Source: Acidobacteriota bacterium (GTDB taxonomy: Bacteria > Acidobacteriota > Terriglobia > Acidiferrales > UBA7541). Taken from it: a stretch of DNA of 64,000 nucleotides. The stretch is taken from positions 1-64,000 of the forward strand of contig QHYJ01000026.1 of the NCBI GenBank assembly GCA_003223255.1, given 5' to 3'. Shown in pieces: positions 1 to 64,000 of this stretch. The position numbers were made by a program, and so were the translations under genes. The notes under the pieces are model-generated. The model was not told where the DNA came from and ran no database searches. It saw only the letters and a program-made list of their open reading frames with translations. The first letter of the stretch is position 1. Every line of letters begins with the position of its first letter.

Positions 1-265
1 AAAAATCCTTCTCCACTTGCTCTGAACGGGTGGATCAACATTAATCCGAGGGAGGAGGGTCAATGCATTTTAGCGCTGTCGGGTTGAGCCGTCACAACAG
101 GTAGACGCCAGGATTCTAGAGACTTTGGTGAAGTCGGATTCTCGGCTTCCTGCTGGGACTTCGCGTGGATTGCTTCGTGGAAAGAACGACTGGTAAGCGA
201 CAAACGTAAAAGCTGGGTGTATGCCCATATGTAGGCACAAAGAATTAGCCAATATCCTGACTAAC

Positions 266-279
266 GCCCATATATGGGC
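266..279. promoter_or_regulatory. Perfect 14-bp palindrome GCCCATATATGGGC upstream of the STAS-TolC operon, with a related imperfect copy TGCCCATATGTAGGCA at 222-237
   Basis: Direct reading; two related sites about 44 bp apart in the operon upstream region. Confidence 0.5.
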
Positions 280-347
280 ATTTAGGCGTGTCTCAAACTC
301 CCCTATTTCTCTTTGTACGATGTTCATTCTAAGGGTGTTATTTTGTT

Positions 348-2087
348 ATGGAAACTTTATGCGGAATGGAGACTCTCATGCACAATGCCAGGGCCAATGG
401 GAAAGAGGCAATGCTGAGAATTACGACACAGAAAAAGCGCGGGAAAACGGTCCTAAGTATCGAGGGGCGGCTGGCAGGGACCTTGGTTAGCACGTTGGAA
501 CAGTGCTGGCGAGAACTCCGGGGAGCGTCGGCGGACGACAAGTGGCAGGTAGACCTTTGCGGTGTGAGCTTTATCGACGCTTCGGGAAAGGTGTTGCTGA
601 AGGAAATTCACCGTCAGGGCGGGGAGCTGATTGCGGAAGGATGCCTGAACCAAGCGATCGTGGAGGACATCGTTAAGAGCAAGAAGGAAGCGAAGACCCA
701 GAACCGGAAAGATCGTGCCAAGGGGTCGCACATCGTTTTTTATATCGTGCTGCTGAGCTTGCTGTTGAACGCTGGGACGGCGCGTGCACAGTCGAGCCCG
801 AAGGCGCAGACGCTTCCCGCGGCGGCGCCAACTGGAGTAATGCGGCTGACGCTGGAGCAGGCAGTGGCACTAGCGCTGAAGCAAAACCCAACAGCGCAGA
901 TTGCGATTTTGACAGCTGCGCAAAGTGAGCAAGACAAGAACATGGCAAGGGCCGACTTGCTGCCGCAAGCAAATGCGCACATTTCCGATGAAGCGCAAAA
1001 AATAAACCTACGTGCGCAGTTTGGCGGGGTGGAGGCGTTTCCCGGGCTTCCGAAGACACTGGGTCCCTTCCAATTGTTTTCGGCCGGCCCCCGTGTCAGC
1101 GCACCGGTTTTTGATCTGACCTTGTGGAATAGGTATCTGTCGGCCGGGAATAGAGCGAGCGCGAGCCAAGCGAACAGCCTCTCTACGCGGGAACAAGTGA
1201 TTTTGCTGACGGTTTCGCAGTACATCGGAACGCTGCGCACAGTGGCGAACGTGCGAGCGTCGCAATCGCGGGTGGAGTTGGCGCAGGCGCTGTATGACCA
1301 GGCATCGGATTTGCAGAAAGAGGGAGTTGGCACGGGAATCGATACACTGCGCGCCAACGTGGAACTGCAGAACGAAAAGCAGCGGCTGCTCGAGGCGGTG
1401 AACGACCGGGAGACTGCGCTTTACGGGTTGAGCCGGCTCCTGAACCTGGATCCGCGGCAGAAGGTTGAGCTGGCAGATTCGTTGGGCTTTTTTGATACGC
1501 CGCAACCGGAAGTCGAGAACAGCATCGAGGCGGCGCTTGCCAACCGGCAAGAGTGGAAGGCGCTGGCTTCGCAGCTCAAGGCCGCCGAGTTTCAGAAGAA
1601 AGCAGCGTGGGATTCGCGACTGCCGACCGTGCGCTTTGACGGCACCTTCGCCTACGTAGGGACATCCGGGAACACCACGCTACCCACGTACACCTATCAA
1701 GGCAGCGTGAACCTGCCGCTGTTCACGGGGGGCAGGATTCGCGCGGAAGTTGCGAGCGCGGGCTTGGAGATCCGCAAGCTCGAGGAACAGCGCGCGGACT
1801 TGCGGAACCAGATTGCGCTGGAAGTAAAGACGGCGCTTCTGAATCTGGATTCCGCACGCAACGAGGTTCAGGTAGCCAATCTCGGCGTGCAACTTTCGAA
1901 GGAAGAGGTGGATCAAGCGCGGGACCGGTTCAAAGCGGGCGTGGCGAACAACATCGAAGTGATTCAGGCGCAGGATTCCCTGTCTCGCGCCAACGACAAC
2001 CAGATTGCCGCGCTTTACCGCTTCAATCAAGCGCGCGCAGACCTGGCACGATCCATCGGGCAGATGGAGAAAGTTTACGCGAAGTAA
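348..2087 (+). CDS. Fusion protein: N-terminal STAS-like domain, internal signal peptide, TolC-family outer-membrane efflux protein
   Basis: ORF; STAS-like VDLCGVSFIDASGKVLLKEI, then hydrophobic FYIVLLSLLLNAGTARAQS, then TolC-type repeats (LTLEQAVALALKQNP, RAQLEL-type coiled coils). Start may be 411. Confidence 0.85.
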   Translation: METLCGMETLMHNARANGKEAMLRITTQKKRGKTVLSIEGRLAGTLVSTLEQCWRELRGASADDKWQVDLCGVSFIDASGKVLLKEIHRQGGELIAEGCLNQAIVEDIVKSKKEAKTQNRKDRAKGSHIVFYIVLLSLLLNAGTARAQSSPKAQTLPAAAPTGVMRLTLEQAVALALKQNPTAQIAILTAAQSEQDKNMARADLLPQANAHISDEAQKINLRAQFGGVEAFPGLPKTLGPFQLFSAGPRVSAPVFDLTLWNRYLSAGNRASASQANSLSTREQVILLTVSQYIGTLRTVANVRASQSRVELAQALYDQASDLQKEGVGTGIDTLRANVELQNEKQRLLEAVNDRETALYGLSRLLNLDPRQKVELADSLGFFDTPQPEVENSIEAALANRQEWKALASQLKAAEFQKKAAWDSRLPTVRFDGTFAYVGTSGNTTLPTYTYQGSVNLPLFTGGRIRAEVASAGLEIRKLEEQRADLRNQIALEVKTALLNLDSARNEVQVANLGVQLSKEEVDQARDRFKAGVANNIEVIQAQDSLSRANDNQIAALYRFNQARADLARSIGQMEKVYAK

Positions 2088-2100
2088 AAATGGGGGGAGC

Positions 2101-3399
2101 ATGAGTGTCGAGATAGAAGTTGGACTGGAAAATGCGGCCAAGGCGCCGGCAGTCACCGAAGAGCTGCCTTTGGGAGAAGCCCCGAAGGGATTGGTCAATC
2201 CGAAAACAAAACGGTTGCTTCTTGGCGCGGGTGCGGTACTGCTGGCCACATTAGTCGGATTGTTCCTCTATTACCGCAATCGCGAATCGACCGACGACGC
2301 GCAGGTGGACGGACACATCACGCCCGTGGCTTCAAAAGTGTATGGACGGGTGGCCCAAGTGCTGGTGGACGATAACCAGGAAGTGAAAGCAGGGCAAGTG
2401 CTGGTGAAGATTGACCCGCGCGATTACCAGGCGGCGGTGGACCAAGCCAAGGCGGCTTTGCTGCTTGCCGAAAGCGAGGCGAAGTCTGCGGGAGTGGACG
2501 TGCCGCGCACGCGGGAAAACGTGCTGAGCGGCACAACGAGCGCGGACGCACAGCTGCTGGGAGCACAGGCAGACTTGGCGCGCGCACAGACGACTTACGA
2601 GCAGGCACAGACAGCGGATTTGGCATGGGCTCAAGCCAATGTGGAGAAAAGTCTGGCGAACGCGGAACTGGCAAAGGCGGATTTGGCGCGGTATCAGCCG
2701 CTGATGGAAAAAGGGGAGGTTTCGAAGCAGCAATACGACGCGGCGAAGGCCAACGCGGACGCCACCGCGAGCGCGCTGAAAGCGGATCGAGAGAAGCTAG
2801 CGCAGGCCAGGCGCAACGTGGACGTAGCCAAAGCGCAATTGGAAGCGGCCAAGGCGCGCGTCGAGCAGGCAAAGGCGGAATTAGCGTCTGCGCGCGCGAA
2901 CGTGAAGCAAGTGAGCATGAAAGCCGCGGACGCACAGGCAAAAATCGCGAAAGTGGAACAGGTGCGCGCTGCGCTGGAGGCCGCACAACTCAATTTGAGC
3001 TATACGGAGATTACTGCGCCCGTCGACGGTGTAGCGACGCACAAGCAGGTTGAGCCGGGACAGATTGTGCAAGCCGGTCAAGGACTGCTGGTAGTGGTTC
3101 CGCTGCAGAACGTTTGGGTGACGGCGAATTTTAGAGAGACGCAATTGAAAAATATGAAGCCGGGGCAAAAGGCGAGCGTGAAAGTGGACACGTATGGCAG
3201 GACATTCGCCGGGCACGTGGACTCAATCGCCGGCGCGACGGGTTCGGTGTTGAGCCTGCTGCCCCCGGAAAATGCTACTGGGAATTACGTCAAAGTAGTG
3301 CAGCGTATTCCGGTGAAGATTGTGCTGGATCCCATCCCTCCAGAAAAGGCGGTGTTGCGGCCAGGGATGAACGTGGACGCGACGGTGCTCACGGACTAA
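2101..3399 (+). CDS. HlyD/EmrA-family membrane fusion protein
   Basis: ORF from ATG 2101; single TM, STDDAQVDGHITPVASKVYGRV and long coiled coil, beta-barrel C-terminus. Confidence 0.93.
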   Translation: MSVEIEVGLENAAKAPAVTEELPLGEAPKGLVNPKTKRLLLGAGAVLLATLVGLFLYYRNRESTDDAQVDGHITPVASKVYGRVAQVLVDDNQEVKAGQVLVKIDPRDYQAAVDQAKAALLLAESEAKSAGVDVPRTRENVLSGTTSADAQLLGAQADLARAQTTYEQAQTADLAWAQANVEKSLANAELAKADLARYQPLMEKGEVSKQQYDAAKANADATASALKADREKLAQARRNVDVAKAQLEAAKARVEQAKAELASARANVKQVSMKAADAQAKIAKVEQVRAALEAAQLNLSYTEITAPVDGVATHKQVEPGQIVQAGQGLLVVVPLQNVWVTANFRETQLKNMKPGQKASVKVDTYGRTFAGHVDSIAGATGSVLSLLPPENATGNYVKVVQRIPVKIVLDPIPPEKAVLRPGMNVDATVLTD

Positions 3400-3448
3400 G
3401 CGGGGAAATAAAGAAAGGGAGCAAGGCAGTCGTACGTAGCTAATGTAG

Positions 3449-5068
3449 GTGCACGAAGCGGGGTCAAGGACACGGGCGATGAGACACAGGATTTTAGCCA
3501 AGCTGAGGAGGCCGGACGGGACGGTCAACCCTTGGGTGATCGCTATTACTGTCACCTTGGCGACGTTCATGGAGGTGCTGGACACCTCGATCGCGAATGT
3601 CTCGCTGCCACACATCGCCGGAAATCTGTCGGTCGGTCAGGATCAATCGACGTGGGTGCTGACCTCGTACCTGGTTTCGAACGCTATCATCCTGCCCCTG
3701 TCGGGCTGGTTCTCAGGACTGCTCGGCCGGAAACGGTTCTACATGACGTGCGTGGCGCTGTTCACGCTGAGTTCGTTTTTGTGCGGGCTGGCGCCGAGTC
3801 TGGGCGTGCTGGTGCTCTTCCGGATTTTGCAGGGCGCGGGCGGAGGCGGGCTGCAACCGAGCGAACAGGCGATTCTGAACGATACGTTTCCGCTGGAGAA
3901 GCGCGGCATGGCGTTTGCCGTGTACGGTCTGGCTGTGGTTGTTGCGCCGACGATCGGGCCGTGGCTAGGAGGTTGGATCACCGACAATTTTTCGTGGAGA
4001 TGGATTTTCTACATCAACGTGCCGGTGGGAATTCTTTCGCTGCTGCTGACAGGCTTGTTGGTCAGCGATCCGCCGTACATGAAGAAAGCGAATCTGAAGG
4101 CAGGGTTCCGGATCGATTACATCGGGATGGGATTGATCAGTCTCGGGCTCGGCAGCATGCAAGTTATCCTGGACAAAGGGCAGCGGGAAGACTGGTTTGC
4201 GTCGAACTTCATTCGCGGCTTTTTCGCGCTGATGCTAGTGGGAATCATCGCGGGAATCGTTTGGGAGTGGCGTGAAAAAGAACCCGTGGTGGATTTGCGA
4301 ATGCTGAGAGACCGCAACTTCGCTGTCGCCACGCTGGCTATGTTTTTCCTGGGCTTCGTGCTGTACGCCACGACGGTGCTGATCCCGCAGCTTTTGCAAC
4401 AGCTGATGGGCTACACGGCGCAACTGGCGGGCTTGGCGCTGTCTCCTGGCGGTGTAGTGATTATGTGCATGATGCCCATCGTAGGGATTCTGGTGTCCAA
4501 GGTGGACACGCGGATCCTCATCGCCTTTGGGTGTGTGGTGTGTTCGCTTGCTTTGTTCGTGATGGCGGGCTGGAACCTCGGGTTGGATTACCGGCACGCG
4601 GTTGAAGCGCGCATGCTGCAAAGTTTTGGGCTGGCGTTTCTGTTCATTCCCATCAACGTGGCGGCGTTTGCTTACGTGCCCAAAGAGAAGACCAATATGG
4701 GCACGGGGATCATTAATCTGGCGCGAAACATCGGGGCGAGCGTGGGAATTGCGTTTGTGACGACCATGCTGGACCGGAGGATACAGTTTCATACGGTGCG
4801 GCTGACGGAGCGGGCCAACGAGTTGAGCGCGGCGTATCACAACGCGCTGCAGGGCATCCAGTTGAAACTGGTTTCGGCGGGGTCGACTGCGGCGCATGCC
4901 AGCGCGCAAGCGTACGCGATGATTTACGGCACCATCGAACGGCAAGCCGCGATGCTGGCGTTTCTCGACGATTTCAAAATACTGGGTCTCGTATTTTTCG
5001 CGGTGATCCCGATTCTGCTGTTGATGAAGAAGCCGAAACTACGTGGAGGCGGGGTGCCGGTGCACTGA
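3449..5068 (+). CDS. DHA2-family (EmrB/QacA) MFS drug transporter
   Basis: ORF; TFMEVLDTSIANVSLPHIAGNL motif, about 14 TM segments; GTG start or ATG 3479. Confidence 0.93.
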   Translation: MHEAGSRTRAMRHRILAKLRRPDGTVNPWVIAITVTLATFMEVLDTSIANVSLPHIAGNLSVGQDQSTWVLTSYLVSNAIILPLSGWFSGLLGRKRFYMTCVALFTLSSFLCGLAPSLGVLVLFRILQGAGGGGLQPSEQAILNDTFPLEKRGMAFAVYGLAVVVAPTIGPWLGGWITDNFSWRWIFYINVPVGILSLLLTGLLVSDPPYMKKANLKAGFRIDYIGMGLISLGLGSMQVILDKGQREDWFASNFIRGFFALMLVGIIAGIVWEWREKEPVVDLRMLRDRNFAVATLAMFFLGFVLYATTVLIPQLLQQLMGYTAQLAGLALSPGGVVIMCMMPIVGILVSKVDTRILIAFGCVVCSLALFVMAGWNLGLDYRHAVEARMLQSFGLAFLFIPINVAAFAYVPKEKTNMGTGIINLARNIGASVGIAFVTTMLDRRIQFHTVRLTERANELSAAYHNALQGIQLKLVSAGSTAAHASAQAYAMIYGTIERQAAMLAFLDDFKILGLVFFAVIPILLLMKKPKLRGGGVPVH

Positions 5069-5136
5069 AAAAGAGTTTTTTCGCTGTGAGACGTCAAACT
5101 GATTTCACCGAAAGAGTTTTGCGAAACTGGGGGGAG

Positions 5137-5796
5137 ATGACAATGGCGACACAAGGAGCTGTGGCAATACAAGGCAATGAGGAGAAGCTGATCCGCGCGG
5201 GGCAGCGCGGCGATCACCAGGCGGTGGAAACGCTCTTCCGCCGCTACGAGCGTCCGCTGTTCCAAACGGCACTGCGCGTGCTGGGCAACACGGAAGACGC
5301 GGAAGACGCGTTGCAAGACGGGCTGCTTTCAGCGTATCGCAATTTGAAGCGCTTTGAAGGCCGCTCGCAGTTTTCGACCTGGTTAACGCGGATTGTGATT
5401 AACGCGGCGCTGATGCGGCGTCGGAGCGCGAAGGCGCGTCCTGCGGTCTCTCTGGACGAACCGCCGCGCGAGGACGAATTGCCGGCGGCAGAGCGGTTTG
5501 CGGACGACGGGCTGACTCCCGAGCAGGTTTTCGCGAACACCGAAATTCGCGAGATGCTCAGCGAGAATCTCGACCAGCTTTCTCCGCTCTTGCGCACGGC
5601 GTTTGTGTTGCGCGAGGTGCAGGGCTATTCGACGGGCGAAGCCGCGAAGAAGCTGGGCGTCACCGAGAACACCTTGAAGGCGCGGTTGTGGCGCGCGCGG
5701 CACCAGCTTGCCGAGCGGTTAGGACGGCGCCTGCGGCGCATGCGGGACGACCTCACCGGCGGTGGCATGGGCGACGCCGAGTGCAGCTATTGCTGA
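5137..5796 (+). CDS. RNA polymerase sigma-70 family ECF-type sigma factor (RpoE-like)
   Basis: GNTEDAEDALQDGLLSAYRNLKRFEGRSQFSTWLTRIVINAALMRRR and C-terminal region 4 HTH. Confidence 0.93.
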   Translation: MTMATQGAVAIQGNEEKLIRAGQRGDHQAVETLFRRYERPLFQTALRVLGNTEDAEDALQDGLLSAYRNLKRFEGRSQFSTWLTRIVINAALMRRRSAKARPAVSLDEPPREDELPAAERFADDGLTPEQVFANTEIREMLSENLDQLSPLLRTAFVLREVQGYSTGEAAKKLGVTENTLKARLWRARHQLAERLGRRLRRMRDDLTGGGMGDAECSYC

Positions 5797-5844
5797 GGAG
5801 TTGAGGTAAAGGAAGCAAAGGAAATCGGGGAAGTAAAGGATAAG

Positions 5845-5870
5845 AAGGCCGGCGGCATGCCGGCCTTTTT
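5845..5870 (+). terminator. Rho-independent terminator after the sigma factor gene
   Basis: AAGGCCGGC-GGCAT-GCCGGCCTTTTT. Confidence 0.85.
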
Positions 5871-5900
5871 CCCTCATCGGAACATGCGGCCACTGCGAGC

Positions 5901-6758
5901 TTATCGCGAAGCGGCCTGATAGCGGCCGAGGACGCGGAGTTCGCTGGTGGCTTGTCGCACCTCGGCGAGAGCGTGGTCGAGGGTGGCGGCATCGTCCGCT
6001 TCCACGTCAACGAAGAACTGATATTCCCAGGGACGGCCGTGGATGGGGCGGCTCTCGATCTTGAGCAGATTCACGCCATGCTTGGCAAAAGGTTGGAGCG
6101 CAGCCAGCAGCGAGCCTGGACGGTGCGCCAAGCGCATGGCGAGAGAGGTTTTGCGAGCCTCAGCGTACAGCCAGGCAGCCGCTTCTTTTTCCGGCACGAG
6201 AAGGACGAAGCGTGTGAAGTTTTCTGCGTTGTCCTGGATGCGTTCGGCGAGAATCACGCCCTGATAATGCTCCGCGGCTCGGCGACCGGCGATGGCGGCG
6301 CGAGATTTATCTCCAGCAGAAATCATTTCGCGGACGCTGCCGGCGGTGTCTTCGGCGGGGATGCGCTTCCACTTCGGATGCGCGGCAAAAAAACGTTCGC
6401 ACTGCGCCAGCGCCATGGGGTGCGAAGCCACGGAGCGAATGTCTTCCAGCGAGGCTCCCCCGAGCGCGATAAGCTGCATCTCGATGGGCAAAATCGTTTC
6501 TGCAACGATGGCAAGGCGGCTCTCCAGTAGCAGATCGAACACGCGCACAACCGAACCCGCCAGTGAGTTTTCGACGGGAGCAAGAATCGCATCCGCCGTC
6601 CCTTCGGCGATGGAGCGAAAGATGGCTTCAAAGGTGGCGCGAGGGACCGTAGTGATGGATTGGCCGAGAAGCTGAATCGCCGCGGCTTCGCTGAACGCGC
6701 CGGGCTCCCCCTGGAAAGCCACGCGTAGAGTCCTGCGATCAGTTGTGGTCATGTTCAT
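5901..6758 (-). CDS. pheA: Prephenate dehydratase with ACT domain
   Basis: RVAFQGEPGAFSEAAAIQLLG, PVENSLAGSVVRVFDLL, ESRPIHGRPWEYQFFVD. Confidence 0.95.
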   Translation of the reverse strand: MNMTTTDRRTLRVAFQGEPGAFSEAAAIQLLGQSITTVPRATFEAIFRSIAEGTADAILAPVENSLAGSVVRVFDLLLESRLAIVAETILPIEMQLIALGGASLEDIRSVASHPMALAQCERFFAAHPKWKRIPAEDTAGSVREMISAGDKSRAAIAGRRAAEHYQGVILAERIQDNAENFTRFVLLVPEKEAAAWLYAEARKTSLAMRLAHRPGSLLAALQPFAKHGVNLLKIESRPIHGRPWEYQFFVDVEADDAATLDHALAEVRQATSELRVLGRYQAASR

Positions 6759-6967
6759 GCGCTATCTTGCAATAATCCGCCAAGAACGAAAAGCGCCGCA
6801 GACGCGGCTTCAGGCGGCAAGACAATCCGCCGAGGGACTTGTCGTAGCCTTTCCTGGCGAAATGCCCTGCCAATTTGGAGGTTCGCCTGCGATTTTCATG
6901 GCGAATTCCGTGCGCCGGATCGAGGCGCAACGGCTATAATTTCCCGATTCCAAAGCGAGGTGTTCCC

Positions 6968-7495
6968 ATGAAAAGGCCGGGAGCTGGAGAATACGCAGAG
7001 TATTATGCGAAGTACATTGCGAAAGTGCCAGGTACGGATGTCCTGGGCATTCTTGAATCTGAGCGTCGACGGATGTCGCAGCTGTTTGCGGGACGCACGG
7101 AGCGCGACGGGAATTTCCGCTACGCCCCAGACAAATGGACAGTGAAAGAAGTTCTTGGGCACATCAGCGATACCGAGCGCATTTTTTCTTACCGGGCACT
7201 GCGGATCGGCAGGGGCGACCAGACACCGTTGGCGAGTTTCGAGCAGGATGATTTCGTCAAAAATGGAGGGTTTCCTTCCCGGACAATCGGAGACCTTGTG
7301 GAGGAGTTCGACGCAGTGCGTGGCGCCAGTATCGCGTTGTTTCGTTCTTTTGATGACCAGGCATGGTCGCGCCGCGGGGTAGCCAGCCAGAAGGAAGTGA
7401 CGGCGCGAGCGTTGGGCTACATCACCGCGGGACATCAAATTCACCACCGCATGATCCTGGAGGAGCAATACTTTCCGGGAATTCCGCGCGCTTGA
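6968..7495 (+). CDS. DinB family protein
   Basis: KWTVKEVLGHISDTERIFSYRALRI; HQIHHRMILEEQYFP. Confidence 0.88.
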   Translation: MKRPGAGEYAEYYAKYIAKVPGTDVLGILESERRRMSQLFAGRTERDGNFRYAPDKWTVKEVLGHISDTERIFSYRALRIGRGDQTPLASFEQDDFVKNGGFPSRTIGDLVEEFDAVRGASIALFRSFDDQAWSRRGVASQKEVTARALGYITAGHQIHHRMILEEQYFPGIPRA

Positions 7496-7635
7496 GCTTC
7501 TCGCCCAGGGCCGGAGCCAGGGCAGTTCCCGGTCGGGCGTTCTATACGTTTATTATATTACACCGAATAGTAAATAAAAAAGGAAGCAGACTCCCGGCAA
7601 CCGAGGGCCAGGAGGATCGCCACCTGGAGGGTTTA

Positions 7636-7860
7636 TTAAAGATGGCTCGGGGCCCTCGGGGCAGGGCTTTGCAAAGAGACGGCAGCCAAGCACGCTTCCT
7701 CGCCTTTGAGGTCAAGGCGTTCCACGTCGTGAGTCGAGGCCATGACGCAGCGCCAGTCGAGGCAATGCCGCAGGCCCAAGACATGGCCCAACTGGTGGGC
7801 GGATTCCTTCACCAAGCGCTGCCAGAGCAAAGTGGGACTGATGCCTTTGGACATGGGAAC
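7636..7860 (-). pseudogene. Archaemetzincin-like metalloprotease C-terminal remnant
   Basis: ESAHQLGHVLGLRHCLDWRCVMASTHDVERLDLKGEEACLAA resembles HExxHxxGxxHC-x4-CxM...CxxC, with Glu to Gln and the last Cys lost; no N-terminal domain found. Confidence 0.65.
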
Positions 7861-8102
7861 CCTTCTTTCAGGGGAAGCTTGCTTCGCGGTCGGACGGGGA
7901 CCTGAAGTTCCCTAGAAATAGAAGCAGGTGGCCAGCCACCGTAGGAATAAACCGCATCACAGAAGTTCTTTCGTTAGAACAGGTTGGGAATTCGGACGCA
8001 TTTGCGTGCAATTCCGCGAAGGCGTCGAGTGCGCCGTTTCGCACTGGGTGTAGGAAATCAACATAGTTGTTGGCTGGATCTTCCAACACCAATGAGGCGG
8101 CA

Positions 8103-8144
8103 AACAAAAACTGGCCGGCAAGCCCATTTCGGAGTTTGCCGGCC
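8103..8144 (-). terminator. Hairpin terminator downstream of the GcvH-like remnant
   Basis: Minus strand GGCCGGCAAACTCC...GCTTGCCGGCCAGTTTTTGTTT. Confidence 0.65.
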
Positions 8145-8162
8145 ATCGGAAAGGAGGTTTGT

Positions 8163-8755
8163 TTACTGCATGAAGAATTCCTGTGTCAGTTCGCGCCAAT
8201 TCGTGCCAGGTAGTCGGGCAACAAAGTCTTCGATCATCCGCCCGCCGTTGGCCATGACGGGACCTGCCAGTTGCGGCAGTTGGGCGAAGAGCCGTTCGGC
8301 GCAATCCCGGACCACGCCTTCACGAGGTGCACCGGAAGGAAGTTGTGCTGCACGCTCTCTTCATCCGGGACACGGACGGTCATCAGCCAGCCCTGACCGA
8401 AGGGATCCTTGCGCAGGATGCTGGGGTCTTTCAGCACTTCAGGATTCACTTCTACGATTTCGCCTTCGACCGGAGAAACCATCTTCGTTTTTTCGCCATT
8501 GCGTCAGAAGGTCCACGCTTTTTGGCCCTGGCGGAGCGCATCAGGCGCTTTCGCTCACGCTGTGCCCAAGCATGCCCAGAGTGATACCGCACATTCGCGG
8601 GAACCAAAAATCCTTCTACATATTCTGCGATGCGTCCATTGCTCGGAGCAGCGGTGTGAGCCGGTTCCATCGTAAGTTGCTTCATGGAGTGCCGGGAGCG
8701 CAGGTAGTCAATTCCAATGAAACTGCGAACATCAGCAGACGAGGATGAGTGTCAT
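8163..8755 (-). pseudogene. Decayed GcvH-like (lipoyl-domain) protein gene with several frameshifts, an in-frame stop and an internal deletion
   Basis: Pieces in different frames: VPANVRYHSGHAWAQRERKRL; RQGQKAWTF*RNGEKTKMVSPVEGEIVEVNPEVLKDPSILRKDPFGQGWLMTVRVPD; GPVMANGGRMIEDFVARLPGTNWRELTQEFFMQ*. Confidence 0.8.
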
Positions 8756-9070
8756 GGTCGTTCTCCTCTCGGGGTCTTTGGTAGCCGCTCTTTCATCCCT
8801 CGTCTGTGAAGAAAAGCAAGCTGTTCACCAAAATCGGAGCGGAGCTGATAACCTTGCTAGGTCCAACCTTTTCAATCGGTCCCCAAGTGCTGTGATCTTG
8901 GGCACTTCTCTCCTGTAGGATCTCTCGACGCCGAGTGCCGCGGTTTTCAACATCGTTTTTTCCGGTGGAATGAACCTTTAACGGCGTTACAAAGCATGGG
9001 AATTCGAGCAATGAGGTTGGTTGCGAGGCAAGGCAGGCGGCTGCTAAGATTTGAGATTCGCAGAGACACG

Positions 9071-9102
9071 GCCGTCTGCGCTGGTAGCGCGGACGGCTTT
9101 TT
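9071..9102 (+). terminator. Hairpin plus T-run of terminator type in the lpd upstream region
   Basis: GCCGTCTGCGCT-GGT-AGCGCGGACGGCTTTTT; no convincing gene directly upstream. Confidence 0.6.
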
Positions 9103-9252
9103 ATGCGTCTTTTCTCTGCGTTTAGGAAGGCGTCCGCAAGGCGGACGGCTGGCGCCCCATCCTTGGCGGCCTGGAAAAAACGAAAATAGAACCTCGAAAT
9201 TCGAGATACCACGGGCGCACAGACAGAAGCCTGTGCTACAGGGAGACTACGA

Positions 9253-10650
9253 GTGGCTAAGTACGATGTGGCGATTATCGGGAGCGGTCCGGGCGGGTAT
9301 GTGGCGGCGATTCGCGCCGGCGAACTTGGCCTGAAGACCATTGTGGTAGAGAAAGACCCGTTCCTCGGCGGCACCTGCCTGCATGTGGGCTGCATTCCCA
9401 CCAAAGTGTTGCTGCATCACGCTGATATTTACGACCACATCAAAAACGGCGCCGAGTTGGGCTTTGAAATCAGCGGGCTGAAGATCAATTGGGCAAACGT
9501 ACTGGCACGTAAAGACAAAATCGTCAAGAAACACGCCAAGGGCATTGAGTTCCTATTCAAGAAGAACAAAGTGGAGTGGGTGCAAGGCTGGGGACGGTAT
9601 GAGGGGCCGGGAAAAATCAGCGTCGAGAAGGACGGCCAGAAAACCACCATTGAAGCCTCGAGCGTTCTCATGGTCAGCGGCTCGGAAGCGAAGGCGCTGC
9701 CGGGAATCGAACCTGACCACAAAACCATTCTCACCAACCGCTCGATTCTGGAGCTTCCGGAAATTCCGAAATCACTGATTGTGGTAGGGGCGGGCGCGGT
9801 GGGCGTCGAGTTTGCGTCGGTTTACAATTCGTTTGGAACGCAAGTCACCATTTTGGAAGCGTTGCCGCGCACGGTGCCGCTCGAAGACGAAGAGATTTCT
9901 GCGGAACTGACGAAGGCGTTCCAGAAAAAGGGCATCCAGATTTTTACCGGATCAAGCGTCGAGTCGGCAAAGAAGGACGCCAAGGGCGTGACCGTGGCGT
10001 TTAAAGATAAGGATGGGAAATCACAAACTCTGCAGGCGGAAAAGCTGCTGCTGGCGGTGGGCCGCAAGCCGATGACCGAGGGCTGCGGCCTGGAGAAATC
10101 GAAAGCCAAGCTGGAGCGCGGGTTTGTGCACGTCGGTGATTACATGGAAACCGCCGAAAAGGGGCTTTACGCCATCGGCGACATCGTGGCGGGACTGCCG
10201 CAACTGGCGCACGCGGCAATGATGGAAGGGATCATCGCGGTAACGCACATTGCGGGCAAGCCGGCGCATCAAATTGTAAAGACGCGCATTCCCAACGCCA
10301 CCTATTGTGAGCCGCAAATTGGCTCGATTGGCTTGACGGAAAAACAGGCGCGCGAGGCGGGATATTCGGTGAAGACCGGGAAGTTCCCGTTCGTGGGAAA
10401 CAGCAAAGCGACGATTCTGGGCAATCACAACGGTTTCATCAAAGTGGTCTCCGAGGAGACTCACGGCGAGGTGCTTGGGATTCACATTATCGGGCCGCTG
10501 GCGACGGAGATTTTGTCGGAAGCGGCGGCGGTGTTGAATCTTGAGGGCACCATCGACGACATGATGGACATGATTCATGCCCACCCCACGGTCTGGGAAG
10601 GCATGGGAGACGCGTTTGCGTCGGTGCGCGGATTGCAGATTAATGTGTAG
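9253..10650 (+). CDS. lpdA: Dihydrolipoyl dehydrogenase
   Basis: VAIIGSGPGGYVAAIRAGELG, GGTCLHVGCIPTK, HAHPTVWEGMGDAF. Confidence 0.96.
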   Translation: MAKYDVAIIGSGPGGYVAAIRAGELGLKTIVVEKDPFLGGTCLHVGCIPTKVLLHHADIYDHIKNGAELGFEISGLKINWANVLARKDKIVKKHAKGIEFLFKKNKVEWVQGWGRYEGPGKISVEKDGQKTTIEASSVLMVSGSEAKALPGIEPDHKTILTNRSILELPEIPKSLIVVGAGAVGVEFASVYNSFGTQVTILEALPRTVPLEDEEISAELTKAFQKKGIQIFTGSSVESAKKDAKGVTVAFKDKDGKSQTLQAEKLLLAVGRKPMTEGCGLEKSKAKLERGFVHVGDYMETAEKGLYAIGDIVAGLPQLAHAAMMEGIIAVTHIAGKPAHQIVKTRIPNATYCEPQIGSIGLTEKQAREAGYSVKTGKFPFVGNSKATILGNHNGFIKVVSEETHGEVLGIHIIGPLATEILSEAAAVLNLEGTIDDMMDMIHAHPTVWEGMGDAFASVRGLQINV

Positions 10651-10670
10651 ACGTGGATGACGAATAGTAA

Positions 10671-11444
10671 GTGGCGACAGCTCTCCAAATCGATCTGGGA
10701 CTTATGAGCTACGCGGAAGCTTGCGCGTTGCAGAAGCGCGTTGTGGGAACGCGAAAAGCGGATGCAATCGAGGACCTTTTGCTCTTTTGCCAGCATCCGC
10801 ACGTCATCACGCAGGGCCGAAACGGCAAGCGCGAGAACCTGCTGGTGAGCGAGCACCTCCTGCGGCAGAAAGGCGTGGAATTTTTCGAGACCAGTCGCGG
10901 CGGAGATATCACCTATCACGGCCCCGGGCAGATTGTGGGCTATCCCATCCTGAATTTGGGCGCGATCCGGCGCGACGTCGTCTGGTACGTGCGCATGCTG
11001 GAAGAAGCCATGATTCGCGCGACGGCAGAGTTTGGAATTATTGCTGAACGAGAGCAAGGAAAGACAGGCATTTGGGTAAAGGCTCGTGAAGAGAGAGCCC
11101 TCGACTCGCAGGGCTCGCTCGGGATGACGACCCTCGCCGGGTCGTCAGAAAAGCTGGGCGCCATTGGCGTGCACATTAGCCGCTGGGTTACGTCGCACGG
11201 ATTCGCGTACAACGTTTCAACGGATTTGCGGTTTTTCGACCTGATTGTGCCGTGCGGAATTGCAGATCGCAAGGCCACATCTCTAGAAAAATTGTTAGGG
11301 CGCAGGGTCGGGGAAATGGAGGTCGCGCCGCGCCTCGCGAAGCATCTCGGAGAATTGTTCGGCCTGGAGTTGAAGGAAATTTCGAAAAACGAGCTGTTTC
11401 AGAGGCTGGAGCACGCCGAGCAGACGGCGGCGGTTTCCGCGTAG
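10671..11444 (+). CDS. lipB: Lipoyl(octanoyl) transferase
   Basis: FCQHPHVITQGRNGKRENL, RGGDITYHGPGQIVGYPIL, GAIGVHISRWVTSHGFAYNV; GTG start. Confidence 0.93.
   Translation: MATALQIDLGLMSYAEACALQKRVVGTRKADAIEDLLLFCQHPHVITQGRNGKRENLLVSEHLLRQKGVEFFETSRGGDITYHGPGQIVGYPILNLGAIRRDVVWYVRMLEEAMIRATAEFGIIAEREQGKTGIWVKAREERALDSQGSLGMTTLAGSSEKLGAIGVHISRWVTSHGFAYNVSTDLRFFDLIVPCGIADRKATSLEKLLGRRVGEMEVAPRLAKHLGELFGLELKEISKNELFQRLEHAEQTAAVSA
11095..11146. repeat. Two adjacent hairpin palindromes inside the lipB coding sequence (in frame)
   Basis: GAGCCCT...AGGGCTC (11095-11116) and GACGACCC-TCGCC-GGGTCGTC (11126-11146). Confidence 0.75.
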
Positions 11445-11457
11445 GAATGGAGCTGGG

Positions 11458-12711
11458 ATGGCCAAGGAAATGAGCAGGGAACTGACGCGGCAGCAATACC
11501 TGGACCTGTATTACTACATGCGGCTGAACCGCGCCGTGGAAGAAAACATGGTGAAGCTCTTCCGGCAGAACAAGATTGTCGGGGGGCTTTACTCCAGCCT
11601 GGGGCAGGAAGCGATTTCCGTTGGAACTTGCTACGCGCTGGAGAAGAAAGACTGGATCGCGCCAATGATTCGCAACATCGGCGCGCTTCTGGTGAAAGGC
11701 GTGCCGCCGCGCGACATTTTCATGCAGCACATGGCGAAATACGATTCTCCCACGAAAGGCAGGGACGGCACGAGTCATTTCGGGGACTTGGACAACCTGC
11801 ACATCGTCTCGCCCATTTCCATGCTGGGCGATTTGATTCCGGTGATGACGGGTATAGCCATTGGAGCCCGCTACCTGGGACAGAAGGTCGTGGCCATGAC
11901 GTGGATCGGCGACGGCGGCAGCTCGACTGGCGTGTTTCACGAAGGGCTGAATTTCGCGGCCACACAAAAGGCGCCTTTTGTTTTGATCCTCGAAAACAAT
12001 CTTTGGGCGTACTCGACACCGGTGCGCCGGCAGGTGCCGCTCGAGAATCTGGCGGATCGCGCCAAGGCCTATGGAATCGACAGCTACATCGTGGATGGAA
12101 ATAACGTCGTGGCGGTTTACAACACCGCGAGAGAGGCCGTGGAGCGGGCGAGTGCGGGCGAAGGGCCGATTCTGATTGAGGCCAAAACATTCCGCCGGTT
12201 GGGCCACGCGCAACACGATCCTGCCGAATACGTTCCGAAGGAGATGCGCGCGTATTGGGAGGCGCGCGATCCGATTGCTCTTTATGAGAAATTCTTGACC
12301 GCGGAAAAACTCCTCGACGCCGCTGGCAAAAAAGAAATTGACAAGAAACTGGACACCTTGCTTACGGCGGAGCGCGAATTCGCGGAGAACTCGCCGCTGC
12401 CTCCCCCGGAATTCGCGGAAGGGGGTATCTATTGCACGGGCGACGATTGCCACAAGATTCGGGCCAAGTGGGAGCGGCCTATCGCTGAGGTAACGCCACC
12501 GAAATCCAGCGTAACGCCGGTGTGGACGGTTCCCGGCTTCGGCTCAGGGAAGGGTTCCGGCGGCGCGGCTGCGCCGATTCATTTTGGAGATGCGCCAGCG
12601 GCCATGGAAAAGCCATCCGAAAACGGCCGCCCCGCCAAAACGGCAACGAAGGGCACCCCGAAGAAGGCGAAGGCCATGTCGGCGAGTGCTTCGCGAAAGA
12701 CGAGGAGGTAG
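11458..12711 (+). CDS. pdhA: Pyruvate/2-oxoacid dehydrogenase E1 component, alpha subunit
   Basis: TPP-binding WIGDGGSSTGVFHEGLNFAATQKAPFVLILENN; RLGHAQHDPAEYVP. Confidence 0.92.
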   Translation: MAKEMSRELTRQQYLDLYYYMRLNRAVEENMVKLFRQNKIVGGLYSSLGQEAISVGTCYALEKKDWIAPMIRNIGALLVKGVPPRDIFMQHMAKYDSPTKGRDGTSHFGDLDNLHIVSPISMLGDLIPVMTGIAIGARYLGQKVVAMTWIGDGGSSTGVFHEGLNFAATQKAPFVLILENNLWAYSTPVRRQVPLENLADRAKAYGIDSYIVDGNNVVAVYNTAREAVERASAGEGPILIEAKTFRRLGHAQHDPAEYVPKEMRAYWEARDPIALYEKFLTAEKLLDAAGKKEIDKKLDTLLTAEREFAENSPLPPPEFAEGGIYCTGDDCHKIRAKWERPIAEVTPPKSSVTPVWTVPGFGSGKGSGGAAAPIHFGDAPAAMEKPSENGRPAKTATKGTPKKAKAMSASASRKTRR

Positions 12712-12713
12712 AC

Positions 12714-13733
12714 ATGGCTGGTCGGAACGGAACCGCGACAATCGGAGCCGCAACGGGCGGAGCGCAAATCACCTTTCTGGAAGCCATCCGGCAGGCCATG
12801 TTTGAGGAGATGGAGCGAGATCCCACCGTTCTGCTGATGGGCGAAGATGTCGGCGTGTACGGCGGCGCGTTCAAAACAAGCGAAGGACTGCTGGAAAGGT
12901 TTGGCTGGGAGCGCGTGATTGACACGCCGATCAGCGAGAGCGCCATCATCGGCGCGGCCTGCGGGATGAGCTACGTCGGCTTGCGGCCGATCTGCGAGAT
13001 GCAGTTCATCGACTTCATCGTTTGCGCATTCAATCAAATTACAAATTTTGTCGCCAAGGGACATTACTTGTGGAACGCGCCGGCGCCGATCGTGATTCGG
13101 GGGCCGTCGGGTGGCGGTGTGCACGGCGGACCGTTCCATTCGGCGAATCCGGAGATGTACTTCGTCCATACGCCGGGACTAAAGGTGATTTATCCCTCGA
13201 CACCGTACGACGCCAAGGGCCTGCTGAAAGCCGCGGTGCGCGACAATAATCCGGTGCTGTTTTTCGAGCACAAGTTTCTCTATCGGCGCATTAAGGGAGA
13301 AGTTCCGGCGGACGACTATACGGTTCCGATCGGAAAGGCCGAGGTTCGCCGCGAAGGCAAGCACCTAACGATTCTTTCTTATGCAGCAATGATGCACACT
13401 TCTCTGGAAGCCGCGGACGCCCTGGCCCAGGAGGGGATCGAGGCGGAAGTGATTGATCTAAGGACTCTTCTTCCGCTCGATGAAGAGACAATTCTGAACT
13501 CAGTGAAAAATACCAACAAATGCCTGGTCGTGCATGAAGATACCAAGACTGGTGGAATTGCCGGAGAGATTGCCGCGATTCTTTTCGAGAAAGCCTTCCA
13601 GGATCTGGACGGGCCGCTGGTTCGGGTGACGGCGCTGGATACGCCGGTACCCTACGCTCCGACGTTAGAAGAGTATTTTCTGCCCAACGCGAAAAAGGTT
13701 TTTGCGGCTGCGAAAGAGTTGGCGCGGTATTAG
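12714..13733 (+). CDS. pdhB: Pyruvate/2-oxoacid dehydrogenase E1 component, beta subunit
   Basis: LLMGEDVGVYGGAFKTSEGLLERFG; PIVIRGPSGGGVHGGPFHSANPE; LVVHEDTKTGGIAGEIAA. Confidence 0.94.
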   Translation: MAGRNGTATIGAATGGAQITFLEAIRQAMFEEMERDPTVLLMGEDVGVYGGAFKTSEGLLERFGWERVIDTPISESAIIGAACGMSYVGLRPICEMQFIDFIVCAFNQITNFVAKGHYLWNAPAPIVIRGPSGGGVHGGPFHSANPEMYFVHTPGLKVIYPSTPYDAKGLLKAAVRDNNPVLFFEHKFLYRRIKGEVPADDYTVPIGKAEVRREGKHLTILSYAAMMHTSLEAADALAQEGIEAEVIDLRTLLPLDEETILNSVKNTNKCLVVHEDTKTGGIAGEIAAILFEKAFQDLDGPLVRVTALDTPVPYAPTLEEYFLPNAKKVFAAAKELARY

Positions 13734-13807
13734 AATTAGTCTTTGGAATCAGTAACTTAGACTTGTTCCAAAAGAACCGGATGACGGGGGTCATAAGGAG
13801 TAAGGAC

Positions 13808-15196
13808 ATGGCAGTGGATATCGTAATGCCCCAGATGGGCGAGAGCATCTTCGAGGGCACCATCACTAAATGGCTCAAGAAGCCGGGCGACAAGGTCGAG
13901 CGCGACGAGCCGCTATTTGAAATCTCTACCGATAAAGTGGATGCGGAAATCCCCTCGCCTTCCGCCGGTGTGCTCAAGGAAATCAAGGTCGGAGAAGGCC
14001 AAACCGTGCCGATCCAGACCGTGGTTGGCGTGATTGACGCTGCGGGGACTGCGGCTGCTGCGCCAGCGCTCACGCCGGCCCCGGCTCCGGCGAAAGCCCA
14101 AGCACCTGCAGCGGCTCCTGCCAAAGCTCCTGCCGCCGGGCCGGCGCCAGCTCCTGCGCCCAAGCGTGCTGCGCCGGCAGCAGTTTCCGCCCCACCGGCG
14201 CCTCACGATGGCGGTCGCATCCATAGTTCGCCATTGGTGCGACGCATGGCCAAAGAACACGGTATTGACCTGTCTACTATTGAGGGAACCGGGGCAGGCG
14301 GACGCATCAGCAAACAGGACATTGAAGCAGTCATTGCCGCAGCAGGTGGAGCGCCCGCAATTGCTCCGTCCGTCGTCCCGATTGCCGCGGCGCGGCCCGT
14401 TTTGGTGCCCTCGGCTCCGGCTCCAGCCGCCGCTCCTGGAGCGCCGGGCGCGCAAGCGCACGTGTCACTGGAAACCGCGGTGCCACGGGAGAAGATTTAC
14501 TTTGGCAATTACGAAGTCCAGCCTATGAGTACCATACGGCAGCGAATTGCGGAGCACATGGTGGCGTCGAAGCGCGTCTCGGCGCACGTTTACTCGGTCG
14601 AGGAGATCGACATGACGAAAATTGCCGTTCTACGCGCCAAAGCGAAGGACGAGTTCGAGACGCGCTACGAAACCAAGCTGACCTTCATGCCGTTTTTTGT
14701 AAAGGCTGCGGTGGTGGGACTGCGCGCTTATCCGACGTTGAACGCGTCGCTCGACGGCACCAACATCGTCATGCACAAAGACATCAATATCGGCATTGCC
14801 GTGGCACTGGATTGGGGGCTGATCGTTCCAGTGGTGAAGAACGCCGACGAAAAGAACCTTTTGGGCATCCAACGCACGATGAACGACCTTGCCGAACGCG
14901 CGCGCTCGAAAAAGTTGAAGCCCGAGGAAGTGCAGGAGGGCACTTTTTCCATTACCAACCCCGGAGTTTTCGGCGGGCTGTTTGGGTTGCCGGTAATCAG
15001 CCAGCCGAACGTGGGCATCCTCGGACTCGGGGCCATCGAAAAGCGTCCGGTGGTGATTGATGATGCGATTGCCATCCGCTCGATGTGCTATGTCACGCTG
15101 AGCTACGACCACCGCGTGGTGGACGGCGCCATCGCGCACCAGTTCCTGCACAAGGTCAAAGAGACGCTCGAGAACTGGTCGGAGCCTCTGCTATAG
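13808..15196 (+). CDS. pdhC: Dihydrolipoamide acyltransferase (E2), one lipoyl domain
   Basis: Lipoyl motif EISTDKVDAEIPSP, Ala/Pro linker, peripheral subunit-binding domain, catalytic SYDHRVVDGAIAHQFL. Confidence 0.95.
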   Translation: MAVDIVMPQMGESIFEGTITKWLKKPGDKVERDEPLFEISTDKVDAEIPSPSAGVLKEIKVGEGQTVPIQTVVGVIDAAGTAAAAPALTPAPAPAKAQAPAAAPAKAPAAGPAPAPAPKRAAPAAVSAPPAPHDGGRIHSSPLVRRMAKEHGIDLSTIEGTGAGGRISKQDIEAVIAAAGGAPAIAPSVVPIAAARPVLVPSAPAPAAAPGAPGAQAHVSLETAVPREKIYFGNYEVQPMSTIRQRIAEHMVASKRVSAHVYSVEEIDMTKIAVLRAKAKDEFETRYETKLTFMPFFVKAAVVGLRAYPTLNASLDGTNIVMHKDINIGIAVALDWGLIVPVVKNADEKNLLGIQRTMNDLAERARSKKLKPEEVQEGTFSITNPGVFGGLFGLPVISQPNVGILGLGAIEKRPVVIDDAIAIRSMCYVTLSYDHRVVDGAIAHQFLHKVKETLENWSEPLL

Positions 15197-15250
15197 GCAA
15201 GGCGGCCTTAAGAGGAAGAAGGCAGACCATAGGCCGCCACGTTAGGCTAG

Positions 15251-15392
15251 TGTCCCGCGATTGGGCGCTGTCCGGAATTGGGACGACTGTTCCCGCAAAT
15301 GGCCAACAGCGGATTCCCTCTTAAATCGAGCTCTTGCACAAGGAGTTAAAAGGAAAAGCGTTAGAGGTACGGCGTGCTGGAGCCTTACCTGC
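15251..15392 (+). promoter_or_regulatory. Candidate enhancer-site cluster plus possible sigma-54 core (GG-N10-GC at 15379-15392)
   Basis: TGTCCCGCGATTGGGCGC, TGTCCGGAATTGGGACGA and TGTTCCCGCAAATGGCCAACA spaced 18-19 bp; downstream CTGGAGCCTTACCTGCC. Confidence 0.4.
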
Positions 15393-15445
15393 CCCTGTCA
15401 TTGTCAAACCGAGCAGTCCGAAAAGTTTGTCGGGGGGCTGGAATC

Positions 15446-16666
15446 ATGGTAGAAACCAGGCTCGAGGCTTTCACCGATTGTGAGACGATGCACCCACGAA
15501 TTCTCATTGCTGATGATCAAAAGGACGTGCTGGACGCTTTGCAGCTGCTGCTCAAGGGCCAAGGCTACCACCTTGAAATGGTGAGTACCCCGGCGGACTT
15601 GCTTGCCGCTCTGGCGGAACGCCAATTCGACCTTCTCCTCATGGATTTGAATTATGCACGTGACACGACGTCCGGGCGTGAGGGTCTGGATGTGCTCGGC
15701 CACCTGAAGGAGATGGCCGACGCGCCCCCGGTCGTGGCTATGACCGGTTGGGCCACGGTGGGTTTGGCGGTCGCGGCCATGCAGTACGGCGTCAGCGATT
15801 TCGTCGAGAAGCCTTGGAGCAACACGCGGCTGCTGGAAATCCTGGAGAAACAGATTGAGCTGGGCCGGGAGCGCCGCGAATCACGCCGGCGGGCCGACCA
15901 GGAAAAACAGATCCGGGAAGAAGCCATTCATCATTTTCAAGAACAGGAACGGGAGATCGCCGAGGCTAAGGCGATTCAGGAAAAACTGATTCTGCGCGAA
16001 GTTGCGCAACTGGCAGGCTATGAAATCGCCAGTTCCTGGCAATCGGCCGAGGCGGTGGGCGGTGATTATTTCGACGTTCTCCCGCTGGCCGAAGACACGC
16101 TGGGACTGTGCATCGCGGATGTGGCCGGCAAGGGGATCCCGGCGGCGCTGCTGATGTCCAACTTGCAGGCGGCCGTCCGCGGACTCTCTTCCCCATCCTT
16201 GGCGCCTGACTTCCTTTGCAACAGTCTGAACTCTCTCGTTTGCAGGAACACGCACGCCGACCGTTTCATCACTCTTTTCTACGGGCAGTTGGAGGGCCGC
16301 ACGCGGCGCCTGCGCTACGTCAACGCCGGCCACAATGCGCCATTTGTGGTGCATGCGGATGGCTCGCACGAGCGGCTCCAGGAAGGCGGCGGAGTTCTGG
16401 GCGTTTTTGCGGAGCAAAGTTACTCGCTGGGGACCGTGCACCTCGCGACGGGCGACCGTTTAATCCTTTTTACGGACGGTGTAACGGAAGCCTGTGAACC
16501 CCATGGCGAGGAATTTGGGGAAAAGAGGTTATTGTCTTTGCTCGAAGAGCATCGCGCGCTGCCAGCCGGCGAGATTCAAAGGAAAATTGATGCTGCGATT
16601 TCCGAGTTCAGTGGCGGGCATCGGACCGACGACGCTACTCTTCTGGTTCTGGCAGTGGACGTATAA
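15446..16666 (+). CDS. Response regulator receiver domain fused to PP2C/SpoIIE-type phosphatase (RsbU-like)
   Basis: ILIADDQKDVLDALQLLL...VVAMTGWATVGLAVAAMQYGVSDFVEKPW; GGDYFDVLPLAEDTLGLCIADVAGKGIPAALLMS; HRTDDATLLVLAVDV. Confidence 0.93.
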   Translation: MVETRLEAFTDCETMHPRILIADDQKDVLDALQLLLKGQGYHLEMVSTPADLLAALAERQFDLLLMDLNYARDTTSGREGLDVLGHLKEMADAPPVVAMTGWATVGLAVAAMQYGVSDFVEKPWSNTRLLEILEKQIELGRERRESRRRADQEKQIREEAIHHFQEQEREIAEAKAIQEKLILREVAQLAGYEIASSWQSAEAVGGDYFDVLPLAEDTLGLCIADVAGKGIPAALLMSNLQAAVRGLSSPSLAPDFLCNSLNSLVCRNTHADRFITLFYGQLEGRTRRLRYVNAGHNAPFVVHADGSHERLQEGGGVLGVFAEQSYSLGTVHLATGDRLILFTDGVTEACEPHGEEFGEKRLLSLLEEHRALPAGEIQRKIDAAISEFSGGHRTDDATLLVLAVDV

Positions 16667-16708
16667 GCAGTCGCATTTTGGATTTCTTGCCCGTCTTCTC
16701 TCCGCGGG

Positions 16709-17050
16709 TCACTGAATCATGGATTTGAGCTTGGCTACGCACACCGCGAAGTGATCGGGCGGCACAGGTTCGATGCCGGCGTGGTGCAGCGCGCCTCGGA
16801 CGAAGTGTTAGAGGAGATTTCCGCCGGTCAATTCTACGTCCGTCACCGCGGCAAATTCCGATTTCCAGGAAGCTTTCGCGGCCATGCCCTCGGCGGTGTA
16901 GACGTCTTCGTGCGCGCGGCTAACCGGGAGCGCATGCACGAAACCGTGGGTCCCGTTCCGCCGGTAACTGTAAGTCCATGCGCAGGGGATCGCCAGGAAA
17001 CGTTAATTCGTAATAGAAAGAGCCGGGGCCCCTCCCAGCCCTCCCAAAAC
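16709..17050 (-). pseudogene. Remnant of an unidentified protein gene, frameshifted and with an in-frame stop
   Basis: Minus-strand pieces in two frames: GPGSFYYELTFPGDPLRMDLQ then TYSYRRNGTHGFVHALPVSRAHEDVYTAEGMAAKASWKSEFAAVTDVELTGGNLL*HFVRGALHHAGIEPVPPDHFAVCVAKLKSMIQ*. Confidence 0.6.
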
Positions 17051-17073
17051 ACTCGTTCCGGCGTCAGAAACGC

Positions 17074-17505
17074 TTAGCGCCTCTTTTTCTTCTTCCCCGT
17101 TTTCCGCGCCGGCTTCTTGACCGCTTTTTTCCTGGGTTTCGCTTTGGCTTTTTTCTTTGGCGCGGCCTTCTTTTTTTCCGCCTTTTTCGGAGCTGGCCGG
17201 GCCGCAGGCGCAGGCCTCGGGGCCGGGGCCTCCTCTTCCGGCTCTTCGCCTACGATCGCCAATTCCTCTTCCTCGGTCTCCACCATTTCCTGCGACTCGC
17301 CGCCCAGCTCCTCGTCCTCTTCCACCCGTGACAGCTCGTTGTCATCCTCAAAGTTTTCTTTCTCGAAATCCATTCCGTCCTCCCCTGGGGGAATCTCGTA
17401 ACCCGTCGATGCACGGGTCAATAATTTGCTCTTTTGGCCGGAGTTCTCGAAGGACACCCCGCCCTCGCGCCGTTGTTTGTTATCGTACTCGTTGGAACTT
17501 GTCAA
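17074..17505 (-). CDS. Small bipartite charged protein: acidic N-terminal half, Lys/Ala/Pro histone H1-like tail
   Basis: ORF; VEEDEELGGESQEMVETEEEELAI then APKKAEKKKAAPKKKAKAKPRKKAVKKPARKTGKKKKRR. Confidence 0.7.
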   Translation of the reverse strand: MTSSNEYDNKQRREGGVSFENSGQKSKLLTRASTGYEIPPGEDGMDFEKENFEDDNELSRVEEDEELGGESQEMVETEEEELAIVGEEPEEEAPAPRPAPAARPAPKKAEKKKAAPKKKAKAKPRKKAVKKPARKTGKKKKRR

Positions 17506-17627
17506 GTAGTCTGCGAAGTTCCGAGGAAAACGGCCCTTGGTTGGAACTCGCCAACGCGCCCACCCGCACTCGCCGGTGAGACCTGAGACCCGATTGCCAA
17601 TTTTCTATCTACCTGAAAATAAAAGAT

Positions 17628-19454
17628 TTAGTTTATGCTTCCCGCGGCCGGTGCACTGGCAGCCCTCGAGGGAGCGGAAACTGCAGTTTTTCTTTTGGCG
17701 CGAGGTCGAGCACCTCTCCGGTACGTTTCCGGAGCGCCCCCGAGGGTGTAAATGCGCAGCACCATGCCGCGGTCTACGTGGTTTGACTTCAATCGGTTCC
17801 ACTTGCGCACATCTTCCGAATTCACGCTGAAGCGGTCCGCAATTCCTGCAAGCGTGTCACCGCGCCGCACACGGTAGCTCACCAGCAGCCTCTTAGTTTC
17901 CGTCGCGGGCTGCGTCGCGGGAATCGTCAGCTTGCTGCCCGGCTCCAGCGCCGCCGTGCGCTCCATATGATTGGCTTCCGCAATAGCCACGGGCGTCAGG
18001 CGATATTTCTTTGCGATGGAAGCGAGCGTCTCTCCAGGTTCTACGCGATGGCGCCGCCAGCTGATCCACTTGTCGGGCGGGATCGCGGCGATCTCGGCGG
18101 TGAATTTTCCTCCCGTGCCTTGCGGCAGGTGCAGCTCGAAGGAAGGATCGTCGGGTGTGGCCATGCGGAGCAGGGAAGGATTCAGTGTGCGGAGCGTCTC
18201 GACATCCATGTCGATGGTTTCTGCCACCAGCCGAAGATCAATCGGTCGGCCCGGTTTGACGACGTCGGTGGGAACCGGCGCTTCCGGATCTGCCTGGATG
18301 TTGTAGTGCGCCGCATCTTTGGCGATCAGAGTCAACGCGATGATGATGGGCACATAGTTTTTGGTTTCTCGCGGCAGGACCTTGCGTTTGTACAGCTCCC
18401 AGAAGTCGGCATACCCGGTGCGCTCGATGGCCTTCTGCACGTTGCCGGGCCCGCAATTGTAAGCGGCCATGGCTAGGTACCAGTCGCCAAAGAGTCCGTA
18501 GAGATCGCGCAAGTGCTCCGCAGCGGCCCGCGTGGCCTTCTCCGGATCTTGCCGTTCGTCGATCCACCAAGTATGGTGCAGCCCATACTGCTGGCCGCGA
18601 TAGGCCACGAATTGCCAAATTCCCCGTGCGCCAGCGCGGGAAAGGGCCAGCGGCTGAAACGCGCTTTCCGCCTGCGCCAGGTAAATCAAATCCTGCGGCA
18701 TACCTTCCTCCCGAAGGATGCGCAAGATCATGTCGCGGTAGCGGCCGCTGCGGCGAAGACCGTTCTCCACGATGTCGCGACCTTTCGGAGTCTGAAAGAA
18801 ATTGAGGAAAGAAAGCACCTCGTCGTTGACTGTCAGCGGCAAATCGTGCGACACATTTTTCGCCGCTTCCTCGGCGCGTTCTTTCAACCGGGGATCGGCG
18901 GGAAGCGTGACTGCCGCGACTTCATCGATGGGCGCTGGAACGGAGGCCGCCTGTGTGAAGCCCTCTCCGCCACGAAACGCTTGCAACTCGTAGGCATACA
19001 CGCTGTCCACCACATGGTGAAACAGTGCGCTCAGAGCAGGATCACTGTCCGGGTCGTAACCGCTCTCGAGCATCCAATCGACGGCGTCGTCAAAATCTTT
19101 GCGCGCCGCCTCCAAGTGCCCGGCCTTGAAATTCTGCTCGCCGGAGGCAAACTTTTCCTGAACTTTCTGGATCAGGTAGGCTTTTCCTTCCGGCACCGGA
19201 GGCAGCAGGGAATTCGGCAACGGCCGCTTTGCGTCTGTTAGCGGCAACGGTGCCAGAGCCATAGATGGTTGAGTTTGTTGCGTGGCAGTGGAGGCGGACA
19301 ACGGCGTGGTCACGTGCGTCGTGGTGACCGGCGCTCCTGAAACTTGCGTCCCCGGAACGTGCGCCTGAACCGGCTTCCTGGTTGCGTCTTCGCAACCTAG
19401 ACCAGCCACTGCGACAACCATTGTGCTTGCTGCGAGCAGTACCTGTCGTTTCAT
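17628..19454 (-). CDS. mltD: Membrane-bound lytic murein transglycosylase D-like protein with two LysM motifs
   Basis: SLT domain (AESAFQPLALSRAGARGIWQFVAYRGQQYGL..., MAAYNCGPGNVQKAI) and LysM repeats. Confidence 0.93.
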   Translation of the reverse strand: MKRQVLLAASTMVVAVAGLGCEDATRKPVQAHVPGTQVSGAPVTTTHVTTPLSASTATQQTQPSMALAPLPLTDAKRPLPNSLLPPVPEGKAYLIQKVQEKFASGEQNFKAGHLEAARKDFDDAVDWMLESGYDPDSDPALSALFHHVVDSVYAYELQAFRGGEGFTQAASVPAPIDEVAAVTLPADPRLKERAEEAAKNVSHDLPLTVNDEVLSFLNFFQTPKGRDIVENGLRRSGRYRDMILRILREEGMPQDLIYLAQAESAFQPLALSRAGARGIWQFVAYRGQQYGLHHTWWIDERQDPEKATRAAAEHLRDLYGLFGDWYLAMAAYNCGPGNVQKAIERTGYADFWELYKRKVLPRETKNYVPIIIALTLIAKDAAHYNIQADPEAPVPTDVVKPGRPIDLRLVAETIDMDVETLRTLNPSLLRMATPDDPSFELHLPQGTGGKFTAEIAAIPPDKWISWRRHRVEPGETLASIAKKYRLTPVAIAEANHMERTAALEPGSKLTIPATQPATETKRLLVSYRVRRGDTLAGIADRFSVNSEDVRKWNRLKSNHVDRGMVLRIYTLGGAPETYRRGARPRAKRKTAVSAPSRAASAPAAGSIN

Positions 19455-19595
19455 CTTTAGTATGGTAAAGAGCGGGTCGTGCCCAGGTCAACGATTCTTG
19501 GCGGGCCCGGTGTTGACAGTCTTACTGGTGTATTCCCTGCTCCGGCGTTCCGGACCGGGCCATGGTGGCGATAGACTCCCTTCCGAGGTGATCTC

Positions 19596-20744
19596 ATGCA
19601 GATTGCGCGTCCGTGGCTTCGAGAAAACATTCCCTGGATACGTGCCATCCTTTTTTGCGTCTTGGTTTCCCCTCATATCCCTTCTCTTTCCGCGCAGCAA
19701 AAAGACCTTTTGATGGACAAACGCGCTGCGATCGAAAACGCCGTCGCCAGCTTTATGTCTGCAAACGGCATCCCAGGCCTTTCTGCTGCGGTCGTCCTCG
19801 AAGGCGAACCTCGCTGGTCGCAGGGTTTTGGCATGGCCGATCTGGAAGATTTTTCGCCGGCGACCTCTTCGACGCTCTTTCGCTTGGGATCCATTTCCAA
19901 ACCCATTTCCGCCACGGCGATTCTGCAACTCTGGGAGCACGGCAAGCTGGACCTGGATGCCCCGGTGCAAAAATATTGTCCGGAGTTTCCGCAAAAAGAG
20001 TGGCCCATTACCACGCGGGAACTGCTCGGACACCTCGGCGGCATCCGCCACTACAATCCCGACGGAAAAGGCGACGTGCCGGAAGACAGCGCGCGGCACT
20101 TCGCCAGCATGCGGGAGTCGCTTCAACTCTTTGCTAACGATCCCTTGGTCTCCAAACCGGGAACGAAGTTCAACTACTCCACTTATGGCTACACTCTGGT
20201 CGGCTGCGTCCTGGAAGGTGCGGCCTCGGAGAAATTCATCGATTACTTGCGGAAAAATATTTTTCAGCCTGCCGGAATGGAGCAGACCCGCGATGATGAT
20301 TTCTTCGTCGTGATTCAGCACCGCACGCGCTGGTATCACCAAGACAAATCCGGCATCGTCCGCAACGCCGGGGTCCTTGACTCCAGTTACAAGATTCCCG
20401 GCGGAGGCATCGTCTCTTCCGCTGACGACAGGGCTCGCTTCGAAGCTGCCATTCTCGCTGATAAGTTGCTGAGGCGTGGCACTCGGGACCTCATGTGGAC
20501 ATCCCTAAGGACAATAGACGGAAAGCCAAGTGGTTATGGTCTGGGCTGGGGCATCACGGACAAGTTTGGTTTGCATATTCTCGCCCACACCGGCGGGCAG
20601 CAAGGCACTAGCACGGCGTTCGCGGTCATTCCCGACCGCAATGCGGGCGTGGTGGTGCTCAGCAATCTGGACAGCGTGGCAGTAAAGAAACTTGCGATGC
20701 AAATCCTGCGCGTCGCTCTCGACGTTCCGGACAGTGCCCCGTAG
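19596..20744 (+). CDS. Secreted serine hydrolase, beta-lactamase class C family
   Basis: FRLGSISKPISATAILQLWEHGKLDLDAPV (SxxK), YSTYGYTLVG, HTGGQQGTS; signal peptide. Confidence 0.92.
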   Translation: MQIARPWLRENIPWIRAILFCVLVSPHIPSLSAQQKDLLMDKRAAIENAVASFMSANGIPGLSAAVVLEGEPRWSQGFGMADLEDFSPATSSTLFRLGSISKPISATAILQLWEHGKLDLDAPVQKYCPEFPQKEWPITTRELLGHLGGIRHYNPDGKGDVPEDSARHFASMRESLQLFANDPLVSKPGTKFNYSTYGYTLVGCVLEGAASEKFIDYLRKNIFQPAGMEQTRDDDFFVVIQHRTRWYHQDKSGIVRNAGVLDSSYKIPGGGIVSSADDRARFEAAILADKLLRRGTRDLMWTSLRTIDGKPSGYGLGWGITDKFGLHILAHTGGQQGTSTAFAVIPDRNAGVVVLSNLDSVAVKKLAMQILRVALDVPDSAP

Positions 20745-20781
20745 CCAGCTGGGCCCACAACAGGGCTTCGTTCGAGAAAGC

Positions 20782-21831
20782 CTACGGCCAGTTGGCGTAA
20801 ATGGTGTCTATTGGGCCGCCGGACCAGTATTGGTAGAAGGTCTCGTCGCACGGTTTCAGGCACTGGCCGTATTTTTCGCCAAAATGGTGGCCCCAATGCG
20901 GTCGGCGCCCGTCCGCGTCGCAAAAGTCATATTCGTCGGAGAGTCCCCAGGAACTGAAGACGCGGCCGGATTTTTTCATGATATTCGGATCAGCCGCCAG
21001 TGCGGCAACTGCCCGGCCGGCAAAAAGCGGTGTCTCCGAAGCGATGTAATCTGGATTTTTCTTTACCGCATCCTTCCAGTTTGTTTCGGTCACTCCAAAA
21101 TGCTCCAGCATGACTTCAGAGCGCAGAAAGCCTGGAGTAAGGGCAATCGCGGCGACGTTCCTTCTGCGCAACTCCCGCGCCATGGCAAACGCCTGGCGGA
21201 TGACGGTGGTCTTGATCATGTCGAAAAACAGGTTTCCCCGATAGACGAAAGAATCTCCGTCGCCAATTTCCACGATCAAACCACTTCTGGACTTATTCTT
21301 GGCTGCGGTTTCAATGAGCAAAGGCGCGGCAAAATGGCTGGTGATGATGTGGGTATATACAGCGTTGCTGAACATCGCAAAACCTCGGTCCAGGTCCACC
21401 TGCCAGAACGTTTTCCCGAATTCATGTTCCGCGCTCTCAGAAATATCATTGACCAGCACGTCAAGCCCGCCTTCTTCGCGGCCAATCCTGGAGATCAACT
21501 TTTCAACCTTGTCGGGCTCCAGGTGGTCGACCACCACGGGTATGCCTTTTCCTCCGCGCGCGGTGACCATTTCGGCGGTCTCCTCGATGGTCTCCGGGCG
21601 GTTTTTGTAATGATCCGCGGGCAGAGCCATCCTTGCGTCCGCGGAACCGCGCCGTAAAGCGCGCGAGCGCATGCCCTTCTTCGCGCGCGTGCTGCGGCCG
21701 GTGCAATACACCGTTGCGCCCGCTTCGCCCAGTGCCAGCGCCGTGCCGCGCCCTACTCCACGCGTCGCTCCCGCCACCAGCGCCACGCGCCCATGTAGAT
21801 TCGGGGGCTGGTATAGAACGCGGGAAGTCAT
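20782..21831 (-). CDS. Short-chain dehydrogenase/reductase family protein
   Basis: ALVAGATRGVGRGTALALGEAGATVYCTGRS (TGxxxGxG-like Rossmann). Confidence 0.88.
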   Translation of the reverse strand: MTSRVLYQPPNLHGRVALVAGATRGVGRGTALALGEAGATVYCTGRSTRAKKGMRSRALRRGSADARMALPADHYKNRPETIEETAEMVTARGGKGIPVVVDHLEPDKVEKLISRIGREEGGLDVLVNDISESAEHEFGKTFWQVDLDRGFAMFSNAVYTHIITSHFAAPLLIETAAKNKSRSGLIVEIGDGDSFVYRGNLFFDMIKTTVIRQAFAMARELRRRNVAAIALTPGFLRSEVMLEHFGVTETNWKDAVKKNPDYIASETPLFAGRAVAALAADPNIMKKSGRVFSSWGLSDEYDFCDADGRRPHWGHHFGEKYGQCLKPCDETFYQYWSGGPIDTIYANWP

Positions 21832-21861
21832 GGCTCACCTCAGGGAAAAAAGATGTCCAAT

Positions 21862-21914
21862 AATAAACGGTCATTCAGTAATGTCAAGTGGAAAATAAAC
21901 GGTTATTCAGTTAT
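21862..21914. promoter_or_regulatory. Two-copy operator candidate in the divergent SDR/TetR intergenic region
   Basis: AATAAACGGTCATTCAGTAAT (21862-21882) and AATAAACGGTTATTCAGTTAT (21894-21914), 32-bp phase; AATAA-ACGG-TTATT is a perfect inverted repeat. Confidence 0.7.
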
Positions 21915-21970
21915 TCTTACGGTGGACTTCCGGCGAAAAGCAGATTCAACCGCGGCAGCCACTCGAAATC

Positions 21971-22621
21971 ATGTCCCCCCGTCCTCGCGAGACATCGGAT
22001 GACGACATCCTGGCGGCCACCGCCCGCGTGATGCAGCGCCTCAGTCCCACGCAACTCACACTTGCCGATATCGCTAAGGAAGCGGGCGTCGTCCCCGCCA
22101 CGCTCATTCAGCGTTTTGGCACGAAACGCGGTTTGCTCTTAGCGATGTGCCGGACAGCCCCGGCAGGCGTGCCGCAACAATTTGCTGCGGCGCGCATGAA
22201 ACACAAGTCGCCTCTTAAAGCGCTAATCGAGTTGTATGCAGAATGCACCGCTTTTGCTTCCACTCCCGAGGCTATGGCCAACGGCCTCGCCTACCTCCAG
22301 ATTGATTTGACCGACCCGGAGTTTCATGCCATCACTCTCGCGCAGTTCCGCGCTCTTCGGGACGAGACCCAAAAGCTTCTCGACGAGGCCGTTGCCGCTC
22401 GCGAGCTCCGCAAGTGCAAAACCGGCGAGCTGGCCCGGCTTATTCAGCACGTCAACGGCGGCGCCATGCTCTCCTGGGCCGTCTACCGGGAAGGCTCGGT
22501 TGCCTCGTGGGTCCGGCGCGACATCGAAGTCCTTCTGCAACCCTACCGGAGATCGCGCAAAAATTCAGGGCCTGAGAAAAACTCAAACCGCAACGCACAC
22601 CCACGAAAGAAAGCCTCTTAA
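21971..22621 (+). CDS. TetR family transcriptional regulator
   Basis: ILAATARVMQRLSPTQLTLADIAKEAGVVPATLIQRFGTKRGLLLA HTH. Confidence 0.9.
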   Translation: MSPRPRETSDDDILAATARVMQRLSPTQLTLADIAKEAGVVPATLIQRFGTKRGLLLAMCRTAPAGVPQQFAAARMKHKSPLKALIELYAECTAFASTPEAMANGLAYLQIDLTDPEFHAITLAQFRALRDETQKLLDEAVAARELRKCKTGELARLIQHVNGGAMLSWAVYREGSVASWVRRDIEVLLQPYRRSRKNSGPEKNSNRNAHPRKKAS

Positions 22622-22824
22622 GCTGAATCCGCTGCGGTCCTACAGAGATCGCGGAATCAACAGGCATTCTCACCAGTTCCCGATTGTGACGAGGCACCGG
22701 TCCCAAGTCACTTCTGCAGATGTCACAACGGTCAGTAACAAAGGAAACTACTGGTAATTCACCCTAGTCCGTGTTAGTATGGCTTTGCGTTTGTTGCTCT
22801 TGTATCGCCTTTAGGTAGGAAAGC

Positions 22825-22858
22825 GGTCGCAAGGTCACACTTGCGGCCTTTTTTTTTT
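22825..22858 (+). terminator. Strong rho-independent terminator between tetR and the cold-shock gene
   Basis: CGGTCGCAAG-GTCACA-CTTGCGGCCTTTTTTTTTT. Confidence 0.85.
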
Positions 22859-22997
22859 GGCCGGTTGACTGCGTTGCAGCCAACGGGACAAAGCTTGAAG
22901 ACGGCCGCGGCTCTGACGAGGGGCTCGGAACTTGGGGCATCAGATAGCTTAAAGCAGTGCTCAGTCGTAACTCGGCTGACAGAAACGAGTAAAAGCA

Positions 22998-23204
22998 GTG
23001 AATAAAGAACAGGGTACCGTGAAGTGGTTCAATGCCAGCAAGGGCTTTGGGTTCATCCAGCGCCAGAGCGGTGAGGACGTTTTCGTCCATTTCTCCGCCA
23101 TTGTGGCTGATGGCTACAAGACTCTCAACGATGGCCAAGCGGTTGAATTCGAAGTGACCAAGGGTCCGAAAGGACTGCAGGCCACCAACGTACAGCCCCT
23201 CTAA
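22998..23204 (+). CDS. Cold-shock domain protein (CspA family)
   Basis: [30 protein letters not shown]. Confidence 0.97.
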
Positions 23205-23250
23205 TCTGGCCTGTCGGCAGACAGGTTTCGCTTCACAAGAAACAAGAAAA

Positions 23251-23278
23251 GCGGCGCGCTCCGGTGCGCCGCTTTTTT
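23251..23278 (+). terminator. Rho-independent terminator after the cold-shock gene
   Basis: GCGGCGCGC-TCCG-GTGCGCCGCTTTTTT. Confidence 0.9.
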
Positions 23279-23330
23279 GCGTCTATCGCAGAGGATTCGG
23301 AGCGATCTGGGCCGGAGAGTGAAAGATGCG

Positions 23331-24506
23331 CTATCGGACCGGCACCTCCAGTTCCAACGCGCTTCTTGACGAACGGTCTTTAAGAAAGCCGCGTGCGGCG
23401 AGTAATTCCGCGTTTAAGAGCGCGGCTCCCGCTGCGCCGCGCACCAAATTGTGCGAGAGCAACGTGAGCTTTACGTCATGCAGTGGGCACTCCCGAATCC
23501 GGCCGACGACCGCTGCCATCCCTTCTCCCGCTTCCACGTCGCGTCGCGGCTGCGGACGATTCTCTTCATCTACGACAACCACCGGATGACGCAACGCCGT
23601 CGGCAGGGCAGCCAACTCGCCGTCCACTTCAAACGTGCGCAGCGCTTGGCGAACCTCTTCCAGGGAAGCGATTTTTTTCAGCCCAATCGATACACATTCG
23701 AGGTGTCCATCCAGTACCGGCACGCGATTGCAGTGCGCGCTGATACCCAGCCCCGCCTCGATAAAACGGCTGCCATCCCACTTACCCAGGAGCTTTTGCG
23801 GTTCCGCCTCCATCTTTTCTTCTTCGCCGCTGATGAACGGCACGACGTTGCCCTGAATATCCATCGACGCTACACCGGGATAACCTGCGCCGGAAATGGC
23901 TTGCAGCGTCACCACGAAAATTCGCTCCAGCCCAAACGCGTCCGCCAGCGGCTTGAGCACCAGCACCAGCCCGGCCGTCGAGCAATTCGGGTTCGTCACG
24001 ATGAAGCCTGTGTCATATCCACGGTTTTTCCGCTGCACGGGAATCGCATCGAGATGTTTGGCGTTCACTTCTGGAATGAGCAGCGGCACGTCTGGACCCA
24101 TCCGGTGATTTCTCGAATTGCTAACCACCGGATAGCCCGCGCGCGCAAAATCTTCCTCGACCGGCCCCGCGACGGATGAATCCAGGGCGGAAAAAACGAA
24201 ATCGCAATCGAGCGCCGGCTCGACGCCTTTCACGACCAGGTCGCGCGCCACTTCGGGAATGGGTGATTCCAGGTGCCAGTGAACCGCTTCGGCATAGCTC
24301 CTGCCTGATGAGCGTTCCGAAGCGGCAACTTCATTCAGCTCGAACCAGGGATGTTCCGCAAGCAGCCTTACCAGACGCTGACCGACGATGCCCGTTGCGC
24401 CGAGGACCCCGGCGCGCCACTTTTTATCAAGGTTCTTAGCGCGGGTTTTTTGTTGCTGTCCCTTCTGCGCTGCGCCATTACTGTGGTTGTGAGCTTTCGG
24501 GCTCAT
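23331..24506 (-). CDS. asd: Aspartate-semialdehyde dehydrogenase, archaeal/fungal-type
   Basis: AGVLGATGIVGQRLVRLLAEHPWFEL, active-site TNPNCSTAGLVLVLKPL; ATGA overlap with upstream gene. Confidence 0.93.
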   Translation of the reverse strand: MSPKAHNHSNGAAQKGQQQKTRAKNLDKKWRAGVLGATGIVGQRLVRLLAEHPWFELNEVAASERSSGRSYAEAVHWHLESPIPEVARDLVVKGVEPALDCDFVFSALDSSVAGPVEEDFARAGYPVVSNSRNHRMGPDVPLLIPEVNAKHLDAIPVQRKNRGYDTGFIVTNPNCSTAGLVLVLKPLADAFGLERIFVVTLQAISGAGYPGVASMDIQGNVVPFISGEEEKMEAEPQKLLGKWDGSRFIEAGLGISAHCNRVPVLDGHLECVSIGLKKIASLEEVRQALRTFEVDGELAALPTALRHPVVVVDEENRPQPRRDVEAGEGMAAVVGRIRECPLHDVKLTLLSHNLVRGAAGAALLNAELLAARGFLKDRSSRSALELEVPVR

Positions 24507-25543
24507 GCTGCACCTCCCGAGGGAAGCGCGCTGGAAAACTCAACAGGGGGTCCGATCCGCGTGCCGCGTGCTTGTGGATTGAACGTATTGCGCACCCACA
24601 CGACCATTTCGCTTTCTGCGGCCAACGGCAGCACTTTGGGGTGCAACACCTTTGCGCCGCTTGCGGCGAGGGCGTGCGCCTCGTCGTAACTCAGTTCATG
24701 CAACAATCGTGCTTCCGCCGATTCCTGGGGGTTCGCCGTATAGATGCCATCCACATCCGTCCAGATCACCAGTTCATCAGCGTCCACCGCATAAGCCACG
24801 AGTGCCCCGGAGAAGTCTGAGCTGTTGCGGCCTAGCGTGGTAATGCGGCCGTCAGGCGTAGCCCCGATGAACCCGGTCACGACCGGCACGACGTCCTCCT
24901 TCAGAAGGGGAAGAAGGATCCTGCGCCCCCGCTGCTTGCTTTGCTCCAGGTGGGGTTGCGCGTCGCGAAAGGTGTCGCAGGTCAGCACGAATTCGGAGGA
25001 AGTCACGGGCACGGAAGCGACTTCCAGCTTTTCCAGGGCCGCCGCGAAGAGCCGGGCGCTAAACCGTTCGCCAAAAGAGGCCAAGCGGTCGGAAAATTCG
25101 GCGCTTGCTACGCCGTGTCCCCAACCCTCCACCTCGTGCTGCAGGTCGCGGCCGAGGGGTTGCAACTCGCGGAGCATGCGGCGCTCCGTTTCTTCGTCCA
25201 GCCGCAAATTACCGAGCACCTCCAGGTGTAGTTCCAGGACAACTTCCGCTTCCCGCCGTGCTTGGGGCAGCTTGCCTGCGGCCAGCGCTTTTTCAATGGA
25301 CAAAAGGCGGTCCGTCACGCCTTTCATGGCGGAAACCACGACCGCGACCTTGGAAACCTGTGCGGCCTCGCGCACTAGCCCGGCCGCATGGAACATGCGT
25401 TCCGCCCCTAGCAGCGAGCTTCCACCAAACTTGAACGCCACTACCTTGCCGTACCGCTTACCGACCCCGCCGCTGCAAAGCGCCGCGCATTGGCTTAGGG
25501 CGGGGCTTTGTTCTGCTTCTTCCTGTACGTTTTCCTGATTCAT
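24503..25543 (-). CDS. lysC: Aspartate kinase, catalytic domain only
   Basis: VVAFKFGGSSLLGAERM, GFIGATPDGRITTLGRNSSDFSGALVAYAVDADELVIWTDVDGIYTANP; 346 aa, ends after the kinase domain. Confidence 0.93.
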   Translation of the reverse strand: MNQENVQEEAEQSPALSQCAALCSGGVGKRYGKVVAFKFGGSSLLGAERMFHAAGLVREAAQVSKVAVVVSAMKGVTDRLLSIEKALAAGKLPQARREAEVVLELHLEVLGNLRLDEETERRMLRELQPLGRDLQHEVEGWGHGVASAEFSDRLASFGERFSARLFAAALEKLEVASVPVTSSEFVLTCDTFRDAQPHLEQSKQRGRRILLPLLKEDVVPVVTGFIGATPDGRITTLGRNSSDFSGALVAYAVDADELVIWTDVDGIYTANPQESAEARLLHELSYDEAHALAASGAKVLHPKVLPLAAESEMVVWVRNTFNPQARGTRIGPPVEFSSALPSGGAA

Positions 25544-25604
25544 GGCCTGCGCTCCTGGTCTGGTATTCCCAAGTCCGGTGGCTGGAGCGTCTCTGGAGCG
25601 GGCC

Positions 25605-25647
25605 TAGAAGAAGAAACCCACCGCCAGGATCGCTTCCGGCGGTGGGT
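25605..25647 (-). terminator. Attenuator-type hairpin between leader ORF and aspartokinase
   Basis: Minus strand ACCCACCGCC-(12 nt)-GGCGGTGGGTTTCTTCTTCT: 10-bp perfect stem (25616-25625 / 25638-25647) plus T-rich run. Confidence 0.8.
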
Positions 25648-25667
25648 CAGAAACTTTTCTTAGCTTG

Positions 25668-25781
25668 CTAGCTGTTTCTCCCATCGCCCGAAGCGGTCTT
25701 AGTCTTCTTCATAGTCGTAGTCGAGGTAGTCGACATGGGCGACTTGGAGGTAATTCGCTTCGTGGCGATGGACATAATCAC
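25668..25781 (-). CDS. Candidate leader peptide for attenuation of the aspartokinase-asd operon
   Basis: GTG (25781) or ATG (25775) start, AGGA 7 nt before the GTG; MIMSIATKRITSKSPMSTTSTTTMKKTKTASGDGRNS*; not in the supplied ORF track because it is short. Confidence 0.7.
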   Translation of the reverse strand: MIMSIATKRITSKSPMSTTSTTTMKKTKTASGDGRNS

Positions 25782-25965
25782 AAAGACATCCTACCACGCC
25801 TCGGGCCGGATGAAAAGGCCATTTTCGCGGCCCTTTACTGATAGGTGTTCTCGCCTTAGACCGGCTGTCTCCACGCTGCGTTCTAAGCGCAAAATTGGAA
25901 CATAAGCGAGGTCGCCACCGAGGGTTCTGTTTCACCGCAGGAGCCCGATTCGGCAGATCCTCGAT

Positions 25966-26439
25966 TTGCAGATCCGCATGAGAGAGCAAAGTCAGCCGAT
26001 GCGGCAATATCCTTTCAAACGCATCCCGGTAAGGGCCGCTGTACTCCTGCTGCTGCTCGGGGTGGCAGGACTGGCGACGATCGCGAAACAGAGCCAATAC
26101 CTGCCCAGCTCGAATCCTCTTCACCGGATCTCGAAATCCGCCAAGATGGAGTTGCTCCATCCGCCGGTGGACTTCATCCCTGCCCAAAGTTACCTGGTTT
26201 CCAGAATTGTTCCGCCGCAACCCGAATTCAACTCCACACCTCTGGCCCGGTCCGAGCAGCCTACACATGGTGAGATCGGTCTAAGAGTTTCCCCCCAACA
26301 CCGCGCCCCACCCACCCTGCTCGCCCAGGACGACTGCCGCACGCGACAAAGAATCTTCCACCCAGGTTCTTTCGGCGGGCCAACGCGCTGCAAAGCAGAA
26401 GAAAGGAGTTCGTGGCATGGGGCAAATGGTCAAATGTGA
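25966..26439 (+). CDS. Possible small membrane-anchored/secreted hypothetical protein (start probably 25981 or 25999)
   Basis: ORF with hydrophobic VRAAVLLLLLGVAGLATIA; C-terminal end overlaps the next gene start. Confidence 0.4.
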   Translation: MQIRMREQSQPMRQYPFKRIPVRAAVLLLLLGVAGLATIAKQSQYLPSSNPLHRISKSAKMELLHPPVDFIPAQSYLVSRIVPPQPEFNSTPLARSEQPTHGEIGLRVSPQHRAPPTLLAQDDCRTRQRIFHPGSFGGPTRCKAEERSSWHGANGQM

Positions 26440-26638
26440 TGTCTGCGGTAAAATTTATAACGAGAGCCATCTCACTTCGCACAAGCGTCGCTCCCACGGC
26501 AAACGTGAAGCGTCTGCTTGCTCCTCGAGCGACGAGCCGGCGAGCTTAGAAATGATTGTTTCCTTATTCGAGCGGCTGCCGGATGAGCGGAAGAGGGAAG
26601 TGCTTAATCGCCTTTCGGCTGCGACCCCCAAGTCCTGA
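26417..26638 (+). CDS. Small protein with C2H2-like zinc finger
   Basis: GAAAGGAG RBS; CDVCGKIYNESHLTSHKRRSH (C-x2-C-x11-H-x4-H). Confidence 0.75.
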   Translation: MGQMVKCDVCGKIYNESHLTSHKRRSHGKREASACSSSDEPASLEMIVSLFERLPDERKREVLNRLSAATPKS

Positions 26639-26689
26639 CGGGCTTGCGCACTGCCGAAAGCTTCAGCATTCCTGCTTATCCTCGCACCC

Positions 26690-27841
26690 TTAACTATGTG
26701 CTGCGGAAGATTTCAATAGAATATTCAAATCATCCGGATGAATCGCGCAAAGCTGTGCGTCTTCGCGCTCGATGTCCCCGTTGCGGATGAGCGTCAGCAG
26801 CGATTCCTCGAGCGTAAAAGAGCCTCGTTTCTTCGTGAGCGGAATCTCCTGGTGGAGGTACTGCAAATTGTTTCTACGGACGTGATGCCGCGCCCCGTAT
26901 CCAACCATTAGTAGTTCGGCGGCTGGAGAGCGCCCGCCGTTTTTCGTGGGCAGCAGAATTTGCGTTAGGACCGCGGCCAACGCCATCGCTAATTCCTGGC
27001 GGATAGCGTTCTGCCGCTCCACGGGGAACGAATCGGTGATCCGCGCCACCGTCGAAGCTACGTCCGTCGTGTGCAGGGTTGACAGAACAAGGTGTCCCGT
27101 TTCCGCGGCGACTACCGCGATGCGCATGGTTTCCGCATCGCGCATTTCGCCAACAACGATCACATCCGGGGCTTGCCGCAACGCTGCGCGCAAAGCCGTG
27201 GGGAAATCCGGAGCATCCGTGCCAATCTCTACCTGTTCGATCACGCTCCGTAGGTTCTTGTGTTCGTACTCCATGGGATCTTCGATGGTGACAATGTGCC
27301 GCGCCTCCCGCGCATTGATTTCATGGATTAGCGCGGAAAGCGTTGTGGACTTGCCCGAGCCGGCAGGGCCACCGATCAGCACCAGCCCGCGAGGCAGATG
27401 GGCCAGGTTTGCAACCGTTGGTGGCAGGTGGAGTTCTTGCAGCGCTGGCACACTTGTAGGTAACGCGCGAATCGCCGCTGCCGCGCGCCCGCGTTCGTGG
27501 TGAAGGTTGATTCGGAAGCGCCCCAAGCCTTCAATCCGGTAAGAGGAGTCGGCAATCATCGTTTCGCGGTACAGCCGCAGGGCATGCTGCGAGAGCGCTG
27601 GAAGAACGGTAGCTTCAATTTCCGGGCCGTCCAATGGACTCGGCCCCAATTTGCGTACCTCGCCTTGTACCCGCACGCATGGCGGCGCGCCTTCCACCAG
27701 TAGCAAATCGCTTCCTCCGCGCTCCACAAGCGTGTTTAGCCACTGGTCCAGCCGAGCAGTCGCCATCGACTCCGTGGTTTCAGCGGCTTGCCCAGCGCCG
27801 AGTTCCTGAGCCAATTGATTCAGTTCTTCCGGATTTTGCAT
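26690..27841 (-). CDS. pilT: PilT-like type IV pilus retraction ATPase
   Basis: GLVLIGGPAGSGKSTTLSALIHEINAREARHIVTIEDPMEYEH; ALRQAPDVIVVGEMRDAETM; start set at ATG 27841. Confidence 0.92.
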   Translation of the reverse strand: MQNPEELNQLAQELGAGQAAETTESMATARLDQWLNTLVERGGSDLLLVEGAPPCVRVQGEVRKLGPSPLDGPEIEATVLPALSQHALRLYRETMIADSSYRIEGLGRFRINLHHERGRAAAAIRALPTSVPALQELHLPPTVANLAHLPRGLVLIGGPAGSGKSTTLSALIHEINAREARHIVTIEDPMEYEHKNLRSVIEQVEIGTDAPDFPTALRAALRQAPDVIVVGEMRDAETMRIAVVAAETGHLVLSTLHTTDVASTVARITDSFPVERQNAIRQELAMALAAVLTQILLPTKNGGRSPAAELLMVGYGARHHVRRNNLQYLHQEIPLTKKRGSFTLEESLLTLIRNGDIEREDAQLCAIHPDDLNILLKSSAAHS

Positions 27842-28074
27842 CGAGGCCTCACGCTCATTGCTCCGCAAAGAGGACTGTTTCGCAAGAGAGAAGTCTGGCC
27901 CACTCAGCCCGCAATGTCCAGCCAGTTCCGCCGCGTTGTTCGCACCTTTCCTAGCATCCGTCTTCAGCAGCCTCACACAAGTTCACGAAAAACAATTGCG
28001 GGAGAGAGGCCTAATGGTCCAAGATCTTTGCCTTCGTAGCTGCCGTTTTCTTCGTTTGTCTGTCGTGCACTGCT

Positions 28075-29643
28075 TTGGCTCAAAGCCCACTTCCGCCGTC
28101 CCACTCGTGCGAAAAACTTTCGCAGCTTTCCCCGTCGAAAGCGAAAGTCATCTCTGCTCAAGCTGTTGAAGAGGGGGCTTTCACGCCTCCGGCCTCGATA
28201 ACTCCTTGGCTGATAGGAAGTCCGGAACTGTACAAGTCGCTCGGCGGTTTTTGCCGGGTAGTCGTCGACGCGGCGCCGACCGCCGATTCCTCCATCAAGA
28301 TCGAAGTGTGGATGCCCACGGAAGGCTGGAACGGAAGGTTTCAAGGCCAGGGCAATGGGGGATTTGCGGGAGAAATCGATTATCACCGGCTGGGGCTGGC
28401 CCTTCAGCAAAAGTATGCGACCGCCGCGACAGATACGGGGCATGCCGCAGGAGGAACGGACGCCAGCTGGGCGCTGGGCCATCGGGAGAAGGTCGTCGAC
28501 TTTGGGTATCGTGCCATCCACGAGATGACGCAAATAGCCAAGACGCTCATCAAGGCGTTCTATGGGAATGCCCCGACGTATTCGTATTTCGGAAACTGCT
28601 CGAACGGAGGCCGTCAAGCGCTGATGGAAGCGCAGCGATTCCCTGCGGATTACGACGGTATCCTAGCCGGTGCCCCGGCAAATTTCTGGACGCACTTACT
28701 GACGAAAGCCCTGGCGGATGCTCAGACAACGACTCTGGACCCAGCCAGCTATATTCCTGCGGGCAAGCTGCCGGCGCTTGCTCGCGCCGTGAACGCCGCG
28801 TGCGACGCGCAAGACGGCGTGACCGACGGCGTTTTGAACGATCCAAGACAATGCAAGTTCGATCCCGCATCGTTTCTCTGTAAAGCGGCGGATTCGAATG
28901 AATGCCTCACTGCGCCGCAAATCACCGCACTGAAAAAGCTGTACGAAGGTCCGCGCGACCCGAAAGGCGCTCTGATTTTTCCCGGGTACCTGCCGGGAGC
29001 CGAACAAGGGCCGGGCGGTTGGGGAACCTGGATTACGGGTCAAGAGCCGGGAAAAAGCCTGCTCTTCGCTTTTGGCACGGGATATTTTTCCAATATGGTC
29101 TATGAAAAGGCGGACTGGAACTACAAAGAAACTACGATTGCAGAAGGGTTGAAAGCGGCGGAAGCAAAGACGGCGAAACTCTTGAATGCTACAGACCCGA
29201 ACTTGGCAGCGTTCAAGGCGCGCGGCGGCAAGCTGATTCTCTATCACGGGTGGAACGATGCGGCCATCTCCGCGCTCAACACGATCAACTATTACGAAAA
29301 CGTGGTTTCAAAAATGGGCCAGGCAGAAACCGACGCGTTTTCCCGGCTCTACATGGTGCCGGGCTTGCAGCACTGCGGTGGCGGTCCGGGTGCCAATTGG
29401 TTTGGGCAACTCGGACAAAGCACGGCGGATGCTCACCACAACATGGAAATGGCTCTCGAACAATGGGTGGAGAAGGGCGCTGCACCTTCAGTAATCGTGG
29501 CGACAAAGTATGTGGAGGACAACCCGGAAAAAGGCGTGAAGTTTACGCGCCCTCTTTGCCCTTACCCGCAAGTGGCGAAGTTCAAAGGGAGCGGCGATCC
29601 GAACGATGCCGCCAATTTCGTTTGTGCGACTGAGGGCAAGTGA
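28075..29643 (+). CDS. Tannase/feruloyl esterase family alpha/beta hydrolase
   Basis: YFGNCSNGGRQALMEAQRFPADYDGILAGAPA; GLQHCGGGPG; start unresolved. Confidence 0.93.
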   Translation: MAQSPLPPSHSCEKLSQLSPSKAKVISAQAVEEGAFTPPASITPWLIGSPELYKSLGGFCRVVVDAAPTADSSIKIEVWMPTEGWNGRFQGQGNGGFAGEIDYHRLGLALQQKYATAATDTGHAAGGTDASWALGHREKVVDFGYRAIHEMTQIAKTLIKAFYGNAPTYSYFGNCSNGGRQALMEAQRFPADYDGILAGAPANFWTHLLTKALADAQTTTLDPASYIPAGKLPALARAVNAACDAQDGVTDGVLNDPRQCKFDPASFLCKAADSNECLTAPQITALKKLYEGPRDPKGALIFPGYLPGAEQGPGGWGTWITGQEPGKSLLFAFGTGYFSNMVYEKADWNYKETTIAEGLKAAEAKTAKLLNATDPNLAAFKARGGKLILYHGWNDAAISALNTINYYENVVSKMGQAETDAFSRLYMVPGLQHCGGGPGANWFGQLGQSTADAHHNMEMALEQWVEKGAAPSVIVATKYVEDNPEKGVKFTRPLCPYPQVAKFKGSGDPNDAANFVCATEGK

Positions 29644-29726
29644 GCAGGTTGCTGCGTGAAGGTCTGATGTGGTCTAAAATCCGTGCCCACGCTTGAGTTT
29701 GTCACGCACCGTAGGAGAGGTGAAAA

Positions 29727-30218
29727 ATGTCCAGAACATTTGCGGTAAAGACGACTGTTGTTCTTCTTTTTGCTCTGGGTTTGTTGGTGAGCGCCCTTGC
29801 GCAAGCGCCTGCGCCATACGGGGCGCCAATCAGTCTTGAAAATGCCAAGAAGGCTGCGGCACCGGCGATAGCCGAGGCGGTGAAGAACCATTGGACCATG
29901 GCCGTAGCTGTCGTCGATCCTTCCGGTAACCTCGTTTATTACGAGAAGATGGACGACACACAGCTCGGCAGCGCCAACGTGTCCATTGATAAAGCGCGTT
30001 CCGCGGCTTTGTTCAAGCGGCCCACCAAGGCGCTCCAGGACGCGCTGGCAGCAAGTGGCGAGGGCTTGCGCTTGCTCCGAATTCAAGGCGCCGTGCCGGT
30101 CGAAGGAGGGATTCCTCTCGTGATGGACGGAAAGATTGTCGGCGCGATCGGCGTCTCGGGCGGTTCGAGCGCGCAGGACGGGCAGTGCGCCAAAGCCGGC
30201 GCCGATGCCCTCAAGTAA
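29727..30218 (+). CDS. Secreted GlcG/HbpS family heme-binding-like protein
   Basis: Signal peptide; AVAVVDPSGNLVYYEKMDDTQLGS; GGIPLVMDGKIVGAIGVSGG. Confidence 0.9.
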   Translation: MSRTFAVKTTVVLLFALGLLVSALAQAPAPYGAPISLENAKKAAAPAIAEAVKNHWTMAVAVVDPSGNLVYYEKMDDTQLGSANVSIDKARSAALFKRPTKALQDALAASGEGLRLLRIQGAVPVEGGIPLVMDGKIVGAIGVSGGSSAQDGQCAKAGADALK

Positions 30219-30269
30219 GCGGAACTAGGTGGCACAGGAGACACTTCTCGACCTTTGGAGGTGCGTTTC

Positions 30270-31703
30270 ATGAACAAGATGTCGACTTGCGTGATGGGCG
30301 TTTTGGTGTGCGCCGCTCCTTGTTTCGCGCAGGAAACTCCGACCGAGCGCGAAGCGGCTCGCGACGTGGTCAGGCAGATTAACGCGCTGAGCCAAACCTT
30401 GGGTGTCCAAGCCATGGTAGCGAAGCTCTCTGCGTCCGACAAAGGGCGGGACGAAGTCCTCGCGCGCGTGAAGCAGTTGATGCAGGCCGAGCTTTTGCCC
30501 ATGAGCGACTGGATCACGCAGCATCCCGAAATTGGCTTTCAAGAGACACAGGCGGTGGACAAACTCACCGCCTATCTCCAAGCCCATGACTTTGAAGTGA
30601 CCATGCCGGTGGCCGGATTGGCCACGGCTTTCATCGCCAAATACAAACGCGGCGCGCCCGGCCCGAATCTTGGCGTCATCCTGGAGTACGACGCGCTACG
30701 TGGTACCAAGGGCGCCTTTCACGGCGATCAGCACAGTGGGCAAGGGCCGGTCGGCATTGCTGCCGCCGTGGCCATCGCCGAGTTTCTCACCCGCACGCAC
30801 ACGCCGGGCACGGTCACCGTTTTCGGCTGTCCCGGCGAGGAGATGATGCCGCCCGAAGCCAAAACGGTGATGATGGAAGCGGGGGTGTTCAAGGGTGCCG
30901 ACATCATCGTGCGAAGCCATTCGTCCGCGGTGGCTTCCCGGTCCGCCGCAGGCTTTGGTACCTGCTGCATGAATATTGACGGCGTGAAGTACACGTTCTA
31001 TGGCGCGCCGGCGCATCAACTCACGGCCTGGAACGGCCGCAACGCCCTGGAGGCGGTAATCAAGCTCTTCAACAATATCGACAGCGTGCGCAGCAACATT
31101 CGGCCGGAAGCGCGGATTCAAGGCGTGATCACGGAAGGTGGCGCGGCGCCGAATGTCGTGCCCGACAAGACTTCAGCGGATTTTTATATTCGTTATCCCG
31201 ACAGTGTGTATCTGGCCCAAGTCACTCAATGGGTCGATGACGCGGCTCGCGGGGCCGCCTTGGCCACCGGAACAAAGGTGAAAATCGATCATTACGGACA
31301 CGATCAGGATGGCATCTCGCTGGCCACCCTCGAGGAACTGGCCTTCGCTTATATGAAGCAATTTGGCGCCACCGGCGTGGAGCCCGAGCCCGGCAAGCCT
31401 AAAGGTTTCGAAGAGACCGGCAGCGTTTCGAGCCAGATTCCCGGCATCGGCGTGTCGGCGAAGTCCTCCAATTTCTCGAACCACACCTACGGCATGGAGT
31501 CGGACGCGCGCAAAGACATCGGCCATGCAGGCTTCTTGATTGATGCGCAAACGATGGCGGCAATCCTGTATGATTATGCCACGCACGCCGAGTTGCGCGA
31601 GGCCGTCAAAATCGAGTTCACCCGTATTCAGGCGCTCTTTGGCGAATATCAAACGGCCCTGCAAAAGGCTTACCCAAAGCCGGAAATCGAAGAACCAAAA
31701 TAG
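30270..31703 (+). CDS. Secreted M20-family amidohydrolase (AbgB-like)
   Basis: ITQHPEIGFQETQAVDKLTAYL; VILEYDALRGTKGAFHGDQHSGQGPVG; signal peptide. Confidence 0.92.
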   Translation: MNKMSTCVMGVLVCAAPCFAQETPTEREAARDVVRQINALSQTLGVQAMVAKLSASDKGRDEVLARVKQLMQAELLPMSDWITQHPEIGFQETQAVDKLTAYLQAHDFEVTMPVAGLATAFIAKYKRGAPGPNLGVILEYDALRGTKGAFHGDQHSGQGPVGIAAAVAIAEFLTRTHTPGTVTVFGCPGEEMMPPEAKTVMMEAGVFKGADIIVRSHSSAVASRSAAGFGTCCMNIDGVKYTFYGAPAHQLTAWNGRNALEAVIKLFNNIDSVRSNIRPEARIQGVITEGGAAPNVVPDKTSADFYIRYPDSVYLAQVTQWVDDAARGAALATGTKVKIDHYGHDQDGISLATLEELAFAYMKQFGATGVEPEPGKPKGFEETGSVSSQIPGIGVSAKSSNFSNHTYGMESDARKDIGHAGFLIDAQTMAAILYDYATHAELREAVKIEFTRIQALFGEYQTALQKAYPKPEIEEPK

Positions 31704-31767
31704 CTCGGAAAGGGAACGCCTGAGCAGGTGTCGCACTGCATCGAAAGACTGCTAAGAGCGGTGAGAA

Positions 31768-32295
31768 GTGGCGGAAACCACGGTTTATCTTTCGCTCGGA
31801 TCGAATCTAGGGGACCGCGAAAAAAATCTGCGCGCTGCAATGGCCTTCCTCGCCGATGCGAACCTCCGTATGACGGGCATCTCCTCGTTCTATGAGACCG
31901 AACCGGTGGACTTGCGGGAGCAGCCGTGGTTCCTGAATTGCGTGGTGCAAGCGGAGACGGAACTCCCGCCATTGGATTTGTTGCGAGTTCTGCGCGGAAT
32001 CGAAGCGACGATGGGCAGCAAGAAACTTGTGCCCAAGGGCCCCCGGCTGATTGATCTGGACATTCTTCTCTACAGCGGCGAGACCATCGACACTCCCGAA
32101 TTGCAGGTGCCCCATCCGCGGATGCTTCAGCGTAAATTCGTGCTCGTCCCGCTGGCCGAAATCGCTCCGAACCTAAGGCATCCTTCCTGGGCGAAAACGG
32201 CGGCGGAACTGTCACATGGAATCACTGACTCGAGTGTGGTGCGGAAATTTGCTGAGTCTTCGCAGGGGCGCGATAAATCGTGCCCCCGTTCGTGA
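31768..32295 (+). CDS. folK: 2-amino-4-hydroxy-6-hydroxymethyldihydropteridine diphosphokinase
   Basis: VYLSLGSNLGDREKNL; GPRLIDLDILLY; PHPRMLQRKFVLVPL. Confidence 0.96.
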   Translation: MAETTVYLSLGSNLGDREKNLRAAMAFLADANLRMTGISSFYETEPVDLREQPWFLNCVVQAETELPPLDLLRVLRGIEATMGSKKLVPKGPRLIDLDILLYSGETIDTPELQVPHPRMLQRKFVLVPLAEIAPNLRHPSWAKTAAELSHGITDSSVVRKFAESSQGRDKSCPRS

Positions 32296-32309
32296 GCTAT
32301 GGGCTTATC

Positions 32310-33482
32310 TTAGCTGGTGCGGTGCAGCAAGAGACGGTGAAGTTTCATTGGCTTTGGCTGCAGGGCCTCAAGCTCGATTTCCGCAAGGGGGCCTTCAGTG
32401 ATTTCGCTCCAGCGGTAGACGCCGGGCTCGGTCTCCATCGTTTCGCGGCCATTCAGCCGGCGCAAAAATTCGCTAGCGCCTTCGCGCGAAGCAACGGCTC
32501 GCACGGTGGGGCGCGCAAGCGCTTCAACGGCATAGCTGCGCAAAAGTTTATGCCAGTATTGATCGAAGAGATCGCCGGAAGCAAAAATATCGCTCCAAGC
32601 GACTTCACCGCCGTAAGCGACGACCACGCCGACCACGTGCTCGCTTTTCAGGCCGGACGTCGCATTGGCGAAGCGGCGCTGCACTTCGGCAACGAAATCA
32701 TCGATGGAGACGCCAACCGCGCTTGACTGATAGATTTTCTCGTAGGCCTCTGTATGCGCATTGCCCGCAATCGCGGTTTGCAGCCGGCTCTCGGAGATCA
32801 TGGGTGGAGGGGCCGAGGGCGCTGCTTTCGCCGTGGTTCCGGTCCGCACCGCGCTCCACACTTCTGTCTGGGCCTGATCCACAGCAGCCTTCTCTCGCAC
32901 GCTCGGATGGACAATCGTTGACGCCGCGGCGAATTGTGAACTGCCGGTCCAGCGGCCGTGCTCCACGCAAAAGACGTCGAGCGGAAGCGGTGGCGCACCT
33001 ACGGGCACGATGCGGTCCTTGCCGATAATGCGGTCCTGCTTGCCGCCGCTGACAAGTTCGCCGGCCAGCAGTACGAGCGGGCGCTTGCTCCGGTTGATGA
33101 GCACGAGTTGGTTCACGGAGGCGCCCGTCGGTTGCGGAATATAGACCGGACGGCCGTCACGCCCGCGGACCATTTCCTCGGAGCCGCGTTCGCGGACCAC
33201 CACTTCGCCTGTTGCAAGGCCTTCTTGCAACGTCAGAAAGGCGCTGGTGTCTTGGCCGTAAGAGGCCACGACGGGAAACACGGAAATGTTTTCATAGGTA
33301 ACCGGATCGAGGATTCGCCAATCGCCTTCCGGCTTCGGTTGTGGCCCGGGCGGCGGCGGAGGCGTACTGGCCGGCTGCGCATTCGAATCGTAATCCGATG
33401 CCGGATGAACAAAGGCCAGCCCGCCAAGTGCAAGAATTCCCAGGAAGCCGCCAATAATGGCGGCAAAAATCGAGCGCTCCAT
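32310..33482 (-). CDS. ARPP-1-like domain protein with N-terminal TM anchor
   Basis: ISVFPVVASYGQDTSAFLTLQEGLATGEVVVRERG; VLINRSKRPLVLLAGELVSGGKQDRII; TM helix at N-terminus. Confidence 0.75.
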   Translation of the reverse strand: MERSIFAAIIGGFLGILALGGLAFVHPASDYDSNAQPASTPPPPPGPQPKPEGDWRILDPVTYENISVFPVVASYGQDTSAFLTLQEGLATGEVVVRERGSEEMVRGRDGRPVYIPQPTGASVNQLVLINRSKRPLVLLAGELVSGGKQDRIIGKDRIVPVGAPPLPLDVFCVEHGRWTGSSQFAAASTIVHPSVREKAAVDQAQTEVWSAVRTGTTAKAAPSAPPPMISESRLQTAIAGNAHTEAYEKIYQSSAVGVSIDDFVAEVQRRFANATSGLKSEHVVGVVVAYGGEVAWSDIFASGDLFDQYWHKLLRSYAVEALARPTVRAVASREGASEFLRRLNGRETMETEPGVYRWSEITEGPLAEIELEALQPKPMKLHRLLLHRTS

Positions 33483-33678
33483 AAATCACTCCTGTGCGTG
33501 AACTTAAACCACGTCGCGATGAACCGCCGTTATCGCGGCTCAGGGTTAGAACGAGGAGTGCGGAATTTCTTGCAGCGATTTCTTAAACAATGCGGGCAAG
33601 AACATTCGGGACAAGGGAAAGAAAAACTAGTCTGAACGAGACTAGCAGGGAGGAGTCGCTCTACGGCCGCGCTTCGGA

Positions 33679-34299
33679 CTAGCTGTACGGGTCGCCGAGG
33701 TTAATGCGGGTCTCCCGTTTGTTCTTGTTAGCTTCAGCTTCCTCGCGCTCGTACTCGGCGATTTCCTCCTCGGTATAGGAAAAAGCTTCGCGCGAGGCGA
33801 ACATGGAATTCAAACGGCCGGCTTGCTTCTTCTTCTTACGAAGAGCGCCGAATTCCCGTCGAACCAGGCGGATGGGCGCCTCGATCACCTTGATCTCGAC
33901 CAGAAGATCGCTGACTTTCTCGAGGAAGTCGTGAAGGTGGTACGGCCGAACGACATAGGGCAGGCGCGCCGCCTCGATTTGTCCGGTGAACTGCCTCTCC
34001 GCGGTTTCCGGAATGATAAAGAGCGCGCGAATGCGGCCGCCAGCCTCTTGCGGGACGGTGGCAATTTCGCGCAGTGTGAAAAAGGCCGGGCTATCGAGGT
34101 CGATCGCAGCGGCGTTAGCGACAACCAGCGACCAGTCCGCGCTTTTCAGTTCAGAGAGAAGCATTTTCGCGTCCGGAACGACGCGCACGCGCCAGCCTTC
34201 CGAGTCCAGGACCTGCTTTATGGCGCTGGCCCCGTGGGGGTCGTTGTCGAGCACAAGAATCCCTACCTGACGGGAGGCGACCGTAGGACTAGTACCCAT
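33679..34299 (-). CDS. Response-regulator-like (degenerate receiver) protein with basic C-terminus
   Basis: VGILVLDNDPHGASAIKQVLDSEGWRVRVVPDAKMLLSELKSADWSLVVANA. Confidence 0.7.
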   Translation of the reverse strand: MGTSPTVASRQVGILVLDNDPHGASAIKQVLDSEGWRVRVVPDAKMLLSELKSADWSLVVANAAAIDLDSPAFFTLREIATVPQEAGGRIRALFIIPETAERQFTGQIEAARLPYVVRPYHLHDFLEKVSDLLVEIKVIEAPIRLVRREFGALRKKKKQAGRLNSMFASREAFSYTEEEIAEYEREEAEANKNKRETRINLGDPYS

Positions 34300-34404
34300 A
34301 AATCTATAGTATGCGCCATGCGGTTTTTGAAACGTGGTGGGTCAAACCCTTGAAACTTATGGGGCAACTGACCGCCGGGACAGGTGCTCCCGCTGATGGG
34401 ACTT

Positions 34405-35814
34405 TCAAAGCCCTACCACGAGAGAAGTCCCCGCAGCGTACTTTTGCAGGCCGATGCCATCCCAAAAAACACGGTAGGTGCCCCGTCGTTTCGAGGAATC
34501 GGTGCCCGTAAACAGGATTTGGAACCCATCCCGGGACCATTCCGCGTCGGTTGCGGATAAGTTGGCGATGAGCAAGGGCGCACGCCGTTTCGATCGAAAC
34601 TCGTAGAAGAATACTCCGCCGGCTTGCCCACTCTCTACTGTCGGAACCCCGGCCGGCGCACGTACAAACAGCGCGGAAACGAGCACGAGGTCGGGGTTGG
34701 TGGGATGCACCCGGATGGTGAGCTTAGCGCCAGGAAGAAAATCGGGGCCGCACAAGTCTTTTATGGGGAGAGCTTGGGTCACTTTCCCGTCTTCGCCAAT
34801 CGAGGCTAAATCGGTTTGACTGACCGTGACCGCGAGCAGCGTATGGAGATCGCTCCAGCCTTGAATGCTCTCGAAACTGTCTGGATTGAGAATCGCTGCC
34901 TTGGTTGGGTCGCTCGATGGGAACGTCCAGATCTGCCATTTCCCACCCTGATGATTGAGATAGGCGACGCGGGAGTCGTCGGGAGACCACACCGGATTTC
35001 GAACTTCGCTCCGCAGCAATTCCTTCACGCTATTCGAATCATAGTCGTATTCACTGATGCTGCGAACCGCTCCCTCTTCGCGGGTGAAAAGCAGCTTCTT
35101 GCCGTCGTGGGAAGGCGCTAAATCATAGCCTGGCAATCCGGGAACGGTTCGGACAATGGAACCGCGCTTGAAAGTGAGTTGCAGGTTGGCATTCAGGTAG
35201 GCGACAACGACGGGTGACTGAAACTTGGTGACACTGGAGACCGGAACGGGGGGCGTCTTCTTGGTGTCGTCATCTTCCTGGTCGGGCCGGTTGCTGATTT
35301 TGGGGAAAAGCTCGGTGGCAATGCGCCCGCAACCCTTGAGGGATCCGATTTGTGCGTGGTCGATCGACACCTTGAAGGAGTACTTCCCGCCCAGTGGAGG
35401 AGTGGTGGTCAGCGTATCGTTGACGGCGTCGGTACACGCTTCACGGGAGACATGGACGGCTACGGCCACCCCGGTGGCGGAATCTTTGGCGCGATAGGTC
35501 CAGGTTTCGGGAGTGGCTTCTTGGGTGACCTCACCCGGTTCCAGGGGGATGGGAGGGTAGCCGTCCCGGTCAAACCGCTCCGGGCCCTTCAGTCCGATGC
35601 GAACGCTCCAGTTGGGCTGATTGCCAAAGCCAAGAAGCAAGATGGGGTAATGCGTGGAGTGGGGAGAGGGGGGCGCCATGAGGGGAGGCTTCTGACCAGG
35701 TGCCTGCGGTGAGGCAGGAGAAGGTTTCGCCTGCCCCCCTAGGCTTGGAAGAAGTAAAGCGCCCGAAACCAAGAGGGTACACAGAGAGAGCTGCGCAGGC
35801 AGGCTGATTCGCAA
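34405..35814 (-). CDS. Secreted TolB-like beta-propeller (PD40) protein
   Basis: LAPSHDGKKLLFTREEGAV, VRNPVWSPDDSRVAYLNHQGG; TTG start at 35814 preceded by GGAGGA, followed by a signal peptide. Confidence 0.75.
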   Translation of the reverse strand: MRISLPAQLSLCTLLVSGALLLPSLGGQAKPSPASPQAPGQKPPLMAPPSPHSTHYPILLLGFGNQPNWSVRIGLKGPERFDRDGYPPIPLEPGEVTQEATPETWTYRAKDSATGVAVAVHVSREACTDAVNDTLTTTPPLGGKYSFKVSIDHAQIGSLKGCGRIATELFPKISNRPDQEDDDTKKTPPVPVSSVTKFQSPVVVAYLNANLQLTFKRGSIVRTVPGLPGYDLAPSHDGKKLLFTREEGAVRSISEYDYDSNSVKELLRSEVRNPVWSPDDSRVAYLNHQGGKWQIWTFPSSDPTKAAILNPDSFESIQGWSDLHTLLAVTVSQTDLASIGEDGKVTQALPIKDLCGPDFLPGAKLTIRVHPTNPDLVLVSALFVRAPAGVPTVESGQAGGVFFYEFRSKRRAPLLIANLSATDAEWSRDGFQILFTGTDSSKRRGTYRVFWDGIGLQKYAAGTSLVVGL

Positions 35815-36011
35815 GATGTTCCTCCGAGAGCTAAGAGGATACCGCCCGGGACACACAGTAGGCAATTGTTCCGGCTTGCTTCGGCTGGTATTTCCACAGG
35901 TCGCTACCCGTGCGCGGCCTGGGCGGAACGGCCAACCTACGAATAAAAAGCGAAAAATAACGATTGACAAAGCGAAGGAAAAGCGAAACAATCGCACACT
36001 CGAGGCGGGCT

Positions 36012-37361
36012 ATGTCTCCAGTTCACTCCTCAACGGCGCCGGATTTTCCCGTCGAGCGCCACCACGTTTCACCAACTCCAGAAACACTCTTTCCCGAGTG
36101 CCCTGACGACCTGAGCCCAAAGCAAGTGGCTAGCAACCCTGCCCCGGCTGCTGGCCAACGCGGCAGCGTTTCGGATCGCCAGTCGCCGGATTGCCCCCCG
36201 GCGGCCACGGCTGCGCAAGAAACCAAAGACCTTGCGACTGGCCCGGTCCGAAATTCTGTCACGAACCCCAGCAAACGCGCTCGCGCGCGGCTGGTCGGCA
36301 TTGCCCGCCTCGCAGCAGCCTCGCCCCCAGCGGAAACGAAGAGGAGATCGGCGGAGCGGCCGGAATATTTTGTGTTACCGGTGAAATCCATCTTGAATCG
36401 CTGCGATTCGCAGCGCGTCCCGTTCGAATGGACCATCAATCCCTACCGCGGATGCGAGTTTGCCTGCAAATATTGCTATGCGCGCTACACCCACGAATAT
36501 ATGGAACTGGACGGCGGAGAATTCGAGAAGAAAATTTATGTAAAAAAAGATGCCGGGGCGTTGCTGGCCTGGGATGTGGGCCACAAGTATTCCTATGCGT
36601 CGGATGCTTCGGGCGGAACGCGGCCCGAGCATATTGCTATTGGAACGGCGACAGATCCCTATCAGCCCGCCGAAACAGAGTATGGCGTGACCCGCGCGTG
36701 TCTGGAGGAATTGGCGAAGAGGGAAGGGCTGAGCGTCTCGATCATCACAAAGTCGGACCAGATTGTGCGCGACATTGATGTGTTGCAGCGCATCGCGGCT
36801 CGCTCAGACTTGGCGATCGACATTACCATCACCACGCTTCGCAGGCGCTTGGCGCGAATGCTGGAACCGCGCGCACCGCGGCCGGATTTGCGGCTGGCGA
36901 CGGTGAGGCGCTTGACAAAAGCAGGGCTGGCGGTCGGCATCTCCGCTTCGCCCTTGATACCGGGGATCACGGACCGAGAGGGGGATTTGGAAGCCGTGGC
37001 TGCTGCCGGGAAAGAAGCGGGCGCACAGTGGTTTTTCTCCGGCGTGCTGTTCCTGATGCCTTCGTCCGCAAAACAGTTCTTCCCTTTCTTGAAAGCAAAA
37101 TTTCCGCGGCTTGTCCAGCAATACGAGAAGTGGTTCGGGAAGAACGGCTACGCTCCTGAGGAGTACCGTCGCAAAGTCGCGGAGCGCGTGGCACGGATTC
37201 GTCAGACCTATGGTTTTCACTCGCGGCCTTTGGTGGAGAAGAAACACACGTCGCCATGCACCCAGATGTCGCTGGAGTGGGATACTGCAGCCGCAGCGCA
37301 GGAAATCAACAGAGACCCAGGCGAACCGAAGAATCAATTAATGGGTCGCGGATGCGGTTGA
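36012..37361 (+). CDS. Radical SAM protein (Rv2578c/SplB-like)
   Basis: NPYRGCEFACKYCYARYTHEYM (CxxxCxxC), IAIGTATDPYQPAE. Confidence 0.92.
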   Translation: MSPVHSSTAPDFPVERHHVSPTPETLFPECPDDLSPKQVASNPAPAAGQRGSVSDRQSPDCPPAATAAQETKDLATGPVRNSVTNPSKRARARLVGIARLAAASPPAETKRRSAERPEYFVLPVKSILNRCDSQRVPFEWTINPYRGCEFACKYCYARYTHEYMELDGGEFEKKIYVKKDAGALLAWDVGHKYSYASDASGGTRPEHIAIGTATDPYQPAETEYGVTRACLEELAKREGLSVSIITKSDQIVRDIDVLQRIAARSDLAIDITITTLRRRLARMLEPRAPRPDLRLATVRRLTKAGLAVGISASPLIPGITDREGDLEAVAAAGKEAGAQWFFSGVLFLMPSSAKQFFPFLKAKFPRLVQQYEKWFGKNGYAPEEYRRKVAERVARIRQTYGFHSRPLVEKKHTSPCTQMSLEWDTAAAAQEINRDPGEPKNQLMGRGCG

Positions 37362-37407
37362 GAACGGAGCTTGACCAAGGTGAGTAGAGTGTGTGTAAAT
37401 GTGAGTA

Positions 37408-37655
37408 ATGCTGCACGAAGGACTCACGACCGGGCAGGCGGCCAAGTATATTTCCCGGCATCCCAAGACATTGCAGGTCATGGATCGGGCGTACCTCCCG
37501 CCCGACGAACGGCGAGTGGGCGGCGCTACTGGTTGCGAGCGGACCTGGACCGCTACTTGGGAAGAACAGCGGCGGAGCGACCGCGACGCACGGTGTGCTA
37601 CGGTGTGCTATTGACTGCCGCGTGTCATCCCCAGAGGATTGGATTTTTAAACCGC
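37408..37655 (+). pseudogene. IS607-type serine recombinase/TnpA N-terminal remnant, frameshifted
   Basis: LTTGQAAKYISRHPKTLQVMDR, then other frame RRTASGRRYWLRADLDRYLGRTAAERPRRTVCY, then third frame CRVSSPE. Confidence 0.7.
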
Positions 37656-37770
37656 CATACTCCGATCTAACTTCCGATAATTCAAGCTTGAGATTCGAGA
37701 CGATGTGATTCCACGTTTCGGAATTCCGAAGCATGAGCCGCAAATCAGCCCACGTCGATGCCGTCCAGAC

Positions 37771-38409
37771 TCAGGGGACGATGATGCGGGATTCCTCGCG
37801 CCGGAGTTCGGGAGCTTGGGGGAATTGGCCGCGCAGGAATTCGATGAACAGGCGCGAGCGCGGACGGCCGTTGGTGCGAAGCAGACCCATCCGGTAAAGG
37901 AAGACCAGCAAATAGAAAATCTCCGCGTCTTTAAAAGAAGCCGAGGCAGCGCGCTCCGCCTGTTGCATTTTGATTTCATCGAGAAAAGCAGCGAGCGCGG
38001 CGTAAAGCTCGTGCGGCAGGTGCGCCTGCGGCGGTTTTTCGTAGATGAGGCCGGAGCTCAGCGTCTTGTACGTCTGAGCGAGCGCCTGAAGTGCGGCAAG
38101 GACATCTGAATCCACAGCGCCAGGCTGCGCGGCGCAGAATTTGGCAATAAAAAACGCTAATGCCGCCATGAGTTGCTGACGGGTGTGGATGAGGTCCTCC
38201 GGAATAGTTTCATCCAGTAGAGGAGTATCCGCAGGAATGCTCCGGGGATGTTCGCTTTCGTAGCGGTGCGCGGCGATTAGATAAGCGCAGTCGGCTGGAC
38301 AGTCAAGGGCGACTTCACGCTCGGTGCCGCAGCAGACCGCACAAATCTTTTCCGCCTTGGCCGGGCAGAATCGCTCCGCTTTGCGCTTTCCACAGATCGG
38401 GCAGGACAC
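37771..38409 (-). CDS. Conserved hypothetical protein with Cys-rich zinc-binding N-terminus
   Basis: MSCPICGKRKAERFCPAKAEKICAVCCGTEREVALDCPADCAYL. Confidence 0.8.
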   Translation of the reverse strand: MSCPICGKRKAERFCPAKAEKICAVCCGTEREVALDCPADCAYLIAAHRYESEHPRSIPADTPLLDETIPEDLIHTRQQLMAALAFFIAKFCAAQPGAVDSDVLAALQALAQTYKTLSSGLIYEKPPQAHLPHELYAALAAFLDEIKMQQAERAASASFKDAEIFYLLVFLYRMGLLRTNGRPRSRLFIEFLRGQFPQAPELRREESRIIVP

Positions 38410-38548
38410 GCACGCTCCTTAACAGCGGAAGACCGTTCAGGAGAATACGCTGAGGAACGCCAAAACACAAAAGGGTGCGCCGAGCGGCCATTTCTGGCCA
38501 AATGTTCTGGGGAACTTCACGATACGCAGGCGCGTATCTTGCCTCATC

Positions 38549-39073
38549 ATGCAAATCGAGAACACGCACCTCAAGGCTCCCGAGTGCTTCATTCTGGTGG
38601 GTGGATGCTTTTTTGCTCTCGTGCTGGGCGTCTCCGCCTTTTGGGAGGCCGACATCCGCTGGCTGCACTTTTTTCAGGCCTGGATGTACCTCGCCACCAT
38701 CGTATTGGGCCTCCGCGGGAATCGCTGGGGATATTTCATTGGCCTTTCCGCGGCCGGCCTTTGGGACTACGCGAATATTTTTGCGACCACGTTCTTTTTC
38801 AATGGCATGCAACAGCTTTCGCATTTTTTTCATACCGGGCATTTAGACCGGCCGGATTTGCTTATTGCCGTGCCTGCCTGGTTTTCCAATCTGCTCATCG
38901 TCATAGGCTGCTTGTGGGCGTATTCCCGGCTGCCAAGAAAATCTCTCGGCGATGTGGGCAGGTTTGTGCTCACCTTCGTCCTCACGACCGGGTTTTTTGC
39001 CCTGGACATGGCGCTATTCCAACCTCGCTACCTCGGGCTCTTTCCACGAATGCTACACCCACACCTGCCCTAA
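38549..39073 (+). CDS. Multi-TM membrane protein, unknown function
   Basis: ORF with several hydrophobic segments. Confidence 0.7.
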   Translation: MQIENTHLKAPECFILVGGCFFALVLGVSAFWEADIRWLHFFQAWMYLATIVLGLRGNRWGYFIGLSAAGLWDYANIFATTFFFNGMQQLSHFFHTGHLDRPDLLIAVPAWFSNLLIVIGCLWAYSRLPRKSLGDVGRFVLTFVLTTGFFALDMALFQPRYLGLFPRMLHPHLP

Positions 39074-39113
39074 ATAGATCCAAAGGTCGCGCAGCTTGTT
39101 TCGCCCACGGGAC

Positions 39114-40238
39114 TCAGGCCATGATGACTTTGTTGTGGAAGCGGCGTGCGGCGATGATTATCAGGACTGCGCCCATGGCAAAGAGCGCCAGCGCATCGAA
39201 CCACAGGTGCCGGATACCCGCGCCACGCAGAATGATGCCGCGAGTAATGTTGATGAAATAGGTCGCAGGAATGAAATTGCTGAGGGCGTAGAAGATCCAA
39301 GGCATGGTTTCGCGAGGGAAGATGTAACCCGAAAAGAAAATGCTGGGCAAAAAAGTGAGAAAAGAAAGCTGCATCGCTTCCGACTGCGTGTTTGCCTTGC
39401 TGGAGACGAGAATGCCGATGGAGAGGGATACGAAAAGATAAGGGAGGGAAAAAAGCGCGAGCAGCGGAACGCTGCCGTGAATCGGAACCAAAAAAACGAA
39501 GCGCATGAAGGCCAAAATCATGCTCAGCTCAAAAAAACCAATGCCGAGGTAAGGGAGCAGTTTGCCAAAGAGCAGCCCCATCGGACGGACCGGCGTGACG
39601 AAAAGCTGCTCGAGCGTGCCGCGCTCTTTCTCCCGCACAATCGAGAAGGCGGTGAGAAAGGTGGTGACATTCAAAAGCAAAACCGCGGTCAGCCCAGGCA
39701 AAAAGAAATTCGGGGAGCGGGAGTCGGGATTGAAAAGAATCTTTGGCCGCATGTCAACGGGGAAGGCAGCGAGGCGGTCCTGAAGAACGCGGCGCAGGGA
39801 TTCATCCAGGCCGATGGCAGTCGTGACGTTGATGGCTTGACCGGCGACGGAGGAATCCGACCCGTCGATGAGCACCAGGACCTGCGCGCTCATGTGGTGA
39901 AGAAGGCGATCGGAGTAGTCGACGGGGATTTTGACGCCTACGCGCGCCCGGCCGGAAATGATGGCATCGTTGAGAGCATTGTCGTCCTGAACGTAGCGCA
40001 TGATGTGAAACGTATCCGAGTTTTTCAGGCGATCCAGCAGTTCCCGGCTCTCGCGGCGACCGTCGGCGTTATAAACCACCGTGTTGACCTGACGGATGTT
40101 GGTGTCGATCGCGAAACCCAGAACGATCATCTGCAACAGCGGAATCACCAGCGAGAAAAACAGCGTGGCCGCATCACGGCGGACGTGTAGGACTTCCTTG
40201 TAAAATACCGCGCCAAAGCCGCGGAAAATATTAGTCAC
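39114..40238 (-). CDS. ABC-2 type transporter permease
   Basis: AVFYKEVLHVRRDAATLFFSLVIPLLQMIVLG; FSIVREKERGTLEQLFVTPVRPMGLLFGKLLPY. Confidence 0.93.
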   Translation of the reverse strand: MTNIFRGFGAVFYKEVLHVRRDAATLFFSLVIPLLQMIVLGFAIDTNIRQVNTVVYNADGRRESRELLDRLKNSDTFHIMRYVQDDNALNDAIISGRARVGVKIPVDYSDRLLHHMSAQVLVLIDGSDSSVAGQAINVTTAIGLDESLRRVLQDRLAAFPVDMRPKILFNPDSRSPNFFLPGLTAVLLLNVTTFLTAFSIVREKERGTLEQLFVTPVRPMGLLFGKLLPYLGIGFFELSMILAFMRFVFLVPIHGSVPLLALFSLPYLFVSLSIGILVSSKANTQSEAMQLSFLTFLPSIFFSGYIFPRETMPWIFYALSNFIPATYFINITRGIILRGAGIRHLWFDALALFAMGAVLIIIAARRFHNKVIMA

Positions 40239-41214
40239 TGGCGGCCTCCAGAAGAGCTTGGTGCTTGTAAGTCAGCTCGACAAACACGTCTTCGAGGCTG
40301 GGCGCGAGCGGGCGAATCTCGGTGACAGCGATGCTGTTTTTCAGCAGCCGATCGCGAAGGCCGTCCAAATCAAAGCTCTCATCTACGAGCGCATGGATCG
40401 ATTGCCCGAAAATCGTGGCGCTGCGAATCCCCGGAATGTGACGGGCCAAGCGTAGCGCACGGGTGATTTCCGGGGCGGTAATTTCAACGCGCTTGGTTCC
40501 CTGCGGCTGGACATCGGGAAGCTGGCGCAAGGAATCGGGATTGCCGTCGGCAATGATCTTGCCAAAATAAATGTAAGCGACGTGGCTGCAGCGCTCGGCT
40601 TCGTCCATGTAGTGCGTGGTTACGAAAAAAGTGATGCCATGCCCGGACAACTCGAAGAGCAGGTCCCAGAGCTGGCGGCGCGCGACGGGATCGACGCCGG
40701 CGGTAGGCTCGTCCAGAAAAAGCAGTTTGGGTTCATGAAGCATGGCGCACCCGAGGGCCAGGCGCTGCTTCCATCCCCCGGAAAGCTGGGCGGCCAGGCG
40801 ATGCAGATACAGGCCGAGGCCGTTGAGCTGAATGATCTCTTCCATGCGGCGTTTGAGACGCGCAGGATCGATGCTGTAAATGCGGCCATAGAACTTCAAA
40901 TTCTCCTCGACGGTTAGATCGTAGTAGAGGCTGAAATTCTGAGACATGTAGCCGATGCGCTCCCGCACGCCTTCGGAATCCGCGCGAACGTCAAGCCCTT
41001 CCACTTGCGCCGAGCCGCCGCTGAGCGGCAGCAGGCCAGTGAGCAATTTGATGACGGTGGTTTTTCCGCTGCCGTTGGGCCCCAGAAAGCCGAAGATTTC
41101 GCCCTTCTCGACACGGAAGCTAACGTCGTTGACCGCCGTGAAATTGCCAAAGCGGCGCACCAGATGCTCCGCAGAGATAGCGGGTTCAACGGGAGATTGC
41201 TGCGCGCTGGCCAT
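40231..41214 (-). CDS. ABC transporter ATP-binding protein
   Basis: GFLGPNGSGKTTVIKLLTGLL, QLSGGWKQRLALGCAML, LLFLDEPTAGVDP. Confidence 0.95.
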   Translation of the reverse strand: MASAQQSPVEPAISAEHLVRRFGNFTAVNDVSFRVEKGEIFGFLGPNGSGKTTVIKLLTGLLPLSGGSAQVEGLDVRADSEGVRERIGYMSQNFSLYYDLTVEENLKFYGRIYSIDPARLKRRMEEIIQLNGLGLYLHRLAAQLSGGWKQRLALGCAMLHEPKLLFLDEPTAGVDPVARRQLWDLLFELSGHGITFFVTTHYMDEAERCSHVAYIYFGKIIADGNPDSLRQLPDVQPQGTKRVEITAPEITRALRLARHIPGIRSATIFGQSIHALVDESFDLDGLRDRLLKNSIAVTEIRPLAPSLEDVFVELTYKHQALLEAASD

Positions 41215-41218
41215 CGTT

Positions 41219-42316
41219 TCACTTCGCCGGTTTGAGCTTTACCTCGGTGGTCATGCCGGGGAGGACGCGGCCAGCCGGGTCGTTGATGCGAATTTTCACG
41301 CCGAAGACCTGGTGGACGCGTTCCTCCCGCGTTTGCACGTTGCGCGGGAGAAATTCGGCTTGCTGGTTAATCTGTTCCACCTCCCCGCCAAAAACGGTGT
41401 TGGGAAAGGAGTCGACGCGGACTTCCGCCCTTTGGCCGAGCTTAATGCGGCCAAACTCGGTTTCCGGAATGTAAATGCGGACATAGATTTGGTCCTTCTC
41501 AAGGAGCGTGGCGACCGGAGTGTTCGGGGCGATGAGATCGCCCGGGCGAACATCCAGAACTTCCACGATCGCTGCGCAAGGCGCAACGACCTGGCGCTCG
41601 CGGAATCGGGCGAGGTCATACGCATAAGCGGCCTTGGCCTGCTCGATGTCTTCTCGGCGGTTGCCGCGTTCCAGTTTTTCCAGATTCGCTTGGGTTTGAA
41701 GATAGCGCGCTTCGGAGGAAGCGATTTCTTCCGGGCGATAACCGCGCTGCATTCCGTCATACTTGTGCTGGGCCATTTCCTTTTGCGCCAGGGCCATTTT
41801 CCAATTCGCTTCCGACGTGTCGCGCTGTTGTTTCGAGACCAGGTCTTTCTTTGCGAGAGCGTCGTAGCGCTCAAAATCGAGCCGCGTGCGAATTTCGTCG
41901 GCCTTTGCGCGTTCCAGATCGTCTTGAGCGGCGTCAATATCTTCTTGGCGATATCCGTTCTTCCTTAGTTGGTAATCCGCTTTGGCCTGTTGCCCGGCGG
42001 CTCGCGCCTCGGCAATTTCTTCCGGACGATACCCGCGCTCTGCTTTTTGCGCGTTGGCCCGCGATTGCTCGAGAGCCGCCTGCAGTTCCTTGTCGTCGAA
42101 GGTAAGCAAAATTTGGCCGGGTTCAACGCCATCGCCTTCGCGAACGAGCACTTTGTCGATACGGCCGCCTACTTTCGACCCTACACGAATGTTGCGCGCT
42201 TCGACGGTACCGGAGCCAACCAGCGCGTTGTCCCGGTGGAACCAACTTGCGTACACGGCCGTGGCGGCCACCACAACAGCTACCGCGAGAATGATGAAAA
42301 GGCGTTTCCGGTTCAT
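41219..42316 (-). CDS. HlyD-family periplasmic adaptor (YbhG-like)
   Basis: VGSGTVEARNIRVGSKVGGRIDKVLVREGDGVEPGQILLTFDDKE; internal GYRPEEI repeats. Confidence 0.93.
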   Translation of the reverse strand: MNRKRLFIILAVAVVVAATAVYASWFHRDNALVGSGTVEARNIRVGSKVGGRIDKVLVREGDGVEPGQILLTFDDKELQAALEQSRANAQKAERGYRPEEIAEARAAGQQAKADYQLRKNGYRQEDIDAAQDDLERAKADEIRTRLDFERYDALAKKDLVSKQQRDTSEANWKMALAQKEMAQHKYDGMQRGYRPEEIASSEARYLQTQANLEKLERGNRREDIEQAKAAYAYDLARFRERQVVAPCAAIVEVLDVRPGDLIAPNTPVATLLEKDQIYVRIYIPETEFGRIKLGQRAEVRVDSFPNTVFGGEVEQINQQAEFLPRNVQTREERVHQVFGVKIRINDPAGRVLPGMTTEVKLKPAK

Positions 42317-43011
42317 GAGCTAATCCCCTGCCTAGGAAACGACCCTGGCTGCGAGGTGGTAACGCCCTGGCGCGGCGCCATCCCGGTCCACAACAGGTTG
42401 AAAGCGGCATCCATGCGGGCATGCAAAGTGGAATCCCCGTAGAGCGACCAAATGAGGAGAGTGCCGAAGATGGTTTGCCGAAACACGTAGGCAATCTCCT
42501 CGGCCGGAATATCGTTGCGGATCTCGCCTTGCTCCTGGCCGAGCCGGATCATCTCGGTGTGCAGAGCCAGGACCCGTTTCTGCAAATCCAGAATGGCCTC
42601 CCGCACGGGAGTGGTTGAGAGATAAGCCTGAAGAAGCGCGCGGATGATGGCCGGGTTGCGAACCGGCTCCTGCGTCATGCGGGCGCCGAGTCCGCGCAGA
42701 AACTCCGGCGTGGGCTGATTGCTGCGTCGAGCTCGATCGATGGCCGCCTCGAGTTTGGCGAGCTGCATTTCTCCGAAGGCCAGAAGAATATGGTCCTTGC
42801 TCGGGAAGTGATTGAAAAAAGTACCCTTGCCGACGTCAGCGGCCTCGGTGATGTCCTCGACCGTAGTCTGTGCAAAGCCCTTCTTGGCGAACAGAGCAAG
42901 CGCGGCGCGAAAGAGGCGCTCGCGAATTTCTGCGCTATGGCGCTGGCGGCGGTTGGGAGAGGGAGCGGCCGCGACGTTAGGCTTACCGGAAGGTTTGGAA
43001 GAAAGTGCCAT
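42313..43011 (-). CDS. TetR family transcriptional regulator
   Basis: LFAKKGFAQTTVEDITEAADVGKGTFFNHFPSKDHIL HTH; ATGA overlap with the adaptor gene. Confidence 0.94.
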   Translation of the reverse strand: MALSSKPSGKPNVAAAPSPNRRQRHSAEIRERLFRAALALFAKKGFAQTTVEDITEAADVGKGTFFNHFPSKDHILLAFGEMQLAKLEAAIDRARRSNQPTPEFLRGLGARMTQEPVRNPAIIRALLQAYLSTTPVREAILDLQKRVLALHTEMIRLGQEQGEIRNDIPAEEIAYVFRQTIFGTLLIWSLYGDSTLHARMDAAFNLLWTGMAPRQGVTTSQPGSFPRQGISS

Positions 43012-43032
43012 GCCAAATGACCATCGCTCATA

Positions 43033-43064
43033 GATGACTATAAGTCATCCATGACGAAAAGTCA
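43033..43064. promoter_or_regulatory. Candidate TetR operator: GATGACT-ATA-AGTCATC followed by TGAC-GAAAA-GTCA
   Basis: Perfect 7-3-7 palindrome just upstream of the TetR start. Confidence 0.65.
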
Positions 43065-43189
43065 AGCGCAAAACGGCATGCGCAGAAACCTGGAAGCGCT
43101 TGCCAAGGAAGGCGCTCTTCGTGAAAGCAAAAAGCCCGCTACCCCAACGCCAGCCGGGGTACTCGGAGGAGAGCGAGGTTGCTAAGGAG

Positions 43190-43906
43190 CTATCCTTTTA
43201 GAGAAGTCGGATCCGAAAGGTTCTTGGGCGATTTCTTGTTGAGAAGCGCGACCATTTCCTGCCCGGAAGGCGGTACGGCCACGGCACCCTTGCGGATGAT
43301 ATCGTCGGCAGTAAGCTTCTTTCCGTAGAGGCTTTCATTGGCGCCGTTGTCCGGGCGGAGCGTTGAGCCTTCCAAGGAGACGCCGGCAAACAGACCGCGC
43401 GATCTCGAATAAGTCAGCATTTCGGCGCGCATGGTAACGTCGCTCGCAGCAGCAGCGTCTCGGCCCTTCGGTCCTGCGGCGGCGGCGGCGTCAGCGCCCA
43501 GCTTCACTTTGCTTTTCAAAATGGCCTTGGCGCCGCGTGGATTCATTACCAGAATGACGAAGTCGGTGGCCTGGCCGCCGAGTTGAAGACCGAATCCTCC
43601 GCCTTCGAGGCGCATCATGGCAGGCGCGCTCCAAGGGCCGGTGAAATGTTCACCCGTCCGGCAGGTCATGGAACCACGGCCGTAGCTTCCGCTAAAGCCC
43701 ACGGCAAGCTTCAGCACGGACGGAATCACGATCACGCACTCGGCTTTGTCTAGCAAATCCGACGGAATGTCGTCGGGGATATCCAGAATTTCCTTGAGAA
43801 CCGTTCCACAATTGTCCAGCCGTTCCGCTTCCTTGGATTCTTTTGCGGTGAGGGGTAAAGCGACCAGGGAAAACGCCATCAGGAGACAGAGCATTCGCTT
43901 CAACAC
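43190..43906 (-). CDS. SYLF/Ysc84-domain lipid-binding protein
   Basis: PDDIPSDLLDKAECVIVIPSVLKLAVGFSGSYGRGSMTCR; LQLGGQATDFVILVMNPRGAKAIL. Confidence 0.92.
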   Translation of the reverse strand: MLKRMLCLLMAFSLVALPLTAKESKEAERLDNCGTVLKEILDIPDDIPSDLLDKAECVIVIPSVLKLAVGFSGSYGRGSMTCRTGEHFTGPWSAPAMMRLEGGGFGLQLGGQATDFVILVMNPRGAKAILKSKVKLGADAAAAAGPKGRDAAAASDVTMRAEMLTYSRSRGLFAGVSLEGSTLRPDNGANESLYGKKLTADDIIRKGAVAVPPSGQEMVALLNKKSPKNLSDPTSLKG

Positions 43907-44089
43907 GATTCACCTCGTCGTAGTTTTCTGGGCATGAGCATCATAAAGCGCATCCAGACTTTGGTGCAACCTTCGAAAGTCCTGGGGAAGGGCGGGCGTA
44001 ACTTCCAGCTGAGAAGCCGCGGGCGCGGAATGGGTTGCCTTTCGACTATAATTTCGCAGGGTGGAATTTCGGGCAGCAAAAAAACAAAA

Positions 44090-45709
44090 ATGGACCACAA
44101 GAAAATAGTCTGGCGATTTGCGGCGGTAATCGCTGCGGCGGGGATGAGCCCGTGCATGGGAATGGCGCAGAAAACTGCGGCTTCGAAAAAAACAACAAGC
44201 AGTCAAGCGTGCTGCGGATTGCGGAAACAGAATGCTTTCTCGAAAAAGCAAGCCGCGAAATTTGCCACGCGCGCGGAAGCTTTGCTGGGAGCCGGTCCCA
44301 CGGGGAAGGGGGAGTGGGGTTTGCTGATTGTGGATGCGGGCACCGGCGGGACGCTTTACCAGCAAAACGCGGATCGCTACTTCGTGCCCGCCTCGAACAT
44401 GAAACTTTTCACCACCGCGCTTGCCCTCGCCAGGCTTGGCCCGGACTACCGGTTTCACACCACGCTGGAAACGAGCGGGACAATTTCCAATGGTGTCCTG
44501 AAGGGAAATCTCACGCTCATAGGCCGCGGCGATCCGAATCTCTCGAACCGCAAATTTCCTTACGAGCTAAAAGAGGAATTCGATGGGCCGCCTGAGAAAA
44601 CGCTGGCGGAATTGGCGGACGCGGTAGTTGCCAAAGGCGTAAAGGAAATCTCCGGAGACGTGATCGGCGATGACAGTTATTTCCCGCGGGAGCGTTATCC
44701 GAGCGGCTGGGAAATTGACGACATGGTTTGGGAGTACGGCGCGGCCATCTCCTCGATCGTGGTGGACGACAATACCGTTACATTGACGCTTACGCCAGGC
44801 GACCAGCCGGGCAGCCCGGTGCAAGCGATCGAGAGCCCCGCGACCCCGGATTTTCTGGTGGAAAACGATGTCGTCACTTCGGCCCCCGAGGTGAAATCCG
44901 ACCTGACCTTGACGCGCGAACCGGGAGCAAGCCTGGTCGTGGTGAAAGGTACGATGCCGGCGAAAGGTTCGTCAAGGAAGCTGGTCTTGGCGATCGAAGA
45001 GCCCGCGCAGCACGCGGCAACCGTCTTGAAGCACCTGCTCGAGGCGCGCGGGGTAGGCGTCGATGGCGTTGCACGCGCGCGCCATGAATCGGCAAAGAAG
45101 CATGAAGATCCCGCTGTTTTGGCGGAGCATGTTTCGGTGCCCTTAAGCGATGCCGTCAAGCTCATCAACAAGATCAGCCAGAACCTGCACACGGAAATGC
45201 TGCTGCGCAGCGTCGCGCGGCAGAGCGGAACGTGGGCCACGCCGGATGATTTGATGAAGGTGCCGCAGGATTTTTATGCCTCGGCAGGGATCGACCCGGA
45301 TGATGTGATTCAATCGGATGGCTCCGGATTGTCGCGGCACGATCTCGTGACTCCGCAGGCCATCGTGGCCCTGCTCACGTTTGCGCAAAAGCAGCCGTGG
45401 TTTGAGACTTATTACAATTCGCTGCCCGTAGCAGGGGTGGATGGCACGCTCGAAGATCGCATGAAAAACACGCCCGCGGCGGGACACATTCACGCGAAGA
45501 CGGGTTCCGTGGAGCATGTGCGCGCGCTCTCCGGTTTTGCTGAGACTCCGAGCGGGCGGCGTCTGATTTTTTCTTTTCTGAGCAACAATCAAGCCGGAAA
45601 GAATCACCAGGCGGCAGACGCCTTGACGGGGCTGTGTGTGGCGATGCTCGAAGAGTTCAACGTCGCGCCTCCCACGAAGCACGCTCCGGAACGAAGGCGA
45701 GGACATTGA
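44090..45709 (+). CDS. dacB: D-alanyl-D-alanine carboxypeptidase/endopeptidase (PBP4 family)
   Basis: FVPASNMKLFTTALALARLG (SxxK); SDGSGLSRHDLVTPQA; HAKTGSVEHVRALSGF (KTG). Confidence 0.95.
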   Translation: MDHKKIVWRFAAVIAAAGMSPCMGMAQKTAASKKTTSSQACCGLRKQNAFSKKQAAKFATRAEALLGAGPTGKGEWGLLIVDAGTGGTLYQQNADRYFVPASNMKLFTTALALARLGPDYRFHTTLETSGTISNGVLKGNLTLIGRGDPNLSNRKFPYELKEEFDGPPEKTLAELADAVVAKGVKEISGDVIGDDSYFPRERYPSGWEIDDMVWEYGAAISSIVVDDNTVTLTLTPGDQPGSPVQAIESPATPDFLVENDVVTSAPEVKSDLTLTREPGASLVVVKGTMPAKGSSRKLVLAIEEPAQHAATVLKHLLEARGVGVDGVARARHESAKKHEDPAVLAEHVSVPLSDAVKLINKISQNLHTEMLLRSVARQSGTWATPDDLMKVPQDFYASAGIDPDDVIQSDGSGLSRHDLVTPQAIVALLTFAQKQPWFETYYNSLPVAGVDGTLEDRMKNTPAAGHIHAKTGSVEHVRALSGFAETPSGRRLIFSFLSNNQAGKNHQAADALTGLCVAMLEEFNVAPPTKHAPERRRGH

Positions 45710-45715
45710 AGAAAA

Positions 45716-46273
45716 ATGCAAATGGCACCCGAAATCATCGTCACGGTCTTTGGAAGTTCGCGGCCACGCGAAGGCAGCCCGGACTATGAAGAGGCGCGCG
45801 TGCTCGGGCGGGCCCTGGTGAAGCATGGCTTTGCGGTCTGCAGCGGCGGCTACGCCGGCGTGATGGAAGCCGTCTCCCGCGGTGCGAAAGAAGCCGGCGG
45901 GAAAACCTACGGCGTGACTGCCGCATTCTTCAAATCGGCGAAGCTTAATCGCTGGGTGGACGTCGAGATTCGCAAAGAAACTTGGGAAGAAAGGCTATTC
46001 GAATTGATTCGCATGGGCCACGGTTTTGTGGCGTGCAAGGGCGGAACGGGAACGCTGGTTGAGCTGGCTGTGGTTTGGGAGATGCTGAACAAATCCGTGA
46101 TGCCGAAGAAGCCGTTCGCGGTGCTCGGGAGTTTCTGGGCACCGATTCTCGATCGCGTGAGGGAAGTGGAGCTGGGTCATCCCTCGCCATGGGGTGAAAC
46201 GAACCGGCGGCTTGTGCATGTGGCGGACTCACCAGGAGAGGCCGCCCAGCATCTCCACAATCACCTTAAATAG
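45716..46273 (+). CDS. LOG/lysine-decarboxylase-like family protein
   Basis: VFGSSRPREGSPDYEEARVLGRALVKHGFAVCSGGYAGVMEAVSRGAKEAGGKTYGVT; CKGGTGTLVELAVVWE. Confidence 0.9.
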   Translation: MQMAPEIIVTVFGSSRPREGSPDYEEARVLGRALVKHGFAVCSGGYAGVMEAVSRGAKEAGGKTYGVTAAFFKSAKLNRWVDVEIRKETWEERLFELIRMGHGFVACKGGTGTLVELAVVWEMLNKSVMPKKPFAVLGSFWAPILDRVREVELGHPSPWGETNRRLVHVADSPGEAAQHLHNHLK

Positions 46274-46282
46274 AAAATCAAG

Positions 46283-48709
46283 ATGGCACGCACGGCGCAA
46301 GAAGTGCTCGAGTTCGACAAGCTGCGGGAATTGCTGCGGTTGCGCACCACGTGTGCGCCCGGGCGGCGCGCCGTCGATGCGCTCGAGCCGGGAATGAATC
46401 GCATGGCGCTGGAATCTTCGTTTGCGCTGATTCGCGAAGCGCGAGAGTGGCTGCGCACCGGGCACGAACTGGGCTTCGGCGCGCTGGCCGATCCGCAAGG
46501 CTGGCTCGAACGGATCGCAGGGCCGGGCGCGGTGCTGGAGCCAGGCGAGTTGCTTGATGCGGCGTCCCTGCTGGAAACTGCCGGCTGGCTGCGGCAGCAA
46601 TTTCGCGAGGAGGCGGCAAAATTTCCTCTTCCTGCGGCGAAGGCTGCTTCGATCGGCGATTTTCGCGAGGTACACGCGGCGATTCGTCGCTGCCTGCTGC
46701 CAAATGGTGAGATGAGCGACGACGCCTCGACGACGCTGCGGCGAATTCGCACCAGCATCACGCAGACCCGCGAAACGATCCAGAAAACGCTGAAACAGAT
46801 TCTGCGCGCGCGGAACGCCGAAGCCGGAGAAGACTACGTCACGCTGCGCAACGAACGATTTGTGATTCCTGTCCGCGCAGAACACCGCGGCGGCGTGCAT
46901 GGCGTCGTACACGGAGCCAGCGCGACGGGGCAAACCGTTTTCATGGAGCCACTGGAAACCGTCGAGGCGAACAACCAGCTTGGGCAACTCGCGGAGGACG
47001 AAGCTGCGGAGATCGCGCGCATTCTGCGGCAACTTACCGAGAAGCTTCAGGCGATTCGCGGGCCGCTGCAAGCGGCAGCGACGACAATTGCTGAATTGGA
47101 CAGCGTTTTTGCGCGGGCTCGCTTTGCGCGCGACTTCGATGCGGCGACTCCAGAATTTTCGGATAGAGATGAATTGCGGCTGGTGGACGCGCGTCACCCC
47201 GTGCTGGAAGACAAGCTGCGTAAAGAAGACCGGGCCATCGTTCCGATGACGCTCGCGCTCGGCGGAGATGAACGCCTACTGGTGATCAGCGGACCGAACA
47301 CCGGCGGCAAAACGGTAGCTCTGAAAACCGTTGGCTTGGCGGCGCTGGCAGCGCAAGCAGGAATTCCCATTGCCGCGCGACGTGCAGTTTTGCCGATTTT
47401 TGATAGCGTGCTGGTGGACATTGGCGACGAACAATCGATTGCCGCCGACCTCTCCACCTTTTCCGCGCACATGTTGAATTTGAAAACCATGCTCGAAGCG
47501 GCCACGCCGCATTCGATTGTGCTGGTGGACGAAATGGGGACCGGCACAGCGCCTGAAGAAGGCGCAGCGTTGGCCGTCGCGCTGCTGGATGAATTTCGCG
47601 CCAAAAACTGTTTTGTGCTGGCAACCACGCACCACAATCGCTTGAAGACCTACGCCGCGACCGCGCCGGGCGTAGTGAACGCCGCGGTCGAATTTGACGA
47701 CGTAAACCTGCGGCCCACATATCGCTTGATGGTCGGCGTGCCGGGCGGCTCGAGCGGCATAGCCATCGCGCAGCGGCTCGGACTTGGCGGGACAATCATC
47801 GAACGTGCGCGCGCGTTGTTGACGCCCGAATCGCGCGAGGCCGCCGACCTCATCGCGTATTTGCATCGCAGCCGCGATGAGCTGGACCGCTGGCAGCAGC
47901 AAATGACCGCGGAGAGGAACACGCTCGAAGAAGAACGCAAAAAACTGCGCACGGAGTGGGTGGAGCGCCAGCAAAAGCGCATCAAAGAACTGGAAGCGCA
48001 ATTCGCGGAAATGCAGAAACGCTTCCATGAAAACGTCGCGCGCGTGGTCGAGGCGGTGAAAGAGCGCGAACTTCGTGCGCAGCTTGAAAAGACGGCGCGG
48101 CGCAAGATGCAGGACGCCCGCGCCGAGGCCCGCGAAGAGTTAAATACCGCTGTGGTACAAACAATTTCGGAGTCGCAGACGGATCTGGGCATTCACTCAG
48201 GGTCGTTGGAAGCCGCAAACGCAGACCGTTTGCAGGCGGGCGCGAAGATTCGCGTGCGCGGATTCAGCAAGCCGGTGATTTTTCGCCGCCTGGACGGCTC
48301 GTCCGCGGAAATCGAAGCCGGGCCGCTGCGCATGAAAGTGGCACTCGACGAAATCACCGGCATCGAGACAGGCGCCCAACGGACAGGCAAAGCGACTGTA
48401 GGGCCGGGGCTTGCCCCGCCCACTTCAAGCGTTACGGTGCATTCTCAATCGCGCGCATCCGTCGCCACAGACGAGATCAACGTGATTGGGATGACCGTCG
48501 AAGAGGCCACGGATCGCCTGGACAAATTCCTGGATGATGCGGCCCTGGAACACAAGTCGCGCGTGCGCATCATTCACGGGCACGGCACGGGCGCGCTTCG
48601 CAAAGGAATTGGCGAATTTTTGGATGCGCATCCCCTCGTCGAAAGGCATAGCTTCGAATCCGAAGAGCACGGAGGAAAGGGCATCACGGTGGTGGAGCTT
48701 CAGAAATAG
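46283..48709 (+). CDS. mutS2: Endonuclease MutS2
   Basis: VISGPNTGGKTVALKTVGLAALAAQAGIPI; VLVDEMGTGTAPEEGAALA; C-terminal Smr domain HGHGTGALRKGIGEFL. Confidence 0.97.
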   Translation: MARTAQEVLEFDKLRELLRLRTTCAPGRRAVDALEPGMNRMALESSFALIREAREWLRTGHELGFGALADPQGWLERIAGPGAVLEPGELLDAASLLETAGWLRQQFREEAAKFPLPAAKAASIGDFREVHAAIRRCLLPNGEMSDDASTTLRRIRTSITQTRETIQKTLKQILRARNAEAGEDYVTLRNERFVIPVRAEHRGGVHGVVHGASATGQTVFMEPLETVEANNQLGQLAEDEAAEIARILRQLTEKLQAIRGPLQAAATTIAELDSVFARARFARDFDAATPEFSDRDELRLVDARHPVLEDKLRKEDRAIVPMTLALGGDERLLVISGPNTGGKTVALKTVGLAALAAQAGIPIAARRAVLPIFDSVLVDIGDEQSIAADLSTFSAHMLNLKTMLEAATPHSIVLVDEMGTGTAPEEGAALAVALLDEFRAKNCFVLATTHHNRLKTYAATAPGVVNAAVEFDDVNLRPTYRLMVGVPGGSSGIAIAQRLGLGGTIIERARALLTPESREAADLIAYLHRSRDELDRWQQQMTAERNTLEEERKKLRTEWVERQQKRIKELEAQFAEMQKRFHENVARVVEAVKERELRAQLEKTARRKMQDARAEAREELNTAVVQTISESQTDLGIHSGSLEAANADRLQAGAKIRVRGFSKPVIFRRLDGSSAEIEAGPLRMKVALDEITGIETGAQRTGKATVGPGLAPPTSSVTVHSQSRASVATDEINVIGMTVEEATDRLDKFLDDAALEHKSRVRIIHGHGTGALRKGIGEFLDAHPLVERHSFESEEHGGKGITVVELQK
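48401..48420. repeat. Palindromic element within the mutS2 linker coding region
   Basis: GGGCCGGGGC-TT-GCCCCGCC, translated in frame as VGPGLAP. Confidence 0.55.
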
Positions 48710-48850
48710 AGAGACGAAACTCGAAAGTGGAAATGCGAAATTCGAAAATCGGTTTGAGCCTGTGGCTGCAATTTTCTAGTTTCCATGTTCGACTTTCAGC
48801 TTTGCTATACTCCCCGCATTCGTTTCCTCAACTTATGACGAGGTGGCTTG

Positions 48851-50209
48851 ATGAGAATTCCGGACACGGTGGCAGCCCAAGGGAGGAACACGCGAGGAAT
48901 ATGCGGCGGGGGCGCATTGCTCGTTTTATTGTTTGCCATGCTGTTGGTCCTGACAGGGTCAGCTCGTGCGCAAGCACCCGCAGGAACGCGCACGATCCTT
49001 CGTCCGTGGCGCGCGCTCGATGTGCGCACCGGGGAGTTGCGGTCCAATCAAGCCGTTGTGATTGAAGGCGAAAAGATTGTGCAGATCGGGTCCGCAAGCG
49101 AAGTGAAGGCGGCCGCGGTCGACACCACCATCGATTTGCCGGAAGCCACCCTGCTACCTGGCTTGATCGACATGCACACGCACCTGACCATGGATCTGAA
49201 CTCGCTGGGATATTCAGGGCTCGGGATCTCGACCGCGCGCGAAGCCTTGCATGGTGCGAGAAACGCGCGGCGCACGCTGGAAGCGGGTTTTACTACCGTG
49301 CGCAACGTCGGTGCTAACGATTACTCGGACATCGCGCTGCGTGACGCCATCAACGACGGCGACGTAATCGGCCCGCGCATCGTCGCTTCCGGACCGGCGC
49401 TGAGCATCGCCGGAGGCCACTGCGACTCGAACCTGTTGCCACCCGCGTTTCACTTCCAGGCCGGCGGAGTGGCGGACGGCATCGAAGCGGTACAACACAA
49501 AGTGCGCGAAGTCATCAAATATGGCGCGGACGTGATCAAAGTGTGCGCCACCGGCGGCGTGCTTTCCAAAGGCGACGACCCCAACGCCTCGCAGTTCACG
49601 CACGAAGAGATGAAAGCGATCGTGGCTGATGCCCATCGCTTGGGGCGGCGCGTAGCTGCGCATGCGCATGGCGCGGAAGGCGTGCGCTGGGCGTCTGAGG
49701 CCGGCGTGGATTCCGTCGAGCACGGACATTTGATGGACGACGCGGCCATCGCCACGCTGAAGAAAAATGGAACTTATCTTGTGCCCACGCTCTTTCTGAC
49801 AGAATACATGCAGCAGAACATGGAGCACAGCGAGGTGCCGGAATTTTCCAAGCAAAAAATGCGCATGGTGGCTGCGGCCGCGCAGCAAAACGTAAAGAAA
49901 GCGTTCGACGCTGGCGTGAAGGTAGCGTTCGGCACGGATGCCGCAGTTTATCCCCACGGTTGGAATGCCGGCGAGTTTCACGTGTATGTGAAACTGGGAA
50001 TGACGCCGCTGGCGGCCATCCAGACGGCGACAATCAACGCCGCGGACCTGCTCGGCTGGAAGGATCGCGTGGGTACACTTGAGCCTGGCAAATGGGCAGA
50101 CATTGTTGCCGTTGACGGCGATCCAACAAAAGACGTGACGATTCTCGAGCACGTAAAGTTTGTCATGAAGGGCGGCGTCGTCTACAAGAACGACTATTCC
50201 AAGCGGTGA
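48851..50209 (+). CDS. Secreted amidohydrolase (imidazolonepropionase/Xaa-Pro dipeptidase-like)
   Basis: LLPGLIDMHTHLTMD; AAHAHGAEGVRWASEAGVDSVEHGHLMDD; FGTDAAVYPHG. Confidence 0.93.
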   Translation: MRIPDTVAAQGRNTRGICGGGALLVLLFAMLLVLTGSARAQAPAGTRTILRPWRALDVRTGELRSNQAVVIEGEKIVQIGSASEVKAAAVDTTIDLPEATLLPGLIDMHTHLTMDLNSLGYSGLGISTAREALHGARNARRTLEAGFTTVRNVGANDYSDIALRDAINDGDVIGPRIVASGPALSIAGGHCDSNLLPPAFHFQAGGVADGIEAVQHKVREVIKYGADVIKVCATGGVLSKGDDPNASQFTHEEMKAIVADAHRLGRRVAAHAHGAEGVRWASEAGVDSVEHGHLMDDAAIATLKKNGTYLVPTLFLTEYMQQNMEHSEVPEFSKQKMRMVAAAAQQNVKKAFDAGVKVAFGTDAAVYPHGWNAGEFHVYVKLGMTPLAAIQTATINAADLLGWKDRVGTLEPGKWADIVAVDGDPTKDVTILEHVKFVMKGGVVYKNDYSKR

Positions 50210-50227
50210 GTGCCTCCGGACAAAGAG

Positions 50228-51943
50228 ATGGCAGAAGTCGGATCAATCGCGGACAAGGTGAAACAGCAGGCGGATATCGTCCGCGTAGTGGGTGAGTACG
50301 TCCAGCTTAGAAAAGCGGGACAGAGCTTTCGGGGACTGTGTCCGTTTCATACGGAGAAAACGCCTTCGTTTAATGTCCATCCTACTCGTCAGATCTATCA
50401 CTGCTTCGGTTGCGGGAAAGGCGGTGACGTTTTCAGTTTTGTGATGGAGATGGAAAAGTGCGAGTTCCCCGAAGCCCTGCGCATCGTGGCGGAGAAATGC
50501 GGGATTTCCATTCCGCGGCCAAAGGAGCGTTCTTCGGAAGGCCGCAAAGAGAGCCAGCAGCGCACAGCGCTGGTGGAAATGCACTGCGAGGCGCAGAGCT
50601 TCTTTGTCAAACAGATAGAAGGCACCTTGGAGGGCAAAGCGGCGCGTGCCTATCTGGAAGATCGCGGCTTGGATAAAGACGCCGTCTCTCGTTTCGGCAT
50701 TGGGTATGCTCCGAGCGGCGGCGACGCCCTTCTGCGTCACCTGAAATCCAAGTATCCCGAAAAGCTGCTGACCGAATCGGGACTGATTTCGCGCGACCAA
50801 GGCGGCAAGCTCTTCGACCGATTCCGGCGCCGCATTACGTTTCCGATTGCGAACGAATCGGGGAAGATTGTGGCTTTCGGCTGCCGCGCGTTGGGTGACG
50901 ATCAGCCCAAGTATCTGAATTCGCCGGAGTCGCCAGGTATCCGGCGGCAAGACTTCGCCAGTTTGGTCGAGGGCTACATGGACGCGATTACCGTGGCACG
51001 CGCCGGAATCAGCAACGTGGTGGCAAGTTGCGGAACGAGCATCGCCGAGCAACAAATTAAGTTACTCAGCCGTTTCACCAAGCGCGTGGTGGTGAATTAC
51101 GATCCCGACGCCGCCGGGCTGTCGGCTACCGAGCGTTCCTTGTCGCTTTTGCTCGAGCAGGATTTTGAAGTGCGCGTTCTCACGCTTCCGCCCATAGGTG
51201 ACAAAAAAGCAGATCCCGACCTTTACATCCGTGAGAAAGGCGCTGACGAATATCAAAAACGGCTGAGGGAAGCGCCGTCGTATGTGGATTATCTGATTGC
51301 GCGCGCGCGCCAGATGGATTTGAGCACCGGGGAAGCCAAGAGCCGCGCAGTGAATTTTCTTCTGCCGTACGTCCAGAAAATCCCCAATCGCATTTTGCGT
51401 TCCGAGTGGGCGACAAGGATCGCGCAGCAGCTTCGTCTGGAGGAGCCGGTATTGCGCGCGGCCTTGAGCAAGGCGGCGGCCGAGCGCCGCAGCGAATTGA
51501 AGCTTCAGCCGGAACTTGTCGCCAGAGCAGCCAAGCCCGTTGAGCGCCGGCTGATTCGCATGCTGGCAGAAGCCGAGGGTTTCCGCCAGGAGCTAGCCCA
51601 GCGGCTGCAGAACGCGCGGCTGTACCACGGTCTAGAGACGGAGAAGATTTTTGCCGCGCTGGTCATCGCCAGCCTCTCGGGCCGGCCGGTGCAAGCCACC
51701 GAGGTGGCTGCGGTCCTGGAAGAGCGCGACCGGCGGATGCTCTATGAGATTTTGTTCGAGGAGGCCAGCGAGCCAACCTGGGAAGAAGCGCTAAGCTGCA
51801 TCCAAACCCTCCAGCAGCGCCAAGCCGAGCAGGAACTGGCGGAAGTGCAGCGGAGCATCGAAGCTAACCCGGCTGGGCCTGATTTGCGCGAACTGCTGAC
51901 GCGCAAGCAGGAACTCATGCGCCGCCTGGCCGCCACACGGTAA
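50228..51943 (+). CDS. dnaG: DNA primase
   Basis: CHC2 zinc finger FRGLCPFHTEKTPSFNVHPTRQIYHCFGCGKGGDVFSFVM; TOPRIM LVEGYMDAITVARAGISNVVASCGTSI; part of TOPRIM region missing. Confidence 0.93.
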   Translation: MAEVGSIADKVKQQADIVRVVGEYVQLRKAGQSFRGLCPFHTEKTPSFNVHPTRQIYHCFGCGKGGDVFSFVMEMEKCEFPEALRIVAEKCGISIPRPKERSSEGRKESQQRTALVEMHCEAQSFFVKQIEGTLEGKAARAYLEDRGLDKDAVSRFGIGYAPSGGDALLRHLKSKYPEKLLTESGLISRDQGGKLFDRFRRRITFPIANESGKIVAFGCRALGDDQPKYLNSPESPGIRRQDFASLVEGYMDAITVARAGISNVVASCGTSIAEQQIKLLSRFTKRVVVNYDPDAAGLSATERSLSLLLEQDFEVRVLTLPPIGDKKADPDLYIREKGADEYQKRLREAPSYVDYLIARARQMDLSTGEAKSRAVNFLLPYVQKIPNRILRSEWATRIAQQLRLEEPVLRAALSKAAAERRSELKLQPELVARAAKPVERRLIRMLAEAEGFRQELAQRLQNARLYHGLETEKIFAALVIASLSGRPVQATEVAAVLEERDRRMLYEILFEEASEPTWEEALSCIQTLQQRQAEQELAEVQRSIEANPAGPDLRELLTRKQELMRRLAATR

Positions 51944-52284
51944 CCCTGGTATCCCGCGGGCGAAGCTGCCGATATTGGTGCTCCAAAAGAACTCCAAAAG
52001 TACAACAAGAACAAGCGGGAGTGCGCTCCCCTCGGAGGTTCAGGGTAAACCACAGTCCAAACTGTCCAGGTGGCGATTTAGGAGCTAGGAGGCTGGGAAC
52101 AGAGTTTTGTGGAACACGGCTCTCGTGAGCAGAGCGGCCCCTGCTTCCCATGGCGGCTACTGCGTGAGAGAATCCGGATGCCAAAGGGTCGACCCGTGCC
52201 AACGGCCCCAATTCAGGGATCGAAAGGGTAGCGGTTGGCTTGCTTGGTTCCACACATTTTCACGAAATAAGAGGAAATAAGAGA

Positions 52285-52314
52285 TTGACGGCAGAGCGCT
52301 TCCGCCTGTAACGT
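52285..52314 (+). promoter_or_regulatory. Possible sigma-70 promoter upstream of rpoD (TTGACG-N18-TAACGT)
   Basis: Direct reading; weak -10 match. Confidence 0.3.
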
Positions 52315-52587
52315 AGTAAGGTTTGGCGAGTAACGGTTTTGCCGTTAAATGCATCTATATCTATGTACTTAGCGGCAGGGGCCGAGCCCCAAGACGTGCG
52401 GGACGCGGGCAACGCACGGGGGCGGCGAATGAACGTCACGGCACAGAAGGATTCAAACAAAAAAGCGAGCGATCCTGTGGGGATTTCCTGGTGGTTTGCG
52501 CCAGCCTGTCTGCTTCTCCGCCCGTAGCTGGAGATTCCGGCACGCTGTGTATGGCTTGAACTCGCGGTCCGATTGCGGGAGGAATGT

Positions 52588-54324
52588 GTGGCGGCAGTAG
52601 GGCTTGAAGAAAAATACGATGCGGTACGCCAGCTCATTGCCATTGGCAAGGAGCGCGGCTATCTGCTGTACGACGAAGTGAACGATTCGCTCCCCGCGGA
52701 AGTGCATTCCTCGGAAGAAATCGACGACCTGCTCACTACCTTCGAGCGGAACGGTATCGAGATTTACGAAGATCAGGCATCGGCCAAGGCCGCACGCGCC
52801 GTGGAAGTGTCCGTCGAAAGCGGGGATCACGAGGGCGTCGGCAAGGAAGACACCCACGAGGGCGAAACGGACCTGGACCTGACGCCCGGTTCACTCGAAA
52901 AAACCAACGATCCTGTGCGCATGTACTTGCGCGAAATGGGCACGGTTCCGCTGCTTACGCGCGAAGGCGAAGTCACCATCGCCAAACGCATCGAGCGCGG
53001 CCAGCTCGTGGTCATGCGCTCCATCACGCGCTCCCCCATCGTCATTAAGGAATTGATTGCCGTCGGCGACGATTTGCGCAAGGGCGTGCGCTCGATCAAG
53101 GAAATCGTGCAGTTCGACGACGAAGAGCTCACTGAAGAAAAAATCGCCAACAAGACCAAGCAAACGCTGAAATCCATCGACAAGATTGCCAAGCTTTACG
53201 AAACAGCGCTGAAGCAGGCCGCGAAGCTCGAAAAGACCCCTAAGTCCAAGAAGCATCCTTATGTTCGTGCCAAGTGGGCGGTAGCGCGGACACGCGTCGA
53301 GATTTCGCTGGCCATTCGCGACATTGATTTCAACCCGTTTGAGAAGAAGCGCTTGGTTGACAAAATGCGCGGCACCGTCGAACGCCTGCAGTCGCTCGAG
53401 CGCGAGGCGGGCCGCCTGGAACGCCGCGCCGACGTGGCCAAGGGCGAAGTGGCAGCGGAAGCGCGTAAGGAATTGCGCACGCGCCGCACCGAACTAAAGG
53501 ATATTGAAGAAGCCAGCGAAGTCGGCCTCACTGAATTGAAGCGCACGCTCACGCTGATTCATCGCGGAGAAGCGGAAGCCGAACAGGCCAAGAAAGAATT
53601 GATCGAAGCGAACCTGCGCTTGGTCGTTTCTATCGCCAAGAAATACACCAACCGCGGCTTGCAGTTCCTCGATCTGATTCAGGAAGGCAACATCGGCTTG
53701 ATGAAAGCCGTGGACAAATTCGAGTGGCGCCGCGGCTACAAGTTTTCGACGTATGCCACATGGTGGATCCGGCAGGCGATTACCCGCGCGATTGCCGACC
53801 AAGCCCGCACGATCCGCATCCCGGTGCATATGATCGAAACCATCAACAAGCTGGTGCGCACCAGCCGCCAGCTCGTGCAGGAACTCGGGCGCGAGCCGAC
53901 CAGCGAAGAAATCGCCAAGCGCATGGACATCCCGGTGTCCAAGGTGCGCAAGATTCTGAAGATCGCGCAGGAGCCGATTTCGCTCGAAACGCCGATCGGT
54001 GAAGAGGAAGATTCGCATCTCGGGGACTTCATCGAAGACAAGGCGGTAGTGTCGCCTTCCGATGCCGTTATCAATTTGAATTTGAAGGAACAGACTTCTT
54101 CGGTGTTAAAGACGCTGACGCCCCGCGAAGAAAAAGTCATCAAGATGCGCTTTGGCCTCGACGATGGCAGCGAGCACACGCTCGAAGAAGTCGGCCAGTC
54201 GTTCGCTGTTACCCGCGAACGCATCCGCCAGATCGAAGCCAAGGCGCTGCGCAAGCTGCGGCATCCGTCGCGCTCGCGCAAACTGCGGGCTTTCCTTGAA
54301 GGCCCCTCTCGCGACTACCTGTAG
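52588..54324 (+). CDS. rpoD: Primary sigma factor RpoD (sigma-70)
   Basis: [105 protein letters not shown] start with GGGAGGAA. Confidence 0.97.
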
Positions 54325-54564
54325 AAAAACCGAAATCCGGAAATCGAAAAAGGAAACGCCTCGGGAATCCGGAGCATTCTTGTTTGCGAATTACTTTTGA
54401 TTCGGGGGACGAAGGAGTGTGGCGAGGGCTCGAAATAGTCCACACAATGATAAAGAGGAGGAAGCCTTCGAAGGCCCAGGACTAACACTCACACAGCTGG
54501 GGAAGCTTCATTTTGTACACGGGGCACCTTACCTTATTAGAATGGGGGAGCGAATACGCCAACC

Positions 54565-56394
54565 ATGAGGCCCACTCAGAAAGTCTTCGCGATTACTATC
54601 GTGTTGCTCCTGGGCGCAACGGTCTATGGGCTAATCCGAACTACGGAGCCGCCCAAGATTCCGCCGTCTGCCGGAAAAGGGAAACAGGCTCCCGCCGCGC
54701 AAGAAGTGCAAGTGGATCAATCGGCAATCAAGACCGCCCAGCAACTCGCTCCATTGGCAACTACGCCCGAAGAGCGCCCGCTGGCGCAAGAGGCTTTGCG
54801 TCTTGCAGATTACGAAGTGGATCTCGCCTTCGCCGCGGCGCTGCGCGATGCGACGGAGAATCCTCCCAAGCTGAGTCCGGAAGCAAAAGAAATTGCGACG
54901 CGATTACAGAAAGCACAAAAGCTACTGGAAAAAGATCAGGCTCTCGTGGCGCAGCTCACGCAAGAGGAAGCCAAAGCTACTGGTAGCCGAAAAGAGGCGT
55001 TGAGCGACCAACTGGACTTGGCTAAAGCGCAGCTCGAGCTGGATCAGGATGAACTGGATGACGCCAAACAGGACTTGATTCGGGCGGGTGGCGATCTGGA
55101 AGACCGCCTCAAGGAAATGGAAAAAGAGCACGAGGCGGTCACTCATGGCTCCGGCTCCGCCCTTCCGAACGTTGCCACGCTGCCGGAAGAGTTTGGCCTG
55201 CTGCACATCTTTCAGCAATGGCTGGGGCTGCACCAAAAGCAACTTCAGCTGTGGCGCGCAAAGCAAGAGGCGGAGTTTGCGGCGATTGCTCTAACGGGGC
55301 AGCACAAGGTTCTGGAAGCGGGAATCGAGGCGGCGGAAGGTGAGTCGCCGCAACTCGCGCATCGTTCCCAACATTCCAAGCAGACGGAGCCCGTTGCGTC
55401 CGCATCGGTTCCTTCCACGCTTGCACCCGAAGACACCGCGGCGCTCGTCGCCATTACCAAACAAATTGCCTCGGACCAGAAGACGCTTGCGGGTTTCGAT
55501 AAGCGCATCGAGACGGAGAAAGAACTCGCCGACAATTACGGGAAATGGATCGATGTGGTGGCTGCAAAACAGCGCACGCTGGTCAATCGCGGACTGCGCG
55601 GCGTTCTGATCATTCTGGCGATCGCCATCGTGGCCATTTATTTTGGCACGTTACTGGATAAGCTCCTGAACCGGCTGACCATGGACCGGCGCCAGATGCA
55701 GAGCCTGCATACGGTGGCTCATGTAACGGTGCGCGTGGTGGCGCTGCTGCTGGTTTTGTTGGTGATCATCGGCCCGCCGGGACAACTGGGAACGTTTCTT
55801 GGCTTGGCGGGCGCGGGACTGACCGTTGCGCTGAAAGATTTCATCGTCGGCTTCCTGGGTTGGTTCGTGTTGATGGGGAAGAACGGTATTCGTCTTGGGG
55901 ACTGGGTGGAAATCAAGGGCGTGACCGGCGAAGTCGTCGAAATCGGCCCGTTCCATACCGTCTTACTAGAAACCGGCAACTGGACCGATTCCGGGCATCC
56001 GACGGGCAGGCGCGTCACGTTCACGAACAGTTTCGCCATCGAAGGCCACTACTTTAATTTCTCCACATCCGGCCAGTGGCTCTGGGATGAACTGCAGGTG
56101 GTGCTTCCCGCGGGGCAGGATCCTTACCCCATCGTGAACGAAATTCGAAAGAAAGCATCCGAGGCCACAAAAGAAAGCGCCAAACAGGCCGAAGCAGAGT
56201 GGCGGCGCGCCACGCGTTCGCGCGAGATGAGTTCGTTTTCTGTTGAGCCGGCCATCAGCGTCAAGCCGGTGGTCGGCGGGGTCGAAGTGGCCGTGCGCTA
56301 CATCACGAAAGCCAACGAACGTTATCAATTGCGCGCGAAGCTGTATCAATTTGCCGTGGAAATGCTCGGCCGGAAGAGTGTGCCTGCATCGTGA
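54565..56394 (+). CDS. MscS-family mechanosensitive channel with large coiled-coil N-terminal region
   Basis: LGTFLGLAGAGLTVALKDFIVGFLGWFVLMGKNGIRLGDWVEIKGVTGEVVEIGPFHTVLLE. Confidence 0.92.
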   Translation: MRPTQKVFAITIVLLLGATVYGLIRTTEPPKIPPSAGKGKQAPAAQEVQVDQSAIKTAQQLAPLATTPEERPLAQEALRLADYEVDLAFAAALRDATENPPKLSPEAKEIATRLQKAQKLLEKDQALVAQLTQEEAKATGSRKEALSDQLDLAKAQLELDQDELDDAKQDLIRAGGDLEDRLKEMEKEHEAVTHGSGSALPNVATLPEEFGLLHIFQQWLGLHQKQLQLWRAKQEAEFAAIALTGQHKVLEAGIEAAEGESPQLAHRSQHSKQTEPVASASVPSTLAPEDTAALVAITKQIASDQKTLAGFDKRIETEKELADNYGKWIDVVAAKQRTLVNRGLRGVLIILAIAIVAIYFGTLLDKLLNRLTMDRRQMQSLHTVAHVTVRVVALLLVLLVIIGPPGQLGTFLGLAGAGLTVALKDFIVGFLGWFVLMGKNGIRLGDWVEIKGVTGEVVEIGPFHTVLLETGNWTDSGHPTGRRVTFTNSFAIEGHYFNFSTSGQWLWDELQVVLPAGQDPYPIVNEIRKKASEATKESAKQAEAEWRRATRSREMSSFSVEPAISVKPVVGGVEVAVRYITKANERYQLRAKLYQFAVEMLGRKSVPAS

Positions 56395-56434
56395 CCTTAA
56401 ACTAGGCTCCGCGGCGGAATTGAAGGCACGAAGC

Positions 56435-57745
56435 TTAGCGCATGAGTTGGCGCGCGCGAACTGCCGAAATGGTCGAGCCGGTGTACAGCAGTGCGAGCAA
56501 GGTGTAACCGGCAATGAGGCCGGCACCTTGCGCCACCCAGCCGAGCGCGAAGCTCATCACCAGTTGCACCACGGTGGTCAGGATCGCCATCGCCGATTGC
56601 GTGCGGCCCATGAAGTGTTTGGGGACAATCGACATCAGCGAAGACTGCGCGACCACGCCTCCCATGGCGCGGCAGAAGCCGAAAATCATCTGCATCATTA
56701 CTGCGCCCACAAGAAATGCCACAAACGGCGTGGCCATGTGGCCCGCTGCGAGCACGGCACAGGCGGCAACGTATAGCGGCATGCGCTTGGCGCCGGGAAG
56801 CTGGCTGGCGATCAATCCGCCACAGATCGCGCCGGTGGCCCAGCCTGCTTCCAGAAAGCCCAATCCCCGCGCTCCCGCATGAAGGATGTCATTCGCGAGG
56901 GCCACCAGCACGACGTTGGCGCTAACGACTCCCGCCATCATGATGGAGTGCGTGATTCCCAATGCCCGCACCAGCGGCTGCTGCCGCAAATACGCGAAGC
57001 CTTCTCGCATGTCGGCGTAAACCGCGAGGGAAAGTCCGGCCTCCGCGACCTCCGGCATCTCTCCGCTCTCCAGCGCTTCGGCTGTGGCTTCCGTTGCCGC
57101 ATTGAACTCGCGCGGATATTTTTGACGGTCGCGCGGGGAAACGTATCCGCGCCGTACACAGTACAGGCAATAGGCGGAAACAAAATACGTGGCGCCATCA
57201 ATCGCCAGGATGCCCGCGATTCCCGCGGTGTTGTAAAGGAAGCCGACACATGCGCCCGCAATTAGCATGCCACTCTGCACGCCAATCAGCACGGCCGCAT
57301 TCGCGCCAGTGAATTGGCTGGGGGGAATCACTTCTTGAACCAGCGCGTTCACCGTGGCCCAATACATTGCAGAGCCCGTGCCGGTGATCAACGTCATCGC
57401 GTAGAGGTGCCAGAGTTGCAGATGCCCGCGCCACGCGATGTATGCGGTCAGCAGAACGAAGAACCCGCGCACCAGGTCGAGCATTACGCCGAGATAGCGC
57501 CGGTCGAAGCGGTCAATCAGCACACCGCCCAGGAACGGGACGAAAAGGCCGGGAATGGTCATCACCATGACCTGCCAACTGACTTTGACGGTCGAATGCG
57601 TGGCGGCGAGGATGTACCAGCTCACGCCGGCGAAATTCATGCCGCTGCCGAAAAGCGATACGAACATCGCGACGAAGAAATAGCGGAACCCGCGCTGTGC
57701 CCAGATCAGGTTCCAGTCGACTCGATGGGCGGTTGCTGTGGCCAT
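56435..57745 (-). CDS. MFS transporter
   Basis: Multi-TM; FVPFLGGVLIDRFDRRYLGVMLD motif. Confidence 0.92.
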   Translation of the reverse strand: MATATAHRVDWNLIWAQRGFRYFFVAMFVSLFGSGMNFAGVSWYILAATHSTVKVSWQVMVMTIPGLFVPFLGGVLIDRFDRRYLGVMLDLVRGFFVLLTAYIAWRGHLQLWHLYAMTLITGTGSAMYWATVNALVQEVIPPSQFTGANAAVLIGVQSGMLIAGACVGFLYNTAGIAGILAIDGATYFVSAYCLYCVRRGYVSPRDRQKYPREFNAATEATAEALESGEMPEVAEAGLSLAVYADMREGFAYLRQQPLVRALGITHSIMMAGVVSANVVLVALANDILHAGARGLGFLEAGWATGAICGGLIASQLPGAKRMPLYVAACAVLAAGHMATPFVAFLVGAVMMQMIFGFCRAMGGVVAQSSLMSIVPKHFMGRTQSAMAILTTVVQLVMSFALGWVAQGAGLIAGYTLLALLYTGSTISAVRARQLMR

Positions 57746-57840
57746 GAAACCTTAGCTTACTATTCTGGCCGAAATCCGTGCGGGCGCAGGCCTGGAAGGG
57801 TTACACTCTTCCAACAATTTGGCCCGTAAGGTGAAACTCG

Positions 57841-58449
57841 ATGGGGAACGAAGCAACTTGCAAAGTGCGGTTTGGCAAGCAGGAGTCGAAAGGGAAAGCA
57901 CTGCTCGAAACGAATGAGATTCTTTTTCGTGGAGATTTCCGCTTGAAGATTCCTTTTTCCACGGTCAAATCGGCCAAAGCGGTGGACGGCGAACTTCGCT
58001 TGCAGACCGCGGAAGGTCTCGCTGCCTTTCAGCTTGGTGCGACTGCGGCGAAATGGTGCGAGAAGATCCTTCACCCCAAATCGCGGATCGAAAAGCTCGG
58101 CGTCAAGCCCGGAGCGAAGGTTTCCTTGCTTGGACAGTTCGACGCAGAGTTTCTAAACGAAGTTCACGCTCTCACCAAATCCGTCAGCAAGGGCAAGGCC
58201 GCATCAGATTCGGAGCACATTCTCTTCGCTGCCGAATCGAAAGACGAGTTCTCCGCTCTGTCTAAAATTACCAAATCCATGCGGGGGGCTGTAACTCTTT
58301 GGATCGTTTATCCCAAGGGCCAGAAGCACATCACGGAAAACGATGTTCTCGCCGCCGGCCGCATGTCCGGTCTCAAAGACGTAAAAGTGGTCGGCTTTTC
58401 CGCCACGCACACCGCCCTTAAATTCGTCATTCCTTTAGATCGCCGTTGA
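57841..58449 (+). CDS. Conserved hypothetical protein (DUF3052-like C-terminal region)
   Basis: LGVKPGAKVSLLGQFDAEFL; ILFAAESKDEFSAL; ALKFVIPL. Confidence 0.7.
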   Translation: MGNEATCKVRFGKQESKGKALLETNEILFRGDFRLKIPFSTVKSAKAVDGELRLQTAEGLAAFQLGATAAKWCEKILHPKSRIEKLGVKPGAKVSLLGQFDAEFLNEVHALTKSVSKGKAASDSEHILFAAESKDEFSALSKITKSMRGAVTLWIVYPKGQKHITENDVLAAGRMSGLKDVKVVGFSATHTALKFVIPLDRR

Positions 58450-58959
58450 AGTCTAGGACAGCGATAACGGCACATGCGATAAGCCAGGACGCAACACCTG
58501 GTAATCTTCCCCTATGAGAAGTACAAAACTGTCTTTCAATCTAAACGGGTTGCAGAAAACTGGCAGCAAGGGCGCTGAAGCCTGCCAGCCTCGGCACCGT
58601 GCTGTTTGTGGAGGAGCCGGGAATTTCCTATCAGGCAGAGCACCAGCATTCCCGCTATCAACAGAAACGACAAGCTGTTGCGAACTAGGGTACGTTTGCC
58701 CTTTCTGGTTAATTGGACTTCACGAGGATGGGAAGTTCTCAGTAGCCATTCCCACTCTCTGTGTAGTCGCAAAGCCGCAGATTCAACAGCACTGCGGTTG
58801 ATGTCCCCAGAATGGTTTGCAAGCACTGCCTTCTCCTGCCTAAGTTTGTGCCGTGGCACGAATCCGATTGCTGCCAGAGCGATGCAAACTATTGTGACGG
58901 CCAGACGTGAGTCGGCGCCAGGCTCGGAAATTGACCTAATAAAAACAAAACAAAACAAA

Positions 58960-59112
58960 TCAAATAAGTGTCATCCGTACGTAGGGGAAGGATCTGACTC
59001 GCTGAATCGCCTTTTTGGCCGCCTGGACGTGCGACCCACATTGGAGGCAACAATGAATGTTCATTGCCCTCACAGCGTCGTTGCCGCAAACTGGGCACTC
59101 TATTTCTTTCAT
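58960..59112 (-). CDS. Small zinc-ribbon-like protein (50 aa)
   Basis: MKEIECPVCGNDAVRAMNIHCCLQCGSHVQAAKKAIQRV; TTAGGA upstream of ATG. Confidence 0.5.
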   Translation of the reverse strand: MKEIECPVCGNDAVRAMNIHCCLQCGSHVQAAKKAIQRVRSFPYVRMTLI

Positions 59113-59174
59113 ATTCCTAAGTGTAACGGGTCGTCGTTTCGCTGATGGGACAGGGCCGCTATGATGTTTCTGGG

Positions 59175-59414
59175 ATGGCACTGCTCGAAACGCGCGTGCT
59201 AACGGTAGAATTGCCGGCGCCCGGCGGTTGGATACGGCCGGTGAACGAAGTTTCCGTGCGCATCAACGCCGGCGAATCGGTCGGCCTCGTCGCTGAATCT
59301 GGCAGTGGCAAAACCATGCTTTCGCTCGCGCTGATGGGATTGCTCCCGCTCGGCGCGCGAGAAAACGGGCCTGAAATCTTTTCCCAGCCCGGAACGTATT
59401 CGCAGTCAGAGTAG
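59175..59414 (+). pseudogene. Truncated OppD/DppD-like ABC ATPase N-terminal fragment
   Basis: LLETRVLTVELPAPGGWIRPVNEVSVRINAGESVGLVAESGSGKTMLSLALMGLLP then stop; no Walker B or signature. Confidence 0.75.
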
Positions 59415-59447
59415 TATTCCGCAAATCTTGTGGTAGAGGAGTCCTCG

Positions 59448-60197
59448 ATGGTTACAACGCCTGCCCCTGTGCCCGAAGCACCGGCCGCAACGATCAGTCC
59501 GCTTGGCCGTGTGTTCGGCGTCCTGTTTTTGCCGAAAAAGACTTTCGAAGATATCGTCCGAAAGCCCAGCTGGCTGCTGCCTTTCGCGATCTTTCTTGCT
59601 CTTGTCGTGGCGGTCTGCGTTTGCCTCAACCTGAGGATGAACTGGCGCGAATACGTCAGTCAGCAAATTGAAAAAAGCCCGCAGGCCTCGCAACTGTCTG
59701 CGGAACAAAAGGAACAGCGCATCGAAGGCGGCGCTAAATTCGCTCCCATCTTCACTTACGTATTTGGCATACCCGTCCAAATCATCATCGTTTTCGGCGT
59801 GACTTTGATTATGTGGGGAGCCTACGGCTTGTTGGGAGGAGCCAGCACCAATTTTAGTACCGCGCTCGCCATCACCACACATGCCTTTATGACCAGTTTG
59901 GTGAGCAGTCCGTTGTTTATCCTGATTCTGTTTCTGAGGCCTTATGGCACCGTCGATCTAGATAATCCGCTGGCGACAAATTTGGCGGCCCTCTTGCCGG
60001 ATGACTCGGCTAAGTGGCTGGTGGCGCTCTGCAAATCTTTTGACATCTTTGTTTTTTGGATTCTGATTCTGCTGGCTATCGGATTTTCCGCCGTGAATCC
60101 GAAAAAGTTAAAGGGCGCGAAGCCCTTCACCATCGCCTTTACCGTCTGGGCGATCTATGTGCTCATTCGCGTAGGAGTGGCCTTCATCTTCTCCTGA
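59448..60197 (+). CDS. YIP1-family membrane protein
   Basis: GRVFGVLFLPKKTFEDIVRKPSWLLPFAIFL; five TM segments. Confidence 0.85.
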   Translation: MVTTPAPVPEAPAATISPLGRVFGVLFLPKKTFEDIVRKPSWLLPFAIFLALVVAVCVCLNLRMNWREYVSQQIEKSPQASQLSAEQKEQRIEGGAKFAPIFTYVFGIPVQIIIVFGVTLIMWGAYGLLGGASTNFSTALAITTHAFMTSLVSSPLFILILFLRPYGTVDLDNPLATNLAALLPDDSAKWLVALCKSFDIFVFWILILLAIGFSAVNPKKLKGAKPFTIAFTVWAIYVLIRVGVAFIFS

Positions 60198-60209
60198 TAC
60201 ACTGAGCGG

Positions 60210-61349
60210 GTGCCTTTTTCTTTTGAAGCCCTGAAAACCGATTCCACCGGCCCGCGCTGCGGCCGTCTCACCACGCCGCACGGCGTGGTGCAGACCCCGT
60301 TTTTTCTGCCCGTCGGCACGCAAGCCACCGTCAAAGCGCTCACGCAAGAAGCGCTCGAAGAACTCGGTGCGGAAATTATCCTCGCCAACACCTATCATCT
60401 TTATTTGCGTCCCGGCCACGACTTGATTCGCCGCCTCGGCGGCCTGCACCAATTCATGTCCTGGCCACGCGCGATTCTCACCGATTCCGGCGGCTACCAG
60501 GTTTTCAGCCTCTCCGCGCTTCGCAAGGTTACCGACGAGGGGGTGCGCTTCCGTTCGCATCTCGATGGCTCCGAACATTTGCTCACGCCCGAAAGAGCCG
60601 CCGAGATTCAGCTCGCGTTGGGCTCAGACATCGCCATGGTGCTGGACGAATGCATTGAAACTCCGGCGCCTCGCGATGTAGCCGAAGCTGCGCTCCAGCG
60701 CACCACTGCCTGGGCCCGGCGCGCGCGCGCCTATTTTCGAGAATTCGCCAAGCGAAATGGCGAGCCTCCCGCGCAATGGCAGTTCGGCATCGTGCAAGGC
60801 GCCACTTTTCCCGACCTGCGCCGCGAAAGCGCTCGCCAGCTTCTCGACCTTGACTTTCCCGGTTACGCCGTGGGTGGCCTTGCGGTCGGCGAACCGCATG
60901 AAGTCACCTGCGAAATGACCGCGGAAGTGACCGCTTTACTTCCTAAAGACCTCCCGCGTTATCTCATGGGCGTGGGCCGCCCCGAGCAAATTGCCGATTA
61001 CGTCGCGCTCGGCATCGACATGATGGATTGTGTCCTCCCAACGCGCGCCGCGCGTCACGCGTGCCTGTACACCAGCGAAGGCCGCGTGCTCATCAAGAAC
61101 TCGCGCTACGCCGAAGACCAGCGCCCTATCGATTCGCATTGTTCCTGCACGGCTTGCCGACGGTATACGCGCGCCTATCTCCGCCATCTTTTTGCCGCCG
61201 GGGAGATGACCGCGGCCATCCTCGCCACCTACCATAACGTCCACTTTTACCTTGACATCATGCGGCAAATTCGAGAGGCTATGGAATTTGGGAACCTGGC
61301 GAAATTCTCATCTGAGATGCACGCGCGTTACGCTGCGGACCCAGCCTGA
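60210..61349 (+). CDS. tgt: Queuine tRNA-ribosyltransferase
   Basis: GVVQTPFFLPVGTQATVKALTQEAL; ILTDSGGYQVFSLSALRKV; CSCTACRRYTRAYLRHL. Confidence 0.97.
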   Translation: MPFSFEALKTDSTGPRCGRLTTPHGVVQTPFFLPVGTQATVKALTQEALEELGAEIILANTYHLYLRPGHDLIRRLGGLHQFMSWPRAILTDSGGYQVFSLSALRKVTDEGVRFRSHLDGSEHLLTPERAAEIQLALGSDIAMVLDECIETPAPRDVAEAALQRTTAWARRARAYFREFAKRNGEPPAQWQFGIVQGATFPDLRRESARQLLDLDFPGYAVGGLAVGEPHEVTCEMTAEVTALLPKDLPRYLMGVGRPEQIADYVALGIDMMDCVLPTRAARHACLYTSEGRVLIKNSRYAEDQRPIDSHCSCTACRRYTRAYLRHLFAAGEMTAAILATYHNVHFYLDIMRQIREAMEFGNLAKFSSEMHARYAADPA

Positions 61350-61503
61350 ATCCAGGCGCCGGTGAAGCATTCGGGGCTTAGGGTTCTGGCAAGCGCGCGG
61401 GCCTTCCGCGGGACATCACGTCAATCTCGACAGCGAAACCGCGCAAAAGCTGGGGCTCACTGCTTGTCACTAAGAACTGAGAACGGACAACTTAAAACTG
61501 ATC

Positions 61504-61818
61504 ATGACAGCGACGACCCTACTTCAGGCACTGAGCGGCGGCGGCTTCAGCACGTTCCTGATTCCTTTGGCCCTCATGTTTGGCATTATGTATCTCATGG
61601 TGATCTTGCCGCAGCAACGCCAGCGCAAGAAGACGCAGGCGATGCTTGCCGCCCTGAAGACGGGAGATAAGGTAATCACCGGCAGCGGCATTTACGGCAC
61701 GATCAGCGGCATCGATGGAGACGCCGTCATTATGAAGATTTCCTCCGAGCCGCAAGTTAAAATCAGAGTCGCGCGTGCGGCGATTGCTCAGGTGGAGGCA
61801 ACGGAAGATGCAAAATAA
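61504..61818 (+). CDS. yajC: Preprotein translocase subunit YajC
   Basis: FGIMYLMVILPQQRQRKKTQAMLAALKTGDKVITGSGIYGTI. Confidence 0.96.
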   Translation: MTATTLLQALSGGGFSTFLIPLALMFGIMYLMVILPQQRQRKKTQAMLAALKTGDKVITGSGIYGTISGIDGDAVIMKISSEPQVKIRVARAAIAQVEATEDAK

Positions 61819-61857
61819 ATCCACCTGCGTCGAGAGGACGCGCCTCATTTTCTAACC

Positions 61858-63483
61858 ATGAATCCTAATCTCAAGTGGAAAGCGTTGTTCATTCTGGCGG
61901 TCATCGTTTTCTGTCTCTATTTCCTTTTCGGCTATCCGACGTTCCCTACGTCCTTCGCGCAAGCGAAAGACAATTTCAAAAAGCAGATTAAGCTCGGCCT
62001 CGACCTCCAGGGCGGCAGCCACATGATTCTTCAGGTCCAGGTGCAGGAAGCTATCGCCCAGGAAACGGACACGACCGTCGATCGCCTCGCCACGACTCTC
62101 CGCGAAAAGAATGTGCACTACGACGAAGTCCGTCGTGTCGACGACACCCACATTCTTATCCGCAACATTGATCCGTCGCAGTACTCGGTTTTGAGCGACC
62201 TCCTCGGCACGCAATATAACAACGTTTGGGATATGGCCCCCGCCGCCGGCGCAACCAACAGCTACACTTTGACCCTGCGCGCCAACACTGCGGCGGCGAT
62301 CCAGGAGCAGACCGTCAATCAGTCCCTGGAAACCATCGCCCAGCGCATCAATCAGCTCGGACTCACCGAACCCACCATTCAGCTTCACGGCCGCAAAGAC
62401 AATGAGATCCTGGTGCAACTGCCAGGGGTCGCTGACACGGCGGAAGCCCGGCGCGTCATTCAAGCAGGTGGCCAGTTGGAGCTAAAGCTCGTCAACGATC
62501 TCACGACCTATCCCTCTGTTGCCGCCTACATGGCGCAGCACACCGTGCTTGCGGCCGGGGACGAATTGGTTCCGGCCTGCGCCGACAATCGCTCCACTGG
62601 TTCAAACGCCGGAGACACCTATTACGTGTTGAATCGCGCGCCGATTGTTACCGGCCGCGACCTTCGCAGCGCCACGGAAACTCGCAACACCACCAATCCC
62701 GGCACCTGGCAGGTGAACTTTACGCTTTCTCCAGAAGCTGCTCGGCGCTTCGGGCCCTTTACGCAACAGAACATCGGCCGCAACATGGCCATCGTCCTCG
62801 ATCACTGCGTCAAATCCGATCCCGTCATCAATGGCCGCATCGATGATTCCGGAATGATTGAAGGCAGTTTCAGTCAACAGAGCGCACATGAATTGGCAGT
62901 AGTTCTTCGTGCCGGCGCACTTCCGGCATCCATTAAGTACCTCGAAGAGCGCACCGTCGGTCCTTCGCTTGGCGCCGATTCCATTCGCCACGGTGTTCAG
63001 GCCTCCATCCTGAGCCTGCTGGTCGTGATGTTCTTCCTGCTGATTTATTACCGTATGTCGGGCGGCAATGCTGTGCTCGCGTTGATCCTTAACCTGATTA
63101 TTCTTTTGGCCTTCTTGGCCATGTCCGGCGCGGTGCTCACCCTCCCTGGTATCGCGGGCGTCATCCTTACGATCGGCATGGGTGTGGATTCCAACGTTCT
63201 GGTCTTTGAGCGCATTCGCGAAGAAATCCGCAATGGGAAGTCTTCGGCTGCGGCGGTGGACGCCGGCTTTGACAATGCCTTCCGAACCATCATTGACACC
63301 CACGTAACCACTGTGGTTTCTGCCGCCTTTTTGGGGTTCTTCGGCACCGGACCCATTCGCGGCTTTGCCATCACGCTGGTCGTTGGTCTCGTGGCCAACA
63401 TCTTTACCGCGGTCTACGTGTCCAAGACGATTTTCCAGTATCACCTGACGAAGATGGACCGTCAGGCCGAGCTGAGCATTTAA
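61858..63483 (+). CDS. secD: Protein translocase subunit SecD
   Basis: LGLDLQGGSHMILQV; LTLPGIAGVILTIGMGVDSNVLVFERIREE. Confidence 0.97.
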   Translation: MNPNLKWKALFILAVIVFCLYFLFGYPTFPTSFAQAKDNFKKQIKLGLDLQGGSHMILQVQVQEAIAQETDTTVDRLATTLREKNVHYDEVRRVDDTHILIRNIDPSQYSVLSDLLGTQYNNVWDMAPAAGATNSYTLTLRANTAAAIQEQTVNQSLETIAQRINQLGLTEPTIQLHGRKDNEILVQLPGVADTAEARRVIQAGGQLELKLVNDLTTYPSVAAYMAQHTVLAAGDELVPACADNRSTGSNAGDTYYVLNRAPIVTGRDLRSATETRNTTNPGTWQVNFTLSPEAARRFGPFTQQNIGRNMAIVLDHCVKSDPVINGRIDDSGMIEGSFSQQSAHELAVVLRAGALPASIKYLEERTVGPSLGADSIRHGVQASILSLLVVMFFLLIYYRMSGGNAVLALILNLIILLAFLAMSGAVLTLPGIAGVILTIGMGVDSNVLVFERIREEIRNGKSSAAAVDAGFDNAFRTIIDTHVTTVVSAAFLGFFGTGPIRGFAITLVVGLVANIFTAVYVSKTIFQYHLTKMDRQAELSI

Positions 63484-63549
63484 GTGTGTACTAGAACTGC
63501 TGAATCGCCAGGCCTAGCTCCCGGCAAACCAACGGGCGGTAGGTTCATG

Positions 63550-63593
63550 GGCTGGGTTCCTGTAGCCTAGACAGGCTCTGGGTGGTCCCAGCC
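63550..63593 (+). repeat. Nested inverted repeat in the secD-secF spacer
   Basis: Outer GGCTGGG/CCCAGCC, inner CCTGT/ACAGG, alternative AGCCT/AGGCT. Confidence 0.6.
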
Positions 63594-63642
63594 GGGAACA
63601 TTCTGCGATCGGCGGTGTCTAAGAAAGGGAAGCAAGGAAGGC

Positions 63643-64000
63643 ATGCTCGAGCTCTTCAAGCAGCCCAATCTCAATTGGATGGGCAAGGCCAAGTACTTCT
63701 ACGCCTTGAGCGGTATTCTTCTTCTCGTCGGATGGATTTCGATTTTCTTCGGACGCGGTATTAAGTACGGAATCGATTTTAGTGGCGGCACTAACGTGGA
63801 CGTTCGTTTTGCCAAAACCCCCGACCTTGACAAACTTCGCAGCGGTCTTGCCGCCCAGGGGCTTGGCAACTCGGAAATCCAGAGCATCCACGACATCTCC
63901 AATCCTTACAACAACGAAGTCCTCATTTTTGTCGAAGGCAAGGGGCAGGACGAAGATCTTATGCAATCGAGCAGGACCAAGGTGCTCGACGCTTTGAACG
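63643..64000 (+). CDS. secF: Protein translocase subunit SecF (partial, runs off window)
   Basis: LNWMGKAKYFYALSGILLLVGWISIFFGRGIKYGIDFSGGTNVDVRF. Confidence 0.95.
   Translation, partial: MLELFKQPNLNWMGKAKYFYALSGILLLVGWISIFFGRGIKYGIDFSGGTNVDVRFAKTPDLDKLRSGLAAQGLGNSEIQSIHDISNPYNNEVLIFVEGKGQDEDLMQSSRTKVLDALN

Follow-up and report, generated by a model that had tools for sequence, protein, structure and literature searches.

A probable threonine attenuator with a predicted leaderless leader mRNA before an aspartokinase–asd operon of Acidobacteriota

The thrL leader of Escherichia coli encodes a peptide rich in threonine and isoleucine and carries a terminator before an operon that starts with aspartokinase; control is exerted by ribosome stalling. 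The acidobacterial leader described here resembles this system (Rfam RF00506, Thr_leader) in its Thr/Ile-rich peptide, its terminator, its aspartokinase-first operon and, presumably, its use of a stalling ribosome as the sensor. It differs in several respects. The RF00506 covariance model gives no match at E ≤ 1, or even at E ≤ 10, in keeping with an earlier suggestion that the element arose independently of thrL. The acidobacterial operon consists of an aspartokinase without ACT domain and of asd, lacks hom, thrB and thrC, and is not a thrABC operon. Unlike thrL, moreover, its leader is predicted to be leaderless, and it uses a different antiterminator, with the stop codon in the apical loop.

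A leaderless design is known from the trpL RNA of Sinorhizobium meliloti, whose 5′ end is the ATG of the leader ORF (PMC7298713). The acidobacterial leader is predicted to share that design; trpL, however, is Trp-specific and alphaproteobacterial, and no sequence relation is expected. In mycobacteria, leaderless Cys-rich sORFs regulate downstream genes via Cys-dependent ribosome speed (Canestrari et al. 2020, cited in PMC9031893). As summarized in the citing paper, these polycysteine sORFs are a close functional parallel, in another phylum, to the Cys leaders considered below. Genome-wide terminator screens have predicted attenuators in Acidobacteria, almost none of them with an associated function (Naville and Gautheret 2010; PMC2965389), whereas functions and a shared scaffold are assigned here. 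Our literature search found no description of the family; the survey of Lopatovskaya et al. 2010 (cited in PMC4833913) could contain single predictions. Leader-peptide attenuation as a mechanism is already known; the reusable leaderless scaffold looks new.

The leader ORF, its promoter and its operon

Within the window, that is, the whole stretch of 64,000 nucleotides analysed, the operon and its upstream elements lie as follows.

25811–25816, minus strand: weak −35-like hexamer TTTTCA, 17 nt upstream of the −10, its position conserved as TTynnn (a weak consensus of 34 upstream regions)
25788–25796, minus strand: extended −10 element TGG TAGGAT (consensus TGnTAnnnT), invariant in 34/34 leaders
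25668–25781, minus strand: leader ORF, 37 codons from GTG 25781 or 35 from the in-frame ATG 25775, ending at TAG 25670–25668
25695–25730, minus strand: control codons TTSTTTMKKTKT, the last 12 codons 5′ of the antiterminator, with 4–8 Thr in 34/34 genomes
25552–25556, minus strand: Shine–Dalgarno sequence AGGAG of aspartokinase, read from the sequence and conserved in the leader alignment
24503–25543, minus strand: aspartokinase, 346 aa, the amino-acid-kinase catalytic domain alone, starting at ATG 25543
23331–24506, minus strand: asd, aspartate-semialdehyde dehydrogenase (TIGR00978/NF006416, PF01118+PF02774)
23247–23276, minus strand: terminator-like hairpin 3′ of asd, from the terminator scan only

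The start of asd overlaps the stop of aspartokinase (ATGA), and the operon, of two genes, probably ends at the hairpin at 23276–23247. An ACT domain is lacking in the aspartokinase: its match to TIGR00657 ends at position 287 of 442, PF00696 is its only Pfam domain, and two orthologues from the genus are built in the same way. The named proteins nearest to it come from Acidobacteria ‘gp2’ metagenome-assembled genomes and from Candidatus Acidiferrum typicum. Also in this region is a cold-shock protein gene (68 aa, window 22998–23204, plus strand), overlapped by a sub-threshold match to the cspA thermoregulator RF01766 (22906–23278, plus strand; 50.7 of 78 bits, E = 1.1e-10).

The leader peptide, (V/M)IMSIATKRITSKSPMSTTSTTTMKKTKTASGDGRNS, contains 9 Thr, 5 Lys, 4 Met and 3 Ile, together 21 of its 37 residues; both coordinates and composition agree exactly with the first-pass annotation, which had also proposed looking for the ORF upstream of orthologous aspartokinases. 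The leader and its terminator precede the orthologous aspartokinase–asd operon in 34 of the 36 genomes of the genus (Candidatus Acidiferrum group, Acidobacteriota): the window's own genome, 32 recovered by DNA search, and one (G005) added by covariance model R1. The ORF is open in all 34 and spans 30–42 codons. The leader was not found in G015 and G021 (63% and 77% complete), where the orthologous aspartokinase is missing too. Three other genomes (G002, G008 and G020) yielded no orthologue of the aspartokinase, and there the leader stands directly before asd; the element is therefore tied to the aspartate-semialdehyde branch rather than to one gene only. At the loci L056, L062 and L065 the ACT-less aspartokinase has apparently been lost and the Thr attenuator kept directly before asd.

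Is the ORF translated? Internal indels come in multiples of three in 83% of cases within the ORF, versus 2% between its stop and the terminator. An excess of third-position substitutions was sought in the ORF alignment and none was found, third positions changing no faster than the others; the coding evidence therefore rests on indels, frame and composition. An overlapping frame with Asp and Tyr codons (VDYLDYDYEED, within a 189-aa ORF at 25699–26268) was rejected, the other two frames containing stops in 26–27 of the 34 leaders. Each leader carries 6–14 Thr codons (34/34 genomes). Upstream of a conserved ASG the mean is 8.7 Thr, versus 2.3 (maximum 2.9) in shuffled leaders, and the genus-wide residue shares are Thr 33%, Ser 20%, Ile 13% and Lys 11%. 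It is the composition of the leader peptide, as judged from the alignment, that is maintained, and not its exact sequence.

How might ribosomes reach this ORF? In 34/34 genus leaders TGnTAnnnT ends 6–10 nt 5′ of the first in-frame ATG or GTG, and in most members of the wider scaffold family (see below) the spacing from −10 to start codon is 6–9 nt. This geometry predicts a leaderless leader mRNA, with the first transcribed base no more than about 3 nt from the start codon. The leader promoter was missed by a scan for the sigma-70 consensus and was recognised by alignment alone. No Shine–Dalgarno sequence was read between the −10 and the start codon in the listed leader sequences, in contrast to the conserved AGGAG of aspartokinase. 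The AGGA at 25792–25789, formerly taken for the Shine–Dalgarno sequence of the leader, sits inside the −10 hexamer TAGGAT (25793–25788) and is probably not transcribed. Judged by their conservation in the genus and by the comparison with shuffled leaders, the features of the leader are far from chance.

Terminator and antiterminator

Three further elements, all downstream of the control codons, make up two alternative folds.

25674–25695, minus strand: antiterminator 5′ strand CGCUUC-G-GGCG-A-UGGG-AGAAAC, from folding and pair counts, with the stop codon in the apical loop
25631–25654, minus strand: antiterminator 3′ strand GUUUCU-GA-CCCA-C-CGCC-G-GAAGCG, from folding and pair counts, including the core 5′ arm of the terminator
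25605–25648, minus strand: intrinsic terminator, a 13-pair stem (25648–25615) with GAAGCG in its loop, then TCTTCTTCTA; conserved in 34/34

In the core of the terminator, 20 nt past the stop codon, ACCCACCGCC (25647–25638) pairs with GGCGGTGGGT (25625–25616), and TTCTTCTTCT follows. The hairpin had been correctly placed before, but at 13 pairs its stem is longer than described. Its tail, TTTCTTCTTCT, is an imperfect U-tract, which counts against reading the element as an attenuator.

Two alternative pairings had likewise been pointed out, AGAAAC (25679–25674) with GUUUCU (25654–25649) and CGCUUC (25695–25690) with GAAGCG (25636–25631). Both are present. They are not separate, however: between them GGCG (25688–25685) pairs with CGCC (25641–25638) and UGGG (25683–25680) with CCCA (25646–25643), so that all are parts of one continuous antiterminator of 20 bp. 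According to the folding models this antiterminator sequesters the 5′ arm of the terminator, and the two folds are mutually exclusive. The antiterminator of the window is calculated at −31.8 kcal/mol (z = −5.9 versus shuffles); across the genus the values lie between −22 and −37 kcal/mol, and every genome save one has z below −3.4; the values of the terminators lie between −17 and −29 kcal/mol. The consensus for the genus is CGCUUC-n-GGCG-n-(G)UGG-A-GAAAC with GUUUC-CAA-CCCA-C-CGCC-n-GAAGCG.

Do the genomes preserve the pairing itself? Covariation had been proposed as a check on both helices, and both display it. In the genus alignment of the antiterminator 95% of cells are paired, versus 32–52% when the strands are slid, and double changes occur at three pairs; in the terminator 97% of cells are paired, and an A–U pair shows a repeated compensatory change to G–C, in 3 genomes. 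Among 54 aligned family members the antiterminator has 42 double-change cells versus 20.8 in shuffles, and the terminator 9 versus 1.1. Alignment column 7, the degenerate third base of a Ser codon, faces an unpaired base and varies freely, whereas its paired neighbours are nearly fixed, the pattern that a constraint by the RNA fold would produce. Comparison among genomes thus establishes the ORF, its Thr bias, both helices, the promoter element and the linkage to the genes.

What would a translating ribosome do to these folds? In the folding calculations, a ribosome that has reached the stop codon masks the antiterminator strand, and the terminator is the sole structure left to form. If the ribosome is held back by at least four codons from GCT, an antiterminator of −31 to −33 kcal/mol is complete before the terminator has a 3′ arm. 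Two results count against an attenuator: neither a 1:2 pause hairpin nor an anti-antiterminator hairpin could be clearly made out, and at equilibrium most ribosome placements leave the terminator as the preferred fold of the full leader. Antitermination must therefore rely on the order of synthesis. Classical attenuators likewise work by order of synthesis.

We propose the following mechanism. RNA polymerase would begin on or beside the start codon of the leader, and the 5′-terminal AUG or GUG would take up a ribosome. When Thr-tRNA is plentiful, the ribosome would advance to the UAG, which lies in the antiterminator's apical loop, and cover the antiterminator 5′ strand; the 13-pair terminator would then form and transcription would end near 25605. 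When Thr-tRNA is scarce, the ribosome would stall in the Thr run with its leading edge short of CGCUUC. The 20-bp antiterminator could then form before the 3′ arm of the terminator is made and sequester the 5′ arm, and the polymerase would read into aspartokinase–asd.

The amino acid sensed

Computation and comparison together find what characterises the attenuator class: an ORF rich in codons for an end product, an intrinsic terminator and a mutually exclusive antiterminator. We conclude that the aspartokinase–asd operon is very probably preceded by a transcription attenuator that responds to threonine through a translating ribosome, on a leader mRNA predicted to be leaderless.

Might lysine and methionine be sensed as well, with stalling at any of the three giving readthrough? 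The first-pass annotation, in which an aspartate-family attenuator responded to Thr and Lys and perhaps also to Met, took this view. The window would permit it, with 3 Lys and 1 Met beside 7 Thr among the last 12 codons, and aspartokinase–asd also supplies lysine and diaminopimelate (DAP), a signal that would make sense in this clade, no homoserine dehydrogenase having been found in the window's genome (see below). The other leaders tell a different story. Within the control stretch Lys is absent from 8 of the 34 and Met from 22, while Thr never falls below four; the constant Lys of the leaders belongs to a KR near the N-terminus, outside the control region. Distant members of the family that precede aspartokinase or homoserine dehydrogenase (L198, L199, L201 and L267) are Thr-rich too. 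We therefore keep the aspartate-family attenuator and its response to Thr, set aside Lys and Met, and consider sensing of several amino acids unlikely. Isoleucine is a likely secondary signal in the genus: it is missing from the last 12 codons in only 2 of the 34 leaders, one of them that of the window.

Could the terminator instead be constitutive or Rho-independent, the sORF peptide or the released short RNA acting in trans and any regulation in cis being incidental? The attenuator RNA and leader peptide of S. meliloti trpL can act in trans (PMC7298713). Here, though, the C-terminal tail is conserved as RNA and not as peptide (CUUCUGGAGGAC is read as CLLED and CUUCUGGCG as SSG), and the leader tracks the operon even where aspartokinase is absent. 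We judge this account very improbable, while noting that a role in trans could coexist with attenuation in cis. A ligand-binding riboswitch or T-box with the terminator as its output would also give strong, mutually exclusive folds and long-range pairing, but can practically be dismissed: no Rfam riboswitch or T-box matches even at E ≤ 10, no conserved unpaired core exists beyond the helices, the stop codon and the terminator loop, and the codon bias is conserved with indels in triplets. The Rfam search, which covered the window (to E ≤ 10) and the paralogous loci, likewise returned no attenuator family; its miRNA matches at E ≤ 10 were rejected as chance hairpin matches.

One finding on the pathway counts against the threonine attenuator. 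Homoserine dehydrogenase was not found in the window's genome (G000, 97% complete) with two models, PF00742 and NF004976, and PF00742 is missing from 19 of the 36 genomes of the genus (this one and 18 others), 13 of which are at least 90% complete; the step from aspartate semialdehyde to threonine is accordingly in doubt. ThrC-family matches are present in all these genomes. Either the homoserine dehydrogenase goes unrecognised or this clade has another source of homoserine. The window's genome also has, at another locus (G000:C356), an aspartokinase that does carry ACT domains, and thus two such enzymes. Since the one behind the attenuator lacks the domain, the attenuator may be its main end-product control.

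Similar leaders with other codons

Covariance model R1 also matched loci with other leaders, at E from 1e-3 to 1e-10. A second model, R2, built on the antiterminator structure from 54 sequences, was searched against the genus and 396 Acidobacteriota genomes. Downstream genes are given by their NCBIfam names and specificities are read from the leader peptides; the two match as listed.

Thr leaders before aspartokinase: the genus; genus g28 (L066, L067, also without ACT); family f11 (L198, L199, L201, L206)
Thr leader before homoserine dehydrogenase: L267
Cys leaders: before CysD, CysH, CysM, a sulfonate-binding protein, a nitrite/sulfite-reductase-like protein and a 3-mercaptopyruvate-type sulfurtransferase
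Trp/Tyr/Phe leaders before DAHP synthase: L277, L271; the same gene, by sequence, at L189, L191, L196 and L197
Leu/Val/Ile leader before dihydroxy-acid dehydratase IlvD: L204
L179:3836–3944 (minus strand), L195:2828–2924 (plus strand), L276 (minus strand) and L277 (minus strand): paralogues in the window's own genome, on the same scaffold
L258:1501–1611, minus strand: remote match with a Met/Cys-rich leader (MKCNGTGTLVYMCCMAMPMRGPSALGGMLM) before O-acetylhomoserine sulfhydrylase, a possible Met attenuator
L269:1501–1596, plus strand: remote match whose leader contains CWW, before anthranilate synthase TrpE, a candidate Trp attenuator
L265:1059–1146, plus strand: remote match with a poly-Asn leader (e.g. 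MIGIANISNQNNFNNNNNNNIRPP) and a terminator-like hairpin directly before asparagine synthetase A, a possible Asn attenuator
L266:1501–1588, plus strand: poly-Asn leader, similar by sequence, before asparagine synthetase A

The window's genome carries one Thr member (C141), three Cys members (C191, C259 and C201) and one aromatic member (C175); its paralogues are three Cys leaders (before sulfurtransferase, CysD and the nitrite/sulfite-reductase-like gene) and one Trp/Tyr leader (before DAHP synthase). The Thr-leader scaffold also occurs before an ACT-type aspartokinase, and some matches precede genes without a named role (e.g. L215 and L247). L300, L304, L311 and L314 are candidate members, mostly with short Cys-containing leaders; the large ORFs that follow them resemble carboxypeptidase-regulatory/TonB-receptor proteins at their start. 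Outside the class, R2 gave weak matches at L270, L272, L274 and L275, which have no cognate leader and were taken as chance; matches on the opposite strand, in which the palindromic terminator is read backwards, were dropped.

Are these leaders related by descent? The scaffold is read in different frames, as CLLED in the Thr leaders of f11 and as SSG in the Cys leaders, which points to an RNA that was inherited while its codons were re-specified. We think it more probable than not that an ancestral leaderless scaffold (CUUCUGGCG..GGG..variable inner helix with stop codon..CCCACCGCCAGAAG..GGCGGUGGGUUUUUU) has been copied within Acidobacteriota and re-specified by swapping only the leader codons and the inner helix, as a modular cassette. 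The remote members (Asn, Met and DAHP synthase outside the class) may be convergent. If the cassette is real, attenuators for threonine, cysteine, aromatic and branched-chain amino acids, several per genome, have come from one scaffold within one phylum. Attenuators diverge fast, and their duplication and re-tuning are for that reason rarely visible; homology of the scaffold across specificities would make duplication and re-tuning by codon swap visible here. The covariance models R1 and R2 are a direct means of testing these ideas.

In these soil Acidobacteriota the aspartokinase operon appears to be switched on when threonine is scarce, by a tiny ORF and competing hairpins. Allosteric feedback may here have given way to control of transcription, as the pairing of an ACT-less aspartokinase with a conserved Thr attenuator suggests. 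The hosts are mostly uncultured, and a regulatory family with matched specificities would allow their amino-acid needs to be read from sequence.
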